Shown one piece after another: positions 1 to 64,000 of a DNA stretch of 64,000 bases (position 1 is the stretch's first letter; every line of letters begins with the position of its first letter). The stretch lies in contig NZ_JAFQ01000004.1 in NCBI RefSeq assembly GCF_000526215.1, positions 1,922,001 through 1,986,000 of the forward strand, given 5' to 3'. The notes beneath the pieces are model-generated. The model was not told the origin of the DNA. It searched no databases and worked only from the letters and a program-made list of their open reading frames with translations. The DNA is from Nocardia sp. BMG51109 (GTDB lineage: Bacteria > Actinomycetota > Actinomycetes > Mycobacteriales > Mycobacteriaceae). The position numbers and the translations under genes were made by a program.

Positions 1-1
1 A

Positions 2-541
2 CCGCTTTTCGCGGTGAGCAAGAAGCTGGAGTGGATTCGCCGGTTGGCGGTCGACCAGGGCCGCCGGCTGCGCTACGGCCTGCGCATCCACGTCATCTCC
101 CGGGACACCTCCGAACGGGCCTGGGCCGAGGCGGACCGACTGCTGGAGTCGATCGACCCCGCGGATATCGAACGCGTGCAAGCGAATCTGGCGCAGAGCG
201 AGTCCGAGGGCCAGCGCCGGATGCTGGAGCTGCACGGCGGCTCCAGCGAGCGCCTGGAGATCGCCCCCAACCTGTGGGCGGGCGTCGGCCTGGTCCGCGG
301 CGGCGCCGGCACCGCCCTGGTGGGCTCGCACGAGGAGGTCGCCGAGCGCCTGATCGAGTACTCCCGCCTGGGCATCGACCAGTTCATCCTCTCCGGCTAC
401 CCCCACGTCGAGGAGGCATACTGGTTCGGCGAGGGCGTCCTCCCCATCCTCCAGCGCCGCGGCCTCTGGAACCCCCCGTCCCACCGCGAAACCCGCACCG
501 TAGCAACCCCTTTCGCCACCGCCCAGGCCAGCAGCAGCTAG
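2..541 (+). CDS. Alkanesulfonate monooxygenase (SsuD-like), 5' partial
   Basis: This is the C-terminal part of a luciferase-fold, FMNH2-dependent monooxygenase of the alkanesulfonate monooxygenase type, which releases sulfite from organosulfonates for sulfur supply. The reading frame is open to the left edge, so the true start is outside the window; a GTG at 14 lies inside the protein. Visible family features are the strand RYGLRIHVISRD, the segment LVGSHEEVAERL, and the closing IDQFILSGYPHVEEA, which are typical of the end of the SsuD barrel. About 179 residues are visible, against roughly 370-380 for the family. The residues after the barrel (TATPFATAQASSS-like tail) are low-complexity. An inverted repeat at 590-626 probably ends the transcript. 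Confidence 0.8.
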   Translation, partial: PLFAVSKKLEWIRRLAVDQGRRLRYGLRIHVISRDTSERAWAEADRLLESIDPADIERVQANLAQSESEGQRRMLELHGGSSERLEIAPNLWAGVGLVRGGAGTALVGSHEEVAERLIEYSRLGIDQFILSGYPHVEEAYWFGEGVLPILQRRGLWNPPSHRETRTVATPFATAQASSS

Positions 542-929
542 CCGTGCCGCGGCGGCCCGCAACCCCGCGCCCGCCCGGCACGCACCTGCGGCCGGGGTCC
601 ACCTCCAACCACAGTGGACTCCGGCCGGAAGCGCGCCGGGACGACAAGGCTACGGGTGCAACGAGTGTTCTTGCCCCGGCCAGGTTTTCAGCGCGCCGGT
701 AGGAGTACCGCGCAACCCGGGTCGGTCGGTTCCGCGGCCGCCTCGAACCAGGCAACCCGAAGACGCGCGAACCCGGTCTCCACCAACACAATCGATCACG
801 ACCTGAACAGGCGCCCGAGCAGCGCAGACCCCATCCACAGAGCACGTCCCATCCGCCGGAATCTGCTACTCTCACCGGGCTGTCCGTGCGACGGCCCTAT
901 TTCGATAACCACTGTGGGGGGTCAAAACG
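542..929. other. Intergenic region, no gene seen
   Basis: Apart from the hairpin at 590-626 I see no convincing gene here. Open frames in this stretch are high-GC shadows rich in Arg and Pro. The right end presumably carries the promoter of the ESX-type cassette that begins at 930, but no clear promoter elements stand out. Confidence 0.5.
590..626 (+). terminator. Inverted repeat downstream of ssuD-like gene
   Basis: Two 13-base arms (GGCCGGGGTCCAC and GTGGACTCCGGCC) pair with one mismatch around an 11-base loop. There is no U-tract, as is common for actinobacterial terminators. It sits about 50 bases after the stop codon of the monooxygenase gene. Confidence 0.55.
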
Positions 930-1271
930 ATGGGGAGTTTCCTCCAAGCCGATCTCGACGTGTTGAGAGGCGCAGCGGATTCCATGGTTCGCGCCGGTGA
1001 GCTGCTCGACGACGTCCGCGCGAAGATGTCGCAAGAGGCCGCGCTGCGTATCGGCACGGACGAACTGGTCTCCGCCGCCGACGAATTCCAGCAGAAGTGG
1101 CGCTACGGCGCCGAGCAGATCGGCAAGGGCGTCGAGGCCACTGCGGAGGGCCTGCGGCGCACCCACGACGCCTATGCCTCCACCGAACAGGCGTTCACCG
1201 ATGCGCTGAACAAGGTGGGGCAATCGATCGCTCAGCCCGGTGCCGCGGCTCCCGGCGCGACTATCGCCTAG
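930..1271 (+). CDS. EspC-like ESX secretion-associated protein
   Basis: The 113-residue protein is a helical hairpin of the type VII secretion EspC/WXG100-like class: small, without a signal peptide or membrane segment, and secreted by ESX systems as part of a dimer. It has two long helices, a turn around residues 42-48, and the sequence QQKWRYGAEQIGKGVEATAEGLR in place of a strict WXG. The family PF10824 (EspC) commonly shows this layout. It is followed after 7 bases by a large WXG-type protein, so the two probably form a co-secreted pair. No ESX core genes (eccC, eccB, mycP) are in the window. Confidence 0.7.
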   Translation: MGSFLQADLDVLRGAADSMVRAGELLDDVRAKMSQEAALRIGTDELVSAADEFQQKWRYGAEQIGKGVEATAEGLRRTHDAYASTEQAFTDALNKVGQSIAQPGAAAPGATIA

Positions 1272-1278
1272 GTCGGAC

Positions 1279-2526
1279 ATGGCAGACGACAATCCCTACC
1301 CGAACCTCGGGTTCAACCCCGCCGCCGGCGTCCCGGCCGACCTGGACACCATGTCGACCGCGGTGAAGAGCGCGAGCGACACCGTCACCGAGTGCAACCG
1401 GATGCTGAGCCGGTTGCAGAACTCCACCGATGCCGTGTGGCAGGGCGAGGCCGCCGACGCGTTCCGCAAGAATTTCGACCAGACCCTCGGAGCCGACCTG
1501 CGCCGGGCGCAGGACTCGCTCGGCAGGGCCGTCGGTGTGCTGCAAGGGTGGCACGGGGTCCTCATCGCCCACCGTGACGTCGCAAGCCGGCTCGACACCG
1601 AGATGGCCGCCGCCGCGCAGGCTCGGGCCACCGCGCAGACCGCCTACGACAATGCCAAGGCCAACCCCGATCTGGGCCTGGCCGGTAAGCAGGTGCCGAC
1701 CGAGCAACTCGCCGCGGTGCAATCGCGGTTGAACGCGGCCACCACCGCGGTCGACACCGCCAACACCGCGCTCACCGAGGCGAACGCTCAGGTCGCGTCG
1801 ATCCTCGCGCAGGCCGGCACCTTGAAGAACGAGCACGAGGGCGCGGCCGAGAAGGCCGCGCAGGAGCTTCGGGATGCGGCCGGGGATTTCGCGCCCGACG
1901 AGCCCGGACTGTGGGATCGCCTGAAAAAGGGCTTCGGCGATGCGCTGAAAGCCGTCGGTGACTGGCTGTCCGAGCACAAGGACACCATCCGAAACGTCCT
2001 GTCGGTCGTCTCGGCGGTCTCCGGTGTGCTGGCGTTGTTCCCGCCCTTGACCGCGGTATTCGGCCCGATCGCCCTGGCCGCCGGTGCGGGAGTGCTGGCG
2101 ATGGACCTCTCCGATCCGGAGCTGAGAGACGATCTGCTGCACGGGAGTTGGAAAGAAAAGCTGTCGGCCGGCGGCACGCTGTTCGGCGACACGTTGTCGA
2201 TCCTGCCCGGCGGCAAGGGACTTGCGCTGGGGGCCACGGCCGCGTTCAAGGGTGCCGACGACGTAGGCAGGCTCGGCGGGTTCCTCGGCGGCTTCTCCGA
2301 GGGTGCCTCCTCGGCCGGTATCGGAGCCAAGATGATCACCGGATCGGCCGGGGCCGTGGACAATATCTCGATGAAGCTGGCCAGCCCGACCGGGATATCG
2401 GCCGGCCTCACCGAGTTCGGCGCGGTCACCGGCACGGCGACAACGGCCCGCGGCGCCGAACTACTGTCCCGCACCACGTCTTTGGGTCTCAAGAGCGGCA
2501 GCGCCGTCGGAGGAGGCGGCGAATAA
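1279..2526 (+). CDS. Putative type VII secretion substrate with WXG-like N-domain and membrane helices
   Basis: The 415-residue protein begins at ATG 1279; an upstream in-frame start at 1240 would overlap the previous gene. Residues 1-100 form a WXG100-type helical domain with the turn motif AVWQGEAADAF near residue 54. Residues 100-195 are Ala-rich and predicted coiled coil. Around residues 230-275 there is a strongly hydrophobic stretch (LSVVSAVSGVLALFPPLTAV), followed by Gly/Ala-rich segments up to the C-terminus. This architecture matches LXG/WXG effectors with a pore-forming or membrane-inserting C-terminal part, but no enzyme motif is visible. It overlaps the next start codon by one base. 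Function as an effector is inferred. Confidence 0.65.
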   Translation: MADDNPYPNLGFNPAAGVPADLDTMSTAVKSASDTVTECNRMLSRLQNSTDAVWQGEAADAFRKNFDQTLGADLRRAQDSLGRAVGVLQGWHGVLIAHRDVASRLDTEMAAAAQARATAQTAYDNAKANPDLGLAGKQVPTEQLAAVQSRLNAATTAVDTANTALTEANAQVASILAQAGTLKNEHEGAAEKAAQELRDAAGDFAPDEPGLWDRLKKGFGDALKAVGDWLSEHKDTIRNVLSVVSAVSGVLALFPPLTAVFGPIALAAGAGVLAMDLSDPELRDDLLHGSWKEKLSAGGTLFGDTLSILPGGKGLALGATAAFKGADDVGRLGGFLGGFSEGASSAGIGAKMITGSAGAVDNISMKLASPTGISAGLTEFGAVTGTATTARGAELLSRTTSLGLKSGSAVGGGGE

Positions 2527-3170
2527 TGGCCGGAATCGACGTCGATCTCGTCCTGCCCCGCGGCTACGTCCCGATGCCGCTGCACGGACTCGACCGGGCC
2601 GCGGCCGCCGCGACGGCGCTGGCCGCGTCGCTGCAACCCGCCGACGCGACGGCGCTGCGGGCCGAAATCGACCAGCGCGCAGACCTGTTGGCGGCGCTGG
2701 CGGCGAGCGGTGTCCGCTACTGCGGGATGGGCATGCACATGGCCGACGGCGAGCCGATCGTCACATGGTTGACGGTGTGGGTGCTCGAGACCGGCACTCC
2801 CGCGGAAAACCCCCGGGCGATGTTGCTGGCGCTGGCGGAGGGCGACCCGGAGGCGGCATCCGGGGCCGACGTCGAGTTGGTCACCATCGACGGCAAGCCG
2901 ATGATGTTCCGCGAACGGATCACCGACCTGCCGGTGCCGGAGGTCCCCGGGCACCACGACGCCGACGAGACGGCGCCGGTCTATCAGTTGCGTGCGACCG
3001 TGCCGTCCGACGACGGGGCGGCGTTGGCGGCGGTCGAACTGTCCACGGCGTTCGTCTCCCACGGGCCGGATTTCCGTCGGTTGGTGGTCGACATCGCGCG
3101 ATCGGTGACATTCACCTCCACCGGTGATTCGACTGCGGCGCTGAACATTCCGACAAGGCTGAAGCTGTGA
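2526..3170 (+). CDS. Conserved protein of ESX-type cassette, unknown function
   Basis: The 214-residue protein starts at an ATG that overlaps the TAA of the upstream gene. I do not recognise a named domain. It is soluble, acidic and alpha/beta in appearance, with an N-terminal motif LVLPRGYVPMPL and a central stretch YCGMGMHMADGEPIVTWLTVWV. It has no signal peptide or transmembrane helix. Its tight coupling to the putative secreted protein suggests a chaperone, regulator or immunity role; that is inference only. Confidence 0.6.
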   Translation: MAGIDVDLVLPRGYVPMPLHGLDRAAAAATALAASLQPADATALRAEIDQRADLLAALAASGVRYCGMGMHMADGEPIVTWLTVWVLETGTPAENPRAMLLALAEGDPEAASGADVELVTIDGKPMMFRERITDLPVPEVPGHHDADETAPVYQLRATVPSDDGAALAAVELSTAFVSHGPDFRRLVVDIARSVTFTSTGDSTAALNIPTRLKL

Positions 3171-4177
3171 TGGCGGAGACGACCTCGGGCACGCAACAGG
3201 TTCACGACGAAGCACCGAAGCGGCTTCGGCACGGGGATCGGGGCGATCCGCGCTATCCGTCGCCGCGCAGGCTGCGGTGGGCTCTGTCGTTCGCCGTCGA
3301 CTGGCTCCTGCACACCCCGCCGCTCGCCGTATGGCCGCTGACCTGGGGTGGGTCGTGGCAGATCGTGAAGATCGGCGGCGAGCCGGGCGAGCTGATCGCG
3401 GCGTTGCCGCCGTGGTGGGTGCTGCTCCTGACGTGGCTGGGGCTGTCGTTCGCGGACCGTGTCGTGCTGCAGTGGGCCTGCCAGGCCACGATCGGCAAGC
3501 TGATCTTCGGGCTGCGGATCGTCCATCCCGAGACCGGCGGACGAATCTCGTTCTGGACGCTGGTCGGCTACTGGTTCCGCGGAGCCGGGGCGACGCTCAT
3601 CGTCGTGCTCGTCGTCCCGGCCATCTTCGCCGGCGGTGACCTGCCCAGCTTCGATCCGCATTTCCATCCGAAACCCGTGCGGCGCAAGGACATCGGGAAG
3701 TATTCGACCGACGGGGCACCGGCGGCGATCGTCCGCCCGCCCGCGTTGGACCGGGTGCGGGTCGTGACCACGCGCCGACGAGATCCCGGGCAGCCGGAGG
3801 ACCGGCCGCCGCGATTCCGGACGCTGCTGTCATGGACCATCGATATCGCCGTGCACATCGTGCCCGCGATGCTCGCGCTGGCGGTGCTGGTCGACCTTCC
3901 GTCGCGCATGCCGCAACTTCAGCCGACGGCCGACAAGCTACCGCCCTGGTGGGCTCTGCTGGCACTGTGGCCCGCGCTGTCCTTCGTCCACCGCGTCGTG
4001 GTGCAGTGGGCGCTGGGCGCAACGCTGGGCAAGCTGGTAACCGGGTTACGAGTCGTGGATGCCGAGACCGAGGGCCGCGTCGACTTCGTGGACCTGCTGA
4101 TCATCTGGGCGCAATCCTGGTTGCCCCTCATCGCGCTGTTCTGGTTGCTGCAACTGGGCCCGTTGCTGCTCAACTAG
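3170..4177 (+). CDS. Membrane protein with two tandem RDD domains
   Basis: The 335-residue membrane protein starts at ATG 3170, overlapping the upstream TGA; GTG 3167 is an alternative. Two RDD-type halves are visible. The first (about residues 30-165) contains ATIGKLIFGLRIVHPETGGR. The second (about residues 210-335) contains ATLGKLVTGLRVVDAETEGR. Each half has a hydrophobic pair of helices before the GKL motif and another after it, and a basic linker joins them (about residues 165-215). RDD proteins are usually single-domain with about three helices, so this is an internal duplication. It closes a four-gene operon with the ESX-type genes. Confidence 0.75.
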   Translation: MAETTSGTQQVHDEAPKRLRHGDRGDPRYPSPRRLRWALSFAVDWLLHTPPLAVWPLTWGGSWQIVKIGGEPGELIAALPPWWVLLLTWLGLSFADRVVLQWACQATIGKLIFGLRIVHPETGGRISFWTLVGYWFRGAGATLIVVLVVPAIFAGGDLPSFDPHFHPKPVRRKDIGKYSTDGAPAAIVRPPALDRVRVVTTRRRDPGQPEDRPPRFRTLLSWTIDIAVHIVPAMLALAVLVDLPSRMPQLQPTADKLPPWWALLALWPALSFVHRVVVQWALGATLGKLVTGLRVVDAETEGRVDFVDLLIIWAQSWLPLIALFWLLQLGPLLLN

Positions 4178-4201
4178 TGCCACGAACCGGGATCTCGGGG
4201 C

Positions 4202-4780
4202 TCAGCCCTTCTTGGCCGCGGCCTTCGCTTGTTTCTTGAATTCCCGGACCTCGGACAGAGATGGGCCGTCGGTCACATCGGCCACCGAGCGGTGCGAGCC
4301 CTCGTCGCCGTAGGCGCCCGCGGCCGCGCGCCAGCCCGCAGGCCGGACGCCGAGCTGTTTACCCAACAGCGCCAAGAAGATTCGCGCCTTCTGGTCACCG
4401 TAGCCGGGCAGTGCCTTGAGACGCTTCAGCACCTCCTTGCCATCCGGGTCACCCTCGGTCCAGAGGTTCTCCACCTTGCCGTCGTAGTTGTCCACGATGT
4501 ACCGCGCCAGATCCTGCACCCGCCGAGCCATCGACCGCCCGTACCGGTGAATCGCGGGCGGGGTGGCGCCCAGCTCCTCGAACTCGTCCGGATCGGCCGC
4601 GGCGATCCGCCGGATATCGAACCCACCCATCCGCTCGGCAAGCTTCCGCGGCCCGCGAAACGCATGCTCCATCGGATACTGCTGATCCAGCAGCATCCCC
4701 GTCAGCAACGCGAAGTCGTCACTCGACAGCAGTTCGTCCGCCTCCGGATCCTGCGCAAGACACAGTTTGCGGGTAACCAT
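4202..4780 (-). CDS. HhH-GPD family base-excision DNA repair protein
   Basis: The 192-residue protein belongs to the helix-hairpin-helix GPD superfamily of DNA glycosylases, specifically the short actinobacterial subfamily. The first half has FALLTGMLLDQQYPMEHAF, matching the family's N-terminal helical domain. The hairpin is seen at LKALPGYGDQKARIFLALLG (about residues 118-137), which would contact DNA. The C-terminus is Lys-rich. It lies on the strand opposite to the ESX cassette and converges with it. The substrate base cannot be told from the sequence. Confidence 0.8.
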   Translation of the reverse strand: MVTRKLCLAQDPEADELLSSDDFALLTGMLLDQQYPMEHAFRGPRKLAERMGGFDIRRIAAADPDEFEELGATPPAIHRYGRSMARRVQDLARYIVDNYDGKVENLWTEGDPDGKEVLKRLKALPGYGDQKARIFLALLGKQLGVRPAGWRAAAGAYGDEGSHRSVADVTDGPSLSEVREFKKQAKAAAKKG

Positions 4781-4924
4781 CCCCCGATCATGCCACCTCC
4801 GTCATCCGCACTGCGTCAGATCACCAACGTCACCGCTGTACCGATGGCAAATCTGGTGGACCAGAACGAGTCGAACCCACTTCGACCGCGTCGAACGCAA
4901 GAGCCGGGAGCGCACGCATCACTA

Positions 4925-5341
4925 TCAGAGATTCCCCTGCGAATGAAATACTTGTGTGTAGTTCCGTTCGGACTTCCTGAGCTTGAAGAACTGCGGCTCC
5001 GTTATATGGGCCAGACGATCGAGCACGAACGGTAGCGCATGCACCAACGTCGACGCCGGTCCAGCGATAACATGGTATCCCACCGACTGCACGTGGTGGA
5101 CGCCAATCCAATGTAAACGCTCCGCTCGGCAAGCCGAACGCTCATTTTCGCATCTCAATTGTCGCATATCGCCGGTCACGAATACTTGACATCCCGATCC
5201 AGCCACGGCGGAGAAAAGCGGAACATCCTCCATACCTTTGGTACCGAGAACCTTGACTCCCACGAACTCGTGCACACGAAATATGGAACCCAAGTGTTCG
5301 ATGAGACCTTGCGGGAGATTCTCATCCAAGAAGAATTTCAC
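4925..5341 (-). CDS. DUF5615-type PIN-like toxin
   Basis: The 138-residue protein begins MKFFLDENLPQGLIEHL, the N-terminal signature of DUF5615 PIN-like proteins, where the Asp-Glu-Asn belongs to the metal site. Further acidic positions occur at MEDVPLF and VFVTGDMRQL. PIN-like proteins of this class are putative ribonucleases and toxin partners of DUF433 antitoxins. The start overlaps the stop of the DUF433 gene by four bases (ATGA), giving the usual antitoxin-first order. Local base composition is clearly lower in GC than in neighbours, which suggests transfer. Confidence 0.75.
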   Translation of the reverse strand: MKFFLDENLPQGLIEHLGSIFRVHEFVGVKVLGTKGMEDVPLFSAVAGSGCQVFVTGDMRQLRCENERSACRAERLHWIGVHHVQSVGYHVIAGPASTLVHALPFVLDRLAHITEPQFFKLRKSERNYTQVFHSQGNL

Positions 5342-5964
5342 GCCGACCGCCCGATGGCAGCAATCTGCTGGTCGAAGCTGACGGCGTCGGCAACATCGCC
5401 TGTGCGGACGGTCGGGAAGTGCCGGCTGACTTCCGCCGCAGGGATATCGCCGGTAGCGACGAGGCGGGCAACTGTATCGAAAGGCACCCGTGTGTCACGG
5501 ATGGTCGGCCATCCACCAATGCGCCCTTCTCGAACATCCAGTCGTTCTCGCGGATGAATGAAGTTGACTACTTCAGTGCCTTTGAAATTGGAGAATGGCG
5601 CAAATACATCGTCGAGAGTCACGAGCACGCGCTGTCCGGGCTGTTTAACCAGATCAGTTGCGTCACTCTCGCCTTCGACGAGGTAGATCGAGTCTTTGCC
5701 CGCGATCAAAGTGTAGTTCGACGGATGTTCGGTCAAATCCATATCCTGGAGCGACCGGAACGACTTGCGTATTTTCTGTAACGAGGTCTCACTACGCAGC
5801 TTCACCACAGTGCGCAACGCAAGAAGGTCGCGGAACGAATACAGAGCCTGCGGCCGGACTCCGTACTCCGGGACCAGAAGCGGCGAAGCTCCGTTTCTCC
5901 AATTCCGGAGCTGCCGCAGGGTTGCGCCGGTCAGTGCGGAAGTTATGTCGACAGGGAATGACAT
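5338..5964 (-). CDS. MerR-like/DUF433 antitoxin
   Basis: The 208-residue protein has a MerR-like helix-turn-helix in residues 1-75 (LTGATLRQLRNWRN, then YSFRDLLALRTVVKL) and a DUF433 domain in residues 145-205 (GRIGGWPTIRDTRVPFDTVA). DUF433 proteins are antitoxins paired with PIN-like proteins, and the HTH part would repress the operon. It is the first gene of a two-gene leftward operon with the toxin at 4925-5341. A second, divergent pair of the same design lies at 45.6-46.7 kb. The upstream 5965-6213 region should hold the promoter; no clear operator is visible there. Confidence 0.75.
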   Translation of the reverse strand: MSFPVDITSALTGATLRQLRNWRNGASPLLVPEYGVRPQALYSFRDLLALRTVVKLRSETSLQKIRKSFRSLQDMDLTEHPSNYTLIAGKDSIYLVEGESDATDLVKQPGQRVLVTLDDVFAPFSNFKGTEVVNFIHPRERLDVREGRIGGWPTIRDTRVPFDTVARLVATGDIPAAEVSRHFPTVRTGDVADAVSFDQQIAAIGRSA

Positions 5965-6213
5965 CTCGACACCTCCTCTCTGTCACCTCAGTCGACGTAT
6001 CCATAATCGCACGTCAAGCCCCCCAAGGCGACTGCGCCACACAGTAACCCATGTGTCATAACGACATGCCGGGAACAACAAGCTCACCGTTGAACGTGAC
6101 ACAGGACAGATCGCCCGGCCGATCCGCGCCGAACGAGAGGGTCTTACGCATCGGCGTGGCGCACCCCGCTCTCGTACCGGCCCGTAGGTTCCGGGCGCGC
6201 GTAAGGTGGCCGC

Positions 6214-7077
6214 ATGCCTGACACTATGGCTACATCCACGGTGGCAACGGTGCCGAGAGATAGAACGGCTGGACAGATGGCGCCTACACACAGCACCTCG
6301 TTCTCCGGCCCGCAGGCGGATCGTCTCATCGACGTCCATGATCTGCGGGCCGCCCTCCCCGGAATTCGCCGGCTGCGGCACTGGGCTCACCAAGCCCTCG
6401 CCCCGCAGCCCGGGGAGAGTGCGATCGATATCGGGTCCGGCAGCGGCTCGGAGGTCCTGGCCTTCGCCGACGCGGTCGGCCCTACCGGGTCCGCGGTCGG
6501 TGTGGAGCCCGATCCGGACCTGCTCGCCGCGGCCGAGGACCGGGCCACCCAGGCCGGGTCGACCGCCAGATTCGTCCCCGGTGACGCCTATAACCTGCCG
6601 CTGGGCAGCGAGAGCGTCGATGCGGCCCTGTGCGAGCGGGTCTTCCAGCATCTGACCACCCCCGGCCGCGCCGTCGGCGAGATCGCGCGGGTGCTGCGGC
6701 CCGGCGGCCGGGTCGTGCTGATGGACAGCGACTGGGGCACCGCGATCGTGCATCCCGGCGACCGCCACGTGGTGCACGAGGTGATCGAGACGCTGATCGG
6801 CAACACCACCGACCCGTTCGCCGGGCGCCGGCTGCCCGGGCTGCTCACCCGGGCCGGGTTGGAGATCGATGACGTCGGCTCGCACGCGCTGATCCAGGAC
6901 CACAGCGCCGGTGCCGGTGCGCTGGTCGCCCGGGTCTCGGCAATGGCGGTGGCGCGCGGCGCGATCACCGAGCAGCAGCGCGAGCAACTGCTCGCCGACC
7001 TGGATGCCGGTGCCCGCAGCGGCGACATCCACCTGTCGGTGACGATCTTCGCCGTGCTCGCCCACAAGCCCGAGTAG
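6214..7077 (+). CDS. SAM-dependent class I methyltransferase
   Basis: The 287-residue protein has the class I methyltransferase fold. The SAM-binding loop IDIGSGSGSEVLAFA lies near residues 71-85, the acidic motif II GVEPDPD near 94-100, and motif GDAYNLPLGSESVD near 125-138. The sequence LRPGGRVVLMDSDWG matches the ubiE/menG-like subfamily. The substrate is unknown. The start is uncertain: ATG 6214, ATG 6226 and ATG 6277 are all in frame, and the last is closest to the conserved region. A strong hairpin at 7094-7129 follows. Confidence 0.8.
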   Translation: MPDTMATSTVATVPRDRTAGQMAPTHSTSFSGPQADRLIDVHDLRAALPGIRRLRHWAHQALAPQPGESAIDIGSGSGSEVLAFADAVGPTGSAVGVEPDPDLLAAAEDRATQAGSTARFVPGDAYNLPLGSESVDAALCERVFQHLTTPGRAVGEIARVLRPGGRVVLMDSDWGTAIVHPGDRHVVHEVIETLIGNTTDPFAGRRLPGLLTRAGLEIDDVGSHALIQDHSAGAGALVARVSAMAVARGAITEQQREQLLADLDAGARSGDIHLSVTIFAVLAHKPE

Positions 7078-7093
7078 GCGCCCTCGAACGCGC

Positions 7094-7129
7094 GGAACGC
7101 CGCCGGCCCGACGTGAGCGGCGGCGTTCC
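7094..7129 (+). terminator. Hairpin after methyltransferase gene
   Basis: Two perfect 11-base arms, GGAACGCCGCC and GGCGGCGTTCC, enclose a 14-base loop and are followed by GTTTC. The hairpin lies 17 bases after the stop and just before the end of the convergent small gene, so it may serve both. Confidence 0.7.
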
Positions 7130-7133
7130 GTTT

Positions 7134-7346
7134 CTAGATATTCGGCGGAACACCCGACGGACCCTCGATCTCGTCTGCCGGATACTCGGGCACGCCCAAC
7201 TCCCGCAATGCTTTCCGCCGTTGCCGGCGATCCTTCGGCAGGCGACGCAGCCGCAGCCGGAATCGGACCTCGGCGACGATCAGCGCGAGGACACCGAGCC
7301 CCGCGAGCCCGACCAACCCGATCCACAGGGCGTTGTACAGCCACAT
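7134..7346 (-). CDS. Small single-span membrane protein
   Basis: The 70-residue protein starts at MWLYNALW (ATG 7346) and has one hydrophobic helix, LVGLAGLGVLALIVAEV, followed by a highly basic segment (RFRLRLRRLPKDRRQRRKAL). The charge pattern predicts the C-terminus in the cytoplasm. An upstream in-frame start at 7409 gives a Cys-rich extension that looks non-coding. Function is unknown. Confidence 0.5.
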   Translation of the reverse strand: MWLYNALWIGLVGLAGLGVLALIVAEVRFRLRLRRLPKDRRQRRKALRELGVPEYPADEIEGPSGVPPNI

Positions 7347-7483
7347 GCCGCCATTGTCACCGCACCGCCGACGACACGGCACGGCTCCCGGCGAACAGGA
7401 ACCGAACATCGGGCCACCGACCGGCCCCGGTCACCACGACACCCGACCGGCCCGGTCACCACGACAACCAGGCCCCGCGCGAC

Positions 7484-8818
<1,335 letters not shown>

Positions 8819-8924
8819 CTACCGGCGCCGGTCCAGCCGACCACGTTACCCGGAGAACCCGGTGTGGTGCAGGCGGCTTTCGGATCGCGCCGACCTCCCC
8901 CGAACCACCACCCCGGAAATAAAG

Positions 8925-9012
8925 GGGACCCCGCGCACCCGGCAGAGCCCGTTGACCCTTGCTGCCTTCCGGCCCTGGGGGAGTTCACAGGATGCGCGCC
9001 GCGCGGGATCCA
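8925..9012 (-). ncRNA. ffs: Signal recognition particle 4.5S RNA
   Basis: Read on the minus strand, this carries the conserved SRP domain IV core: GGCCGGAAGGCAGCAAGGGTC, split as GGCCGGAAGG and CAGCAAGGGTC. The ends pair as GGATCCCGCGC (5') with GCGCGGGGTCC (3'), allowing one G-U pair. The size, about 88 nt, fits bacterial 4.5S RNA. A T-rich stretch follows the 3' end. The position next to the Rv3722c-type aminotransferase matches mycobacterial gene order. Exact ends are estimated from the terminal stem. Confidence 0.93.
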
Positions 9013-9162
9013 TCGGCCAGTGTAGCCATACCGCGAGCAACTACCGAAACGGGCCCTCACGGGCCGCCCGACAAGTAGGGTCGCGACGTTTGCCGCCCGA
9101 ATCGTTACGATCTGTGCGACATTTTCGTGGGGGCTTCCGCGCCACAACCGGAGGAATGAGCA

Positions 9163-10176
9163 TTGACAGGCACCAACCCACCGCACAACCGGGACGAGCC
9201 GGCGCAGAGCGGGCAACCCAATGAGACCGTGCAGTGGTGGTCGACACCGCCGGCCAGTGCGGGCACACCGGTCACGGGCACGGAACCGACCGTACTGGGT
9301 GGCGGCAGGCCGCAGGGCCCGGTCACGGGCACCGATCCGACCGTGCTGGGCGCGGGATTCGACAACTATGTCGGCGCCTCGCAGCCGCAATATCCACAGC
9401 AGGCCCCGCCGCCGGGCCAGCCGCAGCAGCAGCCCGGATATCCGCCGCCCCCGCCGTACGGCAACCCGCCTTATGGGCAGCAGCAGTTTCCGGGCCGACC
9501 GTACCCGCCGCCCAAGAAGAGCAGCGCCGTCCCGTGGATCATCGGCGGCGCCGTGGGCCTGGTGGTCGTCATCGGCGCCGTGATCGGCATCGCGGTGCTG
9601 GCGGCGAACAGCGACGACAACGGCGGTGGCGGCGGCGGCCTGACCGGCAAGGGCAACAAGGCCGAAGGCAACTACTCGATGGCCAAGGCCACCAATGCCT
9701 GCATGCTGGTCGACACCACGGTGCTGAGCAAGTGGGCACCGATCCCGGACGGCGCCCCGGAACACACCGAACGCCAGCCCACCAGCTACGACGGCGGCTC
9801 CCTGGAGTGCAAGGCCTCCTACACCGGTGCCGGCAAGTACGGCGACGACGGCTCCGACCTGGACCTCGAGGCCGACTTCCAGGGCGAGTACGGCTCGCCG
9901 AGCTTCAACACCTGGAAGCAGATGGACACCCAGACCAGCGGCAGCGGCCGCACCTCGGGCACGATCACGGGCCTGGGCCAGGACGCCTATTACGCCGCCA
10001 ACGAATCGATCTACTCGAGCTTCACCAGCCTCGACTACACCTGCGCGGTACTCGACTCCAACCTGTCCGCCAGGGTGAAGCTGTCCATCGACACCCCGTC
10101 CCCCACCAACAAGCAGGAAGTCGACACGGTCTGCAAGGACGAGCTGAAGAAGGTCCTCACCAGCCTGCACAAGTGA
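9163..10176 (+). CDS. Pro/Gln-rich membrane-anchored surface protein
   Basis: The 337-residue protein starts at TTG 9163 with GGAGG eight bases upstream; the nearby ATG 9156 is in another frame. Residues 1-120 are disordered, rich in Pro, Gln and Gly, and contain two copies of PVTGT(E/D)PTVLG. A single transmembrane helix lies at about 125-147 (VPWIIGGAVGLVVVIGAVIG). The extracellular C-terminal domain (about 170-337) has four or five Cys (ACMLV, LECKAS, YTCAVL, TVCKDEL) and resembles mycobacterial DUF3558-like or PknD-sensor-like surface domains, but I cannot name it firmly. A perfect palindrome follows the gene. Confidence 0.65.
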   Translation: MTGTNPPHNRDEPAQSGQPNETVQWWSTPPASAGTPVTGTEPTVLGGGRPQGPVTGTDPTVLGAGFDNYVGASQPQYPQQAPPPGQPQQQPGYPPPPPYGNPPYGQQQFPGRPYPPPKKSSAVPWIIGGAVGLVVVIGAVIGIAVLAANSDDNGGGGGGLTGKGNKAEGNYSMAKATNACMLVDTTVLSKWAPIPDGAPEHTERQPTSYDGGSLECKASYTGAGKYGDDGSDLDLEADFQGEYGSPSFNTWKQMDTQTSGSGRTSGTITGLGQDAYYAANESIYSSFTSLDYTCAVLDSNLSARVKLSIDTPSPTNKQEVDTVCKDELKKVLTSLHK

Positions 10177-10190
10177 ACCCATAGAGAAAG

Positions 10191-10222
10191 GAAAGTCGCC
10201 GGTAGATCTACCGGCGACTTTC
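10191..10222 (+). terminator. Perfect 32-base palindrome terminator
   Basis: Two 16-base arms, GAAAGTCGCCGGTAGA and TCTACCGGCGACTTTC, form a perfect palindrome 15 bases after the stop of the surface-protein gene. It is the most probable terminator of that gene. Confidence 0.7.
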
Positions 10223-10493
10223 CGCTGTGGAAGGAACGGTATGGCTTTCGAACCCGGCGGTCGAAACGACAGGGCTCCTTGCGCAGTGCCCTGAGCTGCA
10301 CACATAGAAGGCCATCGGCATTTCGTGCAGGAAATGCACCCCGCCCTACTACCATCGACCACGGCGAAGCCACGCGAAGCACCGGAGGTGGTCGATGGTA
10401 GTGGGGGCGGGAACGACGTAGCCCCGGCGATATGACCGAAGCCAGTGATCGTTCCGGGGCCTTCAATAGACGAGTGTAGGGGGGACTCGGAGT
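10223..10493. repeat. Intergenic region with a 24-bp-arm inverted repeat
   Basis: There is no gene here. Positions 10339-10362 and 10388-10411 form a long inverted repeat (core ACTACCATCGACCAC against GTGGTCGATGGTAGT) around a 25-base loop. A second stem, GCCCCGG/CCGGGGC, lies at 10422-10461. The stretch directly precedes the Abi-like gene and may be a structured leader, a terminator pair or a decayed mobile-element end. Confidence 0.55.
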
Positions 10494-11177
10494 ATGTCAA
10501 GCATGGCTCGGGCAGCCTGGAGCAACTGCGTGATCGCAGATCTGCTTACGCATCAACGGCTGAGTTCGTACCTCACTGCAGCGAACGACGACCTCGATGC
10601 AGCCCTTCGGCTGTACGAGTGGAACACGAACGCATCGGCCGGCACCCTGTCGCTCATATCCATGACCGAAGTCATAGTGCGAAACGCAATGGATGCTGCG
10701 CTCAGCCAGTGGTCGCAGAGCCGCTATGGCGATGGAGCGTGGTTCACCCACGCGCCCCTGGATGCACGTGGGTGTGCAGACATTGCCGAAGCTCGTAGAC
10801 GTGCGATCAAGCGCCAACCGACCGAGGTGCACGGAAAGGTGGTAGCTGAACTTTCGTTCGGATTCTGGCGGTACCTCACCGCGTCTCGGTACTTGACTTC
10901 CCTGTGGGTGCCAGCCTTGAATACGGCGTTTCCTCACGGTCATGCCGACATCGGCCAGAGACGGAAGCAAGTCGAACAGCGACTTCAACGCCTCGCATTC
11001 GTGCGGAATCGGGCCGCTCACCACGAGCCGATCCATCAACGGCGTCTGATCGATGACGTCGCCGATGCCATCGCAGTTGCAAGGTGGATCTCCCCCGACG
11101 CGGCGGCATGGATCGGCTCGAAGGAGCCAGTGACTGCAACGTACCGCAGGAAGCCACAACTTGGGGATCGCGGTTAG
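10494..11177 (+). CDS. Abi-like (Abi_2) HEPN-type protein
   Basis: The 227-residue protein resembles the Abi family (PF07751, AbiD/AbiF). These proteins are linked to abortive infection against phage, and several carry HEPN ribonuclease motifs. The first part has LSSYLTAANDDLDAALRLYEWN and the family-like MTEVIVRNAMDAAL. The key motif FVRNRAAHHEPI (about residues 174-185) fits the HEPN R-x4-6-H pattern. The centre contains WRYLTASRYLTSLW. No antitoxin-like partner is adjacent. Base composition is lower in GC than the surroundings, suggesting acquisition. A defence role is inferred from the family. Confidence 0.75.
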   Translation: MSSMARAAWSNCVIADLLTHQRLSSYLTAANDDLDAALRLYEWNTNASAGTLSLISMTEVIVRNAMDAALSQWSQSRYGDGAWFTHAPLDARGCADIAEARRRAIKRQPTEVHGKVVAELSFGFWRYLTASRYLTSLWVPALNTAFPHGHADIGQRRKQVEQRLQRLAFVRNRAAHHEPIHQRRLIDDVADAIAVARWISPDAAAWIGSKEPVTATYRRKPQLGDRG

Positions 11178-11293
11178 ACGATTGACGGCCGTTATCACGT
11201 TGTCGTGCCCGATAAGCTGCTCCGGATGATCACATGCGGTTGTCGTCGGAATCGTTCTGATCGACGTCACTCTCGAACGCGCTCTCGATGAGA

Positions 11294-11476
11294 TCACAGA
11301 GATCGTCTTCGGTCTCGTGCAGCCACCTGCCGCATCAGACACTCGGCCGCCATCTCATTCGCCTTGGCATGCAGTTCCACCTCGGTGTAGCAGCCGAGGC
11401 TGATCATGTGGCCGAGTTCGACAAGATCGTCCACAAACGTCGTACCCATGCGATCCGGCCCACACCAATGCGCCAA
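11294..11476 (-). CDS. Short hypothetical ORF, possibly a remnant
   Basis: The 60-residue frame (or 51 residues from ATG 11449) includes FVDDLVELGHMISLGCYTEVELHAKA and has coding-like third-position bias in its middle part. There is no clear ribosome binding site and no recognisable domain. It lies between the Abi-like gene and tRNA-Ser(GGA) in an otherwise empty stretch (11178-11629). It could be a small gene or the end of a decayed one. Confidence 0.3.
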   Translation of the reverse strand: MAHWCGPDRMGTTFVDDLVELGHMISLGCYTEVELHAKANEMAAECLMRQVAARDRRRSL

Positions 11477-11580
11477 CCACGCTCATCGACGCCACATCCT
11501 CGCCCCGTCGCTCCGGCCAGAGGCCAACCGACCGAAGCGGTGCGGTCCTGCTGAGCTTCTGGAAACAGGCCATATCAGCA

Positions 11581-11616
11581 CAATCCTGGCCCAAACTAAC
11601 GTTCGGGCCAGGATTG
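11581..11616. terminator. Perfect 12-bp stem hairpin
   Basis: CAATCCTGGCCC and GGGCCAGGATTG form a perfect 12-bp stem with a 12-base loop. It lies just downstream of tRNA-Ser(GGA), which is on the minus strand, and probably terminates it. Confidence 0.6.
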
Positions 11617-11629
11617 AGTAATCCACTTC

Positions 11630-11717
11630 TGGCGGAGGATGCGGGATTCGAACCCGCGAGGGCGTTAACCCAACCCGCGTTCCAGGCGAGCGCCATAGGC
11701 CACTAGGCGAATCCTCC
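11630..11717 (-). tRNA. tRNA-Ser (anticodon GGA)
   Basis: On the minus strand the acceptor stem starts GGAGGAT and closes with ATCCTCC-G-CCA. The T-loop GGTTCGAATCC is present, the anticodon loop reads CTGGAAC (anticodon GGA, codons UCC/UCU), and a long variable arm identifies a class II serine tRNA. The CCA end is encoded (complement at 11630-11632). Confidence 0.95.
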
Positions 11718-11744
11718 GTGGGGCAGCATACCGGCCGGGTCGCG

Positions 11745-12287
11745 TCACTGTAAAAACGGGGCTCGAGCAGGGGTCCAGTGTGGGTCGCGGCCGGTTACGG
11801 CGACGATTCGGTCGATCAGCGGTGCCGTGGCGGGGGCGTCGACCGCGCTGCCCCACAGTTCGGGCAGGGGCGCCTCGGGGACGAAAGCGGTGACGTGGTC
11901 GAGACAGGCTCGCAAGGTCTCCTCGGGCAGGTGGAACGGGCGGCCGAGCGCGACGGCGAGGTCCCAGCCGTGCACCACCATCTCGGTGAGGGCGATCCTG
12001 CCCCACAGCTCGTTGGGCAACCGGAGCTGCGGCGGGCCGCCCGTGCCCGTCCAGGCGGCCGGGTCCGCCCATGCCTCGCCGAGTTCCGCCACCTGTGCCG
12101 CACGATCACCAGGAGGCGGGGCGGCCCGTCCGGCGAGTTCGATGAAGCCCCGCGCGGACTCGACGATGTGGTCGACGAGATCGGCGACGGTGTACTCGGC
12201 GCACGGTGTCGGGCGGCCGAGCAGTTCGTCGGACACGTCCGCCAGCAGCTCGATCATGGTGTGGCAGGCCGGTTTCAGGTCGATCAT
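11745..12287 (-). CDS. TIGR03086-family (DinB/maleylpyruvate isomerase-like) protein
   Basis: The 180-residue protein starts at MIDLKPACHTM, with a GAGGA ribosome site; a longer in-frame start at 12323 is less likely. It has the family's TPCAEYTVADLVDHIVES segment (about residues 29-46), where His is a metal ligand, and EMVVHGWDLAVALGRP, which supplies the other His. These DinB-fold, metal-binding proteins are abundant in actinobacteria and generally have no defined substrate, although some act as mycothiol-dependent enzymes. It stands alone between a tRNA gene and a WS/DGAT-like gene. Confidence 0.8.
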   Translation of the reverse strand: MIDLKPACHTMIELLADVSDELLGRPTPCAEYTVADLVDHIVESARGFIELAGRAAPPPGDRAAQVAELGEAWADPAAWTGTGGPPQLRLPNELWGRIALTEMVVHGWDLAVALGRPFHLPEETLRACLDHVTAFVPEAPLPELWGSAVDAPATAPLIDRIVAVTGRDPHWTPARAPFLQ

Positions 12288-12639
12288 CGCGTCCTCCTCG
12301 GGTCGGCGGCCGTCCGCGCGCACTGGCGCCCTCGAAGAATCGACGGCCCGGGCGGCGGAAAATAATCGGCACCGGGCCGGATCGCACGGGTGTCAGCGCA
12401 GCAACGGCACCCTCGTTCCGTGAGTCGGATCCTCCGGAGAGTCATCAACACCCCTCCACAGCCATTCGTGCATGTTGGTGGCCGGAATCCAGAGCTGCCC
12501 TCGTCCGCAACCGATATCTCGAACTACAGCGCGGGCCCGGCACGGCGCCGCCGCCCGCGAATGCCACCGTCCAGTCGGCAATAGATCCCGGCCGAGCACG
12601 CCGGAGTGACGGGGATCGGCGAAGAGGGCCGCTCGAGTA
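12288..12639. other. Intergenic region, nothing recognised
   Basis: About 350 bases between two leftward genes. It must contain the promoter of the TIGR03086-type gene. I see no hairpin of note, no RNA gene and no coding-like frame. Confidence 0.4.
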
Positions 12640-14250
12640 TCAGTGCCCGGCAGGGGGTTTCGGACCGTCTCCCAACATCTCCAGCACCTCCGTGAGCGCG
12701 GCATCCAGCTGCCCGGCGTAGGCGTCGATATCGGGCACCACGGCGGGGTCGGCGTGCACCGACACCGTGACCGTGCGGCCGAGACCGTGCACGCCGTGCG
12801 TCAGGTGCATGACGGCGCCGAGGGCGGGGAAGCCGGCGGTGAACCGGACCGGGCCGCCGCCGAAGGTCAGATCCGCCGGTCCGCGATTCACGCTGGACAC
12901 CACCGTGTGGCCGGACAGCGCGTCGGGCACCTGATCTATCGGATAGGTGGCCACGTCGCGGCGCAGCACGGAAGCCGGGAGCACATCCGTCACGCGATCC
13001 TGCGCCGACAGCAGCGGATGTTCGGCACGGGCGCGGCGCGCGTCCAGATCGGCGGCGATCCGGTCGGCGCGGCGGCGGGGATCCGGTTCGGCGCCATGCA
13101 ATGCGATGCCGAGATCACGGTAATTGTTGTGCGAGCGACTATTTCGGCTCGGCACCGCCATCGAGACCTGGGCAGCGAGTTCGGCTTCCGGCGATTTCAG
13201 GTACCGGTTCAACGCCGAGGCGACGGCCGTCAGGACCACCACTGTGACCGTGTACCCCGGAATCTTCAGGTCATCCCGAACGAGCATGCGCACCACGTGT
13301 TCGGCCGGTTCGGGCGGCTGATTCAGCAGGGTAGGAGGAAACCCGGGCGCGGCCGGCGGCACCTCGCCACGCTCGGCCCGAGAAGCCAGCTCACGGCGCG
13401 CACCCTCCGCCGCGAACCCGCGAACAACGGTTCTACTCAGCAGAACCGGGAAGGCGAGCAGTGAAACTGCCTCTGTCGCAGAGTTTTCCACGCGACCCAG
13501 CCAACCTCCTGCCGTACCGGCAAGAGCCCGTCGAAGACACCGATCGCGCAACCGCGCGGCGAGCGCTGCGCGCCGGCGATGGACACGACGAGCGTGGGAA
13601 TGAGCCGGCCACACCTGATCTGTGCCCGGCTCCGCCACCCGCGGCACCGAGCAGCGGTCCGCCACCGAAGCCTCGCCGTCCCCACCGCCGCTGCCGAACG
13701 CCGCATCACCTCCATCGACACTCACGAAACCGCTGCGACTGTCGGCCTTGCGTACCCCACGGGTCCGCACGGGCCCCGCCCGACCAGCACCCTCGGCGAA
13801 CAGTGCCCGCGCGACCGCGGCCGCCCGTTGTCCGTCGGCGAGCGCGTGCGACAGCTGTAGCACCGCGACGAGCGCCGGATCGGCACCGCCGGGCGCCCCG
13901 ACGACCCCGCGGAACAGATGCAGGCGCCATGCGTACTCGTCGGCGCGCACACCCTCGCCGAGCAGATCGCCGAGCGCCGCAACGACATTCGGCCAACCGG
14001 GCTCGTCCAGGCGGTGCTCGACGACCTGATCGCCGGTGAATCCGCGCGGCACCCGGACCGGATACCCGAACCGCCGTTCCCGCACCCGCACCGACAGATC
14101 GGGAATGCGCGCACTGCGGGCCGCGACGCTCGCGCGCAGATCATCGGCCGAGCGGCCGGTATCGGTGAAGCAGTACAGCAGGAACAGGTCGTTGCACGTC
14201 CGGTGGGACAACCAGTATCTGGTCGCATCCTGGGGCGTCAGCGCATCCAT
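12640..14250 (-). CDS. WS/DGAT-like acyltransferase with altered active site
   Basis: The 536-residue protein has the wax ester synthase/diacylglycerol acyltransferase organisation: the N-terminal MDALTPQDATRYWL, the condensation-type core, and a C-terminal DUF1298 half with VVSSVNRGPADLTFGG. These enzymes acylate alcohols or diacylglycerol for storage lipids. The usual HHxxxDG motif is replaced by LSHALADGQ (about residue 135), so the first His is Leu while the second His and the DG are kept. A poorly conserved Gly/Ser/Arg-rich insert spans about residues 170-260. It diverges from qcrB, and the tandem dyads at 14299-14323 could regulate both. Confidence 0.7.
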   Translation of the reverse strand: MDALTPQDATRYWLSHRTCNDLFLLYCFTDTGRSADDLRASVAARSARIPDLSVRVRERRFGYPVRVPRGFTGDQVVEHRLDEPGWPNVVAALGDLLGEGVRADEYAWRLHLFRGVVGAPGGADPALVAVLQLSHALADGQRAAAVARALFAEGAGRAGPVRTRGVRKADSRSGFVSVDGGDAAFGSGGGDGEASVADRCSVPRVAEPGTDQVWPAHSHARRVHRRRAALAARLRDRCLRRALAGTAGGWLGRVENSATEAVSLLAFPVLLSRTVVRGFAAEGARRELASRAERGEVPPAAPGFPPTLLNQPPEPAEHVVRMLVRDDLKIPGYTVTVVVLTAVASALNRYLKSPEAELAAQVSMAVPSRNSRSHNNYRDLGIALHGAEPDPRRRADRIAADLDARRARAEHPLLSAQDRVTDVLPASVLRRDVATYPIDQVPDALSGHTVVSSVNRGPADLTFGGGPVRFTAGFPALGAVMHLTHGVHGLGRTVTVSVHADPAVVPDIDAYAGQLDAALTEVLEMLGDGPKPPAGH

Positions 14251-14298
14251 CCCGCCGACCATATCGGCTCGAACCATCGATCGGACGCGCCGCTAGTG

Positions 14299-14323
14299 CT
14301 ACAGTCTGTAGTAGAAGATCTAC
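14299..14323. promoter_or_regulatory. Two tandem BlaI/CopY-like operator dyads
   Basis: CTACA-GTC-TGTAG (14299-14311) and GTAGA-AGA-TCTAC (14311-14323) are perfect 13-base dyads that share one base and whose centres are 12 bases apart. The TACA...TGTA core is the known signature of BlaI/CopY-type winged-helix repressors. It lies between divergent genes, 30 bases before the qcrB start. No blaI-like gene is present in the window. Confidence 0.6.
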
Positions 14324-14353
14324 GGCTCTTTAACCCGGGGTGGGGTGACTGCC

Positions 14354-15991
14354 ATGGCAGTACGAGAAGGTTCCCTCGGCCGCAGGATCGCCACACAGGC
14401 CGATTCCGCCGACCAGCGATATACCGCGGCCAACTTCGCCAAGAGATCCATCAACAAGGTCTTTCCGACGCACTGGTCGTTCCTGCTCGGCGAGATCGCG
14501 CTCTACAGCTTCATCATCCTGCTGCTGTCGGGCATCTATCTGACGCTGTTCTTCGACCCGTCGATGACGGAGGTCGTCTACGACGGCACCTATCAGCCGC
14601 TGCGCGGGGTGACCATGTCGCGCGCCTACGAATCGACGCTGCAGATCAGCTTCGACGTGCGCGGCGGCCTGTTCGTGCGACAGGTACACCATTGGGCCGC
14701 ACTGCTTTTCGCCGCGTCGATGATCGTGCACATGTGCCGCGTCTTCTTCACCGGCGCGTTCCGCCGCCCCCGCGAGGCGAACTGGGTGATGGGCGCGATC
14801 ATCCTGATCATCGCGATGTTCGAGGGCTTCTTCGGCTACTCGATCCCCGACGATCTGGCCTCGGGGACCGGCCTGCGCGCCGCGTTCGCGGGAATCACCC
14901 TGGGAATTCCGGTGATGGGCACCTGGACGCACTGGCTGCTGTTCGGCGGCGACTTCCCCGGCGAGATCATCATCCCGCGCCTGTACATCGCGCACGTGCT
15001 GCTGTTCCCCGGCATCATCCTGGCGCTCATCGCGGCCCACATCGCCCTGGTCTGGTACCAGAAACACACCCAGTTCCCCGGCCCGGCGCGCACCGAGAAG
15101 AACGTGATCGGCACCCGGATCGTGCCGGTGTTCTCGCTGGATCAGGGCGCGTTCTTCATGTTCACGCTGGGCGTCGTCGCGATCATGGGCGGCGTGCTAC
15201 AGATCAATCCGATCTGGAATCTGGGGCCCTACAACCCGTCTCAGGTCTCGGCCGGCACCCAGCCCGACTTCTACATGATGTGGACCGACGGCTTCCTGCG
15301 CCTGTTCCCGGCCTGGGAGCTGTACATCTTCGGGCACACCGTCCCGGGCGCGTTCTCGGTGGCGATCCTGATGCCGGTGATCTTCGTGGCGATCATCGCC
15401 TACCCCTGGATCGAGAAACGCCTCACCAAGGACTACGCGCACCACAACCTGCTGCAGCGCCCGCGTGACGTGCCGGTGCGCACGGCGATCGGCGCCATGT
15501 CGATCACCTTCTACCTGGTGCTCACGCTGGCCTGCGTCAACGACATCATCGCCCTGGCATTCGACATCTCGCTCAACGCGACGACCTGGTTCTTCCGGAT
15601 CGCCCTGTTGCTCGCGCCGCCGCTGGCCTACTTCGCGGCTTATCGGCTGTGCCTGGCGCTGCAACGCAGCGATCGCACCGTACTCGAGCACGGCATCGAG
15701 ACCGGTGTGGTCCGGCGCCTGCCGCACGGTGAGTACATCGAGCTGCACCAGCCGCTGGGCCCGGTGGACGAGCACGGCCATCCGATTCCGCTGCCCTATC
15801 AGGGCGCACCGGTGCCGAAGAAGATGAACCGGTTGGGCCTGTCCGGTAAGCCCGGCAGCGGCAGCTTCCTCCGGGCGGATCCGGCGGGCGAGATCGAGCA
15901 GTTGCGCGCCGTCGACCGCGAACAGGAACACGAGCAGTTGGCCGTGCTCCGGCGATATCAGGAGAACCGCGCTCCGGAGCACGAGGACTGA
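14354..15991 (+). CDS. qcrB: Cytochrome bc1 complex cytochrome b subunit, solitary copy
   Basis: The 545-residue membrane protein is an actinobacterial QcrB, the quinol-oxidising subunit of the bcc:aa3 supercomplex. Haem-ligand His pairs are visible in helix B ([19 protein letters not shown]) and helix D ([11 protein letters not shown] and [12 protein letters not shown]). The Qo motif appears as PDFYMMW (PEWY in other groups). The C-terminal extension is typical of actinobacteria. It starts at ATG 14354 or GTG 14345. Unlike the usual qcrCAB operon, no qcrC or qcrA is adjacent, so this is probably a second copy under its own control. A paralogue insensitive to an inhibitor is one possible role (inference). 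Confidence 0.9.
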
Positions 15992-16003
15992 GCGGCACCG
16001 CGA

Positions 16004-16034
16004 AGGCCCCGAGCCGAATCGACCCGGGGCCCGT
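16004..16034 (+). terminator. Hairpin after qcrB
   Basis: GGCCCCG and CGGGGCC form a stem around GAGCCGAATCGACC-like loop sequence, followed by CGTTTCTG. It lies about 15 bases after the qcrB stop and before the convergent DUF397 gene. Confidence 0.6.
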
Positions 16035-16058
16035 TTCTGCCTGGTTCGAAACCGCCGA

Positions 16059-16268
16059 TCAGGCGGGACCGAACCTTTCCGCGTGCACGTCCGCGACGAA
16101 CGCGTCCCATTCGCCCGGGGCGAATGCCAACACCGGGCCCTGCTCGCGGTCCTTGGTGTCGCGAACCGCGACATTGCCGCCGGCCAGAAACGCAACTTCC
16201 ACACAGTTTCCGTCGGGGCCGCTGTATGTGCTCTTGCGCCACACGGCACCGATCGAATCAACCTTCAC
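16059..16268 (-). CDS. DUF397 domain protein
   Basis: The 69-residue protein starts at GTG 16268, with GGAGC upstream, and carries the DUF397 signature: WRKSTYSGPDGNCVEVAFL, then VAVRDTKD and the closing FAPGEWDAFVADV. DUF397 proteins are small regulatory partners of XRE-type regulators in actinobacteria. Here no XRE gene is adjacent, which is unusual. The 5' extension of the open frame to 16451 does not look coding. Confidence 0.85.
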   Translation of the reverse strand: MKVDSIGAVWRKSTYSGPDGNCVEVAFLAGGNVAVRDTKDREQGPVLAFAPGEWDAFVADVHAERFGPA

Positions 16269-16645
16269 GGCACTAGCTCCTTTGCTGCGTCGAGAATGAT
16301 ATATCTCTGCCATCGTTTCTGCTACGCCGGGATCCGCCGTGCGGAGAATCCCGTGGTGCGCCTGGTGGTAGCACGCAATAGTGCGACTTGCTGTATTGAT
16401 CGCGCACGTCCACACCGTGGACCTGGTGGGGATCGACCCCGGCGTGCACATTAGCAGGTCCCCGCAATAGCGGCCGTTTACTTTCGTTTTCGATACCGTC
16501 CGGCCTACGAAAAGTTACCGAGAATTCGAATAGCCGTGCAATTGCCATTCCCTCGGAAGCGGTCGGGCAAACGCGCACTCCGACGAGAATTCACGCACGG
16601 CCGTACTACCGCGAACGGACCGGATAATCGCCGCGTGCGTGAATC
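16269..16645. other. Intergenic region without the expected XRE partner
   Basis: This stretch of about 375 bases is relatively AT-rich. A helix-turn-helix partner of the DUF397 gene would be expected here, but I find no coding-like frame or RNA gene. It holds the promoters of the DUF397 gene and of the rightward DUF309 gene. Confidence 0.4.
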
Positions 16646-17131
16646 GTGGATCATGGAGTCGTGGTCGAACGTGATCGAGACGATGTCGGACGTGCCCGAA
16701 ATGCCCGTCCCCGCGACCGGCTGGGCCGCCCGCTGCCGCCCGGCAGCGTCGGCGTCGAGCGCATTCCGGACGATCTGGACCTGCCGCCGAACGAGACCCT
16801 CGACTACGCCCAGCGACTGCTCGACGACGGGCTGGCCTTCAACGCGCACGAGGTCCTGGAGGGTGCGTGGAAGAGCGGGCCGTTCGCCGAGCGGATGCTG
16901 TGGCAGGGGTTGGCGCAGTACGCCGTCGGCCTCACGCATATCCAGCGCGGCAACCCGAAGGGTGCGCGCACCTTGCTGGAGCGGGCCGCGGGCCGGTTGA
17001 CCGCCTACGGTGCGGCGCCGTACGGCATCGACGGCCCCGGCCTGGTGTCCCATGCCGAGAGTCTGCTGGCGGATCTGGATGCCGGCCGGACGATCGGCGA
17101 GGACCGGCTGCGCCCCCGGCTACGGCTCTGA
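16646..17131 (+). CDS. DUF309 domain protein
   Basis: The 161-residue protein contains a DUF309 domain at about residues 45-105: LDYAQRLLDDGLAFNAHEVLEGAWK and RMLWQGLAQYAVGLTHIQRGN. The conserved His and Glu of FNAHEVLE are typical. The family is widespread and of unknown function. The start is uncertain; GTG 16646 and GTG 16661 are both possible, and the N-terminal RDRDDVGRARNARPRD is common in actinobacterial homologues. It ends 4 bases before gluQ and is probably cotranscribed with it. Confidence 0.75.
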   Translation: MDHGVVVERDRDDVGRARNARPRDRLGRPLPPGSVGVERIPDDLDLPPNETLDYAQRLLDDGLAFNAHEVLEGAWKSGPFAERMLWQGLAQYAVGLTHIQRGNPKGARTLLERAAGRLTAYGAAPYGIDGPGLVSHAESLLADLDAGRTIGEDRLRPRLRL

Positions 17132-17135
17132 CCCG

Positions 17136-18056
17136 ATGCCGGCCGGACGATTCGCACCCAGCCCCTCGGGCGACCTGCATCTGGGCAATCTGCGCACCGC
17201 GCTGCTGGCGTGGCTGTTCGCCCGGTCGACGGGCCGCGCCTTCTATATCCGCATCGAGGATCTCGATCGGGTGCGGCCCGGCGCCGCCGAGCGTCAACTG
17301 GCCGACCTGACCGCCCTCGGCCTGGACTGGGATCCGCCCGTGCTCCGGCAGTCCGAGCGCCTGGACCGACACCTCGCGGCCGTCGACACCCTCACAGCGG
17401 CGGGCCTGACCTACGAATGTTATTGCACCCGAAGGGAAATCCAACAGGCCGCGAGCGCACCACACGGACCGATGGGCGCCTACCCGGGCACCTGCCGCGA
17501 CCTCACCGACGCCGAGCGCGCCGCCCACCGCGCCGAGGGCCGTCCCGCCGCGCTGCGCTTGCGTTCGCAGACAACAGGATTCGAGACGAAATTCGAGATC
17601 GTCGACGAAATCCACGGACACTACCGGGGTCTCGTGGACGACTTCGTGCTGCGTCGCGGCGACGGTACCCCCGCATACAACCTCGCGGTGGTGGTCGACG
17701 ACGCCGACCAGGGCATCGACCAGGTGGTCCGCGGCGACGACCTGCTGGCGTCCACCCCGCGGCAGGCCTATCTGGCCACCCTGCTCGGGCTGCCGGTGCC
17801 GCACTACGCCCACGTCCCGTTGGTACTCAACCGCGAGGGTAAGCGGCTTGCCAAGCGCGACGGCGCGGTCACGTCGGCCGACCGCATCGCACTGGGTGAG
17901 ACACCGCGACAGGTGCTTGCGCTGCTGGCGGATTCGCTCGGCCGCACCGCGACCACCCCCGCCGAGCTACTCGACGGGTTCACACCGGCTACGCTGCCGC
18001 TCGAGCCGTGGACACTCGACCCGCAGAACGTGGTGAAATCCATCCGGAATCCGTAA
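17136..18056 (+). CDS. gluQ: Glutamyl-queuosine tRNA(Asp) synthetase
   Basis: The 306-residue enzyme resembles the catalytic half of glutamyl-tRNA synthetase and lacks an anticodon-binding domain, as expected of GluQ-RS, which attaches Glu to queuosine in tRNA(Asp). The HIGH-type motif is in FAPSPSGDLHLGNLRTALL, and the KMSKS equivalent is GKRLAKRDGA. A zinc site is seen as YECYC and, further on, YPGTC. Length (about 300) fits the family. It lies near a YhhQ-type transporter and Tgt, so the host appears to salvage queuine and further modify Q-tRNA. Confidence 0.9.
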   Translation: MPAGRFAPSPSGDLHLGNLRTALLAWLFARSTGRAFYIRIEDLDRVRPGAAERQLADLTALGLDWDPPVLRQSERLDRHLAAVDTLTAAGLTYECYCTRREIQQAASAPHGPMGAYPGTCRDLTDAERAAHRAEGRPAALRLRSQTTGFETKFEIVDEIHGHYRGLVDDFVLRRGDGTPAYNLAVVVDDADQGIDQVVRGDDLLASTPRQAYLATLLGLPVPHYAHVPLVLNREGKRLAKRDGAVTSADRIALGETPRQVLALLADSLGRTATTPAELLDGFTPATLPLEPWTLDPQNVVKSIRNP

Positions 18057-18101
18057 CCTACGCAAGAAGTCCGAAGCCACAACCAATTCAGAGGACCATT
18101 G

Positions 18102-18842
18102 ATGACTAGCGGTGGGTACGACCCCAACCAGTATCCGCAGGGCGGCCAGCCATATGGCCAGCCGTATCCCCAGGGCGGACAGCAGTATCCGCAGGGCGGA
18201 CAGCAGTACCCCGGCCAGCAGCCGTACCCGGGCGGACAGCCGCCGCAGTACGGCCAGCAGGGTCAGCAGGGGCAGTACCCTCAGCAACCGCAGCAGCCGT
18301 ACGGACAGCAGCCCCCGGGGCAGCAGCCGTACGGGCAGCCGCAGGATCCGTACGGTCAGCAGTTCGGCCAGCAGCCCTACGGCCAGCCGCAGTACGGCGC
18401 GCCGGGGGTTCCCCCCGGGGCGGTTCCGGGCGACCTGGGTGTCCGGTTCGCGGCACGCCTGATCGACGCCCTCATCATCTTCATCCCGCTCGTACTCATC
18501 TACGTCTTCGTCATCGGGAACAACATCGGCGGCCAGATCGTGTGGAGCATCCTCGCGGCCGTGGTGAACCTGGGCTACTTCGTGGGCATGGAGGTCTCGC
18601 AGGGCGGCACGCTCGGGAAGAAGGCGCTGGGCCTGCGGGTACTCGGCCCGAACGGCGGCAATCTGGACGCCGCGGCCTCGGCCAAGCGCAACCTGTGGGT
18701 GGTCTCGCAGCTCATCCCGTGCATCGGGTCGCTGGTCGAGCTCGGCCTGGTCATCTACATCGCGGTGACCATCTCGCAGGATCCGAACAGGCAGGGCTGG
18801 CACGACAAGTTCGCCGGTGGGGCGACCGTCGTCAAGGGCTGA
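18102..18842 (+). CDS. RDD family membrane protein with Gln/Pro/Gly/Tyr-rich N-terminus
   Basis: The 246-residue protein starts at ATG 18102, with GAGGA upstream. Residues 1-110 are a low-complexity tail built on repeats of PQGGQ(Q/P)YP and PYGQ(Q/P). Residues 112-245 form an RDD domain with about three membrane helices: GVRFAARLIDALIIFIPLVL, then IVWSILAAVVNLGYFVG, and after GKKALGLRVLG a third at LIPCIGSLVELGLVIYIAV. The ending, RQGWHDKFAGG, is the family's usual C-terminal motif. The function of RDD proteins is varied, and some act in ion transport. Confidence 0.85.
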   Translation: MTSGGYDPNQYPQGGQPYGQPYPQGGQQYPQGGQQYPGQQPYPGGQPPQYGQQGQQGQYPQQPQQPYGQQPPGQQPYGQPQDPYGQQFGQQPYGQPQYGAPGVPPGAVPGDLGVRFAARLIDALIIFIPLVLIYVFVIGNNIGGQIVWSILAAVVNLGYFVGMEVSQGGTLGKKALGLRVLGPNGGNLDAAASAKRNLWVVSQLIPCIGSLVELGLVIYIAVTISQDPNRQGWHDKFAGGATVVKG

Positions 18843-18879
18843 TCCGGCTCCGGCCGAACAGCTCGCTCGACGAATAACG

Positions 18880-18914
18880 GAAGGGGCGCATCCGGACTCC
18901 GGGTGCGCCCCTTC
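18880..18914. terminator. Bidirectional terminator between convergent genes
   Basis: GAAGGGGCGCA and TGCGCCCCTTC form a perfect 11-bp stem with a 13-base loop. It lies between the RDD gene (+) and the DUF4190-type gene (-), about 38 and 15 bases from their ends. Confidence 0.7.
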
Positions 18915-18929
18915 ACTCGTCTGCGGGCA

Positions 18930-19505
18930 TCAACTGGTGGCCACGGCAACCACGACGTACACGATCCACAGCACGATGCTGGCGACCCCGACCCAGATAC
19001 CGCCCAGGGCCAGGCCGCGGCCCTCACCCCCGCGCTCCTTGATCTGGTTCAGCGCGATGACGCCGAGGATGATGCCGACGATCGAGCCGATGGCACAGCT
19101 GCACACCCCCAGGATCGAGGCGATCAGCGAGCCGATCGCCAGGCCGTTGGTGCCCTGGGCCTGCTGGGGATAACCGTAGGGCTGGTAGGCGCCGCCGGCC
19201 GGATAGCCGTAACCCGGCTGGCCGTAGGGCTGCCCGCCCGGCTGGCCGTACGGCCCGGGCGGACCGGTCGGTGCGCCCGCCTGTGGATACGGCTGCGAAG
19301 GCTGCTGTGGATAACTCGGATACTGCTGCTGCGGAGGCGGCGTCACCGGCGGCTGCGCCTGTTGCTGGGGGTTCGAGGAGTAGCCCGACGGCGGTGCGGG
19401 CGGGGGCGGCGGTCCCGAGGGACGGCCCCCGGACTCCGACTCTGACGACACGCCCTCGCCACCGTATTGTTTCCACCACTCGTCGGAATCGCCGGGATTC
19501 GTCAT
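18930..19505 (-). CDS. DUF4190 domain membrane protein
   Basis: The 191-residue protein has a disordered Pro/Gln/Tyr/Gly-rich N-terminal half (QPYPQAG, PYGQPGYGYP) and a C-terminal DUF4190 domain with two membrane helices: GLAIGSLIASILGVCSCAIG and, after IALNQIKERGGEGRG, LALGGIWVGVASIVLWIVYV. The start is taken at ATG 19505; two further ATG codons directly precede it. The tail resembles that of the convergent RDD protein, a feature of actinobacterial envelope proteins. Confidence 0.8.
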   Translation of the reverse strand: MTNPGDSDEWWKQYGGEGVSSESESGGRPSGPPPPPAPPSGYSSNPQQQAQPPVTPPPQQQYPSYPQQPSQPYPQAGAPTGPPGPYGQPGGQPYGQPGYGYPAGGAYQPYGYPQQAQGTNGLAIGSLIASILGVCSCAIGSIVGIILGVIALNQIKERGGEGRGLALGGIWVGVASIVLWIVYVVVAVATS

Positions 19506-19554
19506 CATCACAGCCTATTCCACGAGGACTCGCGGCCGGTATCGTCGTCTGCTC

Positions 19555-20337
19555 GTGAGCGATACCAGCGATACCACTGAAAATGAGCAAATCGAGGGGT
19601 CTGGACACCCCGCTGCCGAACACGCGGCATTCGCGCAGGCCGCGGGGGGTCCATTCACTCTGATCGTGACGCTGTTCACGGCCACCCTGATGATTTCCAA
19701 TATCTGTGCGACCAAGGGCGTCCAGTTCTTCGCCGACAAACACGTGTCGCTGGGACCGATCGAGCTCCTGCCGATCACCACCGACGCCGCCTTCTTCCTG
19801 TTCCCGCTCGCCTACGTCATCGGCGACGTGTTGAGCGAGGTATACGGGTTCCGCGCCGCCCGGCGCACCATCTACTACGGCTTCGGCATGTTGCTGCTGA
19901 TGGTGGTGTGCTTCTGGATCGCCATCGGCCTGCCCGCGGCCGGGTTCTACGAGAATCAGGACGCGTTCCGCACGGTGGTCGGCACCACGCCGCAACTGGT
20001 CGCGGCCGGGCTCGCCGGATATGTGGTCGGCCAGTTCCTGAACTCGACGACGCTGATGCTGATCAAGGAGCGCACCAAGGAGAAGCACCTGTGGGCGCGG
20101 CTGCTCGGCTCCACCGTGGCCGGCGAATTCGGCGACACCCTGGTGTTCTGCTCGATCGCGGCGACCGCCATCGGCATCGACTCGTGGGGCGCGTTCATCA
20201 ACTACGTGATCGTCGGCTTCGTGTGGAAAACCTTGGTGGAGGCGATCATCCTGCCGGTCAGCTACCGCTGCATCGCCCTGCTGAAGAAGCACGAACCCAG
20301 CTACAAGCCGCTGGACCGCCCGGCGATCTACAGCTGA
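19555..20337 (+). CDS. Queuosine precursor transporter, YhhQ/VUT family
   Basis: The 260-residue membrane protein has six or so hydrophobic segments, typical of the YhhQ (vut_1) family that imports queuosine precursors such as preQ0, preQ1 or queuine. It shows TLMISNICATKGVQFF, ITTDAAFFLFPLAYVIGDVLSEVYG and the later GSTVAGEFGDTLVFCSIA, with the conserved D and E residues in helices. The start is GTG 19555. It converges with tgt. With Tgt and GluQ-RS nearby and no queC/D/E/F in the window, salvage is the likely route. Confidence 0.85.
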   Translation: MSDTSDTTENEQIEGSGHPAAEHAAFAQAAGGPFTLIVTLFTATLMISNICATKGVQFFADKHVSLGPIELLPITTDAAFFLFPLAYVIGDVLSEVYGFRAARRTIYYGFGMLLLMVVCFWIAIGLPAAGFYENQDAFRTVVGTTPQLVAAGLAGYVVGQFLNSTTLMLIKERTKEKHLWARLLGSTVAGEFGDTLVFCSIAATAIGIDSWGAFINYVIVGFVWKTLVEAIILPVSYRCIALLKKHEPSYKPLDRPAIYS

Positions 20338-20367
20338 AACGCCGACCGGCACTGTAGGGAACTGCCG

Positions 20368-21612
20368 CTACGGGTTTCGGATCCGCCCCTGCCAGCGGCC
20401 GAGCGCCTCGGCCTTGAACTCGTCGAAGCGGCCCTCGTCGATGCAGGCGCGGATACGGTCCACGAGACGGACGGTGAAGCGTTCGTTGTGGATCGTGCAC
20501 AGGGTGGCCGCCAGCATCTCCTTCGCCTTGAACAGGTGGTGAAGGTAGGCGCGGGTGTAGTGCGCGCAGGTGTAGCAGTCGCAGGTCTCGTCGATCGGGG
20601 TGAAGTCGCGGCGGAACCGGCTGGTGTTGATGTTGAAGCGGCCGGCGTCCACGTAGACGGCGGCGTTGCGGGCGACCCGGGACGGGTTCACGCAGTCGAA
20701 GGTGTCGGCGCCGTTCTCCACCGCGACGAACAGGTCCTCGGGCTCGCTGATACCCAGCAGGTGCCGCGGCTTCTCCTCGGGGAGTTCGGCGCCGCACCAG
20801 CCGACGATGGTGCCCAGGTTGTGCTTCTCCAGGGCGCCGCCGATGCCGTAGCCGTCGAATCCCGTTCCGCCGGCGCCGCGGATCGCCTCCAGCTCGCGAC
20901 AGGCCTTGCGGCGCAGGTCCTCGTACTGCGCGCCCTGGATCACCGCGAACAGCGCCTGGTACGGCCGATGCGGGCGGGCGGCGGTGAGCCGCTCGTGTTC
21001 GGTGATGCACCGCAGCGCCCACTCGTGCGTGCGCCGCAGCGACTTCTCCTGGTACTCACGGGTATTCAGCAGGGTGGTCAGTTCGTCGAAGGCGAACATG
21101 ATGTCGGCGCCGAGCCGATGCTGGATGCCCATCGAGACCTCGGGCGTGAACCGATGGCTCGATCCGTCCAGGTGCGAGCGGAAGGTGACGCCGTCGTCGT
21201 CGACGACCGCCAGCCGCTGCTTGCCCTCGGCGATCACCTCGTCGTTCTGCACGCCGACCGCCTCCATGGCCAGCACCTTCTTGAACCCGACGCCCAGCGA
21301 CATCACCTGGAAACCGCCGCTGTCGGTGAAGGTCGGCCCGTCCCAGTTCATGAAGCGGCCCAGACCCCCCGCCTCGTCGACGATGTCGGAACCCGGCTGT
21401 AGGTACAGGTGATAGGCGTTGGCCAGCAGCGCCTGCGCACCCAGCTCCCTCATCATCTCGGGCAGCACGGCCTTCACCGTCGCCTTGGTGCCGACGGGGA
21501 CGAACGCCGGCGTCGAGATGGTGCCGTGCGGTGTCGTGATCACACCCGTCCGGCCGTACCGCCCGTCCAGGCGAGTACCGACGGCGAACGAGAACGACGA
21601 CTGATCGGGCAC
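20368..21612 (-). CDS. tgt: Queuine tRNA-ribosyltransferase
   Basis: The 414-residue enzyme exchanges the wobble guanine of GUN tRNAs for a 7-deazaguanine base. It contains the substrate motif TFTDSGGFQVMSLG (about residues 94-107), the loop FAVIQGAQYEDLR, and the catalytic Asp in GADTFDCVNPSRVARN. The zinc site is complete: CDCYTCAHYTRAYLHHL supplies three Cys and a His. Length is a little longer than the typical 370-380 because of small inserts, as in other actinobacterial forms. It converges with the yhhQ-type gene 30 bases away. Confidence 0.93.
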   Translation of the reverse strand: MPDQSSFSFAVGTRLDGRYGRTGVITTPHGTISTPAFVPVGTKATVKAVLPEMMRELGAQALLANAYHLYLQPGSDIVDEAGGLGRFMNWDGPTFTDSGGFQVMSLGVGFKKVLAMEAVGVQNDEVIAEGKQRLAVVDDDGVTFRSHLDGSSHRFTPEVSMGIQHRLGADIMFAFDELTTLLNTREYQEKSLRRTHEWALRCITEHERLTAARPHRPYQALFAVIQGAQYEDLRRKACRELEAIRGAGGTGFDGYGIGGALEKHNLGTIVGWCGAELPEEKPRHLLGISEPEDLFVAVENGADTFDCVNPSRVARNAAVYVDAGRFNINTSRFRRDFTPIDETCDCYTCAHYTRAYLHHLFKAKEMLAATLCTIHNERFTVRLVDRIRACIDEGRFDEFKAEALGRWQGRIRNP

Positions 21613-21717
21613 CCCGCAATAGTGCCAGCACCCCGCGACGTCCCGAACCCCACCTACCCACCGTCACCGGCCCACCGTCACCGACCCCACCGGATCACCC
21701 CGGAGCGGGGACCGGCT

Positions 21718-23664
21718 CTATACGGCGTCGACGGCGTCCTCGTCCACCACGTCCTGATCGACTGCGGCACCGGCGAATTGGGCGTGGTACAGGTCGTAGT
21801 ACGCGCCGCGGTGGGCCAGCAGCTCGTCGTGGGTGCCCTGCTCGACGACGTGCCCCTGCTCCATCACCACGATCGTGTCGGCGTCGCGGATGGTGGACAG
21901 GCGGTGCGCGATGACGAAGCTGGTGCGGTCGCGGCGCAGGGCCGTCATGGCCTGCTGGACCAGCAGTTCGGTGCGGGTGTCGACCGAACTGGTCGCCTCG
22001 TCGAGGATCAGGATCGACGGCTTGGCCAGGAACGCCCGGGCGATCGTGATCAGCTGTTTCTCCCCCGCGCTGACGCCCGAGCCCTCCTCATCGATCACCG
22101 TGTCGTAGCCCTCGGGCAGCGAGTGCACGAAACGGTCGACGTAGGCGTCCCGGGCGGCGGCGAGGATCTCCTCCTCGCTCGCCGTCGTATTGCCGTAGGC
22201 GATGTTCTCCCGGATGGTGCCGCCGAACAACCAGGTGTCCTGCAGCACCATGCCGATGCGCGAGCGCAGGTGATCGCGGCTGATCCGGGTGATGTCCACG
22301 CCGTCGATGCTGATCACGCCCGAGTCCAGCTCGTAGAAACGCTCCAGCAGATTCACCAGCGTGGTCTTGCCGGCGCCGGTGGGGCCGACGATCGCCACCA
22401 CGTGCCCGGGCTCCGCGACCAGCGACAGGTCCTCGATCACCGGCTTGTCGGGCTCGTAGCGGAACGACACCGAGGCGAACTCGACATGGCCGCGGACCAC
22501 CGGGCGGGCATCCTCCACCTCCGGATCCGGAATCTGCTCCTCGGCGTCGAGGACCTCGAAGATCCGCTCGGCCGAGGCCACGCCGGATTGCAGCAGGTTG
22601 ATCATCGAGCCGATCTGCGTCAGCGGCTGGCTGAACTGCCGCGAGTACTGGATGAACGCCTGCACCTCACCCAGCGACAGATTGCCCGAGGCCACCCGCA
22701 GCCCGCCCACCACGGCGATCAGCACGTAGTTCAGGTTCCCGATGAACATCATCACCGGCATGATCAGTCCGGAGATGAACTGCGCCCGGAAACTGACCTC
22801 GTAGAGCTTGTCGTTGCGGGTGTCGAACTCCTGGCCGACCTCGCGCATCCGGCCGAACGCCGTGACCACCTCGTGGCCCGTGTAGGCCTCCTCCACCTGC
22901 GCGTTCACCAGACCGGTGTACTTCCACTGGTCGACGAAGTACGGCTTGGAGCGCTTGGCGATCTGCGCCGTCACGATCACCGCCGCCGGCACCGTGAGCA
23001 GCGCGATCAGCGCCAGCAGCGGAGAGATCCAGAACATCATGATCAGGATGCCGAACACCGTGAACACCGAGACGAGCAGCTGGCTCATCGTCTGGTTCAG
23101 GCTCTGCTGGATGTTGTCGACGTCGTTGGTCACCCGGGAGAGCAGATCGCCGCGCGGCGTGGAGTCGAAGTAGCGCAGCGGCAGCCGATGGATCTTGTCC
23201 TCGATGTCGGCGCGCAGCCGCTTCACCGTGCGGTTGATCACCAGGTTCAGCAGGAACGCCTGCAACCAGGTGAACACCGCGGCACACACATACAGCGCCA
23301 GCACCAGCAGGAGCACCCGGCCCACGGCACCGAAATCGACTCCCGCACCGGGGATCACGTGCATGCCCGCGAGCATGTCGGCGAGCTTGTCCTGGCCCTG
23401 CGCGCGCAGCGCCTCGATCGCCTGATCCTTGGTCAGCCCCGGGGGCAGCTGCTTGCCGACCACACCGTCGAAGATCAGGTTGGTGGCCTTGCCGAGCAGC
23501 TGCGGGCCCAGCGTGTTGAGCACGACGGCCGTCACCGCCAGCGCAAGAACCGCGATGAGGTAGAACCGCTCGGGCGCGAGCTGCCGCAACAACCGCTTCA
23601 GCGACGGCCCGAACGACTTGGCCCGGGTATCCGGCGCTCCCGGACCGGGCATCCCCGGCCTCAC
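21718..23664 (-). CDS. ABC exporter half-transporter, second subunit
   Basis: The 648-residue protein has an exporter-type membrane domain (residues 1-370, about six helices) and an ATPase domain with Walker A GPTGAGKTTL, the Q-loop MVLQDTWLFGG, signature EEGSGVSAGEKQ (degenerate LSGGQ) and Walker B ILILDEATSSVDTR. The start is GTG 23664, preceded by GGAGGAGG and overlapping the stop of the upstream subunit; ATG 23652 is the alternative. The pair resembles the M. tuberculosis Rv1272c/Rv1273c heterodimer. Substrate is unknown. Confidence 0.88.
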   Translation of the reverse strand: MRPGMPGPGAPDTRAKSFGPSLKRLLRQLAPERFYLIAVLALAVTAVVLNTLGPQLLGKATNLIFDGVVGKQLPPGLTKDQAIEALRAQGQDKLADMLAGMHVIPGAGVDFGAVGRVLLLVLALYVCAAVFTWLQAFLLNLVINRTVKRLRADIEDKIHRLPLRYFDSTPRGDLLSRVTNDVDNIQQSLNQTMSQLLVSVFTVFGILIMMFWISPLLALIALLTVPAAVIVTAQIAKRSKPYFVDQWKYTGLVNAQVEEAYTGHEVVTAFGRMREVGQEFDTRNDKLYEVSFRAQFISGLIMPVMMFIGNLNYVLIAVVGGLRVASGNLSLGEVQAFIQYSRQFSQPLTQIGSMINLLQSGVASAERIFEVLDAEEQIPDPEVEDARPVVRGHVEFASVSFRYEPDKPVIEDLSLVAEPGHVVAIVGPTGAGKTTLVNLLERFYELDSGVISIDGVDITRISRDHLRSRIGMVLQDTWLFGGTIRENIAYGNTTASEEEILAAARDAYVDRFVHSLPEGYDTVIDEEGSGVSAGEKQLITIARAFLAKPSILILDEATSSVDTRTELLVQQAMTALRRDRTSFVIAHRLSTIRDADTIVVMEQGHVVEQGTHDELLAHRGAYYDLYHAQFAGAAVDQDVVDEDAVDAV

Positions 23665-25394
23665 CGCACCTCCTCCGCACTGATCTGGGACTCCACGATC
23701 TCGCGGTACTCCGCGCAGTCGCGCAGCAGCCGGTCGTGCGTGCCGGTGCCGGCCATCGCGCCGTCCTCCAGCACCACGATCCGGTCGGCGTCGCGCACGG
23801 TCGAGATCCGCTGTGCCACCGTGATGACCGCGGCATCGGTGATCTCCGACCGCAGGGCCTCCCGGACCCGGGCGTCGGTGGCCACGTCCAGCGCGGAGAA
23901 GCAATCGTCGAACAGGTAGATCCTGGGGCGCTTCACCAGCGCGCGGGCGATCGCCAGCCGCTGGCGCTGACCGCCGGATACCGTCGTACCGCCCTGTGCG
24001 ACAGGGGTTTCCAACCCCTGGGGCATATCCCGGACGAAATCGGCGGCCTGCGCGATCTCCAGGGCACGCCACAGCTGCTCATCGGTGGCCTCCGGATCGC
24101 CGTAGCGCAGATTGGACGCGACGGTGCCGGAGAACAGGTACGCCTTCTGCGGCACCAGGCCGATCTGCGAGCGCAGCAGATCCAGATCGACGTGGCGCAC
24201 GTTGGTGCCGCCCACCTTCACCGCGCCGTCGGTCACGTCGATCAGGCGCGGAATCAGATTGAGCAGCGTGGTCTTCCCCGCACCGGTGGAACCCACGACG
24301 GCGACGGTCTCCCCCGGCTGCACCGCGAACTGGATGGCCCGCAGCACCGGCTTCTCCGCGCCGGGAAACTTGAACTCGGCGGCGGCCAGCTCCACCGAAC
24401 CCGGATCGGACTCGAACGGCTGCGGCAGGGGCGGCTGGGTCACCGACGACTCGGTCTCCAGCACCTCGGCGATGCGCTCGGCCGACACCGCCGCGCGCGG
24501 CGCCATCATGGCCAGGAACGAGGCCATCATGACCGCCATCAGGATCTGCATGATGTAGGAGAGCATCGCGGTCAGCGAGCCGACCTGCATCTCCCCCTCG
24601 TTGATCGCGTGCCCGCCGAACCAGATCACCGCCACGGTGGTGAGGTTGCTGATCAGCATCACCGCCGGGAACATCAGCGCCATCAGCCGGCCGACGTACA
24701 GCGAGACGTCGGTCAGCTCGGAGTTGGCGACGCCGAAGCGCCAGGTCTCCTGCCGCTCGCGCACGAAGGCCCGGACCACCCGGATGCCGGTGATCTGCTC
24801 GCGCAGCACCCGGTTCACCGCATCGATGCGCTCCTGCATGCGCCGGAAGCCGGGCACCATCCGGGAGATGATCACCGCCATGGTCAGCGCCAGCGCCGGC
24901 ACCGCGATCAGCAGCAGCCAGGACAGGCCCAGGTCCTGGCGCACCGCCATGATGATGCCGCCGACGCACATGATCGGCGCCATTACCAGGATGGTCGCGC
25001 TCATCACGATCAGCAGCTGCACCTGCTGTACGTCGTTGGTGTTGCGGGTGATCAGCGACGGCGCGCCGAACAGGCCCACCTCGCGCGCGGAGAAACCGCC
25101 GACCCGGTGCAGCAGCGCGGCGCGGATATCGCGGCCCGCGCCCATCGCCGCCTGCGCCCCGAGATACACCGAGCACGCCGAGGCCAGGATCTGCACGCCG
25201 CTGACCGCCAGCATCCACAATCCGGTGTTCCAGATGTAGCCGACATCGCCCTTGGTGACGCCGTTGTCGATGATGTCGGCGTTCAGGCTGGGCAGGTACA
25301 GCATCGCGATGACCGAGACCAGTTGCAGCGCGACGACCCCGGCCAGCTGGGTGCGGTAGGGGCTCATGAAGCTGCGCAGCAGTCTGATCAACAT
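23661..25394 (-). CDS. ABC exporter half-transporter, first subunit
   Basis: The 577-residue protein has six membrane helices in residues 1-310 and an ATPase domain with Walker A GSTGAGKTTL, signature GGTTVSGGQRQRL and, in place of the usual Walker B with DE, IYLFDDCFSALD. A Glu-to-Asp change after the Walker B Asp (DD rather than DE) suggests one degenerate site, as in many heterodimeric exporters. It overlaps the next gene by four bases (GTGA), so both are one operon. The promoter lies in 25395-25472. Confidence 0.88.
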   Translation of the reverse strand: MLIRLLRSFMSPYRTQLAGVVALQLVSVIAMLYLPSLNADIIDNGVTKGDVGYIWNTGLWMLAVSGVQILASACSVYLGAQAAMGAGRDIRAALLHRVGGFSAREVGLFGAPSLITRNTNDVQQVQLLIVMSATILVMAPIMCVGGIIMAVRQDLGLSWLLLIAVPALALTMAVIISRMVPGFRRMQERIDAVNRVLREQITGIRVVRAFVRERQETWRFGVANSELTDVSLYVGRLMALMFPAVMLISNLTTVAVIWFGGHAINEGEMQVGSLTAMLSYIMQILMAVMMASFLAMMAPRAAVSAERIAEVLETESSVTQPPLPQPFESDPGSVELAAAEFKFPGAEKPVLRAIQFAVQPGETVAVVGSTGAGKTTLLNLIPRLIDVTDGAVKVGGTNVRHVDLDLLRSQIGLVPQKAYLFSGTVASNLRYGDPEATDEQLWRALEIAQAADFVRDMPQGLETPVAQGGTTVSGGQRQRLAIARALVKRPRIYLFDDCFSALDVATDARVREALRSEITDAAVITVAQRISTVRDADRIVVLEDGAMAGTGTHDRLLRDCAEYREIVESQISAEEVR

Positions 25395-25472
25395 GATGCG
25401 TGCAGGCTACCGCCTCGATACGACAAGCGCCGCTACCTTATTCGGGCAGTCGGGCAGCTACTCGGCGCAAGG

Positions 25473-25943
25473 TCAGGCGGGCGGTCCGGGCCGCCGCTGC
25501 CAGGCCCCCGGGTCATCGGTCAGTTCGCCGACGAAGGCCGGCAGTTCGTCCACCGCGATCTCCGCGATCGACACCCGTTCGAGCACGGCTCGGATGTTGA
25601 CCCGCAACGCGATCCACACCCGCTGCAGCGGCTCGGCGGCGCCGGCGTAGCGCACGTCCTCCGGCCGTTCCCCGCGCACCGAGGCCAGCGGTCCCTCCAT
25701 CGCGCGGATCACGTCGGCGACGCTGATCTCGGTGGCCGGCCGCGCCAGACGATAGCCGCCGTCGGGGCCGCGACGGCTCGTCACCAGCCCGGCGCGCCGC
25801 AGCTCGGCCGCCGTCGACTCGAGGATCTTGGGCGGGATCGCCTGGGCTGCGGAGAGCACGTCGGCCTTGACCGAATCCGCTTGTGCGCGAGCGATTTCCA
25901 GCAGGATCCGGACCGCGTAGTCGACCCTAGCGCTGATGTGCAC
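25473..25943 (-). CDS. Rrf2 family transcriptional regulator without cysteines
   Basis: The 156-residue regulator starts at GTG 25943. It shows the Rrf2 winged helix: VHISARVDYAVRILLEIA, IPPKILESTAAELRRAGLV and the wing SRRGPDGGYRLARP. IscR, NsrR and RsrR use Cys to hold a [Fe-S] cluster, but this protein contains none, so it probably senses something else or acts through another partner. The start lies 17 bases inside the end of the TetR gene, so the two are coexpressed. It precedes the ABC exporter operon by about 80 bases and may regulate it. Confidence 0.85.
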   Translation of the reverse strand: MHISARVDYAVRILLEIARAQADSVKADVLSAAQAIPPKILESTAAELRRAGLVTSRRGPDGGYRLARPATEISVADVIRAMEGPLASVRGERPEDVRYAGAAEPLQRVWIALRVNIRAVLERVSIAEIAVDELPAFVGELTDDPGAWQRRPGPPA

Positions 25944-26553
25944 GGCCGCTCCCAGCCGCCGGATCCACACCGGCACCCAGCACACCGAGCGCGGCGTCCA
26001 GCAGCACCCGCTCGATCAGCTCGTCGTCGGTGTCGAGGTTCAGCTCCGTGGACCACAGCGCGGTGCCGAGCACCTCCAGCGCCGCGCTCGCCCGCAGCGT
26101 CCGCTCCGGCGTGGGATCGGGCCCGGACAGCCAGGAACTCAGCTCCCGATGGATGCCGACGATATCGGGATAGCGCTGGTCCCCGATGGCGTTCAGGATG
26201 GCGACTCCGTCCCGCACGCACATCGCGCCCGCGGTGCGGTGCCGCAGCAGCGCGTGCAGCTGCCGTGTCAGCACCTCGCGAATTCCCCTGGGGCCGTAGG
26301 CCACTTCGTCCAGACCGTCCACGACCGCGTTGAGGTCGTCGAATATCGGTTCGAGGATCGCCAGCAGCAGAGCCTTCTTCGAGTCGTAGTGATAGTAGAG
26401 GGAGGCTTTTGTGATTCCTACCGCATCTGCGACCTCGCGCAGGCTCGTATGATCGAACCCTTTGGTCGAAATGAGCCGGATCGCGGCCTCTAGAATCGCA
26501 TCCTTGGTGCTCCCACCTGCGATAACGCTTCCGGAACTACGACGAGCGCGCAT
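25927..26553 (-). CDS. TetR family transcriptional regulator
   Basis: The 208-residue regulator has a TetR N-terminal DNA-binding domain at residues 15-60: TKDAILEAAIRLISTKGFDHTSLREVADAVGITKASLYYHYDSK, shown here in parts (ISTKGFDHTSLREV; GITKASLYYHY). The C-terminal part would bind a ligand. It diverges from the MmpL gene, and the 16-base palindrome at 26639-26654 between them is a plausible operator, suggesting ligand-dependent control of the transporter. Confidence 0.88.
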   Translation of the reverse strand: MRARRSSGSVIAGGSTKDAILEAAIRLISTKGFDHTSLREVADAVGITKASLYYHYDSKKALLLAILEPIFDDLNAVVDGLDEVAYGPRGIREVLTRQLHALLRHRTAGAMCVRDGVAILNAIGDQRYPDIVGIHRELSSWLSGPDPTPERTLRASAALEVLGTALWSTELNLDTDDELIERVLLDAALGVLGAGVDPAAGSGRAHQR

Positions 26554-26638
26554 GGGACGATCCTCTCATCACGATCCGGCCGAGCCGCGGGAACCCTGCA
26601 TACTGAGGTTGTTCCTCCGTTTATCGATCGGTAGTCTA

Positions 26639-26654
26639 CCTACCGCACGGTAGG
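26639..26654. promoter_or_regulatory. TetR-type operator palindrome
   Basis: CCTACCG-CA-CGGTAGG is a perfect palindrome with 7-base arms in the divergent tetR/mmpL intergenic region. A related half-site, CGGTAG, lies a few bases upstream (26629-26634). Perfect palindromes of this size are typical binding sites of TetR dimers. Confidence 0.65.
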
Positions 26655-26785
26655 CAGAAAACGTCAGGTGGAGGCGGTCGCAACGCGGCGACTGCGGAGA
26701 GTGCTGTCCAGTGCTGTCACGGGGGGTCCTGAACCCGGCACAACCCACAACCCACACACCCCGTTATCGCTAGGAGAACCCAGTC

Positions 26786-29146
26786 GTGTCCGTATACCTG
26801 TACCGGTGGGGCAAGTTCGCCTTCCGCCGGAAATGGATCGTGTTACCGGCTTGGCTACTGATCGTCCTGATACTCGGAGGGCTCGGGGTCAGCCTGCAGA
26901 AGCAGACCAAAGACAACTTCAACATGCCCGACCTGCCGTCGCAGCGGGCCACCGACATCCTCGACGAGAAGTTCCCCGGGGCGTCGAAGCAGTTCGGTTT
27001 CGATGCCGTCACCGGCACGTACGTGATCGCGGCGCCCGCGGGGCAGAAGCTCACCGACCCCGCGAATCACTCGGCCGTGACGGCCCTGGTCCAGCGGCTC
27101 AACCAGCTCGATCTCATCGACCACGGCACGCCCGATCAGCCCAAGTCGCTGACCGACCCGATCGAGGCCACCTCGAAGATGGGCTGCCTCACCGGTGACC
27201 GCAACGACCCGGCCTTCGTCTCCACATGCGGTCTCGCACCGTTGAACGTGCTCGGCGAGGGCAACGCGGACACCGTCGCCTACGTCCAGGCCCCGTTCGC
27301 CGTGAAGTCCTTCTCCGACATCACCGAGGCGGACCGCACCGCGGCCTACGACGTGGCGGACGAGGCGCGCAACGCCGGGCTCACCGTCGAGCTGAGCGGC
27401 TCGATCGCGCAGGAGCAGATACAGTCCAGCGGCAAGGCCGAGATGATCGGTTACGCCGTCGCCTTCCTCGTGATGATGGTCGCCTTCGGCGCGCTGATCG
27501 CCGCCTTCGTGCCGATTCTCACCGGCATAGTCGGCGTCGGGTCGGCCTCGGCGCTGATCATGATGGGCAGTTCGGTCGCCGAACTCCCGAGCTTCACCCT
27601 GATCCTGGCGTCGATGATCGGCATCGCGCTGTCCATCGACTACGCCCTGTTCATCGTCTCCCGCTACAAACACGAACTGGCGGTACAGGATTCGCCCGAG
27701 GAGGCGGCCGGTACCGCGATCGGCACGGCCGGTTCGGCGGTGGTCTTCGCCGGCCTGACCGTGATCATCGCGCTGTGCGGCCTGGGCATCGTGGGCGTCG
27801 ACTTCCTGACCTGGATGGGCCTGGGCGGCGCGCTCGCCGCGGCCTTCGCCATCCTCGTCGCGCTGACCCTGCTGCCGGCGCTGATGGGCGCGTTCGGGCG
27901 GTTCCTGTTCAGGCCGAAACTGCCGGTGGTGGCCAAGCACGATCCCGACGACGAGAACTCGGTCACCAACGGCATGCGCCTCGGCCGGCTGATCGGCAAG
28001 GCCCCGGCGGTGACGCTGGCGCTGAGCGTCGTGGTGCTGGGCCTGCTGGCCGCCCCGGCGGTGAACCTCAGCCTGGGCCTGCCCGGCGAGGACAGCCAGC
28101 CGCAGTCCTCCACCGTCCGCAAGGCCTACGACCTGCGTACCGAGGGCTTCGGCGAGGGCAGCAACGGCATCCTGACCGTCGTCGCCGACCTCACCGATGT
28201 GGCCCCGGCCCAACGGGAACAGGCCGTGACCGCGCTGCGCGACAAGCTGGCCGCCTACGACGGCATGGACTTCGTCACCGCGGCGTCGACCAACGTCCCC
28301 GGTCCGCAGCAGCCCCCCGACTTCGCGAACAGCACCGGCGCCCAGCTGATGGCGTTCCCCGAGACGGGACCGAACGAGGAGGCCACCCAGGACCTGGTGA
28401 AGCAGGCCCGCGGAGCGGAGACGGACTTCAAGTCGCAGTACGGGATGGAGTACGGCATCACCGGCACGACCGCGATCTACGCCGACGTGTCCAACGCCCT
28501 GCTCGGCAAGATCGTGCCGTACATGGCCATCGTCGCGGCGGCCGCGTTCATCCTGCTGGTGCTCGTGTTCCGGTCGATCCTGGTGCCGCTGACCGCCGCG
28601 CTCGGCTTCCTGCTGTCGATGGCGGCCACCTTCGGCGCCACCGTCCTGGTCTTCCAGCAGGACAAGCTGGGCCTGATCGGGGAGCAGCATCCGATCGTCA
28701 GCTTCCTGCCGATCATCCTGATCGGCCTGGTGTTCGGCCTGGCGATGGACTACCAGGTGTTCCTGGTGACCCGCATGCGCGAGGAATACGTGCAGGGCAA
28801 GTCGCCGAAGGACGCCATGGTCGCCGGTTATCATCACGGCGCGCGGGTGGTGACGTCGGCCGCGATCATCATGATCTCGGTGTTCGGCGGCTTCATGATG
28901 GAATCCGACCCCACCGCGAAGTCGATGGGCTTCGCCCTGGCCGCCGGCGTGCTGTTCGACGCGTTCATCGTCCGGATGGTGCTGATCCCGTCGCTGCTGG
29001 TGCTCATGGGCAAGTGGGCCTGGTGGATTCCGCGGTGGCTCGATCGGATCCTGCCGAATATCGACGTCGAGGGCACCAAGCTGCGCGAACTGCAGCAGCG
29101 CAACCGTGACGCCGAGGCCGAGAAGGAACCCGTTCCGGTCGGCTGA
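26786..29146 (+). CDS. MMPL/RND family transporter (copy 1)
   Basis: The 786-residue RND transporter, GTG start, begins VSVYLYRWGKFAFRRKWIVLPAW. It has a porter domain (about residues 40-200), five helices, a second porter domain and five more helices. Proton-relay Asp-Tyr pairs are visible in GIALSIDYALFIVSRY (helix 4) and FGLAMDYQVFLVTR (helix 10). Related MmpL proteins export lipids, siderophores or drugs in mycolate bacteria. A near-identical paralogue follows at 29400. The divergent tetR suggests inducible expression. Confidence 0.92.
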   Translation: MSVYLYRWGKFAFRRKWIVLPAWLLIVLILGGLGVSLQKQTKDNFNMPDLPSQRATDILDEKFPGASKQFGFDAVTGTYVIAAPAGQKLTDPANHSAVTALVQRLNQLDLIDHGTPDQPKSLTDPIEATSKMGCLTGDRNDPAFVSTCGLAPLNVLGEGNADTVAYVQAPFAVKSFSDITEADRTAAYDVADEARNAGLTVELSGSIAQEQIQSSGKAEMIGYAVAFLVMMVAFGALIAAFVPILTGIVGVGSASALIMMGSSVAELPSFTLILASMIGIALSIDYALFIVSRYKHELAVQDSPEEAAGTAIGTAGSAVVFAGLTVIIALCGLGIVGVDFLTWMGLGGALAAAFAILVALTLLPALMGAFGRFLFRPKLPVVAKHDPDDENSVTNGMRLGRLIGKAPAVTLALSVVVLGLLAAPAVNLSLGLPGEDSQPQSSTVRKAYDLRTEGFGEGSNGILTVVADLTDVAPAQREQAVTALRDKLAAYDGMDFVTAASTNVPGPQQPPDFANSTGAQLMAFPETGPNEEATQDLVKQARGAETDFKSQYGMEYGITGTTAIYADVSNALLGKIVPYMAIVAAAAFILLVLVFRSILVPLTAALGFLLSMAATFGATVLVFQQDKLGLIGEQHPIVSFLPIILIGLVFGLAMDYQVFLVTRMREEYVQGKSPKDAMVAGYHHGARVVTSAAIIMISVFGGFMMESDPTAKSMGFALAAGVLFDAFIVRMVLIPSLLVLMGKWAWWIPRWLDRILPNIDVEGTKLRELQQRNRDAEAEKEPVPVG

Positions 29147-29168
29147 GCACACCGGTCCGCACGAGAAC

Positions 29169-29203
29169 GTCGGCCCCCAGCCCGTGTCGGGTTGGGGGCC
29201 GAC
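29169..29203 (+). terminator. Hairpin between the two MMPL genes
   Basis: GTCGGCCCCCA and TGGGGGCCGAC form a perfect 11-bp stem with a 13-base loop, 23 bases after the first transporter gene. It suggests that the second copy is transcribed from its own promoter in 29204-29399. Confidence 0.7.
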
Positions 29204-29399
29204 GGCATTCCGGGGCTGTGTCCCAGAGCTCGAGCGTCGATCGAGTTCGAGGTGGCGATGCCCTTGATCTTGAAGCGACTACCCACCAGACTCGGGATAG
29301 CTCTCCAGCTCGAGGATCTGCCGCTCCGGTCGGTGGTCGGAGCGTTTCGAACAGCACGCGTTTCGAACAGCACGGCTCACAGACCGCAAGGAGACGCTC

Positions 29400-31706
29400 G
29401 TGTCCGTTTATCTGTACCGGTGGGGCAGGTTCGCGTTCCGCCGCAAGTGGATCGTCCTACCCGTCTGGATCGTGCTGTTCCTCGTGATCGGCGGCCTCGG
29501 AGGCCAGCTCAGCAAGCCGATGAGCAACGACTTCAGCATTCCGAACCTGCCGTCCGAGCGCGCCACGCACATCCTCGACCAGCACTTCCCGGGCATGTCG
29601 CAGGCGTTCCAGTTCGACGCCGTCACCGGCACCTACGTCATCGCGGCGCCCGCCGGGCAGAAACTCACCGATCCGGCCAACCACGCGGCCGTGCGGCAGC
29701 TGATCGCCGATATCGGCACCCTCGGCATCGTCGATCACGCCACGCCTCCGCAGGACCCGATCGCCGCCAGCGAACAGATGGGATGCCTTGCGCCCGAACG
29801 GGATTCCGGGGCGTTCTCCTCCGAGTGCAGCAGCGCGCCGCTGAACGTGCTGAACAAGACCGACCCGGATTCCGTTGCGGTGCTGACGGTTCCGTTCACC
29901 ATCACACAGTTCACCGATGTCACCGCCGACGATCGCAAGGCCGCCTACGACATCGCCGACGGGGCCCGCGCCGCCGGGCTCACCGTCGAACTCGACGGCA
30001 CCATCGCGATGGAGCAGGAGCAGCCCAGCGGCAAGGCCGAGATGATCGGCATGGGCTTCGCGCTGATCGTCATGATCATCGCCTTCGGCGCGATCGTCGC
30101 CGCCTTCGTGCCGATCGTCACCGCGCTCGTGGGGCTGGGCGTGACCATGTCGGTGATCATGCTGGGCACGTCGTTCCTGACGATCCCCAGCTTCACCACC
30201 TTCCTGGCCTCGATGATCGGCATCGCGCTGTCCATCGACTACGCGCTGTTCATCGTCTCGCGCTACAAACACGAACTGGCCGTGCAGGATTCGGCCGAGG
30301 CGGCGGCGGGGACGGCCCTGGGCACGGCCGGATCGGCGGTCGTGTTCGCCGGCGGGACGGTGATCATCGCACTGGTCGGGCTCGCCATCGTCGGGATCGA
30401 GTTCCTGACCTTCATGGGCCTGGGCGGCGCGCTGGCGGGCGCGTTCGCGGTGCTCACCGCCATCACGCTGATGCCGGCGCTGCTGGGCGCGCTCGGCCGC
30501 GTGCTGTTCAAGCCGAAGCTGCCCGGGATCGCCCAGCACGATCCCGAGGACGACACCATCGTCACCAACGGCACCCGGGCGGCGCGGCTGATCGGCAAAG
30601 CCCCGGCGGTGGCGCTGGTGCTGAGCGTCATCGTGCTCGCGCTGGCCGCCGGCCCCGCCACCCATCTGCAGCTCGGGCTGCCCGGCGAGGACAGCATGCC
30701 GAAGGACACCACCATCCGGAAGGCCTACGACCTGCGCACCGAGGGGTTCGGCGAGGGGAGCAACGGCAAGCTGATGGTGGTCGCCGAACTCGGCAACGTC
30801 GCCCCGGATCAGCGGCCCGCCGCGGTGCAGGCGCTGCGCGACGAACTGGCCGGCTATCCGAATATGGATTACGTCACCGAGCCGCAGCTCAGCCAGGACG
30901 GCGCCGGTGCGCTGCTGAACGCGATCCCGAAGACCGGCCCGAACAATCAGGACACCAAGGACCTCGTCCGCGAGGCCCGCGACGCGGAGTCGACCCTGCG
31001 GTCGCGGTACGGCATCGAGTACGGAATCACCGGCACCACGGCCATTTACGCCGACGTCGACCATGCCCTGCTCAGCAAGATCGTGCCCTATCTGGCGATC
31101 GTCGCCGGCGCGGCGTTCCTGCTGCTGATCGCGGTGTTCCGGTCGGTGCTGGTGCCGCTGACCGCCGCGCTGGGGTTCCTGCTGTCGATGGCGGCCACCT
31201 TCGGCGCCACCGTGCTGATCTTCCAGGACGGCGCGCTCGGCCTGATCTCCGAACCGAGACCGATCGTGAGCTTCCTGCCGATCATGTTGATCGGCTTGGT
31301 GTTCGGCCTGGCCATGGACTATCAGGTGTTCCTGGTGACCCGCATGCGCGAGGAGTTCGTGCACGGCGAATCGCCCAGGGAGGCGGTGATCAAGGGCTAT
31401 CACCACGGCGCCCGGGTGGTCACCTCCGCGGCGATCATCATGATCTTCGTCTTCGGCTCGTTCATCCTGGAGTCCGACACCACCGCGAAGTCGATGGGCT
31501 TCGCCCTGGCCGCCGGCGTGCTGTTCGACGCCTTCCTCGTCCGGATGGTGCTCATCCCGTCGCTGCTGATCCTGATGGGCAAGTGGGCCTGGTGGATTCC
31601 GGGCTGGCTCAGCAAGATCGTGCCGGACATCGACGTGGAGGGCGCGCGGCTGCGCGAGCTGAACCGGGCCGACGAGCAGGATCGGACAGTGCCGGTCGGG
31701 CCATAG
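29400..31706 (+). CDS. MMPL/RND family transporter (copy 2)
   Basis: The 768-residue protein is a close paralogue of the transporter at 26786: it starts VSVYLYRWGRFAFRRKWIVLPVW and has the same topology and the same Asp-Tyr pairs (IALSIDYALFIVSRYK; FGLAMDYQVFLVTRMRE). Differences cluster in the first porter domain (about residues 95-200), the region most likely to decide substrate, while membrane segments are almost unchanged. The pattern fits a recent tandem duplication or gene conversion. Its upstream region (29204-29399) does not repeat the 26639 palindrome. Confidence 0.92.
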   Translation: MSVYLYRWGRFAFRRKWIVLPVWIVLFLVIGGLGGQLSKPMSNDFSIPNLPSERATHILDQHFPGMSQAFQFDAVTGTYVIAAPAGQKLTDPANHAAVRQLIADIGTLGIVDHATPPQDPIAASEQMGCLAPERDSGAFSSECSSAPLNVLNKTDPDSVAVLTVPFTITQFTDVTADDRKAAYDIADGARAAGLTVELDGTIAMEQEQPSGKAEMIGMGFALIVMIIAFGAIVAAFVPIVTALVGLGVTMSVIMLGTSFLTIPSFTTFLASMIGIALSIDYALFIVSRYKHELAVQDSAEAAAGTALGTAGSAVVFAGGTVIIALVGLAIVGIEFLTFMGLGGALAGAFAVLTAITLMPALLGALGRVLFKPKLPGIAQHDPEDDTIVTNGTRAARLIGKAPAVALVLSVIVLALAAGPATHLQLGLPGEDSMPKDTTIRKAYDLRTEGFGEGSNGKLMVVAELGNVAPDQRPAAVQALRDELAGYPNMDYVTEPQLSQDGAGALLNAIPKTGPNNQDTKDLVREARDAESTLRSRYGIEYGITGTTAIYADVDHALLSKIVPYLAIVAGAAFLLLIAVFRSVLVPLTAALGFLLSMAATFGATVLIFQDGALGLISEPRPIVSFLPIMLIGLVFGLAMDYQVFLVTRMREEFVHGESPREAVIKGYHHGARVVTSAAIIMIFVFGSFILESDTTAKSMGFALAAGVLFDAFLVRMVLIPSLLILMGKWAWWIPGWLSKIVPDIDVEGARLRELNRADEQDRTVPVGP

Positions 31707-31737
31707 CACCGGCCAACCGGCACTGTCGTTCCGGCAC

Positions 31738-31806
31738 CTGTCACTCCGGCACGCTTCACCCTGTCACTCCGGCACGCTTCACCCTGTCACTCCGGCATGC
31801 TTCACC
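31738..31806. repeat. Three tandem 23-bp repeats
   Basis: The unit, CTGTCACTCCGGCACGCTTC plus ACC, occurs three times in succession (31738, 31761, 31784), the third with one change (CATGC for CACGC). A fragment of another unit precedes them. The function is unknown. It lies between convergent genes. Confidence 0.75.
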
Positions 31807-31808
31807 CG

Positions 31809-31853
31809 CCGTCATTCCGGCGGGAACCCGCCGAATGCATGCCGGGATGACGG
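31809..31853. repeat. REP-like inverted repeat
   Basis: CCGTCATTCCGGC and GCCGGGATGACGG form arms with a single G-U pair, enclosing a smaller hairpin (GGCGGG/CCCGCC). GTCAT-CCGGC-type palindromes are common intergenic repeats in bacteria and can work as terminators. The element follows the 23-bp tandem repeats directly. Confidence 0.6.
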
Positions 31854-31921
31854 GGAACCGCCGAGTACACGTCGGGGTGACGTGCCGAGAGCACACCGGG
31901 ACCCGGGACCGGTCGATGCCC

Positions 31922-32857
31922 TCAGCGCAGCTGCGGAGCGACCTCGGCGGCGACCAGTTCCAGGTGGTCCAGGTCCGACAGGTCCAGTACCTGGAGATAG
32001 AGCCGGGTGATGCCGGTGGCCTCGCGGTAGCGGGCGATCTTGTCGACCACCTCCGCCGGGGTGCCGGCCAGCCCGTTCTGCTTCAGCTCGGCGACCTCGC
32101 GGCCGATGGCGGCAGCGCGGCGGGCGATCTCGGCGTCGTCGCGGCCGACGCACAGCACCTGCGCGACCGAGCGGGTGATCTCGCCCGGATCGCGGCCGAT
32201 CTCCCGCGCCGCGGCGTCGACCCGATCGAATTGCGCTGCGGCCGTGGCGGAGTCGACGAACGGCAGGTTGAACTCCTGGGCGAACCGAGCCGCCAGCGCC
32301 GGCGTGCGCTTCTTCCCGCCGCCGCCGATGATCACCGGCGGCCGCGGCCGCTGGGCCGGCTTGGGCAGCGCCGGAGAATCCGCCAGCTCGTAATGCTTGC
32401 CGACGTAGTCGAACGTGCCACCCTCCGGCGTCTCCCACAGTCCGGTGATCACCTCGAGCTGCTCGGTGTACAGGTCGAACCGCTCCCGCAGCTCCGGCAG
32501 CGGAATGCCGTACGCGGTGTGCTCGCTCTCGAACCAACCGGCGCCGAAACCGAAATCGATACGGCCGCCGGACATCTGGTCGACCTGCGCCACCGAGATC
32601 GCCAGCACCGACGGGTGCCGGAAGGTAGCGGCGGTGACCAGCGTGCCCAGCCGGATGCGGGAGGTCTCCCGCGCCAGCCCGGCCAGCGTGATCCAGGCGT
32701 CGGTGGGGCCCGGCAGCCCGGACACGCCGCCCATTTTCAGGTAGTGGTCGGAGCGGAAGAACGCGCCGAAGCCGGCGTCCTCGGTCGTCTTGGCGACGCG
32801 GAGGAGGTCATCGTAGGTCGCACCCTGCTGAGGTTCGGTGAAGATCCGTAGGTCCAC
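31922..32857 (-). CDS. LLM class F420-dependent oxidoreductase
   Basis: The 311-residue luciferase-like monooxygenase-fold protein starts at GTG 32857 (MDLRIFTEPQQG). It contains AFFRSDHYLKMGG, a probable cofactor site, the segment RIRLGTLVTAATFRHPSVLA and SGGRIDFGFGAGWFESEHTAYG, which fit the F420-dependent TIGR03560-type subfamily. The substrate is not evident. It converges with the MmpL gene and lies upstream of a small divergent gene at 32959. Confidence 0.85.
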   Translation of the reverse strand: MDLRIFTEPQQGATYDDLLRVAKTTEDAGFGAFFRSDHYLKMGGVSGLPGPTDAWITLAGLARETSRIRLGTLVTAATFRHPSVLAISVAQVDQMSGGRIDFGFGAGWFESEHTAYGIPLPELRERFDLYTEQLEVITGLWETPEGGTFDYVGKHYELADSPALPKPAQRPRPPVIIGGGGKKRTPALAARFAQEFNLPFVDSATAAAQFDRVDAAAREIGRDPGEITRSVAQVLCVGRDDAEIARRAAAIGREVAELKQNGLAGTPAEVVDKIARYREATGITRLYLQVLDLSDLDHLELVAAEVAPQLR

Positions 32858-32958
32858 GGCCTCCAACGTACCGATGATCTTGGCGTCCGCACCCGTCGGC
32901 CACATCCGACACGCCTTCGCCTATCGAACTTACGTTCGAACCGGAGTAGTGTGGCGGC

Positions 32959-33147
32959 ATGCCTCCCAACCGCCGAATCCAGTTCGCGCATCAGTGGCTG
33001 GAACAGGTCCGCGACAATCTCGCCACCGCCGCGGCCACCAGCACCGACCTGTCCGCCGAGCAGCTCAACATCATGTCCGCCAAGGTCGCCGAGAGCCTGC
33101 GCATCTTCGCCGAGGCCACCCGGCACGAGAAGTCCGACGCCGCGTGA
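32959..33147 (+). CDS. Small helical protein, unknown function
   Basis: The 62-residue protein is mostly helical (WLEQVRDNLATAAATSTDLS, then LNIMSAKVAESLRIFAEATR). It has no signal or membrane segment. It is divergent from the LLM oxidoreductase with about 100 bases between them. Its amphipathic pattern and sensible composition favour a real gene, but I do not recognise it. Confidence 0.5.
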   Translation: MPPNRRIQFAHQWLEQVRDNLATAAATSTDLSAEQLNIMSAKVAESLRIFAEATRHEKSDAA

Positions 33148-33194
33148 CGGCATGGGCACCGGATGCGCCGGTACTACCGCAGTACGGTGCGGTT

Positions 33195-33464
33195 ATGGCG
33201 ACGAACGTTCGACCGACCGACGAGAACGAAGCACATTGTCGCACCCAGCCCGAGCGCGAGGCGCAGAACAGGAACACTGCATCGACGAAAACATCGCCGA
33301 GTACGTCGGGGCATCGTGACACGGCCCGGACCGAGATCGCCTTTGCTGTCGACGAGCACCGGGAACAGCTGGACAGGCTGAAGTGCGGCCACCCTCCGGG
33401 TGCGGGAATTGCGTGCGCCGAGAGTGGTTCTGCCGGAACCTCTCTCGCAGACCCGCTACCGTAA
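33195..33464 (+). CDS. Short hypothetical ORF
   Basis: The 89-residue frame from ATG 33195 is polar and has no recognisable domain; its last third reads through Gly/Ala/Ser-rich sequence like a non-coding frame. No convincing ribosome binding site precedes it. It is listed because nothing else occupies the stretch between 33148 and 33495. Confidence 0.25.
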   Translation: MATNVRPTDENEAHCRTQPEREAQNRNTASTKTSPSTSGHRDTARTEIAFAVDEHREQLDRLKCGHPPGAGIACAESGSAGTSLADPLP

Positions 33465-33495
33465 CGTCGGGGGGCCTCCGGCGGAAGTTACGTCC

Positions 33496-33831
33496 ATGAG
33501 CCTGCGTCTCTCCGCCGCGATCGTCGGCACTCTCGCCGCCATCGGCGGCTCGGTCGTGCTGTGGTTGCCCATCAGCCTCGAGGACCCCGCCACGTCCGGG
33601 CGTCCTATCGCCTGCGGTAGCGCATTCCGGGTCGACACGAGCCACGCCGAAAGTGTCGACTTCGCCCACCGCGTCCTGCACCCGGGCACCCCGTACGAGA
33701 GCATCACCGGACAGTGTTACGACCGGGCAGCACGGCAGCAACACATCGGGTGGCCGATCGCCCTCGGCGGGGCCGTCGTGCTCGCCGGGGCGATCCTGAT
33801 CCGGTCGTACCGCAGCCGGGTTATGGACTGA
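33496..33831 (+). CDS. Small two-helix membrane protein
   Basis: The 111-residue protein starts at ATG 33496 and has two transmembrane helices: residues 6-25 (SAAIVGTLAAIGGSVVLWLP) and about 85-103 (GWPIALGGAVVLAGAILI). Between them is an outside loop with two Cys (PIACGSAF and TGQCYDRA), probably disulfide-bonded. It ends 36 bases before the left attachment repeat and is probably the last chromosomal gene before the integrated element. Confidence 0.6.
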   Translation: MSLRLSAAIVGTLAAIGGSVVLWLPISLEDPATSGRPIACGSAFRVDTSHAESVDFAHRVLHPGTPYESITGQCYDRAARQQHIGWPIALGGAVVLAGAILIRSYRSRVMD

Positions 33832-33867
33832 AAAAGCCCCTGACCTGCTATTGCAAGCCAAGGGCTC

Positions 33868-33893
33868 TGGCGGTGGCGGAGGGATTCGAACCC
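33868..33893 (-). repeat. Left attachment site core (tRNA-Ser 3' end copy)
   Basis: The 26 bases here are identical to 58846-58871 and correspond to the CCA end, acceptor 3' strand and T-loop of tRNA-Ser(CGA). The sequence beyond (from 33894) does not continue the tRNA, so this is an attachment core rather than a gene. Confidence 0.9.
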
Positions 33894-33982
33894 GACCGAC
33901 GTCCGGTACTTACCCGCTCTCACCTGCTTCTCAACGCATTCGAGTGAATCTCGGCGCTGGGGTGACCTGCAATTTACTCGGG

Positions 33983-34005
33983 ACGTGTTGACCGGGTCAA
34001 CACGT
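33983..34005. promoter_or_regulatory. Palindromic integrase arm-type site candidate
   Basis: ACGTGTTGAC-CGG-GTCAACACGT is a perfect 23-base palindrome about 90 bases inside the left core. The motif GTGTTGACC recurs beside the integrase at 58780-58788, with a second GGTTGACCA at 58792-58800, as expected for arm-type integrase sites on both sides of an attachment core. Confidence 0.5.
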
Positions 34006-34091
34006 GCGCAGACCGGCAGTTCTCGTCCGTGCGGGCTCAAGCGCTCGGGCAAACCGTCGCGAGGGCACGTAGGCTTCCTCGGGTGGGGCTG

Positions 34092-34787
34092 ATGCTTGTC
34101 CTGTGGGACGTGGACAACACGATGATCGCCAACGGCGGGGTGTCGAAGGACGCGTATGCCGGCGCTTTCGAACTGCTTACCGACAGGCGCGTCGAACACC
34201 GGCCGCGTACTGGCGGCAGCACCGACGCGCTGATCATGCGCGATCTGGCGGCCCTCCACGGGACGTCGCTTCCCGACGACAATGCCCCGATCTTCAACGC
34301 TCTGGAGCGATCGTTGTCGGCACGCAGGCCCGACCTCGCTGCCCGAGGCCGCGCGTTACCTGGTGTCCGGGAGGCGCTGGACTCCCTCGCGCAGCTGGAC
34401 GACATTGTTCAGTCGGTGCTCACGGGGAACATTCAACCCAACGCCTTCACGAAACTCGACACTTTCGGGTTGGCGGGACCTCCGCTGGACTGGGCGATCG
34501 GGGCATTCGGCTCGGATGACGAGGTCCGCGCCAGCTTGGTTGGTATCGCCCAGCAGCGTGCGGCTGAGAAGTATGGGGTGTCGTTCACCCGTGACAACAC
34601 CGTGCTTGTCGGTGACACACCGAACGACGTACGAGCCGGACTCGATGGGGGCGCCAAGGTTTTCGCTGTCGCCACCGGCAGCGACACCATAGGCACCCTC
34701 GTCGAGGCCGGGGCTGATGTGGTGTTGCCCGATCTCACCGATACTGCCGCGTTTCTCGCGACGATCAAGCAGACACTGGGGGCTTGA
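34092..34787 (+). CDS. HAD superfamily hydrolase (accessory gene)
   Basis: The 231-residue protein is a HAD-type phosphatase: motif I DVDNT at about residues 6-10 (VLWDVDNTM), motif II TGNIQPNA, and motif III/IV VLVGDTPNDVRAG. A helical cap lies between about residues 20 and 90. HAD enzymes of this form hydrolyse small phosphorylated metabolites. GTG 34083 is a possible earlier start. It converges with the XRE-DUF5919 gene, overlapping it by 23 bases. It is inside the element and is probably cargo. Confidence 0.8.
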   Translation: MLVLWDVDNTMIANGGVSKDAYAGAFELLTDRRVEHRPRTGGSTDALIMRDLAALHGTSLPDDNAPIFNALERSLSARRPDLAARGRALPGVREALDSLAQLDDIVQSVLTGNIQPNAFTKLDTFGLAGPPLDWAIGAFGSDDEVRASLVGIAQQRAAEKYGVSFTRDNTVLVGDTPNDVRAGLDGGAKVFAVATGSDTIGTLVEAGADVVLPDLTDTAAFLATIKQTLGA

Positions 34788-35574
34788 GGTTCGCGCGTGA
34801 GTACATGCTCCAGAACGTGGAATCCGTGATCGGCGAAGCGGTTTCCCACACTCGTTCGAAGCTTCGGACATACATGTCGAAGAAGTCGCCGCCCTGGATT
34901 CGGCGCAGGTGCAGGATCGGGGCCATGTACCCGTAGGTGCCGTAGACGTGCTGATTGATCAACATCTGATCGTCGTATCGGAAGATCGAGTTGTAGAGGC
35001 ACGTGCGGTGCAGCAGGAACTCGACGCCGGGGACCCCGACAAGGGGGCTGTAGTAGGTGAGGGCCATGCGAATCCGCGCGGGTATCGCTTCGTAGAGCCT
35101 CTCCTCCTCGCCTCGCAGATCCATTTCAGGCGAGTCCGGATCCCCGAGCAGAATGCGCACACGAACGCCTTTCTCGGCCTTGCGCCGAATCAGTTCGATC
35201 GACTCGGGGTTCTGCTCTGGCAGGAACAGGCTGGCGTTCGCAAACAGCCACAGCTCGGATTCAGTGCCCGACAACAGATCCAGCCACAAGCGGCGAGGTG
35301 TGTCAGAGCGATGCGGGTAGACGTCGACGATCTCCTGTTGCGCGGCCTGGCTTGGTGACGTACCCAGCTCCGGCCACAGGAACCCGACCGTAACTCCGAG
35401 TAGCTCAGCGGCCTTATGGGCAGCTCCGCGCCGCGGAACAACACCTTTGGTGACCCAGCGGTGGACGCTCTTCGGGTCGAGGCCAACATGCCCGGCCAGT
35501 GCCTCGGTCGTGACACCGGCGTCTGCGATGGCAGCGCGAAGACGTTCGTTCGGAGCCGACTGCAACGACATCAT
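34765..35574 (-). CDS. XRE regulator with C-terminal DUF5919 (PLD-like) domain
   Basis: The 269-residue protein has a helix-turn-helix at residues 10-65 (RLRAAIADAGVTTEALAGHV, then GLDPKSVHRWVTKGVVP) and a DUF5919 domain from about residue 95, with similarity to the phospholipase D fold (ELWLFANASLFLPEQN; VRVRILLGDPDSPE; INQHVYGTYGYMAPILHL). The HKD motif is not complete, so the domain probably binds rather than cleaves. Such regulators occur repeatedly in actinobacteria next to accessory genes. Four half-sites just upstream (35583-35630) look like its own operator. Confidence 0.82.
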   Translation of the reverse strand: MMSLQSAPNERLRAAIADAGVTTEALAGHVGLDPKSVHRWVTKGVVPRRGAAHKAAELLGVTVGFLWPELGTSPSQAAQQEIVDVYPHRSDTPRRLWLDLLSGTESELWLFANASLFLPEQNPESIELIRRKAEKGVRVRILLGDPDSPEMDLRGEEERLYEAIPARIRMALTYYSPLVGVPGVEFLLHRTCLYNSIFRYDDQMLINQHVYGTYGYMAPILHLRRIQGGDFFDMYVRSFERVWETASPITDSTFWSMYSRANLKPPVSA

Positions 35575-35582
35575 GACCCCCA

Positions 35583-35630
35583 GGGACGTTCGGGACGTTT
35601 GATCCGCAGCGTAACGTCCGCCAACGTCCC
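35583..35630. promoter_or_regulatory. Four-half-site operator between the XRE-DUF5919 gene and accessory genes
   Basis: Two direct copies of GGGACGTT (35583 and 35592) are followed by two inverted copies, AACGTCCG (35613) and AACGTCCC (35623). Spacing is 9 bases within the first pair and 10 within the second, and the whole has overall dyad symmetry. It starts 9 bases upstream of the XRE-DUF5919 start codon and precedes the rightward genes from 35774, so it could control both. Confidence 0.65.
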
Positions 35631-35773
35631 GGGCACGAGGTTCCGAAGAAATCGCGACGCGCGAACCATCGGGAGTACTACGTCACTCGCCCGGGATTTG
35701 TCCTGATTGGCAGGACATTTCGGGGAAAGCTTCCGGCGCGGGTGCCCTCACACCAGGAACACGAGGCGGAACC

Positions 35774-36148
35774 ATGGAACCAGACGCCACAACGCAAGGG
35801 CGGCTCGCAATTCGCTGCATCCGGCCAGACCTGACCGGCGCCCGCGACCGCGATGAACAGCAGATGACCGACACCGGCATACGGCTCGGCTACGCCGTCG
35901 ACGACACGGTGATCGCGCTCGATCCGACCTGGGAAGCGCCGCTGGTCACGATCCTGCGGGAGCTGCGCCGCACCGGCGCGGACGCGGTGATCGTGCCCGG
36001 CCTCAGCCACATCGACGGCATCGACGAAGTGATCCGCCTGCGGGCCAAGATCGTCACCGTCGCGGGCGGCGGCCTGGTGTTCGACCGCCTGAATCCCGCC
36101 GTCGAGGTGATCGGCCTCGGCCTCACCACGAGCGGCGGTGCAGCATGA
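35774..36148 (+). CDS. Accessory gene: resolvase-like/unknown protein
   Basis: The 124-residue protein is alpha/beta in pattern: IRCIRPDLTGARDRDEQQM, VIALDPTWEAPLVTILRELRRTGADAVIVPGLSHIDGID and KIVTVAGGGLVFDRLNPAV. The layout is reminiscent of the N-terminal fold of serine recombinases without a clear catalytic Ser, but I cannot name it. It opens a chain of overlapping genes; its stop overlaps the start of the next by four bases (ATGA). Confidence 0.6.
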   Translation: MEPDATTQGRLAIRCIRPDLTGARDRDEQQMTDTGIRLGYAVDDTVIALDPTWEAPLVTILRELRRTGADAVIVPGLSHIDGIDEVIRLRAKIVTVAGGGLVFDRLNPAVEVIGLGLTTSGGAA

Positions 36149-36393
36149 CCGGCCCGGTAGGCGGCCCCTGGATCTACGCATCGGCGTGCGCGGTGGCCGT
36201 CATGGACGGCGCGGGCAACCTGTCCCAGGTCGGATGCCCGTCACGGTTTTGCCATCCGGGCACGATGGTGCCGTTGGACGAGCACGGCCGGATCACCCGC
36301 CACAACGGGCTCGTGCCCGGCGACTGCCCGTTCATCGGCTACCGGGTCGTCATGGACCCCGGCGCCGTCTCCACCCCCAGGCGGCAGCGGTGA
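36145..36393 (+). CDS. Accessory gene: small Cys-containing protein
   Basis: The 82-residue protein has a Cys-rich centre (GCPSRFCHPG) and a later Cys (GDCPFIGYRVV). It has no membrane segment. It overlaps both neighbours by four bases or less, and its spacing implies translational coupling. Function is unknown; a metal-binding knuckle is possible. Confidence 0.5.
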   Translation: MTGPVGGPWIYASACAVAVMDGAGNLSQVGCPSRFCHPGTMVPLDEHGRITRHNGLVPGDCPFIGYRVVMDPGAVSTPRRQR

Positions 36394-36692
36394 CCGGCAA
36401 GGCTGTCGGGCTGCTGTGCCTGCCGCTCGTCGACGACGAGGACACCGCTCGGGCCGAACTCGAATTGCTGGCGAAGAAGCACGGACTCGACCTCGTCCAG
36501 ACCGTGGGGGCCTTCCCACGCACCGATCACTGGCTGTACATCCTCTTCGAGCGCATCCGCCACTACGACGCCGACGCCGTGGTGATGATCGCCGACCACA
36601 CCAACGGGTTGGGATCGGCGATCGCCGACCACGCCGACCTGATCACGCCCGACGCGGTGACCCCGCGCACCGGATCGAGGTGGTGGATGTGA
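36390..36692 (+). CDS. Accessory gene: resolvase-fold-like protein
   Basis: The 100-residue protein starts at GTG 36390, overlapping the previous stop. It has KAVGLLCLPLVDDEDTARAEL, then IRHYDADAVVMIADHTNGLG, and TPRTGSRWWM at the end, an arrangement like a short alpha/beta fold related to that of the 35774 gene. No catalytic Ser is obvious. It overlaps the next gene (GTG 36689). Confidence 0.5.
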   Translation: MTGKAVGLLCLPLVDDEDTARAELELLAKKHGLDLVQTVGAFPRTDHWLYILFERIRHYDADAVVMIADHTNGLGSAIADHADLITPDAVTPRTGSRWWM

Positions 36693-37024
36693 GTGCCACC
36701 GCCTGGGCGGCGGCCATCGTCATCCTGATCGGGGTCGCCGTGCTGGTGCTGATCCTCCACGCCGACCTCACCTATCCGCGTAGCGACCTGCCGATCGTGC
36801 AGTCCGCCCGCACCCTCGATCCGCATCCGCCGCAGCGGCGGTGGGACGACACGGTGTACGTGGTCCCCTACACGCACGCCGCGCCAGGACGGCCGCCGAC
36901 GATCCCGCAGGCGCACGCCATCATGCAGCAGCACGTCGACTGCCGGTCTGCCGACTGCGCACGGAAACGCGAGGCGCGGCGGGTGCTCGTCGAGGCCGGC
37001 CGGATGCGGCCGAGGGCGCGGTGA
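36689..37024 (+). CDS. Accessory gene: single-span membrane protein
   Basis: The 111-residue protein starts at GTG 36689 and has one N-terminal helix (WAAAIVILIGVAVLVLILH) followed by a cytoplasmic or extracellular tail with YVVPYTHAAPGRPPTIPQA and a CRSADCARKREAR motif with two Cys. It overlaps the next start (GTG 37021) by four bases. Function is unknown. Confidence 0.55.
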   Translation: MSATAWAAAIVILIGVAVLVLILHADLTYPRSDLPIVQSARTLDPHPPQRRWDDTVYVVPYTHAAPGRPPTIPQAHAIMQQHVDCRSADCARKREARRVLVEAGRMRPRAR

Positions 37025-37287
37025 GGCGGGGTGGCGGGCGGCGCCAGCAGCTCATCCTGCGCCTGCTCGCCGACGGCACACCACGCGACTGCGCCACCAT
37101 CGCCCGCGAGACCGATATCCCGCTCGTGGGCGTCCAGCAGGTCATCGGCCGGATGGAGAAACACCGGTGGGTGCGAGTAGCCGGACGCAACGACCGGTAC
37201 GGCGCGCGGCGCTGGCAGCTCACCAAGGGCGGGCACGCCGTCTGCGCCCAGCACGCCGGCGGTCCATCCGCGGAGATCGGGAAGTAA
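37021..37287 (+). CDS. Winged-helix DNA-binding protein (copy 1)
   Basis: The 88-residue protein starts at GTG 37021 and has a winged helix-turn-helix: RQQLILRLLADGTPRDCATIARETDIPLVGVQQVIGRMEKHRWVRVAG (seen in parts), with the wing near RRWQLTKGG. The next gene is a related copy. It probably regulates this accessory cluster. Confidence 0.6.
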   Translation: MRRGGGRRQQLILRLLADGTPRDCATIARETDIPLVGVQQVIGRMEKHRWVRVAGRNDRYGARRWQLTKGGHAVCAQHAGGPSAEIGK

Positions 37288-37292
37288 CCGCG

Positions 37293-37538
37293 GTGAGATG
37301 CGGCACCGGCAGACGGCAGCAGCAGATCCTGCAACTGCTCGCGGACGGGGCGCCCCGCGACTGCGGCGCCATCGGAGAGGACATCAAGCTCAGTCCGGAC
37401 CGGGTGCACACAACGATCGCGACGATGCGCGAACGCGGCTGGGTGGGCCAGGTCGGGCGGGCCCGGCATTGGCAGGCACAGGTATGGCGGATCACCACGG
37501 CCGGGCGGCGGCAGATCCCGCCACAGTGCAGCAAATGA
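37293..37538 (+). CDS. Winged-helix DNA-binding protein (copy 2)
   Basis: The 81-residue protein starts at GTG 37293 and matches the previous one in layout: GRRQQQILQLLADGAPRDCGAIGE, HTTIATMRERGWVGQVG and VWRITTAGRR. The two are clearly duplicates that have diverged in the recognition helix, so they probably bind different sites. Confidence 0.6.
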   Translation: MRCGTGRRQQQILQLLADGAPRDCGAIGEDIKLSPDRVHTTIATMRERGWVGQVGRARHWQAQVWRITTAGRRQIPPQCSK

Positions 37539-37662
37539 GCTTGGACCGAGCGAAGGGGGTAGCCACTAAATTGCTTGGGCTGCAACATGTTTCGGTTGCA
37601 CACGCAGTGACATCGATGAGATTCTGATCCCGTGCGATTCCCGCGCACAAGGGGGAAACACC

Positions 37663-38088
37663 ATGCGATTCAACGCCATTCTCGCCGCGACAGCGGCCGT
37701 CCTGACCGGAGCGGCAGCATCCATGACCGCCGCGCCGCCCGCGTCCGCCGATCCGTGGCCGGCATGCGACTTCGTGTTCTATGAGGGATTCCCGTACCTG
37801 AAGGAACCCGCGGCCGTGATCGTCGGCGGGTACACCGAATGCAGACCCGACCGGGAGCTGTATCGGTTCCACATCTCCCTCACCCTCGAATACCGGCGCG
37901 GTGGCCGCTGGATCGTCCAGGGCGCAGAGCAGAGCGACCAGATCCCACGACCGCGCGTCAACATCGCCACCTGGGCACCGTGCGAGAACGGAGCATGGCA
38001 GGGTGTCGCCGCCATGTGGGAGACTGCTCCCGACGGACGAACGCTCTCGCACAGCCGCACGTCCAGCCACGCAATCATCCAGTGCTGA
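37663..38088 (+). CDS. Secreted protein with signal peptide
   Basis: The 141-residue protein has a signal peptide: MRFNAILAATAAVLTGAAAS then TAAPPASADPWPAC, with likely cleavage after ASA (near residue 29). The mature part has four Cys (PACDFVF, YTECRPDR, WAPCENGAW and the final IIQC), probably two disulfides, and beta-rich sequence such as LYRFHISLTLEYRRGGRW. No homologous family is recognised. It is the only exported accessory protein of the element. Confidence 0.65.
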   Translation: MRFNAILAATAAVLTGAAASMTAAPPASADPWPACDFVFYEGFPYLKEPAAVIVGGYTECRPDRELYRFHISLTLEYRRGGRWIVQGAEQSDQIPRPRVNIATWAPCENGAWQGVAAMWETAPDGRTLSHSRTSSHAIIQC

Positions 38089-38099
38089 GGACAGCCACC

Positions 38100-38357
38100 A
38101 TGACACCGAGCCTGCGGTTCTGGATCGACAAGAACCTGCTCATACCCGCGAAAACGCTGCTGCGGCCACACCGCGGCCCCGGACGGTCCTGGGTTGTCCG
38201 GCGCGAACCTGGTTGGGGGTGGGCGGTGCGCCCGACCACCGGGGCCCGCCGGTTCCCGCTCATCACCCCGCCGACACACAGCACACGCAGTATCGCGCCC
38301 GGCGACCGCGACGCCGCCACCGACTGGGCGCTGGCACGGATGGGCATCGGCGGCTGA
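38100..38357 (+). CDS. Accessory gene: small basic hypothetical protein
   Basis: The 85-residue protein starts at ATG 38100, 11 bases after the previous stop. It has LRFWIDKNLLIPAKTLLRP, then WVVRREPGWGWAVRPTTGARR and a C-terminal helical segment DRDAATDWALARMGIGG. It is basic and Trp-rich. Function is unknown. It is the last rightward gene before the capsid remnant. Confidence 0.5.
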   Translation: MTPSLRFWIDKNLLIPAKTLLRPHRGPGRSWVVRREPGWGWAVRPTTGARRFPLITPPTHSTRSIAPGDRDAATDWALARMGIGG

Positions 38358-38399
38358 CGGTCGTCGTGTCATCCCCGGGTGCGCTGGATGTAGTTGCCG

Positions 38400-39209
38400 T
38401 CATCGGCTAACTCCGGACATGCGAAAACCGCCCCAGTCCTTGTGGGACCGGGGCGGTTTCGTTGCGTCGCGCGCACGGCGCGGGCGAGATTTCACCACCG
38501 CGACCTTGCGCTCGTACGCCCACGCGCCCTCGGGCTTGTAACCGCCGCCGGACGGCAGCACCACAGCGCCGGTCTCCGGGTCCGACGTCGGTGAGGCGGA
38601 GCTGGTCGCTTCCGCCACCGGTGCCGCGTTGTTGGTGTGGCTGGTCTGCGCCACGTACTCCACAGCGTCCGAGCCGGTGCGACGCACCGACACGAGATCG
38701 CGGATGGTCAGTTCCTTGCGGCCCAGCGGCTCGACGATGCCGGACTGCTCGTTGACCACGAACGCGCCGGCCGAAGTGTCCGAGCCGCCCACGAACAGGC
38801 CCTTGACGGCGATCGGGTCGGTCTGGAACCGCGACCGCTCGGGCACGTACCCGCCCTTGTACGGCGCGAGGGCGTTCTTGAACTCGATCGAGTCGACGAC
38901 CTGCAGGCCGAGGGACTTCACGCGCTCCCGGACCGGCGGGCGGCCCTGCGCGTCGACGTCGTCGACGGCGGGCTCCCCGATCTCCTGGGCCAGGCTCTTG
39001 GCCTCGTCGAGGATCTCCAGATCGCGCTTGGCGACCTTGATCTGCTCCAGCAGCTCGCCGCCCTTGGCCATCGCCTCGGTGTAGGTGCCCTGCTCGTCGG
39101 CGGTCATCTCCCGCGACTCGCTCTGCGCCTTCTCGGCGACCTCGCGAGCGCGGGTCACCTGCTCCTGCGCTGCCTTCTGCAGCTCGCCGAGCTTGGTCTT
39201 GGTCATCAT
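38400..39209 (-). CDS. HK97-type major capsid protein, C-terminally truncated
   Basis: The 269-residue frame has an N-terminal delta/scaffold-like coiled coil (residues 1-100, rich in AREVAEKAQSESRE) and the start of an HK97-fold capsid (about 110-240): VKGLFVGGSDTSAGAFV, LTIRDLVSVRRTGSDAVEYV and PEGAWAYERKVAVVK. Normally this family continues for another 150 or so residues (A and P domains). Here the match ends at AVVK, and about 30 unrelated residues (SRPRRARDATKPP) run through a terminator hairpin. The gene is broken and cannot encode a complete capsid. Confidence 0.8.
   Translation of the reverse strand: MMTKTKLGELQKAAQEQVTRAREVAEKAQSESREMTADEQGTYTEAMAKGGELLEQIKVAKRDLEILDEAKSLAQEIGEPAVDDVDAQGRPPVRERVKSLGLQVVDSIEFKNALAPYKGGYVPERSRFQTDPIAVKGLFVGGSDTSAGAFVVNEQSGIVEPLGRKELTIRDLVSVRRTGSDAVEYVAQTSHTNNAAPVAEATSSASPTSDPETGAVVLPSGGGYKPEGAWAYERKVAVVKSRPRRARDATKPPRSHKDWGGFRMSGVSR
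38422..38461. terminator. Terminator hairpin inside the 3' end of the capsid frame
   Basis: CGAAAACCGCCCCAGTCC and GGGACCGGGGCGGTTTCG form a strong stem with a TTGT loop, followed in either direction by T/A-rich ends. It can stop both the rightward accessory genes and the leftward head genes. It lies within the last codons of the truncated capsid frame. Confidence 0.75.
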
Positions 39210-39236
39210 GATGGGTTCCTCCTGGTCGTTGAATGG

Positions 39237-40025
39237 CTATGCGCTGCACTCGATTTCGAATGCGAGCGCATCCAAGGACGCCAGGGAGACGACCGGATTC
39301 GGCGTGGTCTGACCGGCGGAAGTCTGGCCGGACTTCCTCGGGGACGGTTCCTTACCGCTGGTCTGTTCCTGCTCGTCGTCGTTGCTCTCGCCCACTGCGG
39401 CGAGAACGGAATCGAGGGCCTCGGCGGCTTCCTCGAGCTGTGACTTCACATCACGGATCGCGTTCTCGTTCTTCGCGCTCAGCACGCGCCCGGCCTTCGC
39501 CCGCAGCCCGGCGGCGGCCGTCTTCACCGCGAGGATCTCCGTCTCCTGGTTCGCGCCGATCGGCACGATGGAAACCTCGAACAGATCCAGCTTGATCAGC
39601 GAGTAGTAGGCGTCCCGGTAGGTCTTGTCCTCGCCGACCGGCTCGACCCACTCCCCCTCGACGATGCTGTACGCGAAGCTCATCTGGTTCACGCGCCCCG
39701 ATTTCAGCAGCCGATACACCTGCGCCGACTTCGGCGACTGCATGTCCAGCTGCCCGTGCACCTTCAGACCGTGATCGTCCTCGGTTGCTTCGACGACATG
39801 CCCGAGGTTGAAATCCGGGTCCGCGGTGTTGTGCCCCCACAGCAGCGGGATCGGGTTGTCCTTCGCCGTCCAGGCTTCGAGGGTGTCGGTGAACGCGCCC
39901 TGCTGAACCACGTCGCCGTAGGAGTCCTTGTTGCCGAACACCGAGGCGTAGGCGATGAACTCGCCCTCCGCGAGCCCGGATTCCGGCCCGGCCTTGATCT
40001 TCACGGCGCACGACTTCGTGTTCAC
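39237..40025 (-). CDS. HK97-type prohead protease
   Basis: The 262-residue protein starts at GTG 40025. Its catalytic domain (residues 1-170) shows the substrate-facing IPLLWGHNTADPDFNLG with the catalytic His, and NQMSFAYSIVEGEW with the catalytic Ser. The strand LFEVSIVPIGANQETEIL is typical of the family. The C-terminal 90 residues are coiled-coil and Glu/Asp-rich and may be cleaved off or act as scaffold. It lies between portal and capsid genes, as is usual, and overlaps the portal stop by four bases (GTGA). Confidence 0.88.
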   Translation of the reverse strand: MNTKSCAVKIKAGPESGLAEGEFIAYASVFGNKDSYGDVVQQGAFTDTLEAWTAKDNPIPLLWGHNTADPDFNLGHVVEATEDDHGLKVHGQLDMQSPKSAQVYRLLKSGRVNQMSFAYSIVEGEWVEPVGEDKTYRDAYYSLIKLDLFEVSIVPIGANQETEILAVKTAAAGLRAKAGRVLSAKNENAIRDVKSQLEEAAEALDSVLAAVGESNDDEQEQTSGKEPSPRKSGQTSAGQTTPNPVVSLASLDALAFEIECSA

Positions 40026-41290
40026 GGTGCGTCCTCCTGGTCCTCGTCTTCGGGCTCGTCGGCGCCCTGTTCCTCGTCAGCGGGCTCGGCAGGCACGGGC
40101 TCGTCATCGCCGTTCTGGGTGATGTTGAGGGGCCGGATCAGTTCGTCGCCGCCCTCGATCGGCGGCCGGTTGTCCAGGGCGCGAGCCTCGTTGACGGTCA
40201 TCCACGGGCCACCGACCGCGGTCTGCATCTGTGCGGCGCGTTCCTCGAACGAACCGGTGAGCTTCTCCCGCAAGTTGAACTCGACGTAGACGCGCTCACT
40301 GCCGGCGGTCAGATCCGGGATGAGCTGGAGTGCGAACTCCTCGGCCAGCATCGCCAGCCACGGCCCCAGCGTGTCCTGGTACAGCATCTTGTGCTGCTCG
40401 GTGATGTTGGAAAATGTTGCGTGGTCGAGGATTCCGATCATCGGAGGCGGGATGAAGTACGCGGCGGCGACCTCTTCCCGGCTGAGCTTGCGCACCTCGA
40501 GGTACTGGAGTTCCTTCGCGTTCTGGCTGGCGCCTTCGAATGTCATGCCATCCTCGAGGATCGGCGTGCCACCCACCTCGGGGCCGTTGCCGGTGTACTG
40601 CGACTGCCACGCCTTACGGAATCGTTCCCGGGCGGTGTCCGACCACTGCGGCGCTTCGGCTGGCCGCTGCAGGTAGCCCGACACCCGGGCGCCGTTGCGC
40701 AGCACCTGCTCCCGCATCCGGGTGGCCGCGAACTCCTCGGCGAGGGTCTGGCGTAGCGCTTCGATCGGCGAGGTGCCGAAGTCGTCGGTGCCGGAGTAGC
40801 CGCGGAAGTAGACGATCTGGTCGGCGGGGATCTCGCGCTTACCCTTGGAGGCCGACACCTCGAACTTGTCGGGGGTCAGCCAATTGTCTCCCTTGGGAGA
40901 CACCAGAGGCGGGGGCAGCCGGACCAGGCCGTTGCCTGCGGCGGTGCGAGTCTTCCACCAGTACGCGCGGTCGAAGATCGCGTAGTCGTGCACGAGCGCG
41001 TCCATCAGCCGGTATCGCGTCGTCCACGGGTTCGGCTGCTCGAACAGCTGGGCGACAGGGTGTTCGAGCAGCCGCCGCCGGTCGGTGTCGCCCGCCCGGT
41101 CGAAGACGTGGACACCGAGCTGAGCGATGTTGCGCGCCAGGAACGACACCCACGTGCGCACGGCCGGCTGCGTGCGCCACAGCTCGTAGTAGTCGATGGT
41201 GCGACCGTCGGAGATCGTCATCCGCGGCAATGTGGGCTGCCCCGGCCGCGACAGCGACCGAATAGCGCCGTCGCTCACAACGAACGCCAT
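40022..41290 (-). CDS. Phage portal protein (HK97 family)
   Basis: The 422-residue protein starts at ATG 41290, overlapping the previous stop by one codon. It has the portal signatures YYELWRTQPAVRTWVSFLARNIAQL near the N-terminus, PLVSPKGDNW, IVYFRGYSGTDDFGTSPIEALR, and the C-terminal crown region. The final 25 residues are acidic. It forms the dodecameric entry ring for DNA. No connector genes follow, since protease and capsid come next. Confidence 0.9.
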   Translation of the reverse strand: MAFVVSDGAIRSLSRPGQPTLPRMTISDGRTIDYYELWRTQPAVRTWVSFLARNIAQLGVHVFDRAGDTDRRRLLEHPVAQLFEQPNPWTTRYRLMDALVHDYAIFDRAYWWKTRTAAGNGLVRLPPPLVSPKGDNWLTPDKFEVSASKGKREIPADQIVYFRGYSGTDDFGTSPIEALRQTLAEEFAATRMREQVLRNGARVSGYLQRPAEAPQWSDTARERFRKAWQSQYTGNGPEVGGTPILEDGMTFEGASQNAKELQYLEVRKLSREEVAAAYFIPPPMIGILDHATFSNITEQHKMLYQDTLGPWLAMLAEEFALQLIPDLTAGSERVYVEFNLREKLTGSFEERAAQMQTAVGGPWMTVNEARALDNRPPIEGGDELIRPLNITQNGDDEPVPAEPADEEQGADEPEDEDQEDAP

Positions 41291-41490
41291 CAAAGCGCCT
41301 GGATGTAGTCGACATGGGACTTCTCCACCAGCACCTCGCCGTCGGCCGGCGCCTGCTGGTCGCCCTCGTGCACTGTGGCATCCCGCAGCACGTAGAAAGG
41401 GCCGCGCCACTTCGTGATGACGCCCGCGATAGCGCGGCCGGTGCGCAGATTCACCACCACCCGGCGGTGTGCCACGTAGCCGTAGCCCAT
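41290..41490 (-). CDS. Small phage head-module protein, unknown function
   Basis: The 66-residue protein (ATG 41490; 41505 would overlap the terminase gene) has a beta-rich pattern, MGYGYVAHRRVVVNLRTGRAIAGV, then FYVLRDATVHEG and EVLVEKSHVDYIQAL. It lies between large terminase and portal and is coupled to both. Similar short ORFs occur at this place in actinophages, without known role. Confidence 0.6.
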   Translation of the reverse strand: MGYGYVAHRRVVVNLRTGRAIAGVITKWRGPFYVLRDATVHEGDQQAPADGEVLVEKSHVDYIQAL

Positions 41491-41501
41491 TCGGCCCCTC
41501 C

Positions 41502-43250
41502 TCACACGACCATCAGGTCGTCGGTCTCGTAAGCGCTGCGCTGTTCGGGCCCGGCGTCGATCGCACGGGCGAGTGCCATGATCAAGGCCGCGACGGGGTC
41601 GATCTTGTCGGCGGCATTCGCCTTATCCGGCTTCACGTTTCCGGCCGGGTCCATCGCCACCGCGAAGTTGTCCACAGTCCAGCGCACCGCCGGATTGCCG
41701 CCGTGCCGCAGGATCGGCGTCTCCTCGGTGCCGAGGTTGATCAGCCGCTGGAGTTCCTTGGTCGGCGACGACAGCGAGGCGTAGCCCTGCCCGATCGTCA
41801 CCATCGGCGCGCCCTCGGCGGTCAGGTTGTTGACCAGCTGAGTCGAGTTCCATCGGTCGTAGGCGATCTCGGCTACGTCGAACAGCTCGGCGTCGCGCAG
41901 GATCGCGGTCTGGATGAAGTCGTAGTCGGCGACGTTGCCGGGCGTCGCGACCAAGACGCCGGACCGTACCCAGGCGGTCGCCGCGCCGGCGGTCCGCTTG
42001 TCGAGGGCCGCGATGTTGTCCTCAGGTGTCCACAGCCTCCACAGCAGGTCATAGCCGCCGCGCGCCTCGTCCGGGAACACCCAGCACAGGGCGCAGAGGT
42101 CGCTCGTCGAGGCCAGATCCAGTCCGCCGTAGCACTTCCGGCCATGCAGCCGCAGCTCGTCCACGATCGAGGCGTTGCGATCCCACGCGTCGATGTCGAG
42201 GTACTTCGTCGTCTGCTTCGTGCGGATGCCGAGGTGCAGCCGCAGGTAGCTGGCGAGGTCCGCCGGTGACTGCTGGGCCTTCACCGCGGCCTGCCGCAGG
42301 AACGCCCGCGTCGGAGAGATCCCGAATCCGGGGTTCGCCGACCGCTGCGTGTCCTCGGCGAACGGGTCCGCCTTCGGGTCCGCCGCCCAGATCACGCCGA
42401 AGGTGGTTTCGTCCTTCAACGCGCTGCGGGCCAGCTGCTCGACGAGCGTCCGCTTCCGGTCGTAGGTGGTCTCTTTCCGGCTCGCGTCCGCCGTCGTGAT
42501 GAACATGATCAACGGCTGCGTCCGGGAACCGGTACCGGTCTCGATCGCCTCGACCAGGTCATTGGTCTTGTGCAGGTGCAACTCGTCCACGATGCCGCCG
42601 TGCAGGTCGGCGCCGTGCTGAGCATCACCCGCGTTCGCGACCGGCTGGAAGTAGCTGCCAGTGCGGTTGTGGACGATCTTCGCCTTGTAGGCGGTCGTGT
42701 GCTTACGCAGCGCAGGCGACTGCTCGGCTAGCTGCTTCACCGGAGCGAACACGAACTGCGCCTGCTCCAGCCGCGTCGCCGCGGTGATCACCTGCGCGCC
42801 CTCTTCGCCGTCAGCACAGGTCAGGTAGATGCCGATGCCGCCGGACAGCGTGCTCTTACCGTTCTTGCGCGGCACGTCCACGTACAGGGTGCGGATGATT
42901 CGTACGTACACCCCGAAGTCCTCATCGAGGCGGATCCACCCGAATGTCGGCGCCAGGATGTAGGCCACCTGCCACGGATCCGGCACCAGCGGCTGGCCGG
43001 CGAGACGCCCCTTCGTGTGTCGCAGAGCCCGGAAGGTGGTGAGCACCTTGTCCACCCGATCCGGGTCGAACCGGGCTCCCGGCACGTCGCGCGGCTCCGG
43101 CGTCTTCCACCGCGGCGGGCAGTCCGGCAACGGGATGCCACGGCTGAGTAGGTACCAGGCGACCTCGGGGGACAGCTTCAGCCGGTCGAGTTCATCCTCG
43201 TTCGGCAGCTCGATGCCGTGCGGGCTCGGACTATTCGAACGGGTTGCCAT
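41502..43250 (-). CDS. Phage terminase large subunit
   Basis: The 582-residue DNA-packaging motor has an ATPase domain with Walker A-type DVPRKNGKST (about residue 130) and Walker B GGIVDELHLH (about residue 220), a coupling motif FITTADASRKE, and a nuclease domain with acidic residues in YGGLDLASTSD and AYDRWNS. The start is ATG 43250, 20 bases inside the small terminase gene. It is of the phage terminase-like type seen in HK97-like siphophages. Confidence 0.9.
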   Translation of the reverse strand: MATRSNSPSPHGIELPNEDELDRLKLSPEVAWYLLSRGIPLPDCPPRWKTPEPRDVPGARFDPDRVDKVLTTFRALRHTKGRLAGQPLVPDPWQVAYILAPTFGWIRLDEDFGVYVRIIRTLYVDVPRKNGKSTLSGGIGIYLTCADGEEGAQVITAATRLEQAQFVFAPVKQLAEQSPALRKHTTAYKAKIVHNRTGSYFQPVANAGDAQHGADLHGGIVDELHLHKTNDLVEAIETGTGSRTQPLIMFITTADASRKETTYDRKRTLVEQLARSALKDETTFGVIWAADPKADPFAEDTQRSANPGFGISPTRAFLRQAAVKAQQSPADLASYLRLHLGIRTKQTTKYLDIDAWDRNASIVDELRLHGRKCYGGLDLASTSDLCALCWVFPDEARGGYDLLWRLWTPEDNIAALDKRTAGAATAWVRSGVLVATPGNVADYDFIQTAILRDAELFDVAEIAYDRWNSTQLVNNLTAEGAPMVTIGQGYASLSSPTKELQRLINLGTEETPILRHGGNPAVRWTVDNFAVAMDPAGNVKPDKANAADKIDPVAALIMALARAIDAGPEQRSAYETDDLMVV

Positions 43251-43713
43251 CGTCGCCGCCACCATCGGGGGTGCGGGCGAGCTTGCTCTCCGCCGACGGC
43301 GTCAGTCCGAACTCCTGCGCCAGGCCGCGCAGCTGGACCGCCGCCGTCTCCGCGACGGCCACGGCCGGATTCTTCGCCGTCCACTCCGACTCGGTGCCAT
43401 CCTTGCGGATCGTGCGGTTCGTAATCGTGAATCCGTTCGCGTGCACGTCCTTCGTCGCCTCGACGAACCGTGCCCAGGTCTCGCAGTAGACCGTCAGCGC
43501 GGCCCTGTCCTCCTCCTTGAGGAGATCCAGCCGGGACAGGCCCGGGACGATCCGCTTCCATTCGGCCTTCGCCTCCCGCGACAGCCACGTCGGGGGCTTC
43601 GGAGGGATCCGACGGAACGCCGGCGGCGGCTCGACTACGCGGCCACCCGAATCGCGGCCCTCCGAGCGTCCACCGATCAACCGCAGCGAGGCGGGGGCAG
43701 CTGTGCGACCCAT
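43231..43713 (-). CDS. Phage terminase small subunit, P27 family
   Basis: The 160-residue protein is a P27-type small terminase: MGRTAAPASLRLIGGR, the Pro-rich IPPKPPTWLSREAKAEWKRI, LTVYCETWARFVEA and ending GLTPSAESKLART. It recognises DNA for packaging. It overlaps the large subunit by 20 bases and lies directly before it, the usual order. Confidence 0.88.
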   Translation of the reverse strand: MGRTAAPASLRLIGGRSEGRDSGGRVVEPPPAFRRIPPKPPTWLSREAKAEWKRIVPGLSRLDLLKEEDRAALTVYCETWARFVEATKDVHANGFTITNRTIRKDGTESEWTAKNPAVAVAETAAVQLRGLAQEFGLTPSAESKLARTPDGGGDDGNPFE

Positions 43714-43832
43714 GAAAACCCCCTGACCTCGAGATTCTGAGCGGAGAGCAAGAAGGCTACCGCGGCGTGGTCCTATAACCGCAGGTCAGAGACTTGCACC
43801 CCCTTACCCCCCTGAACTGCGGTTTTGCAGTG

Positions 43833-44165
43833 TCAGGACGGCGTCGGGATGGTGCGGGTCTCGCTCGCCGTCTTCGCCGCGTGGCAGTCGTGGCACAGCG
43901 ATTGCAGATTGGCCCAGTCGTATCGGTCACCACCAGATCCGACGTTGACGATGTGGTCGACCTCGACGGCCAATGCCCGGCACCCGCACCGCTCGCACAT
44001 CGGATCGGCGGTGAGTTTCGCGGCTCGCAGCTTGCGCCATCGCCGGGTGCTGCCGCTGCCGGTGTAGCCGTTGCTGCCCGACCAAGCCGGTGTGCATATG
44101 CACCGCCACCCTGCTGGTGCCGGCTTGCGGCACTTGTTGCACAGGCGGGGCGGCCGGGTGGGCAT
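43833..44165 (-). CDS. HNH endonuclease of the packaging module
   Basis: The 110-residue protein has the HNH fold with CxxC zinc knuckles: LCNKCRKP near the start, MCERCGCRA, the catalytic VEVDHIVNVGSGG and LQSLCHDCHAAKT. In HK97-like phages and in capsid-forming satellites an HNH protein next to the terminases assists cos cleavage. The position just before the small terminase fits that job. Confidence 0.9.
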   Translation of the reverse strand: MPTRPPRLCNKCRKPAPAGWRCICTPAWSGSNGYTGSGSTRRWRKLRAAKLTADPMCERCGCRALAVEVDHIVNVGSGGDRYDWANLQSLCHDCHAAKTASETRTIPTPS

Positions 44166-44168
44166 GAG

Positions 44169-44243
44169 CTACGCCAGCAGGCTCAGCACTGCGACGACGA
44201 TCTTGGCGATGGTGAGCAGCATGGGTAGGTCGACGCTTCCCAT
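44169..44243 (-). CDS. 24-residue membrane micropeptide
   Basis: ATG 44243 with AGGAG eight bases upstream opens a 24-codon frame whose product (start MGSVDLPML) is a single hydrophobic helix ending in LSLLA. It is too short for automatic gene calls. It precedes the HNH gene by three bases and is probably its cotranscribed leader. Its size and hydrophobicity recall holin-like or regulatory leader peptides. Confidence 0.5.
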   Translation of the reverse strand: MGSVDLPMLLTIAKIVVAVLSLLA

Positions 44244-44345
44244 TCAGGTTCTCCTGTCGGTCGAGGTGATGCAACGGTTGCTATGTGGTCGCCACGCCGG
44301 GTGAATGATCGATATCTTCGATGTTGAGGTGGATAGTCATGCCGC

Positions 44346-44582
44346 ATGATCAGCGCAAATAAGTCGATCAACGATAAATTCGGATGTGCGCGGGAGTTGA
44401 CTGAGCGGATCCGTTACACGAGAGCTGACGCCGCGCAGATGCTTTCGATTTCCCTGCGGCAACTGGACCGGCTCCGGACCGACGGCAAGATCATCGGCCG
44501 CGTCGACGGCAAGCGCACCTACTTCGACCACGACGAGCTGGTGTCCTACGCCAAGTCGTGTGCACCAGAAGGAGCGGCATGA
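44346..44582 (+). CDS. Excisionase-like/MerR-type HTH protein (1 of 3)
   Basis: The 78-residue protein has a MerR-type helix-turn-helix: IRYTRADAAQMLSISLRQLDRLRTDGKII, then RTYFDHDELVSYAKS. It is the first of three short DNA-binding genes read rightwards from a divergent promoter with the head module. Its stop overlaps the next start by four bases (ATGA). Such proteins include excisionases and late-gene activators. Confidence 0.7.
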   Translation: MISANKSINDKFGCARELTERIRYTRADAAQMLSISLRQLDRLRTDGKIIGRVDGKRTYFDHDELVSYAKSCAPEGAA

Positions 44583-44830
44583 CTACCGAATTCGCACCGC
44601 AGCAGATCTCCTACAACATCCGCCAAGCCCATCAGGTAACCGGCATCGGGGAGTCCACCCTCCGCAGGCTCGTCCGCCAGGGCCTCTTGGCTGCGCGGTA
44701 CCTCAACTCGACGATCCTCATCGACGCCGAAGACTTGGAGCGCTTCAGCCGATCCCTGCCGAGCGAGAAGCAGGTGCTGCGAGACGTTGCGGCTAACCGG
44801 AGTCTGTGCCAATGCCACTCGACGATCTGA
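44579..44830 (+). CDS. Excisionase-like HTH protein (2 of 3)
   Basis: The 83-residue protein contains NIRQAHQVTGIGESTLRRLVRQGLLAARYLNSTILIDAEDLERF, shown in parts here (ESTLRRLVRQGLLAARYL), which is the helix-turn-helix and wing of excisionase-like proteins. The following gene starts 18 bases before its stop. It would act in recombination or transcription. Confidence 0.65.
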   Translation: MTTEFAPQQISYNIRQAHQVTGIGESTLRRLVRQGLLAARYLNSTILIDAEDLERFSRSLPSEKQVLRDVAANRSLCQCHSTI

Positions 44831-45072
44831 GGCTGTACAGCCTCGCCGAAAGCGCCGAGCGCCTTCGGGTCACCGAGGACTGGTTGCTGAAACGGTTGCG
44901 GGGCCGGCAGATCTCCGGCCACAAGTCCGGCCGCACCTGGACGATGTCGGCAGGAGATATCCGGGCGGCCATCGAGTTCATGGCCATCCCAGCGATCGTC
45001 CCGAAGCCTGATCCGCACGGGCTATCGCCGCGTAGTCGGCGGTACCTTCAGCGCCGGGGTGGCGCTCGGTGA
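44812..45072 (+). CDS. Excisionase-like HTH protein (3 of 3)
   Basis: The 86-residue protein (ATG 44812; GTG 44806 possible) shows LYSLAESAERLRVTEDWLLKRLRGRQISGHKSGRTWTMSAGDIRAAIEF in parts (WLLKRLRGRQ; RTWTMSAGDI). The ending GLSPRSRRYLQRR is also found, in altered form, in the 53398-53682 protein, so these two are paralogues within the element. Confidence 0.65.
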   Translation: MPLDDLRLYSLAESAERLRVTEDWLLKRLRGRQISGHKSGRTWTMSAGDIRAAIEFMAIPAIVPKPDPHGLSPRSRRYLQRRGGAR

Positions 45073-45145
45073 GCGTCGAACTGGGGATGATCGCGAAGGC
45101 ATTGAGCTGTCCTATGCGAGACCTCGTGCCGGACGAGGTCGCGGC

Positions 45146-45361
45146 ATGAACCCAAGTCTGAAATACACCGAATCCCAAGTGGCCCAGATGCTTACGTCGT
45201 CGGAGCCCTCCGCATTGCGGGAGCAGTACGAGTCCGACAAGCGCGAGTGGATCGCGCGTCAGCTGGAGAACTGCCCGCCACTGTCAGAGCGGCAGAAGGC
45301 GGTCATCCGGACGGCGTTCGCAGCGCATCGTGCCGGGCAGGTCCCATCGGGAGCGGCATGA
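45146..45361 (+). CDS. Small phage protein, unknown function
   Basis: The 71-residue protein (ATG 45146) is helical: KYTESQVAQMLTSSEPSALR, then EWIARQLENCPPLSERQKAV and IRTAFAAHRAG. It has no named domain and is cotranscribed with the three HTH genes. A longer in-frame start at 45059 would overlap the preceding gene. Confidence 0.5.
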   Translation: MNPSLKYTESQVAQMLTSSEPSALREQYESDKREWIARQLENCPPLSERQKAVIRTAFAAHRAGQVPSGAA

Positions 45362-45447
45362 GCAACCTGGATGGGAGTCGAGATCACAGCGCGCAGCAGA
45401 CACCTCACCCGTGTCGGGATCGTGGGTGCGCTTGCCCGCGACGATGA
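45358..45447 (+). CDS. Very short ORF (29 residues)
   Basis: ATG 45358 overlaps the previous stop by four bases and opens a 29-codon frame (MSNLDGSRDHSAQQ start) with two Cys near the end (HPCRDRGCACP). Translational coupling favours expression; composition alone is not persuasive. Confidence 0.3.
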   Translation: MSNLDGSRDHSAQQTPHPCRDRGCACPRR

Positions 45448-45611
45448 TTCACCGGGTTGACGCGCTGCGAGGATTTGGGGAATCGAGGCATAGCTGTGCC
45501 CCTCCATGATCATCGTGCCTGGCACTCGAGCGAATGTCCAGCTGACGCGCCGACGTGCTGTGTTTTCGCAGCCCGACCCCCTGGACTGCTGTTATAGCGG
45601 TACAGAGGCTC

Positions 45612-46064
45612 TTAGAGCTGTTCGAGTCTCGGGTGATCGCCGCCGTGAGCGCGCCATACTGTTGGTTTGCCTGCGGAGCTGTGGGTGCAGATGTCTCGCA
45701 AGAGCGCGTGGAGGGTGCGGACCAGTTCGTCGCGATTGGCGTTGCCGTCGAACAGGAACATGTGGATCTTCGCCGCCTTGTAGGCGGCCAGTTCGTCCGG
45801 TTCGGACAGAATCGTCGTATCACGGCCGATGGCCACCCATCCGTGCTTGCCGACATCACGCAGCCACACCTCGTCCAGGGTGCCTTGGGCCTTGGCGCGG
45901 CTGCCGTAGAGCCTGGCGGGGGTGTGGACGCAGTACCCGAGATCTTCGATCGCGCGTCGCAGGGTCCGGCCGGCGAAGTTCTCGTCGATGTAGAACTCAG
46001 GCGGCGCGGCCCAGGAGGATGCGTGCGGCGGTCCTGACATCTTCGGTCGAGATTCCGAACTCAT
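45612..46064 (-). CDS. PIN-like toxin of second DUF433 module
   Basis: The 150-residue protein begins, after an unstructured lead, with PEFYIDENFAGRTLRRAIED, the Asp-Glu-Asn signature of PIN-like (VapC45-type) proteins, followed by LDEVWLRDVGKHGWVAIGRDTTI, which supplies acidic residues of the catalytic site. A later segment, AKIHMFLFDGN, is a core strand. Ribonuclease toxicity is inferred. The start overlaps the antitoxin end by 68 bases; ATG 46040 is an alternative. Confidence 0.75.
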   Translation of the reverse strand: MSSESRPKMSGPPHASSWAAPPEFYIDENFAGRTLRRAIEDLGYCVHTPARLYGSRAKAQGTLDEVWLRDVGKHGWVAIGRDTTILSEPDELAAYKAAKIHMFLFDGNANRDELVRTLHALLRDICTHSSAGKPTVWRAHGGDHPRLEQL

Positions 46065-46668
46065 CCCCCACCACTTCAGCTGTCTCGCCCGACTTCAGCA
46101 TCGCCGCGACATCGGCCACGCGGGGGCCGGAATCGCCGAAACGTGGCTGGCCGAACGCGATACGCGGATTCACAACGATCTTGGATGGCTCCCAGCGAAG
46201 CTGCAGCTGCGTCGGCAGTTGGTCCTCGCCCCAGGTCACGTATTGCAGGTAGTCGGAGACGATCTCCCGGAAGACGTGCTGGCCGCTGCTGTCGATGAGA
46301 TCGGAGCCCTCGTGGGTGCGGGCGAAGTCCCACAGCACGCTGACCCCGTCGGTGGCCAGGTTCGGCGAGACGAGGGCGTATTCGGTGCCGAAGCGGCGCT
46401 GTAGCTCGGTGAGCGCGGGCCGGATCTTGTGCAGGCGCACCCCGGCGGCTCGTAGCGCGTTGAGCACGAATGCTTCGGTCAGCCCGATGAACGGCACGCT
46501 TGCCTTGCGCAACGGAGCCTCACGAACGTGGATGAGCGAGTCCCCGCGGTCGCCGGGTTTTGTCCAACGGCCAAGCGTGGTCGCACTGATGCCGAGGTAG
46601 CGGGCGCTGTCTGCGACATTCAGAATCCGGAGGGAGAATCGCACGTCGTTGTCGCGGATGTCCGTCAA
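45997..46668 (-). CDS. MerR-like/DUF433 antitoxin of second module
   Basis: The 223-residue protein starts at TTG 46668, with GGAGG seven bases upstream; GTG 46710 would give a longer form. Residues 10-60 are a MerR-like HTH (LNVADSARYLGISATTLGRW), and the C-terminal part has DUF433 (GDSGPRVADVAAMLKSGETAEVVGDEFGISTEDV). It precedes the toxin on the same strand. It would protect the element from loss and repress its own operon. Confidence 0.75.
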   Translation of the reverse strand: MTDIRDNDVRFSLRILNVADSARYLGISATTLGRWTKPGDRGDSLIHVREAPLRKASVPFIGLTEAFVLNALRAAGVRLHKIRPALTELQRRFGTEYALVSPNLATDGVSVLWDFARTHEGSDLIDSSGQHVFREIVSDYLQYVTWGEDQLPTQLQLRWEPSKIVVNPRIAFGQPRFGDSGPRVADVAAMLKSGETAEVVGDEFGISTEDVRTAARILLGRAA

Positions 46669-46896
46669 GGTCGCCTCCTCTCGCCTGGGCCCGTTTCCAG
46701 TCGGATACACGGTAGTCCGAACGGATCACGATCGGATCGCATTCGGCCCACGTCCGGAACATCCGCCGTGACCCGCGCAGCGTTACGCGGGTCACGGCGT
46801 GTCTTGTCCGCATCGTTTGCGGTTGCCCGCCGACAATGCAAGCACCAGTCGCATCAGACGCGGCTGATCGTCGTCAGTCATCGTTGTACCTCGGGG

Positions 46897-47286
46897 TCAC
46901 TCGGTCGGGTTCTCGACGATCCGGTGACGGGACTGGACAGCCAGCACCTCGCGCGGGATGTACAGCGGGCCGTTCTCGCCCTCGTATTGCCGCAGGAGCG
47001 GCTTGGACGGGTCGCGCGGGTTCCGGCGCCCGGCGCGTGCCCAGGAGCGGACGGTGGACGCTTTCACGCCCCAGAAGCGTTCGATCTGCGGGGCGGTGAG
47101 CTTCTGGTCGAGGGTCTCCATGACCTTGTCCGAATCGATCGGGACCGGCGCGACCCAGGTTTGCCCGTTCGCGCGGGCGGCCTCGTCCAAGCGGCTGCAA
47201 CGTTCTGGGTCGACCGCCTGCAGGGCGTTGCGATACCAGGTTGCGACATCGCGGGCCCAGTCGAGGGTGGAGCGTCGCATACTCAT
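46897..47286 (-). CDS. Phage protein with HTH, unknown function
   Basis: The 129-residue protein (ATG 47286, overlapping the previous stop) has DWARDVATWYRNALQ and a helix-turn-helix, LTAPQIERFWGVKASTVRSWARAGR, and ends VLAVQSRHRIVENPTE. It is the last gene of the long leftward early operon. It could bind DNA; no more can be said. Confidence 0.55.
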   Translation of the reverse strand: MSMRRSTLDWARDVATWYRNALQAVDPERCSRLDEAARANGQTWVAPVPIDSDKVMETLDQKLTAPQIERFWGVKASTVRSWARAGRRNPRDPSKPLLRQYEGENGPLYIPREVLAVQSRHRIVENPTE

Positions 47287-47960
47287 GCGGCCACTAGCGG
47301 GTTGTTCAAGCGGGCGAACTCGTCCTGGTCCCACACGTTCCGGCAGGCGTGGCACGTGATCAGGTTCGTCCGGACGCTCGCGGTGAGCGCGGCCATGCCG
47401 CACACGTGACAGACCTCGTTCAGGCGGTTGTCCCTGACCTCCTCGAGGCCGAGGGCCTTCACCGCGCGCCGGTGGAGCGCCGCGAGCCGCAGGACGGCGT
47501 CCACGCCGTCCATGACGGTCTCGCCGATGCTGTCGCCGCCGTCTGGGTGCGGGATCCACACCGTGACGGCCTGCGGCGGCAAATCCACCAGCGTGCCGAG
47601 GTGGCTCGTGATCACCGTGAGGTCGTCGCCATCGCCGGGCAGGCGTTGCGCCCAGCGGTAAGCCTCCTCGGTGATCTGCGTCAGCAAGGTGTCCGCGGCG
47701 AGGCGGATCGGCACCGGTAGTTCGGCGCTCCGGGACACCTTCGGCCCGCCGCCCGCGCGGGTCTGCTCGGTGCGTGCCGCAGACAGCAGGAGCCAATCGT
47801 CGCGGAGCTGCCGGATATCGGCGAAGGCATGCTCCTCGCATGGTCGGCACAGGGTGTCGGGACGTTCGACGCCGGCGCCCTGCCAACTGCCCTCGTCGGC
47901 CCGCACGCGCGCCTTGCAGCGACGGCCCTGGCGGCATTCGTGTTCGAGGTTCTGGGTCAT
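47283..47960 (-). CDS. Phage protein with zinc-ribbon-like C-terminus
   Basis: The 225-residue protein (ATG 47960) has Cys in its N-terminus (EHECRQGRRCKA, TLCRPCEEH) and a C-terminal zinc ribbon CHVCGMAALTA...CHACRN. Between them is a helical segment with EEAYRWAQRLPGDGDDL. It overlaps both neighbours by four bases. The Cys pairs and acidic helices resemble transcription or replication accessory proteins of actinophages, but no name is justified. Confidence 0.6.
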   Translation of the reverse strand: MTQNLEHECRQGRRCKARVRADEGSWQGAGVERPDTLCRPCEEHAFADIRQLRDDWLLLSAARTEQTRAGGGPKVSRSAELPVPIRLAADTLLTQITEEAYRWAQRLPGDGDDLTVITSHLGTLVDLPPQAVTVWIPHPDGGDSIGETVMDGVDAVLRLAALHRRAVKALGLEEVRDNRLNEVCHVCGMAALTASVRTNLITCHACRNVWDQDEFARLNNPLVAA

Positions 47961-48268
47961 TTCTTCGCTGATCCCTTCTGCCGCAACAGGTCTGCGTGGT
48001 GGATGATGTCGCCCGGCACCATGTGCCCGTCCGTCGACTTCGCGAAGTGCTCGCGGACCGCCTGCTCCGCGAGGTCGATCGTCAGCCACCACCGCCGGTA
48101 GTGGGTGCGCAGCCCGTCGTGGATGCCGATGCACAGCACCTTCGCCCAGGCTTCGACCACGTCGTCCGGTGCTGCTGCGAATCCGGTGTTGTAGTCCGCG
48201 GCGGTGTAGAGCACCGCGCGGGCGACGGCGCGGTCCTCGTCGCGGACCAAGAGCCGGTCGGTGACCAT
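47957..48268 (-). CDS. Phage hypothetical protein, probably the 3' part of a frameshifted gene
   Basis: The 103-residue frame from ATG 48268 (MVTDRLLVRDEDRAVARAVLY) is coding-like throughout, with WWLTIDLAEQAVREHFAKST near its end. The frame upstream on the same strand (48269-48471) also looks coding but passes into this region in another frame. Together they read as one protein of about 170 residues interrupted by a missing base. An independent start at 48268 without a good ribosome site is the alternative. Confidence 0.5.
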   Translation of the reverse strand: MVTDRLLVRDEDRAVARAVLYTAADYNTGFAAAPDDVVEAWAKVLCIGIHDGLRTHYRRWWLTIDLAEQAVREHFAKSTDGHMVPGDIIHHADLLRQKGSAKK

Positions 48269-48471
48269 CCGGCTTGCGTGAGTTCGTCCAGCACGCCTTC
48301 AACGGCCGGATCTCTGCGTGCCGGTTCAGATTTCGCGCCGAAGTCCTGGTCGAGGTCCTTGAACACGTCGAGGTAGCCCGGCGGCCAGTACGGCTCATCC
48401 AGCCACTTCGGCTCAGGGATCTCCGCGAAGGTGTCGTCGTGCGATCCGGTGGTGTCCGGTTGATCGGTCAT
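48269..48471 (-). pseudogene. 5' part of probable frameshifted phage gene
   Basis: From ATG 48471 (overlapping the end of the ATPase gene as ATGA) the frame reads MTDQPDTTGSHDDTFAEIPE and continues coding-like to LDELTQAG near 48270. The nominal frame stays open to 48082, but after 48269 its sequence is a Ser/Thr/Pro-rich shadow of the gene at 47957. The whole 47957-48471 span is 515 bases, one short of a multiple of three, which supports a single missing base. Confidence 0.55.
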
Positions 48472-49775
48472 GCCGCACCTGCTTTCACACCGGCCTGCTC
48501 CAGGCGCATCCAATACCGTTCGTCGGCCAGCCATGGCAGCCGCTGGAAGTCGTGGCGCAGGTACGACGGCCACACCCGGTCTTCACGGCCACCGCGCCAT
48601 GCCACGATGTCCACCTTGCTCGGGTGTTCTTCCTCCTCGGTGCCCTGCGCCGGCCGGAGCCCCAGCCCGAATTCCGGCCACCGCAGGAACAGCGACGACC
48701 CGATCGGCTTGAGCGCCCGCGCTTCTCGCCCGCTGCCGTGCGCTACGTGCGCCTCGGCGACGAGCGCCAACCGGTACCTGACCCGCAATTCGTCGAGCCG
48801 GTCGGTGAGTTCCTTCGCGGCCTGCTCGTCGCGGGTATCCAAGGTGTGCATCCGGTACAACGGGCCCACGATCACCATGTCCGGGTCCGTAGCGCGGACC
48901 GCTCGCTCGACCTTCGCGAACTCGCGAGGATCGTTCAGGGCGACGCCCTCGGGCCGGAGGACGAACCGCAGCTGCTTCGACCAGTCGGGCACCTGGACAC
49001 CGGCGCGGCTGCAGCACTTCTCCACCATGCCGCGCATCCGCCGGTATCGCCGGGCCGTCTGCCGCTCGGAGTTCTCGCAGTCCACGACCAGCACGCGGCC
49101 CGGTTCCCCGCCGGGAAAACCGCCGAAGGGGTTCAAGCCCGAAGCGATGCACAATGCCACTTGAGCCAGCAGGTACGACTTCCCTGTGCCCTCGAAGCCG
49201 GTCAAGATCAGCCGATCTGTGCGCTCCAGCACCCCCGGAACCAGCCAGTCGTACTCCTCCGAGTAACCGAGCACGTCGGCCAGGCTGGGCGGCAGGTCGT
49301 CGTCGGTGATGACGCTCGACGTGTCCGCCCGGATGGCGTTCAGCTCCTCGATGGCTCGATCCACCCCGACCCGCAAGGTCTCGGCGTCGCCGCCGGTGAC
49401 GCTCTCCTCGGCGAACTGCCGCAGCCGGATTGCCGAGGTGTCGACGGCGCGTGCCTTGGCGAGCGTGTGCAGGCGCTCGACATGGAAACCGATCGCGGTC
49501 CCCGTCGTCTTGCCGAGTGATGAGATGACGAACGACTCGACCGCCTTGCCCTTGCCGATCCCCAAGCGGGCGATGGCACGCCGGGACACGGACAGGTGGT
49601 CCACCGGCTCTCCGTCGGCGACCAGGGCCCGGTAGATCGCGTGGAGTTCCTGATGCAGGCCCTGCACGAAAACTGCCGGCGGCAGTGCCACCACGGCCGG
49701 GAGCAGGTGCGGGTTGTCCAGCGGAGCGAGCACGACCAGGCGCTCGGCGCCGGAGTCGAACAGGTAGTCATCCAC
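48468..49775 (-). CDS. RecA-fold ATPase, RepA/DnaB-like replication protein
   Basis: The 435-residue protein starts at GTG 49775. N-terminal residues 1-150 are helical and DnaB-N-like (LHQELHAIYRALVADGEPVD). The ATPase core has Walker A LTGFEGTGKSYLL (about residue 192), the strand RVLVVDCENSE (Walker B) and DMVIVGPLYRMH. This layout matches AAA_25/RepA-type hexameric helicases of small phages and satellites. It is in the early operon next to the initiator gene and is likely the replicative helicase or its loader. Confidence 0.82.
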   Translation of the reverse strand: MDDYLFDSGAERLVVLAPLDNPHLLPAVVALPPAVFVQGLHQELHAIYRALVADGEPVDHLSVSRRAIARLGIGKGKAVESFVISSLGKTTGTAIGFHVERLHTLAKARAVDTSAIRLRQFAEESVTGGDAETLRVGVDRAIEELNAIRADTSSVITDDDLPPSLADVLGYSEEYDWLVPGVLERTDRLILTGFEGTGKSYLLAQVALCIASGLNPFGGFPGGEPGRVLVVDCENSERQTARRYRRMRGMVEKCCSRAGVQVPDWSKQLRFVLRPEGVALNDPREFAKVERAVRATDPDMVIVGPLYRMHTLDTRDEQAAKELTDRLDELRVRYRLALVAEAHVAHGSGREARALKPIGSSLFLRWPEFGLGLRPAQGTEEEEHPSKVDIVAWRGGREDRVWPSYLRHDFQRLPWLADERYWMRLEQAGVKAGAA

Positions 49776-50054
49776 AATCGGCCCTCCTGTCTGGGAACGG
49801 TACGACCGGCTTCCACCGGTCGGCGATCTGCTTCACGCGGGCGGCGATGAACATGCCGAGATAGGCCCTGGCTTCCCAGTACGCGCCGCAGCCGGGGAAA
49901 TCCGGGAGGTGGCCCACTCCTCGCCGCACTCGCGGCAGAAGCCGTTCTGCGGCACGTGGGTCTCGGCCACCACGAGGCCGATGTCCGCCCAGGCGGCTTC
50001 GTCGTCGGTCTCGGCTTCTCGGGCGATGATCGACGCCATGTCTCGGAGGCTCAC
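49768..50054 (-). pseudogene. Frameshifted small phage gene with zinc knuckle
   Basis: The frame from GTG 50054 (VSLRDMASIIAREAETDDEA) reads coding-like to NGFCRECGEEW, then shifts into a nonsense tail. In the next frame the expected sequence resumes, FPGCGAYWEARAYLGMFIAA, and runs to a stop that overlaps the start of the ATPase gene. The site is a C-run at about 49907 (TCCCGG where TCCCCGG would restore the frame). Span length 287 is one short of a multiple of three. A sequencing error is possible. Confidence 0.65.
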
Positions 50055-50058
50055 CCGG

Positions 50059-50928
50059 TCACCACCTTGGCTCTACGAGGTTGCCGGTTCTGGGATCGGC
50101 CATCGGTGCTGCCGAAGGTTCCCGACCGTGGGCAGGCTTGAGGCCGAACTCGACGGCCTTGCGCAACCAGTTCCGGAATGCGAAATTCCAGTCCCGATAC
50201 CTAATGTCCTTCGACCGAACATGGTCCTTGAACTTCTCCAACTCGGCTCTCGCCTGGGCTGTCGAGAGACCCAGCTCCTTGGCCAGGTTGTTGTGGCCCT
50301 CGTTCGGCTTCCAACTGTCGGGGAGGGAGGTCTCGGGCTTGCGTCGGGAGGTCTTGGGCTTGGTTCCGCGCTTCGTAGTTTTCGGGCGCGCTTCCCTAGA
50401 AGCTTCACCGGAAGCTTCATAGGAAGCTTTGTCGGCCACTGTGGCCGGGGTCGACCGGTCATCCTGGCCGGGGTTGACCGGCCACTGTGGCCGGGGTGAG
50501 GGGTCATCCTGGCCGGGGTGACCGGTCACAGTGACCAGGGTGAGCGGTCGTGGTGACCGGGGTGAGGGGTCGGAGTGACCGGGGTCGGGCGGTGTATCGA
50601 CCAACGTGTCGGTGTCCTCGGAGGATGCCGCCGGGACCGCGACCTGACCGACTGCGAGGTCCCAGACGACCGGCCGCTGCCCGGCGGGGAGGTGCTGGAC
50701 GAGGGATTGATCGCCCCTGCGGATCAGCCCCTGTTTCTCCAGGCCCTCCAGTGCCCGGCGGACAGTGCGCTCCGCGAACTCGCAGCGCTCCACGAGGGTG
50801 CTCTGCGATACGCGGACGCCGCGACCCTCCTCGTCTGCGATCTCGGCCATAACCAACAGGACGCACTTCTCGCTGCCGCCCTGTGTCTTCGCGGTTCTGG
50901 CCGCCCAGCGGCACGCCTGCCAGCTCAT
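50059..50928 (-). CDS. Replication initiator-like protein with HTH domain
   Basis: The 289-residue protein (ATG 50928 with AAGGAG; ATG 50988 is possible) has an N-terminal winged helix (residues 1-100: MSWQACRWAARTAKTQGGSE, then VSQSTLVERCEFAERTVRRALEGLEKQGLI), a Pro/Ser/Asp-rich linker (about 105-190), and a helical C-terminal domain (about 195-289: LAKELGLSTAQARAELEKFK; RDWNFAFRNWLRKAV). This matches phage O-type/DnaA-N-like initiators. The linker is encoded by the direct-repeat array at 50438-50592, as in lambda O, so the gene probably contains the origin. Confidence 0.78.
   Translation of the reverse strand: MSWQACRWAARTAKTQGGSEKCVLLVMAEIADEEGRGVRVSQSTLVERCEFAERTVRRALEGLEKQGLIRRGDQSLVQHLPAGQRPVVWDLAVGQVAVPAASSEDTDTLVDTPPDPGHSDPSPRSPRPLTLVTVTGHPGQDDPSPRPQWPVNPGQDDRSTPATVADKASYEASGEASREARPKTTKRGTKPKTSRRKPETSLPDSWKPNEGHNNLAKELGLSTAQARAELEKFKDHVRSKDIRYRDWNFAFRNWLRKAVEFGLKPAHGREPSAAPMADPRTGNLVEPRW
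50399..50429. repeat. Three 12-bp-spaced GAAGCTT repeats beside the iterons
   Basis: GAAGCTT occurs at 50399, 50411 and 50423, exactly 12 bases apart. It is less GC-rich than surrounding sequence and directly borders the iteron array. It could be part of a DNA-unwinding region; since 12 bases equals four codons, a protein-level repeat (EASG/EASR) is the simpler alternative. Confidence 0.5.
50438..50592. repeat. Seven iteron-like 22-23 bp direct repeats inside the initiator gene (candidate origin)
   Basis: The motif CCGGGGT (CCAGGGT once) recurs with its first base at 50445, 50468, 50491, 50513, 50535, 50557 and 50579, i.e. spaced 23, 23, 22, 22, 22 and 22 bases (about two helical turns). The surrounding bases are conserved too: TGGCCGGGGTGACCGGTC in the best copies. 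The period is not a multiple of three, so each copy is read in a different frame and the conservation is at DNA level. Adjacent are three GAAGCTT repeats at 12-base spacing. Confidence 0.8.
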
Positions 50929-50984
50929 CGAGATCTCCTTCTCCGCGGCCGGGCGGGCGCGGCAGAACCGCGCCCGCGTCAGCG

Positions 50985-51191
50985 TCATCCCTGACCCCCT
51001 GCCGCGTACTCGCGGCGCACTTCTTCCTCGGAAAGGCCGAGGAGCCTTGCGATCTCGCTGTCTGTCAGGCTCCGGTGCGCGGCGCGCACGTAGCACCCGG
51101 TATGGCGCCGCCACGGGCGCGGCACACTGCCGAAGGCAGCCAGTACCGCGGCCGCGTGTACCCGCTGCTCGCGTAGGTCGGATTCGTTCAC
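50985..51191 (-). CDS. Small HTH protein
   Basis: The 68-residue protein (GTG 51191 with AAGGAGG upstream) ends with a helix-turn-helix resembling sigma region 4: SLTDSEIARLLGLSEEEVRREY. The first half is basic with Trp (GSVPRPWRRHTGCYVRAAH). It precedes the initiator gene; the alternate initiator start at 50988 overlaps its stop. Probably a regulator of this early operon. Confidence 0.6.
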   Translation of the reverse strand: MNESDLREQRVHAAAVLAAFGSVPRPWRRHTGCYVRAAHRSLTDSEIARLLGLSEEEVRREYAAGGQG

Positions 51192-51210
51192 CGACCACCT
51201 CCTTGGTCGC

Positions 51211-51552
51211 TCACAGTCCCACCCCTGCCCGCTCGTCAATAGGGACGAGAACTGCTGCAAACCAACCGACCTCAGGAATGCACTGCCACCACGAGCCGAC
51301 CGGGCCAGCGAGCCGCGCGTCCTCCGCGTGCCTCAGCAGCACCAGAATCTGACCCGCGGTGCAGTCTCGCTCCGGGATCGCCTCGACCCCGCCCTCGTCG
51401 CGGATGACGACGCAACCGATCTCAAGCCAGTCCGACCCCTGATGGATGCTGACCGCCGTCTCGAACGGCTCGCCCAGCACTACGTCTAACTCCTCCAGCT
51501 CCGCGAGTTCGCGGGACAGGGCACCGGTGGCCAGCTCGGTATTGGTGCTCAC
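51211..51552 (-). CDS. Early-operon hypothetical protein
   Basis: The 113-residue protein (GTG 51552) has a helical start (ELATGALSRELAELEELDVV) and a beta-rich part with DWLEIGCVVIRDEGGVE and SWWQCIPEVGWFAAVLVP. It overlaps the upstream gene by four bases (GTGA). No domain is recognised. Confidence 0.55.
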   Translation of the reverse strand: MSTNTELATGALSRELAELEELDVVLGEPFETAVSIHQGSDWLEIGCVVIRDEGGVEAIPERDCTAGQILVLLRHAEDARLAGPVGSWWQCIPEVGWFAAVLVPIDERAGVGL

Positions 51553-51755
51553 CGCTCGGCCCCTGGCGTCTCCGTCTCGGCGAGGACGCGATGGATCTCG
51601 TCGGCCAGCTGCCGCGCGTGCTCGCGGCCGAGATACAGCTGATGCCCGGCGCCGGCCAGATCCACGAGAACGAGGTCCCCGGACAGATTGAGCCGCACCC
51701 GCAGGTCGTCGTCGACGACGCAATGCATGACGCTCAAGAACGAACGACGACTCAT
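51549..51755 (-). CDS. Early-operon small hypothetical protein
   Basis: The 68-residue protein (ATG 51755) has a beta-like core (HCVVDDDLRVRLNLSGDLVLVD) and a C-terminal helix (REHARQLADEIHRVLAE). It overlaps genes on both sides by four bases, so it is translationally coupled. Function is unknown. Confidence 0.55.
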   Translation of the reverse strand: MSRRSFLSVMHCVVDDDLRVRLNLSGDLVLVDLAGAGHQLYLGREHARQLADEIHRVLAETETPGAER

Positions 51756-52078
51756 CGGACCCTGCCCATCTGCTCGACCTCGTCGGCCGCCTGCATCAGC
51801 ACGAACGCGACCCGGCGGGCAACGTCCGGCGTGAGCGTGTAATCACCGTCAGACCGCAGGATCACGGCAGGCGCGCTGCGTTCGATCGGTCCCGAGCCGT
51901 CGTAGCAGTCGCTCACCAGCAACTCCACATCGATTCCACGGCAACCGGTTTCGAACATGCGCACCCACGTGCGTTCGATCGCCTCGATGCCACGCAGCAC
52001 CTGCCATCCGTCGGTCTCGCAGCCGGGCACAGGGGGAAGGTCGGCATACAGCTCGGCGACCAATGCGTCAGTGCTCAC
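51752..52078 (-). CDS. Early-operon hypothetical protein
   Basis: The 108-residue protein starts at GTG 52078, overlapping the upstream stop. It has GCETDGWQVLRGIEAIERTW, then IDVELLVSDCYDGSGPIE and VARRVAFVLMQAADEVEQM. Its ends resemble those of the 51211 product, suggesting related proteins. No domain is recognised. Confidence 0.55.
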   Translation of the reverse strand: MSTDALVAELYADLPPVPGCETDGWQVLRGIEAIERTWVRMFETGCRGIDVELLVSDCYDGSGPIERSAPAVILRSDGDYTLTPDVARRVAFVLMQAADEVEQMGRVR

Positions 52079-52557
52079 AGCCCGGCCTCCTTGCGGGCCT
52101 GGCACTCCTGGCACCGGATCGGGACCGCCGGGGCGGGAGCGTTCGCTTTACCGACCACCGCGTTGCAGAACGAGCAGCGCAACGTCACCACGTCGGACTC
52201 CAGGTACTCGCTCGGGGGCACCTCCAGCGGTTCCTCGTCCTCGATGGCCAGATGGGCAAACGCATCGGCCAACTCGAACAACTCGGCCCGCTCCGCTTCG
52301 GTCAGCGCGGCCTGCGGGCTGGCGAAGAAGCTGGCCGCCTCGCGGCCCAGCCGGATCGCGATCAGCACGGCCTCGGCTACGTAGATGTGCCGGCGGCCTA
52401 CGAGCGTTTCCTCGAGGTCGTTGCGCGACATGCCGGCGGCGTCGGCGATGTCGTGCAGCGTGTGACCGCTCCGCGCGATGGCGTCGCGGAGCGCGATGAT
52501 CATCGTCGCTTCCGTCTCGGCGTCACGAGACTGAACGACGTGGTTCCTGGTGTGCAT
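52075..52557 (-). CDS. HTH protein with C-terminal zinc knuckle
   Basis: The 160-residue protein (ATG 52557 with AAGGAG upstream) has an XRE-like helix-turn-helix (LRDAIARSGHTLHDIADAAG, then NDLEETLVGRR), a central helical part, and a C-terminal pair of Cys pairs, LRCSFCNAVVGKA and IRCQECQARKEAG, that should bind zinc. It heads the second block of the early operon, just after the terminator at 52619-52650. A transcription regulator is likely. Confidence 0.65.
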   Translation of the reverse strand: MHTRNHVVQSRDAETEATMIIALRDAIARSGHTLHDIADAAGMSRNDLEETLVGRRHIYVAEAVLIAIRLGREAASFFASPQAALTEAERAELFELADAFAHLAIEDEEPLEVPPSEYLESDVVTLRCSFCNAVVGKANAPAPAVPIRCQECQARKEAGL

Positions 52558-52618
52558 TGATAAGCTCCTTACTGGAGTGAGATCGTCCGCGGGGTGGTAG
52601 CCGTGGGCTTTGGTAGGT

Positions 52619-52650
52619 GAGGGCCGCCCCGGTTAGCCGCGGCGGCCCTC
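52619..52650 (-). terminator. Hairpin in the early operon
   Basis: GAGGGCCGCC and GGCGGCCCTC pair perfectly around a 12-base loop just after the stop of the 52652 gene (leftward). It divides the early operon into two blocks, so the genes from 52557 leftwards may have their own promoter or need antitermination. Confidence 0.65.
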
Positions 52651-52651
52651 G

Positions 52652-53101
52652 TCATGAGGTGGGGACTGCGCGCAGTGAGGGCTTGGGCGGCAGTAGGACA
52701 ACCTCGACGGTCGACGGCGGGCGAATGTGGATCTCGTACGTCCCACGGTCGGGCGTCCCGGGGTCGGCAGAACGCTTTCCGGTGATGACCTCTGGCGTGT
52801 CCACAGCAGGATTCGGATGCCAGGTGCGCTCGAAGATGTGGCCGTACTCGACCTCGACCTTCGTTGTCACCGGTCGGCCGTCGCTGTAGTGGTGCCAATC
52901 GAGGACGATCGGACCCAGGGTCTTCATCAGCTCGTCGAGCAGATCGCTCAACCCGTCAAGCTGCGGTTCGAAATCGAGACCGGGATGAGGGACGAACGCC
53001 AACTCCCAGCCGATCGAGTCGGTGGCCCATTCGAGGTCGGTCTTCACTCGCCGCGCCAAGTACTTCAGCGCGTCATCTGCGGTGTAGGCCGGGGCGTTCA
53101 T
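52652..53101 (-). CDS. Early-operon hypothetical protein
   Basis: The 149-residue protein (ATG 53101) starts MNAPAYTADDALKYLARRVK and continues with DLEWATDSIGWELAFVPHPG and LDELMKTLGPIVLDWHHYSD; the latter half is beta-rich (TKVEVEYGHIFERTW; TYEIHIRPPSTVEVVLL). Related proteins occur in actinophages without assigned role. It overlaps the 48-residue gene upstream by four bases. Confidence 0.6.
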   Translation of the reverse strand: MNAPAYTADDALKYLARRVKTDLEWATDSIGWELAFVPHPGLDFEPQLDGLSDLLDELMKTLGPIVLDWHHYSDGRPVTTKVEVEYGHIFERTWHPNPAVDTPEVITGKRSADPGTPDRGTYEIHIRPPSTVEVVLLPPKPSLRAVPTS

Positions 53102-53244
53102 CTCACCGCCCGCGCGGACACCGAGCGGATGTAGCTGACCAGGTCGTCGTGGGTGAAAACGGTCGCGGAGCCTTCCCGGACAGGGAGGACGGTCCGACGA
53201 TTGACCTCGATCTCGTTGCGAGACAGGACTTTTGAGGGTTCCAT
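53098..53244 (-). CDS. 48-residue HTH-like protein
   Basis: ATG 53244 opens a 48-codon frame: MEPSKVLSRNEIEVNRRTVL, then REGSATVFTHDDLVSYIRSV. The closing THDDLVSYIRS resembles the end of Xis-type winged helices. Its stop overlaps the next start by four bases (ATGA), which supports expression. Confidence 0.55.
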   Translation of the reverse strand: MEPSKVLSRNEIEVNRRTVLPVREGSATVFTHDDLVSYIRSVSARAVR

Positions 53245-53397
53245 GAAGTTCCTAATTGAGGGTTCCGGAGGGGGAAGCTGAGTGGCGTCTGGCGAGGGAC
53301 GGGCGTGAGGGGTCGCCCGGCGGTCTCCCCCTCGCCGACGCCATGCCCGCCGCGCGGTTGTCGGCGCATTCGAATGGGCCCGCGCGGAGGACCAGAC

Positions 53398-53682
53398 TCA
53401 GCGAGAGTTGCGGCGCTCCAACCGTTTCCGCGAACCGGCGGTCAGACCGGCCGGATTCGCGGACTGGGGTGCCTGGACGGCGGGCCGTGGTCCCGTCGCC
53501 AGTAGTGCGATCGCTGTCGCGATGTCGCCCTCGGTCATTCGCCAGGAGCGACCGACCTTCCGGCCCGGGAGCTTCTGAGCGCGCAGCTGCCGGGCCAGCC
53601 AGTCCGGCGACGGCGCGCCGAGCCGCTGGCTGGCTTCCTCCAACGACATCGTGGCGGTCTCAGCGGTCTCCGTGGCGGTCAC
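53398..53682 (-). CDS. Excisionase-like HTH protein (paralogue of 44812 gene)
   Basis: The 94-residue protein has MSLEEASQRLGAPSPDWLAR, the basic segment KLPGRKVGRSWRMTEGDIATA and the tail GLTAGSRKRLERR. The same three blocks occur in the 44812-45072 protein (RTWTMSAGDI; GLSPRSRRYLQRR), so the element has two related copies read in opposite directions. It overlaps the next gene upstream by four bases. A role in excision or regulation is likely. Confidence 0.65.
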   Translation of the reverse strand: MTATETAETATMSLEEASQRLGAPSPDWLARQLRAQKLPGRKVGRSWRMTEGDIATAIALLATGPRPAVQAPQSANPAGLTAGSRKRLERRNSR

Positions 53683-54038
53683 AGCGCGCCGCCCGCCACC
53701 GGCTCCCGGAGGGACTCGCCCAGTCCGCGCAGGACCCCTGCGAGTTCGCCAGCCGCAGCATCCGTTCCCAGCTCGAGAACGACGGTCCGCACGCCTCGCC
53801 GCCGGTCGCTTCGCAGCGTCGACGGCCGAGGCTCCACACCCTGTCTCGTCGCATCTAGTTGTCCGACGAAATCGTCGACACGTTCCGCGTCCAGCGCGAG
53901 TTCGAAGGAGAATCCCGCGCCGACGGCGACGATGACTGCCCGTTCGGCGCCGTCGACGTCCGCGCCGCCGACCAGCAATGTACAGCCGGTCAGCTCGATC
54001 TCAGCGGGCTCGGCCCACCAGACGAATCGCGAGGTCAT
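53679..54038 (-). CDS. Early-operon hypothetical protein
   Basis: The 119-residue protein (ATG 54038) has a beta-rich N-terminal half (SRFVWWAEPAEIELTGCTLL; FSFELALDAERVDDFVGQLD) and a C-terminal helical part (LAGVLRGLGESLREPVAG). It is coupled by ATGA overlaps on both sides. Function is unknown. Confidence 0.55.
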   Translation of the reverse strand: MTSRFVWWAEPAEIELTGCTLLVGGADVDGAERAVIVAVGAGFSFELALDAERVDDFVGQLDATRQGVEPRPSTLRSDRRRGVRTVVLELGTDAAAGELAGVLRGLGESLREPVAGGAL

Positions 54039-54334
54039 ACGTGATCACCGCCGTCCCGGAGGGCATCCTCGATCTGGCGCGCGATCTGGTCGCCGTTATT
54101 CGTCCACAGGGCCGCGTCGAGTTCGTGGACGAGCCGCCCGATCTCTTCGAACGGCTCGATGTACAGGCGAGGATCAGTCGGGATCTTGTACGCGAAGGCG
54201 CAGCACTCGCGCAGGAGCCGATCCACCTCACTGACGTTCTCCATCAGCTGGGCGCGAAGGTTGAGTTCTTCCTCGATGGTGAGAGCGGCGTTCGAATCGC
54301 TGTTCGGACAGGGTGAGCTACTACGCTTGGGCAC
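54035..54334 (-). CDS. Early-operon helical protein
   Basis: The 99-residue protein (GTG 54334) is helical: ALTIEEELNLRAQLMENVSE, VDRLLRECCAFAYKI and LVHELDAALWTNNGDQIARQ. It overlaps the HTH gene upstream by 14 bases. No domain is recognised. Confidence 0.5.
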   Translation of the reverse strand: MPKRSSSPCPNSDSNAALTIEEELNLRAQLMENVSEVDRLLRECCAFAYKIPTDPRLYIEPFEEIGRLVHELDAALWTNNGDQIARQIEDALRDGGDHV

Positions 54335-54698
54335 GCTCGGCTTCCTTCGTGGTGGTTCGAGTGGTCGAGGCGGCGGCACCCGGGACTTCTTGGCGGAGGG
54401 AACGGGTGCTGTCGCTGTTTACTGGGTCGGGAGAGGCTTCGGCGAGATCCCCCCGGACGGTGGTCGCTTCCTGCTCTGCGAGCCAGCGATCGAGATCGGC
54501 GCGCTTGTAGACCACACGCTTGCGGCCGAGGGTCCACGACGCCGGGCCGATGCCGAGGTGCCGCCAGTAGCGCAGCGTTCCCGGCGCGACGCCGGTCATC
54601 TCGGACACTTCCTTGGTGCTCAGGAACTCGCGCATCTGCTGTGCGACATCTTCGTGCCCTCTCGGGGGTTCCTTGCCGTGGATGTTGCTGGACGTCAT
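54321..54698 (-). CDS. MerR/HTH_17-type excisionase-like protein (first early gene)
   Basis: The 125-residue protein (ATG 54698) carries a helix-turn-helix typical of HTH_17: MREFLSTKEVSEMTGVAPGT, then LRYWRHLGIGPASWTLGRKRVVYKRADLDRWLAE in part. It is the first leftward gene from the divergent XRE promoter, where a Cro/Xis protein is expected. The C-terminal tail is disordered. Confidence 0.7.
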   Translation of the reverse strand: MTSSNIHGKEPPRGHEDVAQQMREFLSTKEVSEMTGVAPGTLRYWRHLGIGPASWTLGRKRVVYKRADLDRWLAEQEATTVRGDLAEASPDPVNSDSTRSLRQEVPGAAASTTRTTTKEAERAQA

Positions 54699-54724
54699 CG
54701 AATTGGCCACCTTCCTAAGCTTGT

Positions 54725-54745
54725 AAGGCTTGAGATTCAAGCCTT
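54725..54745. promoter_or_regulatory. 21-bp perfect palindrome in the early divergent promoter
   Basis: AAGGCTTGA-GAT-TCAAGCCTT is a perfect dyad 26 bases upstream of the HTH_17 gene start. The half GCTTGAG recurs at 54785-54791 and 54807-54813, nearer to the XRE gene. A repressor such as the 54833 protein probably binds these sites to switch between lysogeny and early expression. Confidence 0.65.
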
Positions 54746-54832
54746 CTGTTTGCAGACGCTACGCTTAGCCGCTCGTTTGCGCAAGCTTGAGGGGCTTTGC
54801 TTTTGGGCTTGAGACGCTTAGAGTGCGTTGGT

Positions 54833-55414
54833 ATGGCCCAAGACGACAACGGACCGCTGTTCGACGGCTTGGAAGAGCATTTCGAACGTCTGCAACGAAT
54901 CCGACAGGAGGAGCTTGAGGAGTACAAAAGGAAGCTCGAAGCCGAGTATGAGCCGGAGCGGCAACGGATACGGGCGTCGACGCGCGAGCATCTGGAGTTC
55001 TGGGAAAAGAACTACGGTGCGCAGGTTCGGGGGTGGAGGAGGGCTCGAGGCTGGTCGCAGGACGACCTGGCAGATAAGTTGAACGACCTGGGGTTCGAGA
55101 TGCACCAGACGACGGTCGCCAAGATTGAGCGCGGCATTCGCCCGCTCCGGGTTGCGGAGGCCGTAGCGCTGGCTCAGATCTTCGGAGTTCCGCCCCTGTC
55201 CGTCTTCTATGGGGCCAGCCCAGATCACGAGCCATACTCCATGGAGTCGATGCGCGAGCACCTGGAGACCATCGAGCAAGGACTGCAAGACGCAGAGAAG
55301 CATCTGGAGGACGCGGCCAAGTCAGTGGCCTACTGGGTACGTCAGCGAGCCATCGCGGTCGACGCCATGAACAGGGCCGCCCTCGACGCGGATCGGCACT
55401 CCGAGGGGTCATGA
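54833..55414 (+). CDS. XRE family repressor (1 of 2)
   Basis: The 193-residue protein (ATG 54833) has a coiled-coil N-terminal part (residues 1-60, Glu/Arg-rich) and an XRE helix-turn-helix near residues 68-115: RGWSQDDLADKLNDLGFEMHQTTVAKIERGIRP in parts. The C-terminal part is helical (EHLETIEQGLQDAEKHLEDA). It diverges from the early operon, in the position of a CI-type repressor, and has no recognisable peptidase domain. Confidence 0.78.
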   Translation: MAQDDNGPLFDGLEEHFERLQRIRQEELEEYKRKLEAEYEPERQRIRASTREHLEFWEKNYGAQVRGWRRARGWSQDDLADKLNDLGFEMHQTTVAKIERGIRPLRVAEAVALAQIFGVPPLSVFYGASPDHEPYSMESMREHLETIEQGLQDAEKHLEDAAKSVAYWVRQRAIAVDAMNRAALDADRHSEGS

Positions 55415-55552
55415 CTGCCCGAGCTGCCATCTTTTCAACTCCAAACTGGATGCCCTGATATAGTCAGAACAGATTAAGACTAGATTGGATTGGTTGCAAA
55501 CACTGATGTGGAGTATCGTTGGCACGTACCGGTAAGCATTGAGGAGCACCGA

Positions 55553-56131
55553 GTGAGTGAGCAGCCCGAACCAAGTGCTGACACCCCGCGCTTCACGCGG
55601 CCCAGCGCTTCGCGGCGAACGGGCGCAGAAGCACTAGCGGCGATTCGGGCCGAGAAGGCGGCACGGGAAACGCTATCGGCAGAGGATGTGTTCGCGGCGA
55701 ACTTGAAGACGCTTCGCGGCGACAAGAACATCTCCCAGGAGGCACTTGCTGAGCAGATGTCGCAGCGCGGCTTCAAGTGGCACCAGGCCACCGTGTACAA
55801 GATCGAGAATGGCAGCCGCCAAGTTCAGCTCGGCGAGGCGAAGGCTGTCGCGGGCATATTGGGAGTGCCACTCGACCGGTTGATCGACGACACGAACGCC
55901 ATTCAGGCGCTCTCAAGAATCCGAGCACTCACGCACGCGCTCGTAGAGACCGACGCCGAGCTGTTTAATCTAAGTATCCACTACGAGGACCAGCGGAAGA
56001 CTCTGGAGCGAATCTTCAACGATTTGCCGGATGATGTGCGCGGCTTGCTCGGCGAGCAAGATACCGCAGAAATCGAAGAGCGCATCAGGACTTCGCCAAC
56101 CAAGATAGTCAACGAACCGCCACCTTTCTGA
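55553..56131 (+). CDS. XRE family repressor (2 of 2)
   Basis: The 192-residue protein (GTG 55553 with GAGGAG upstream) has an unstructured start, then LKTLRGDKNISQEALAEQMS and HQATVYKIENGSRQVQLGEAKAVAGIL, an XRE helix-turn-helix similar to that of the preceding gene (both read HQ(T/A)TV..KIE.G). The C-terminal half is helical. The AT-rich 55415-55552 stretch is its probable promoter. Two related repressors in tandem suggest a layered switch. Confidence 0.78.
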   Translation: MSEQPEPSADTPRFTRPSASRRTGAEALAAIRAEKAARETLSAEDVFAANLKTLRGDKNISQEALAEQMSQRGFKWHQATVYKIENGSRQVQLGEAKAVAGILGVPLDRLIDDTNAIQALSRIRALTHALVETDAELFNLSIHYEDQRKTLERIFNDLPDDVRGLLGEQDTAEIEERIRTSPTKIVNEPPPF

Positions 56132-56176
56132 CGGGTTGTCGATCTACGACGAGTCGCCGCCGAAATCGCCCAAGAG

Positions 56177-56308
56177 ATGCGTCGACGCGGCTTGACACCG
56201 GGCTATTTCGTGAATGCCCATTACGATGAGAACGGCCAGTTGATAGAGCGTGAGGCTCGACGTGGCACGGCTGACACCGAACGTCCTGACGGCCACTCCG
56301 AAGGTTGA
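56177..56308 (+). CDS. Small ORF continuing in frame after the second XRE gene
   Basis: The XRE gene ends at TGA 56129-56131 and the same frame continues coding-like: VDLRRVAAEIAQEMRRRGLT, then PGYFVNAHYDENGQLIEREA, to TGA 56306-56308. The first start codon is ATG 56177, giving 43 residues, with no good ribosome site. It may be a small separate gene, or the C-terminal part of a formerly longer protein. Confidence 0.4.
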   Translation: MRRRGLTPGYFVNAHYDENGQLIEREARRGTADTERPDGHSEG

Positions 56309-56413
56309 CTTGGGCAGAATTGCGTCGGGTAGCACTGGACCCGACGGGAGACCAGAGACGATTTACCCTAGCCCAAGGCGGTGCCGAATTGGCACCCCCT
56401 TGTTGCTACGCCC

Positions 56414-57451
56414 TCACCTGCGGGTACCGCGCCTCTCGCCGAGTTCGGCCCGCGCGGCGTCCAGGTCACTCCGGAGTTCGGCACGGTCCCGGGCGGCGGC
56501 CTCACGTACAGCGGCGAGTTCAGCGGCGTACTGCTGCCGCATGTCGCGCACGTTCTGGTCGGCGGTGGCGTGCGCGGCGGCCATATCCTCCACCCGAGCG
56601 TCCTGTAGCTCCGCGACCCGCTCCTGATGCTGTGCGCGCTCGGCCTGCAGATCGTCGTGCAGCCGCCGGGCTTCGGCACCCTGCTCCTCCGCCGCTCGCG
56701 TCGCCTCGCCCTGCTGATGCCGCGGGACCGCTTCGGACCGGCGGGCGGCATCGACACGTTCCCGGGCCTGCAGCAGAGCGTCCTCGGCCTCCGCGTACAC
56801 CCGGGTCGTCTCCTCCTCTGCTTCCTGCTGAGTCTCGGTGATCTGCTGCTTGGCGTCGTCGACGATGCGGGTGGTGCGCTTCAACGTCTCGTCCCGCTCG
56901 TCGATAGCCTCCTCCGCCGCCGCGGCAGCGACCTCCTCCGCCGCGCGGGCGGCATCCCGTTCCCGCTCGGCCAGCCGGGCACGCCGTTCGGCCGCGTCGC
57001 GCGCCTCCTCCGCCTCTGCCACCTTCCGATCACACTCGCGCTGGATGTGCGCGATCTCCTCGGTCAGCGACGCCGGGTCGGCGACGGCCGCGACCACGTC
57101 GCCGGCGTCGTGAGCCACCGCCGTGAACCGTTCGGTCAGCTCACGCATCTCGGCCACCAGGTCGGCCAGGGTCGCGACCCGGTCGGTCACCGGCCGGGTG
57201 ATCGGGGCGGCCTCCCGCGCGGCGGCCTTCTCCGCCTTGCGGGCGATCTTGCGCCGCTCATCGAACGCGCGGCGCGCGGTGTGCGCCGGGTCGGCGCAGA
57301 ACAGGTTGGGAGCGCCGGGACCTTCCCGGCGTTCGACCGCCGCCCCGCACAGGCGATCCGCGCCCAGCGGAAACTGGCAGGTTCTCACCGGATTCGATTC
57401 ATTCGATCCGTTAGCGCTGGACGAATTGAATTCGACCACCGTGCCCATCAC
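56414..57451 (-). CDS. Coiled-coil protein cotranscribed with integrase
   Basis: The 345-residue protein (ATG 57451) has an N-terminal Cys-containing part (VRTCQFPLGADRLCGAAVER, NLFCADPAHTARRAF) that could bind zinc, and then about 250 residues of continuous coiled coil, rich in Ala, Glu, Arg (AEEARDAAERRARLAERERD). The layout recalls KfrA-like plasmid proteins. It overlaps the integrase stop by four bases (ATGA), so integrase and this protein form one operon. Function is unknown; a nucleoid- or segregation-related role is possible. Confidence 0.7.
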   Translation of the reverse strand: MMGTVVEFNSSSANGSNESNPVRTCQFPLGADRLCGAAVERREGPGAPNLFCADPAHTARRAFDERRKIARKAEKAAAREAAPITRPVTDRVATLADLVAEMRELTERFTAVAHDAGDVVAAVADPASLTEEIAHIQRECDRKVAEAEEARDAAERRARLAERERDAARAAEEVAAAAAEEAIDERDETLKRTTRIVDDAKQQITETQQEAEEETTRVYAEAEDALLQARERVDAARRSEAVPRHQQGEATRAAEEQGAEARRLHDDLQAERAQHQERVAELQDARVEDMAAAHATADQNVRDMRQQYAAELAAVREAAARDRAELRSDLDAARAELGERRGTRR

Positions 57452-58731
57452 CGGTCACCCCCGTTGCTGAAGAGTGGACGGAGCTGCTCGAATGCCGTGC
57501 GGGCTGTGCCGGTGTCCGCCGCAATGACCTCGTCGGCGGAAGGCGTGAGCGATCGCTCCGCCTGCTCCGAACGACGCGGTGATCGGACCGGCGCGGTGGT
57601 GCCGGGAACCCTGCGTCGGATCGCGGCAAGACCCTCGGCAGCGGCAGCGCCCGCGTTGCGGTCGAGGTGCCCATACCGATCGACCGTGGTCTTGATGGAC
57701 TCGTGGCCGAGGTGAGCCTGGATGAACGGCAGCGGGACGCCGGCGGCGATCATCCAGCTGGCGCAGGTGTGCCGCAGATCGTAGGACCGGGGCCGTTTCC
57801 CGTTCAGCTTGTCGACGACGACATTGCCGTCGGCGTCGATCTGGACGAGCTTGGCGATCGCCGGATTCCAGGCGCGTTTGCGGTAGTAGTCAGCGAGGAC
57901 CGGGCCGCCGTCGTAGGTCTGGAACAGCAGCTGATCGGACGGGCGATCGAGGTCGAGTAGTTCGATGGTTTCCGGCGGCAGGTTGATGGTGCGCACCGAC
58001 TTCTTCGTCTTCGGCGGGCCGACGACCCAGCCGTTGACGCGGGTCCGCTTCCACGCCTTGCTGATTCGGACGGTGCACTGGTCGCGGTTGATGTCGCCGA
58101 CAAGCACGGCCGCTGTCTCGTTGGGTCGTGCGCCCGAGGCAACCGCGAATTCGGTCTGCACGTACCAGCGGTCGGCCATGGTGTCGCGCACCAACGTGTA
58201 CTCCTCCAACTCAAGGAAGCACATTTCCGAGTTGTGCTGGGGCAGACGGATTCCGACGCACGGATTCGCGGTGATGATCTTCTCGTCGACCATCCAGGCC
58301 ATGGCTGCGGCGAGGAATCCGTGCTTGTTGGCGATCGTCTTGCCGGAGGCGCCGGCGGCCTCCATTCCGTTGACCCAGCGAGCGACGGTTACCCGGTCGA
58401 TGAACACGGCCGGCAGCGTGCCCATGAACGGCAGGATGTCGTTGCGACGATATCCGTGGTACTGGGCGCGGGTGGCAGTGGTGATGCCGGTGAGCTGGTC
58501 GATGTAGTCGGTGAGCGCCTTGTCGAGCAGCACCATGGTGGTGCCGGCGCTGCGTTCGGCGTCGAGGATCCTCAGCGCGGCGGCGGGGCCAACGCGATCG
58601 AGGATGTCGCGCCAGCGCAGCGCGGCGGCGTGGTCGTCGAAACTGACTGAGGACTGGGTGCCGTCGTGGCGGTAGAGGACCTGGGAGTACGAGCTGCCGT
58701 CGGCTCGTGTGCGGATGCGGATGCTGGACAA
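57448..58731 (-). CDS. int: Tyrosine integrase
   Basis: The 427-residue integrase has an N-terminal arm-binding part (MSSIRIRTRADGSSYSQVLY), a core-binding SAM-like domain (about residues 70-165) and a catalytic domain with the Arg in AVASGARPNETAAVL, the HxxR-type DLRHTCASW, and the last motif LGHESIKTTVDRYGHL, containing the His and the Tyr nucleophile. It lies 115 bases from the tRNA-Ser 3' end. It would recombine the 26-base core at tRNA-Ser. Confidence 0.93.
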   Translation of the reverse strand: MSSIRIRTRADGSSYSQVLYRHDGTQSSVSFDDHAAALRWRDILDRVGPAAALRILDAERSAGTTMVLLDKALTDYIDQLTGITTATRAQYHGYRRNDILPFMGTLPAVFIDRVTVARWVNGMEAAGASGKTIANKHGFLAAAMAWMVDEKIITANPCVGIRLPQHNSEMCFLELEEYTLVRDTMADRWYVQTEFAVASGARPNETAAVLVGDINRDQCTVRISKAWKRTRVNGWVVGPPKTKKSVRTINLPPETIELLDLDRPSDQLLFQTYDGGPVLADYYRKRAWNPAIAKLVQIDADGNVVVDKLNGKRPRSYDLRHTCASWMIAAGVPLPFIQAHLGHESIKTTVDRYGHLDRNAGAAAAEGLAAIRRRVPGTTAPVRSPRRSEQAERSLTPSADEVIAADTGTARTAFEQLRPLFSNGGDR

Positions 58732-58779
58732 CTTGGTACACCTTCCGGAACGGATCGGTGCGCCGACATCCCCTCAGAT

Positions 58780-58800
58780 GTGTTGACCGCTGGTTGACCA
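58780..58800. promoter_or_regulatory. Right-end integrase arm-type site candidates
   Basis: GTGTTGACC (58780-58788) and GGTTGACCA (58792-58800) are direct repeats between the integrase start and the tRNA core. The same GTGTTGACC motif lies within the palindrome at 33983-34005 at the other end, as expected for arm-type sites. Confidence 0.5.
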
Positions 58801-58845
58801 CCGGCAGGGGATTCTCTGTCGAAAATCCCCTGACCAGGGGGTTTG

Positions 58846-58871
58846 TGGCGGTGGCGGAGGGATTCGAACCC
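58846..58871 (-). repeat. Right attachment site core
   Basis: These 26 bases, the tRNA-Ser(CGA) 3' end, are identical to 33868-33893. Sequence identity stops after the T-loop on the tRNA side, where the left copy continues differently. Confidence 0.9.
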
Positions 58872-58936
58872 TCGGAGGGGGGTTACCCCTCACACGCTTT
58901 CGAGGCGTGCTCCTTAGGCCGCTCGGACACGCCACC
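58846..58936 (-). tRNA. tRNA-Ser (anticodon CGA), integration target
   Basis: On the minus strand the acceptor stem GGTGGCG pairs with CGCCACC before G-CCA. The anticodon loop reads CTCGAAA (anticodon CGA, codon UCG), the variable arm is long, and the T-loop is GGTTCGAATCC. The CCA end is encoded. The last 26 bases (58846-58871) are duplicated at 33868, showing that the element restores an intact tRNA upon integration. Confidence 0.95.
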
Positions 58937-58989
58937 GCCCGTGACAGTACCGGACGGGGGCGCGAATCTCGAAATCGTCGCCGGGCGGC

Positions 58990-59445
58990 TCAGGGGCGCT
59001 GGGTGCGGAAGAAGGCGTCCAGCGTTGCGGCGCAGTCGGTTTCGAGGATGCCGCCGCGAACCTGGGGACGGTGGTTGAGACGGCGATCACGGACGACATC
59101 CCAGAGCGAGCCGACCGCGCCCGTCTTCGGTTCCCAGGCGCCGAACAGCAGGCGGTCCACCCGAGCCGCGACCAGGGCACCGGCGCACATCGTGCACGGC
59201 TCGAGCGTCACCGCCAGGGTGGTGCCCGTCAGCCGCCAGCCGTCGCCGTGCGCCTCGGCGGCCCGGCGCAGGGCCAGCACCTCGGCGTGTGCGGTCGGGT
59301 CGCCGAGCGCCTCGCGAGCATTCGCGGCGCGGGCCAGTTCGCGACCCGAGGAGTCGAAGACGACGGCGCCGACCGGCACGTCGCGGGGATCGGCGGCCGC
59401 GGCGGCCGATAATGCCGCGCGGATCAGGTCCTCGTCCGAGGGCAT
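58990..59445 (-). CDS. tadA: tRNA adenosine deaminase
   Basis: The 151-residue enzyme converts A34 to inosine in tRNA(Arg). It carries the zinc deaminase motif TAHAEVLALRRAAE (catalytic Glu) and LEPCTMCAGALVAARV (two zinc Cys), and the typical VPVGAVVFDSSGREL start of the core. The start is ATG 59445. It precedes, on the same strand, the gene of a TadA-associated protein upstream, as in mycobacteria. Confidence 0.92.
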   Translation of the reverse strand: MPSDEDLIRAALSAAAAADPRDVPVGAVVFDSSGRELARAANAREALGDPTAHAEVLALRRAAEAHGDGWRLTGTTLAVTLEPCTMCAGALVAARVDRLLFGAWEPKTGAVGSLWDVVRDRRLNHRPQVRGGILETDCAATLDAFFRTQRP

Positions 59446-59717
59446 CACAGGATCACGCCCTCCGGCCGACGACCAGGCATTCGACCGACGACGCACAGCT
59501 GTTGCCTGCTCGGTGTCAGGCACCCACCCGGCAGGCCGACGGCCGTCCCGCACCCGACGCCCGAGCGGGCGATGGGTCCTCGATTCCGATGCCTGCCCGG
59601 CAGCCGACGACCACGCAGCAATGTCGCTTGCCCGGCAACGGCCGACCGTTCGGTGCACCAGACCCTCCCGGCATCGGCTATCCGGTCGGCGTTCGGTGAC
59701 AGCTCGGCACCCAACAC
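59446..59717. other. Gap between tadA and its associated gene
   Basis: No gene is recognised. The stretch is rich in repeated CCGACGAC and GGCAGCC-like words and has only shadow reading frames. No clear hairpin or RNA is seen. tadA probably has its own promoter here. Confidence 0.4.
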
Positions 59718-60257
59718 TCAGCGCGGCAGCTTGTCCAGCACCGCCGCGAGCTCGTCGGCGAAACCCAGGCGCTGCGCGATCATTCCGAGCTGTTCGTCGG
59801 GGTAGAGATCGGTCTCGTCCAGGATCACGCTGAACACCGGCTCGGGCAGACCGAGATCGGCGAGTACGCCGAGATCGCCTTCCTCCCACGGCTCGATGTC
59901 GTCCAGTTCGTCGGGGTCGATATCGGGAACCTCGACATTCAGCGCCTCGAGCACGTCCGCGGCGATGTCGTAATCGATCGCGGCCGTGGCATCCGAGAGC
60001 AACAGCCGGCTGCCGGTGGGCGCGGGGCGCAACACGATGAAGAATTCATCGTCGACATCGAGCAGTCCGAACACCGCTCCGGTACTGCGCAATGCGCGCA
60101 GTTCGTGTTCGGCCGCCGACAAACTGTTCAGTGCCGCGGGGCTGAGCGGGCTGCATCGCCAGGTGCTTTCTTCGCGGACAACCGCCACTGCGAACCCTTC
60201 GACGTCGTCATAATCGTCCGACGCCGCCTTGTTCGTGCTCGAGCGCTGTGCTGCCAT
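59718..60257 (-). CDS. tRNA adenosine deaminase-associated protein
   Basis: The 179-residue acidic protein has FAVAVVREESTWRCSPLSPA near its N-terminus, a central FGLLDVDDEFFIVLRP, and LPEPVFSVILDETDLYPDEQ near the C-terminus, which match the actinobacterial family found next to tadA (TIGR03941-type). The biochemical role is unknown. It diverges from the tyrA gene with 58 bases between starts. Confidence 0.85.
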   Translation of the reverse strand: MAAQRSSTNKAASDDYDDVEGFAVAVVREESTWRCSPLSPAALNSLSAAEHELRALRSTGAVFGLLDVDDEFFIVLRPAPTGSRLLLSDATAAIDYDIAADVLEALNVEVPDIDPDELDDIEPWEEGDLGVLADLGLPEPVFSVILDETDLYPDEQLGMIAQRLGFADELAAVLDKLPR

Positions 60258-60315
60258 GGCCGCAACGGTAGTCCGCTTGGGGGGAAATGTTGAAGTCGTA
60301 TGCGAATCTGATCGA

Positions 60316-61269
60316 GTGACGGACGATCGGAAATCGGCGATTTGCGTGCTGGGAACCGGATTGATCGGCGGCTCGGTGCTGCGCGCCGCCGTCGCCGCGG
60401 GCTATGACGCCTGGGGCTACAACCGTTCCGAGGCCGGAACGCGCGCCGCGCGGAGCGACGGATTCGATGTCGACAGCGATATCGAGGCCGTGCTCCGGCG
60501 TGCCGCGGCGGCCGATGCGCTACTGGTGGTGGGCGTCCCGATGCCGGCCCTCGACGCGATCCTGTCCGACGTGGCGCTGTTCGCGCCCGGCTGCCCGCTC
60601 ACCGACGTGGTGAGCGTCAAGGCGCCGGTGGCCACGGCCGTGCACCGGCACGAGCTGGGCGCGCACTACGTGGGCGGGCACCCGATGGCCGGTACCGCCG
60701 AATCCGGTTGGGCGGCATCGACTTCCGAGCTGTTCCGCGGCGCGGCCTGGGCGATCGGCGTCGACACCGGCACCCGGGCCGAGCCGTGGACACGGGTGGC
60801 GCGGCTGGCCCTCGACTGCGGCTCCTATCTCGTGCCGGTGGTCGCCGCCGAACACGACCGCGCGGTGGCCCGCGTGTCGCACCTGCCGCACGTGCTGGCC
60901 GAGGCGCTGGCGGTGGCCGGGGCGGCCGGCGGCGACCTGGCGCTGGGACTGGCCGCGGGCTCGTTCCGCGACGGCACCCGGGTCGCCGCCACCGCCCCCG
61001 GCCTGGTGCGCGCCATCTGCGAACCGAACGCCGACGCCCTGCGCGACGCCCTCGACGACGCCCTGCGCCTGCTCACCGACGCGCGCGACACCCTGGCCGC
61101 CGACGGCGCCCTCGGCGCACTGATCGACGCCGGCTACAGCGAGCGCGACCGCTACGACACCCTGGAACGCTGGGACATCACCGGAATCCGCCCGGGCGAC
61201 CACGACTGGCTGGAGAAACTGCATGAGGCCGGGCAGCGCGGCGGCGTGATCCGCGAACTGGGCGCCTGA
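60316..61269 (+). CDS. tyrA: Prephenate dehydrogenase
   Basis: The 317-residue enzyme makes 4-hydroxyphenylpyruvate for tyrosine synthesis. The NAD-binding motif is ICVLGTGLIGGSVLRAAVAAG. The catalytic region shows VGGHPMAGTAESGW, in which the His is the active-site residue, and the helical dimer domain has VARVSHLPHVLAEAL. The start is GTG 60316. There is no ACT domain, so feedback control is not visible. Its position next to tadA fits the mycobacterial order. Confidence 0.92.
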   Translation: MTDDRKSAICVLGTGLIGGSVLRAAVAAGYDAWGYNRSEAGTRAARSDGFDVDSDIEAVLRRAAAADALLVVGVPMPALDAILSDVALFAPGCPLTDVVSVKAPVATAVHRHELGAHYVGGHPMAGTAESGWAASTSELFRGAAWAIGVDTGTRAEPWTRVARLALDCGSYLVPVVAAEHDRAVARVSHLPHVLAEALAVAGAAGGDLALGLAAGSFRDGTRVAATAPGLVRAICEPNADALRDALDDALRLLTDARDTLAADGALGALIDAGYSERDRYDTLERWDITGIRPGDHDWLEKLHEAGQRGGVIRELGA

Positions 61270-61401
61270 TTGAGCGTTGGCCCGCCGTGGGATTCACTCG
61301 GCCTGCCTGTCCGACGCCGACCGGCACGTAGTGCTCATGCCGCCGGTGAGCACGTCCAACGGAGTACTCACAACACACTCCGGCACCCGGCGGAACGCCG
61401 C

Positions 61402-62037
61402 TCAGATCCGCGCGGCCAGGCCCGGATAGTCGAGCAGGAATCCGTCCGGATCCACGGTGACGGTCGCGCTGGAGACCGGGGACAGGACGTGGATGCCGTC
61501 GGCGCCGCTGGAGTAGGTCAGGCTCGCCTCCTGCACCAGCAGGTCGGGCAGGCGGACGTAGACCACGGGGACCTGGATGTCGCCGGCCGCCTGGGCCAGG
61601 CCGTAGCGGCGGATCGGCAGCGTGTTGAAGAAGGGGCTCAGCACCACGTCGACGTCCAGGGCGCCGCCGAAGGTGGACCGGACGTGCGTGCCGCCGGCAT
61701 CGATCAGCCAGTAGTTCTCCTCGTCGCGCGCGATCGAGGCGTGCTGCTCCCCCGCCGCCACGGTGCTGCGCAGCGACAGCCGCCTGGTCACCCCGATCTC
61801 GTCGGTGACCAGGTCGTAGGAGGCGCTGAAGGCGGGGTGGTCGGTGCATTCGCCCGCGATGATCCGGCCCGAGGCGCGGACCCGGTTGCCGTTGACGATC
61901 ACCCGCACCGACTCCATGCGCGACGCGTTGTGCGATCGCCAGGTGAGCATCGCCGGCCAGCGCGACACCGCCGCTGCCGTGTCCACGCTCGCGGCGTTCT
62001 CGGGGGCCGTCGGGTTGCCCTGGGCTGCCTCGCTCAC
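61402..62037 (-). CDS. Putative glycolipid-binding domain protein (DUF1089)
   Basis: The 211-residue protein starts at GTG 62037 and contains the PF06475-type fold: LTWRSHNASRMESVRVIVNG, YDLVTDEIGVTRRLSLRS, YWLIDAGGTHV and VYVRLPDLLVQEASLTYSSG. Proteins of this family are beta-barrel-like and proposed to bind glycolipids. It converges with tyrA. Confidence 0.8.
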   Translation of the reverse strand: MSEAAQGNPTAPENAASVDTAAAVSRWPAMLTWRSHNASRMESVRVIVNGNRVRASGRIIAGECTDHPAFSASYDLVTDEIGVTRRLSLRSTVAAGEQHASIARDEENYWLIDAGGTHVRSTFGGALDVDVVLSPFFNTLPIRRYGLAQAAGDIQVPVVYVRLPDLLVQEASLTYSSGADGIHVLSPVSSATVTVDPDGFLLDYPGLAARI

Positions 62038-62228
62038 GTCTCTACCGTAAGCGACGCGCCCTCTCGCGCCCGCGCGCCGTAGTGCTTCGGAGCCCCGCGT
62101 GCCGCGCCCCCTACCGTCGGTCGCCCCGCACCTCGGCAACCATTCGGAAACCGCCGCACGGCCGCGACCTCGCGTGTCCGGTCCGGACGCCGGTACCGTC
62201 GCGACCCGTCGGGCCGCGGCGCCGGACC

Positions 62229-64000
62229 TCACACCAGCGACTCCTGCCAGGCCCGGTGCAACGACGCGAAACGTCCGGTGGCGGCGGCCAATTCGGCGGG
62301 GGAACCGTCCTCGACGATGCGACCGGCCGCCAGCACCAGCACCCGATCGGCGATGGCGACGGTGGACAGGCGGTGCGCGATGATCACGGCCGTGCGATCG
62401 CGCAGCACCGTCTCCAGCGCGTGCTGCACCTGGCGCTCACCGGGGATGTCCAGGCTCGAGGTGGCCTCGTCGAGCACGATCACCGCCGGATCGGCCAGGA
62501 ACACCCGGGCGAAGGCGACCAGCTGCCGCTGCCCGGCGGACAGCCGCCCGCCGCGCTTGCGCACATCGGTGTCGAAACCCTCCGGCAGCGACATCACGAA
62601 GTCGTACAGCCCGACGGACCGGGCCGCGGCATGCACCTCCGTCTCCGCCGCGTCGGGTCGGCCGAGCCGGATATTGTCGGCCACCGAACCGGAGAACAGA
62701 TACGACTCCTGCGTCACCATGGCGATATTGGCGCGCAGCTCAACATCGGATACCTCCCGCAGATCCACCCCGTCCAGCCGGACGATGCCGGCGGTCGGAT
62801 CGTAGAAACGCGCGACGAGTTTGGCGAGCGTCGATTTGCCCGCACCGGTGGCACCGACCAGCGCGACCACCTGCCCCGCCGGAATATCCAGCGAGAATTG
62901 CGGCAGCACCGAAGTTGTCCCCGGTTTTTCCGGCCTTTCGTCGCCCTCCTGAGTTTTTCGTTCCGGGTACTCGAATTGAACGTCTTCCAGCCGCAATTCA
63001 CCACGCGCCCGGCCGATCGGTTTCGGCGCCCGCGGTTCCGGCACCGTGGGACGTTCCTCCAGAACTCCGGAGATTCGCTCCAGCGCCGCGGCCGCGGACT
63101 GATAGGAGTTGAATACCTGGGCCAGTTCGTCCAGCGGTCCGTAGAACTGCCGCAGATACAGCAGGAACGCCGCCAGCACGCCGATCTCGATGTGGCCGTG
63201 AATGACCCGCCACGCGCCGACCAGCAGGATCACCACGGTGGTCCCATTGCTGATCAGGCGCACCAGGCCGATATAGGAGGCCATGCCGCGCAGCGCTCCC
63301 GCGTTGGCCTCGCGGTATTCGGCGTCCTCGGTCGCCAGGATGGTCGCGTTGCGGTCTTCACGGCGGAATGCCTGCACCGCACGGATCCCGCCCATCACCT
63401 CCACGAAGTGGACCACCACCTTCGCGATGGTGCTGCGGGTGCGCCGGTACCCCGCGCGCTGCCGCCGCTGCGCCCAGCGGGTCACGTAGAGCAGCGGGAC
63501 GAATCCGGCCAGCACCACCAGCGCCAGCGGGATGTCCAGCCACAGCAGGATCACCGCGATGGTCGCCACCGACAGCACCGCGCTCAGGGCGTCGTTGAGG
63601 GCGCGCTCGAGCAGATCGTCGAGGGATTCCAGATCGCTGGTGAGCCGGGCGACGATCTTGCCGGAGGTGTAGTTCTCGTGGAACTCGATCGACAGCCGCT
63701 GCGCCTGCGTGAACACCCGCATCCGCAGATCGAACAGGATCTGCTGGCTCAGCCGCCCGGTGATGCGCACGAACAGGAAGGTGGTGACGCCGCCCAGCAG
63801 CGCGCAGCCGGCCGCCCCGCCGACCGCGAGCGCCAGCGGCACCCAGTCGCCCGACATCGCCGGGCGCACACCGGCATCGAGCCCGTGCGCGACGAACAGC
63901 GGCGCCGACACCATGGCCGCGTTGTCCACCAGCACCAGCGCCAGCGCGGCCAGCGCCCACAACCGGTACGGCCGCACCAGCGACCACAGCAGCCGCCGCT
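62229..64000 (-). CDS. ABC exporter half-transporter, 5' partial
   Basis: The frame is open to the right edge; 590 residues are visible. The membrane domain has six segments (ALAALALVLVDNAAMVSAP; AVLSVATIAVILLWLDIPLAL) and the ATPase domain contains Walker A GATGAGKSTLAKLV, signature GRLSAGQRQ and Walker B VIVLDEATSSLDIP. It is a type IV exporter of the LmrA/MsbA class. A GTG at 63977 is a possible start, but the frame continues upstream with RRLLWSL, so the true start is probably outside. Confidence 0.85.
   Translation of the reverse strand, partial: RRLLWSLVRPYRLWALAALALVLVDNAAMVSAPLFVAHGLDAGVRPAMSGDWVPLALAVGGAAGCALLGGVTTFLFVRITGRLSQQILFDLRMRVFTQAQRLSIEFHENYTSGKIVARLTSDLESLDDLLERALNDALSAVLSVATIAVILLWLDIPLALVVLAGFVPLLYVTRWAQRRQRAGYRRTRSTIAKVVVHFVEVMGGIRAVQAFRREDRNATILATEDAEYREANAGALRGMASYIGLVRLISNGTTVVILLVGAWRVIHGHIEIGVLAAFLLYLRQFYGPLDELAQVFNSYQSAAAALERISGVLEERPTVPEPRAPKPIGRARGELRLEDVQFEYPERKTQEGDERPEKPGTTSVLPQFSLDIPAGQVVALVGATGAGKSTLAKLVARFYDPTAGIVRLDGVDLREVSDVELRANIAMVTQESYLFSGSVADNIRLGRPDAAETEVHAAARSVGLYDFVMSLPEGFDTDVRKRGGRLSAGQRQLVAFARVFLADPAVIVLDEATSSLDIPGERQVQHALETVLRDRTAVIIAHRLSTVAIADRVLVLAAGRIVEDGSPAELAAATGRFASLHRAWQESLV

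Follow-up and report, generated by a model that had tools for sequence, protein, structure and literature searches.

Inverted repeats within the initiator gene of an integrated Nocardia phage element probably mark a lambda-type intragenic replication origin

Can the gene of a replication initiator carry, inside its own reading frame, the origin of the element to which it belongs? This question is raised by a 64,000-nucleotide stretch of the Nocardia sp. BMG51109 genome, hereafter "the window", in which an initiator-type gene of an integrated phage element contains an array of short inverted repeats bordered by an AT-rich segment. We consider it very probable that array and flank together constitute a lambda-type intragenic replication origin of this element. 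Such a reading is supported by the family of the initiator, the position of the dyads in a linker modelled as disordered, the AT-rich 3′ flank, the helicase gene downstream and the arrays detected in relatives; from these features of the sequence, we infer origin activity at the array.

According to family matches, the element encodes a terminase, a portal protein, a protease, a truncated capsid protein, the initiator and a helicase. Its tyrosine integrase gene (57448..58731, minus strand; phrog_1 E 2e-59, PF00589) adjoins a predicted tRNA-Ser gene (58846-58936), and the last 26 bp at the 3′ side of the tRNA gene (58846-58871) recur as an identical copy at 33868..33893 (strand unassigned), a candidate outer att site. 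The two copies form a candidate att pair that would mark the boundary of the element, which thus perhaps spans about 25 kb. The DnaB-like/AAA_25 helicase gene (48468..49775, minus strand; phrog_19 E 8e-17, PF13481 E 2e-32) lies downstream of the initiator gene, with a small ORF of 73 aa and no family match (49833..50054, minus strand) in the interval between them. The same initiator is present on a 21.7-kb viral contig of IMG/VR (L024), and Rfam gave nothing at the gathering threshold across 33000-60000. Two further features were observed in the element: a cluster of plus-strand small ORFs (44346-45361) within the mostly minus-strand phage module, three of them HTH/excisionase-like (phrog_33884, phrog_66 and phrog_1840), and a minus-strand ORF with HTH_66 and DUF433 domains (45612-46710) overlapping a 150-aa ORF, an organization that recalls toxin-antitoxin modules.

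The capsid ORF (38400-39209, minus strand) matches a major head protein family over profile positions 260-433 of 752 only and then ends, and no tail family was matched among the 20 element ORFs scanned, 33.9-38.4 kb lying outside the scan. Taken together, these results suggest that the prophage is defective or that other DNA adjoins it at about 38.4 kb; overall, the element resembles a prophage whose capsid gene is truncated. The combination that characterizes capsid-forming phage satellites, complete capsid genes without tail genes, was not found in the 20 ORFs. Thus, the term "satellite" used in the preliminary description of this DNA is not established, given a capsid ORF covering so small a part of its profile, and we describe the element as prophage-like. 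The truncated capsid ORF and the lack of a tail match also bring in an alternative, namely that the array is what remains of a former origin in a prophage now defective and immobile. We regard this as possible but rather unlikely; the array keeps seven copies, the initiator, helicase and integrase frames are all open, and truncation of a structural gene is no proof of lost replication. Even if true, it would be compatible with reading the array itself as an origin.

The initiator-type gene occupies 50059..50928 on the minus strand (ATG 50926-50928, stop 50059-50061) and codes for 289 aa with a winged helix, a linker and a C-terminal domain. Most of the protein (residues 2-264 of the 290 translated) is covered by a match of 98.9 bits to PHROG 1032 "replication initiation protein", the single match to this family in the source genome, and "replication initiation O-like" PHROG families match it more weakly. 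Among Pfam models, HTH_36 (PF13730, E 5e-9) was found at the N-terminus and a weak DnaT match (PF17948, E 0.002), under the family cut-off, at the C-terminus, while DeoR- and MarR-type models are also included among the matches. The closest named homologue is the N. farcinica protein P0003, with 63% identity across 87% of the query. An AlphaFold2 model built with eight sequences (mean pLDDT 68, pTM 0.36) gave confident N- and C-terminal regions, and linker residues 99-190 were mostly below pLDDT 50, at about 40; the linker coded by the array is thus modelled as disordered. Searching with Foldseek returned weak generic winged-helix matches (best E 0.016), and a search by sequence for a relative of solved structure found none. 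As predicted from Pfam and the model, the protein has the layout of a lambda-type initiator: a DNA-binding domain at the N-terminus and a further domain at the C-terminus, joined by a flexible linker that the putative ori encodes.

The array consists of seven 13-bp inverted repeats (dyads) of the form GGYCANNNTGRCC, at 50434..50580 on the minus strand, which we propose as initiator-binding iterons. They start at 50434, 50457, 50480, 50502, 50524, 50546 and 50568, i.e. 22-23 bp apart, and motif search gave the same spacings. Five of the seven fit GGYCANNNTGRCC exactly; those at 50546 and 50568, nearest the N-terminal end, carry one mismatch each in one arm, and the sole further exact match in the 64-kb window is at 24522. 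Tandem Repeats Finder reported period 44 at 50433-50593 and period 22 at 50441-50593, a repeat search found six 48-nt copies spaced by 22, 23, 22, 22 and 22, and self-identity of the array at lag 22 was 0.63. The dyad symmetry of the motif had a p of 0.003 by column permutation. Direct repeats of 22-23 bp period within the linker, described earlier for residues 113-163, are therefore confirmed, with seven dyads coding residues 117-165 (ATG at 50928); that each repeat is itself an inverted repeat is a refinement of the earlier description. The dyads occupy all three codon frames. When the open frame of 383 codons was subjected to 200 synonymous-codon shuffles leaving the peptide unchanged, none reached the observed self-alignment score of 62.5 (shuffle mean 13.2, maximum 24.5). 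Since no peptide-preserving shuffle reaches the score, the repetition resides in the DNA, and the earlier claim that it is kept as DNA and not as peptide stands.

Arrays were also looked for in relatives. Loci were gathered from 150 genomes of the genus, 148 again with alignment, 397 genomes of the order and 394 of the class, and also from viral contigs, genome contigs and seven of 99 matching phage records; for the genome contigs, a first scan yielded no loci and a second three distant ones, of which only L112 is among the final members. ORFs matching the N-terminal profile were present in 102 loci, and removal of redundancy left 75 members, the window's own among them. Among these 75, which are best hits rather than a random sample and include some short HTH proteins unlikely to be initiators, a DNA-level array of z at least 4 was found in 49. 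Of the 176 other ORFs with 200 codons or more at these loci, 6 had one. The score exceeded all 100 shuffles in 56 of the 75 members and in 9 of the 176 control ORFs, and a z of at least 4 combined with a lag of 20-25 or 42-48 bp was seen in 40 members as opposed to a single control ORF. The best 12 relatives by N-terminal profile score all had z of at least 5.9; the 13th, L007 from the same genus, had 1.4. Six of the seven phage records reached z of at least 4, and Bifidobacterium phage Bbif-1 had 3.7. In total, 26 of the 75 members fell below 4 and 19 below 3.4. Some of the latter are full-length (L092, L093, L095 and L116), with weak self-similarity within 900 bp (scores 9-13.5, without shuffle control), and the short L044, L047 and L098 have stronger repeats located outside the gene. 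Hence the sequences point to an intragenic array that is common in the family and not universal. The expectation of DNA-level repeats in relatives is borne out in 49 members, and the contrary case named in the preliminary description, a homologue with a linker and no array, does occur, 19 members having z below 3.4.

Spacings within the arrays were 22-24 bp in 117 instances, 25-30 bp in 13 and 31-35 bp in 29. In several members (L121, L080, L082, L101, L109, L011 and others) the first spacing of the array is often 31-35 bp and the subsequent ones 22-23 bp. The idea of strict helical-turn phasing was dropped, as resultant lengths were flat (0.50-0.57) whatever period was tried. Downstream of the relatives' genes, 7 of the ten ORFs scanned, which are long ORFs chosen out of 22 listed relatives, match helicase or primase-helicase families; those of L061, L132 and L133 do not.

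On the 3′ side, the array adjoins an AT-rich segment (50390..50433, minus strand) that we propose as a DNA unwinding element. It carries three copies of GAAGCTT, and their position beside the array at 12-base spacing agrees with what had been described: they lie at 50399, 50411 and 50423, the sole other copy in the window being at 34858, and Tandem Repeats Finder gave a period of 12 at 50399-50429. These 12-bp repeats are in codon register and may be under selection at the peptide level. Over 36 bp, the segment has a GC of 0.44 versus 0.67 for the open frame, a minimum equalled by another stretch closer to the 3′ end of the gene, so that the window gene is scored as "elsewhere" when the positions of the minima are counted; with 40-bp windows its minimum falls elsewhere in the gene. 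In 33 of the 49 members with an array, the 36-bp GC minimum is immediately 3′ of it; 3 members have the minimum immediately 5′, 2 within the array and 11 elsewhere. By a second definition the AT-rich segment is 3′ of the array in 35 of 49, versus about 6 expected by length. Compared with synonymous shuffles, the low GC of the segment is clear in L056, L004, L022 and L010, for each of which 0 of 100 shuffles are as low, and marginal in the window gene, L055 and L003, with 6, 13 and 9 of 100, respectively; 27 of the 49 members had at most 5 of 100 shuffles as low.

Abutting the last dyad is a GACAAA box (50428..50433, minus strand), which is read in two frames among relatives. In a set of ten relatives with the window included, the box is read as GAC.AAA in L024, L055, L056, L022, L011 and L010 and as CGA.CAA.A in L003 and L004; in L005 the second frame reads CTACAAA, and no match was obtained for L109. 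Reading of the same box in two frames indicates that it is the DNA, not the peptide, that is kept.

Could the array serve regulation rather than replication? The protein may repress its own gene or set copy number through an operator or titration site, with the true origin elsewhere in the element. Winged-helix proteins are frequently repressors, DeoR- and MarR-type models are among the Pfam matches of the initiator, and arrays by themselves indicate likely binding sites and not origin function. Yet 33 of 49 members have their AT-rich flank on the 3′ side of the array, which fits an origin better, as do the match to a replication-initiator family and the helicase genes found downstream, here and in 7 of the 10 relatives scanned; we therefore hold this alternative to be improbable, while noting that operator and origin roles can coexist in one array. 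The weakest alternative, a DNA repeat arising as a by-product of a repetitive, disordered Pro/Asp-rich linker under peptide-level selection, has the modelled disorder on its side and is hardly credible in view of a period of 22-23 that is no multiple of three and dyads in all three frames, a peptide-level repeat being ruled out by the loss of the signal in 200 of 200 synonymous shuffles together with GACAAA in two frames.

By column permutation, motifs are dyadic at p of at most 0.05 in 33 of 49 members, and several types of dyad exist: GGACA in L055, L056, L004 and L005, GGAAA in L003, GAAG..CTTC in L022 and L011, and a GGGACACCGGTGTC-type in L013. Over 56 members, motif similarity correlated with N-terminal similarity (Mantel r 0.27, partial 0.22, p 0.0005) and with C-terminal similarity (0.20, partial 0.12, p 0.0005), with relatedness lying outside the Mantel statistics and the motif-on-motif comparison depending on motif phase. 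In a phase-free check, each motif was scanned over the array of the other gene with synonymous-shuffle controls, and the similarity of arrays so measured gave, for the same number of members, a Mantel r of 0.28 with the N-terminus (partial 0.25 given the C-terminus, p 0.0005) and of 0.15 with the C-terminus (partial 0.07 given the N-terminus, p 0.014). The sequence comparison thus suggests that repeats significantly track the N-terminal domain more than the C-terminal one, with many clear exceptions. When pairs were ranked by N-terminal similarity, the top ten included only three with a cross-scan z of at least 3; one had 2.7 and six at most 1.3. Motif-finder error or mis-called weak arrays may explain part of these exceptions, and a fast change of specificity may be an alternative source.

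Conversely, L011, L022 and L109 share arrays (cross-scan z 3.3-3.8) though their C-terminal similarity is at most 0.07. P0007 is a natural chimera, with an N-terminus 97% identical to that of L011 and 40% to that of the window protein. Its C-terminus shares 70% identity with the window protein and, over 53 residues, 42% with L011; at the protein level, its linker peptides match those of L011. It was also observed that the recognition-helix residue preceding ERTVRR or DRTVR seems tied to the third base of the dyad half-site in the window gene, L003, L004, L055 and L056. A candidate rule, drawn from a handful of sequences, would couple Ala or Ser before ERTVRR with GGYCA half-sites and Thr with GGACA.

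How far does this arrangement resemble known systems? In the passages available from PMC6022878 and PMC7466680, ori-lambda is described as inverted-repeat iterons inside gene O adjoining an AT-rich tract, which sits to the right (3′) of the iterons (PMC6022878), and the O protein as a DNA-binding domain at the N-terminus joined by a flexible linker to a domain at the C-terminus that binds P. The lambda record has four 18-bp iterons with starts 20, 24 and 23 bp apart, and as a positive control gene O gave a score of 13.5 by the same statistic, above the null maximum of 11.5 (0 of 200 shuffles). The Nocardia gene is like lambda O in its DNA-binding N-terminus, linker and C-terminal domain, its intragenic dyadic iterons and its AT-rich tract on the 3′ side, a likeness by layout. 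Accordingly, the comparison with lambda O and its internal ori made in the preliminary description appears sound for the parts visible in the sequence, namely the intragenic repeats, dyads, AT-rich 3′ flank and domain layout. Unlike lambda with its four 18-bp iterons, the Nocardia array has seven dyads of 13 bp, spaced by 22-23 bp, and where lambda has its replication gene P, a DnaB-like helicase gene lies downstream. In the enterobacterial phage P22, genes 18 and 12 place an O-like initiator beside a phage-encoded DnaB-type helicase.

N-terminal homology connects the Nocardia protein with genes of actinobacterial phages, i.e. Gordonia Soos gp71, Arthrobacter Chickaboom gp45, Amelia gp44 and Eesa gp43 and a gene of Bifidobacterium PMBT6; all five contain intragenic DNA-level arrays (z at least 4 in 5 of 5), with repeat sequences that differ from the Nocardia array. 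The related phage genes are annotated as "helix-turn-helix" or "replication initiation", with no origin annotated within the stretches examined. For extrachromosomal mycobacteriophages, passages of PMC7157519 suggest that the origin may be just upstream of or within repA, in a lambda-like manner; this case is actinobacterial as well, but it concerns a different protein and plasmid-like prophages, the origin is a proposal, and the passages describe no array. A satellite with RepA iterons in a non-coding region is mentioned in part of PMC7145576. In the open-access literature, among the matches listed and subscription papers aside, we found no such origin for Nocardia elements and no account of intragenic origins as a general feature of actinobacterial phages. 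The lambda-type architecture itself was already known, and the Nocardia element adds an instance which, judging from its relatives, is apparently one of many in actinobacterial phages.

Initiation at the proposed lambda-type origin could proceed as follows. The winged-helix domain at the N-terminus, probably in dimeric form, would bind the seven dyadic iterons within the DNA that codes for the linker, and their spacing of about two helical turns would put the complexes on one face, leading to an O-some-like structure. The resulting strain may melt the abutting AT-rich segment with its GACAAA box and 12-bp repeats, upon which the opened strands would become available for loading of the C-terminal domain and the element's own DnaB-like helicase.

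Arrays of this kind offer a clear case of DNA-level selection that is visible through the reading frames within a gene. With DNA-level arrays in 49 of the 75 members sampled, it would become possible to locate the origin in such phages from the sequence, and natural pairs of initiator and iterons offer material for working out winged-helix recognition. Perhaps, and we lean towards this view with some reserve, actinobacterial phages and prophages share widespread and so far unrecognised portable cassettes composed of a DNA-binding domain plus its own origin, in which iterons and an AT-rich box in linker-coding DNA are kept through frame changes, and recombination within the linker or beyond it exchanges them along with the N-terminal domain. 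If this is true, the position of the origin would be predictable from sequence for many phages, and the specificity of their initiators would be readable from natural pairs.
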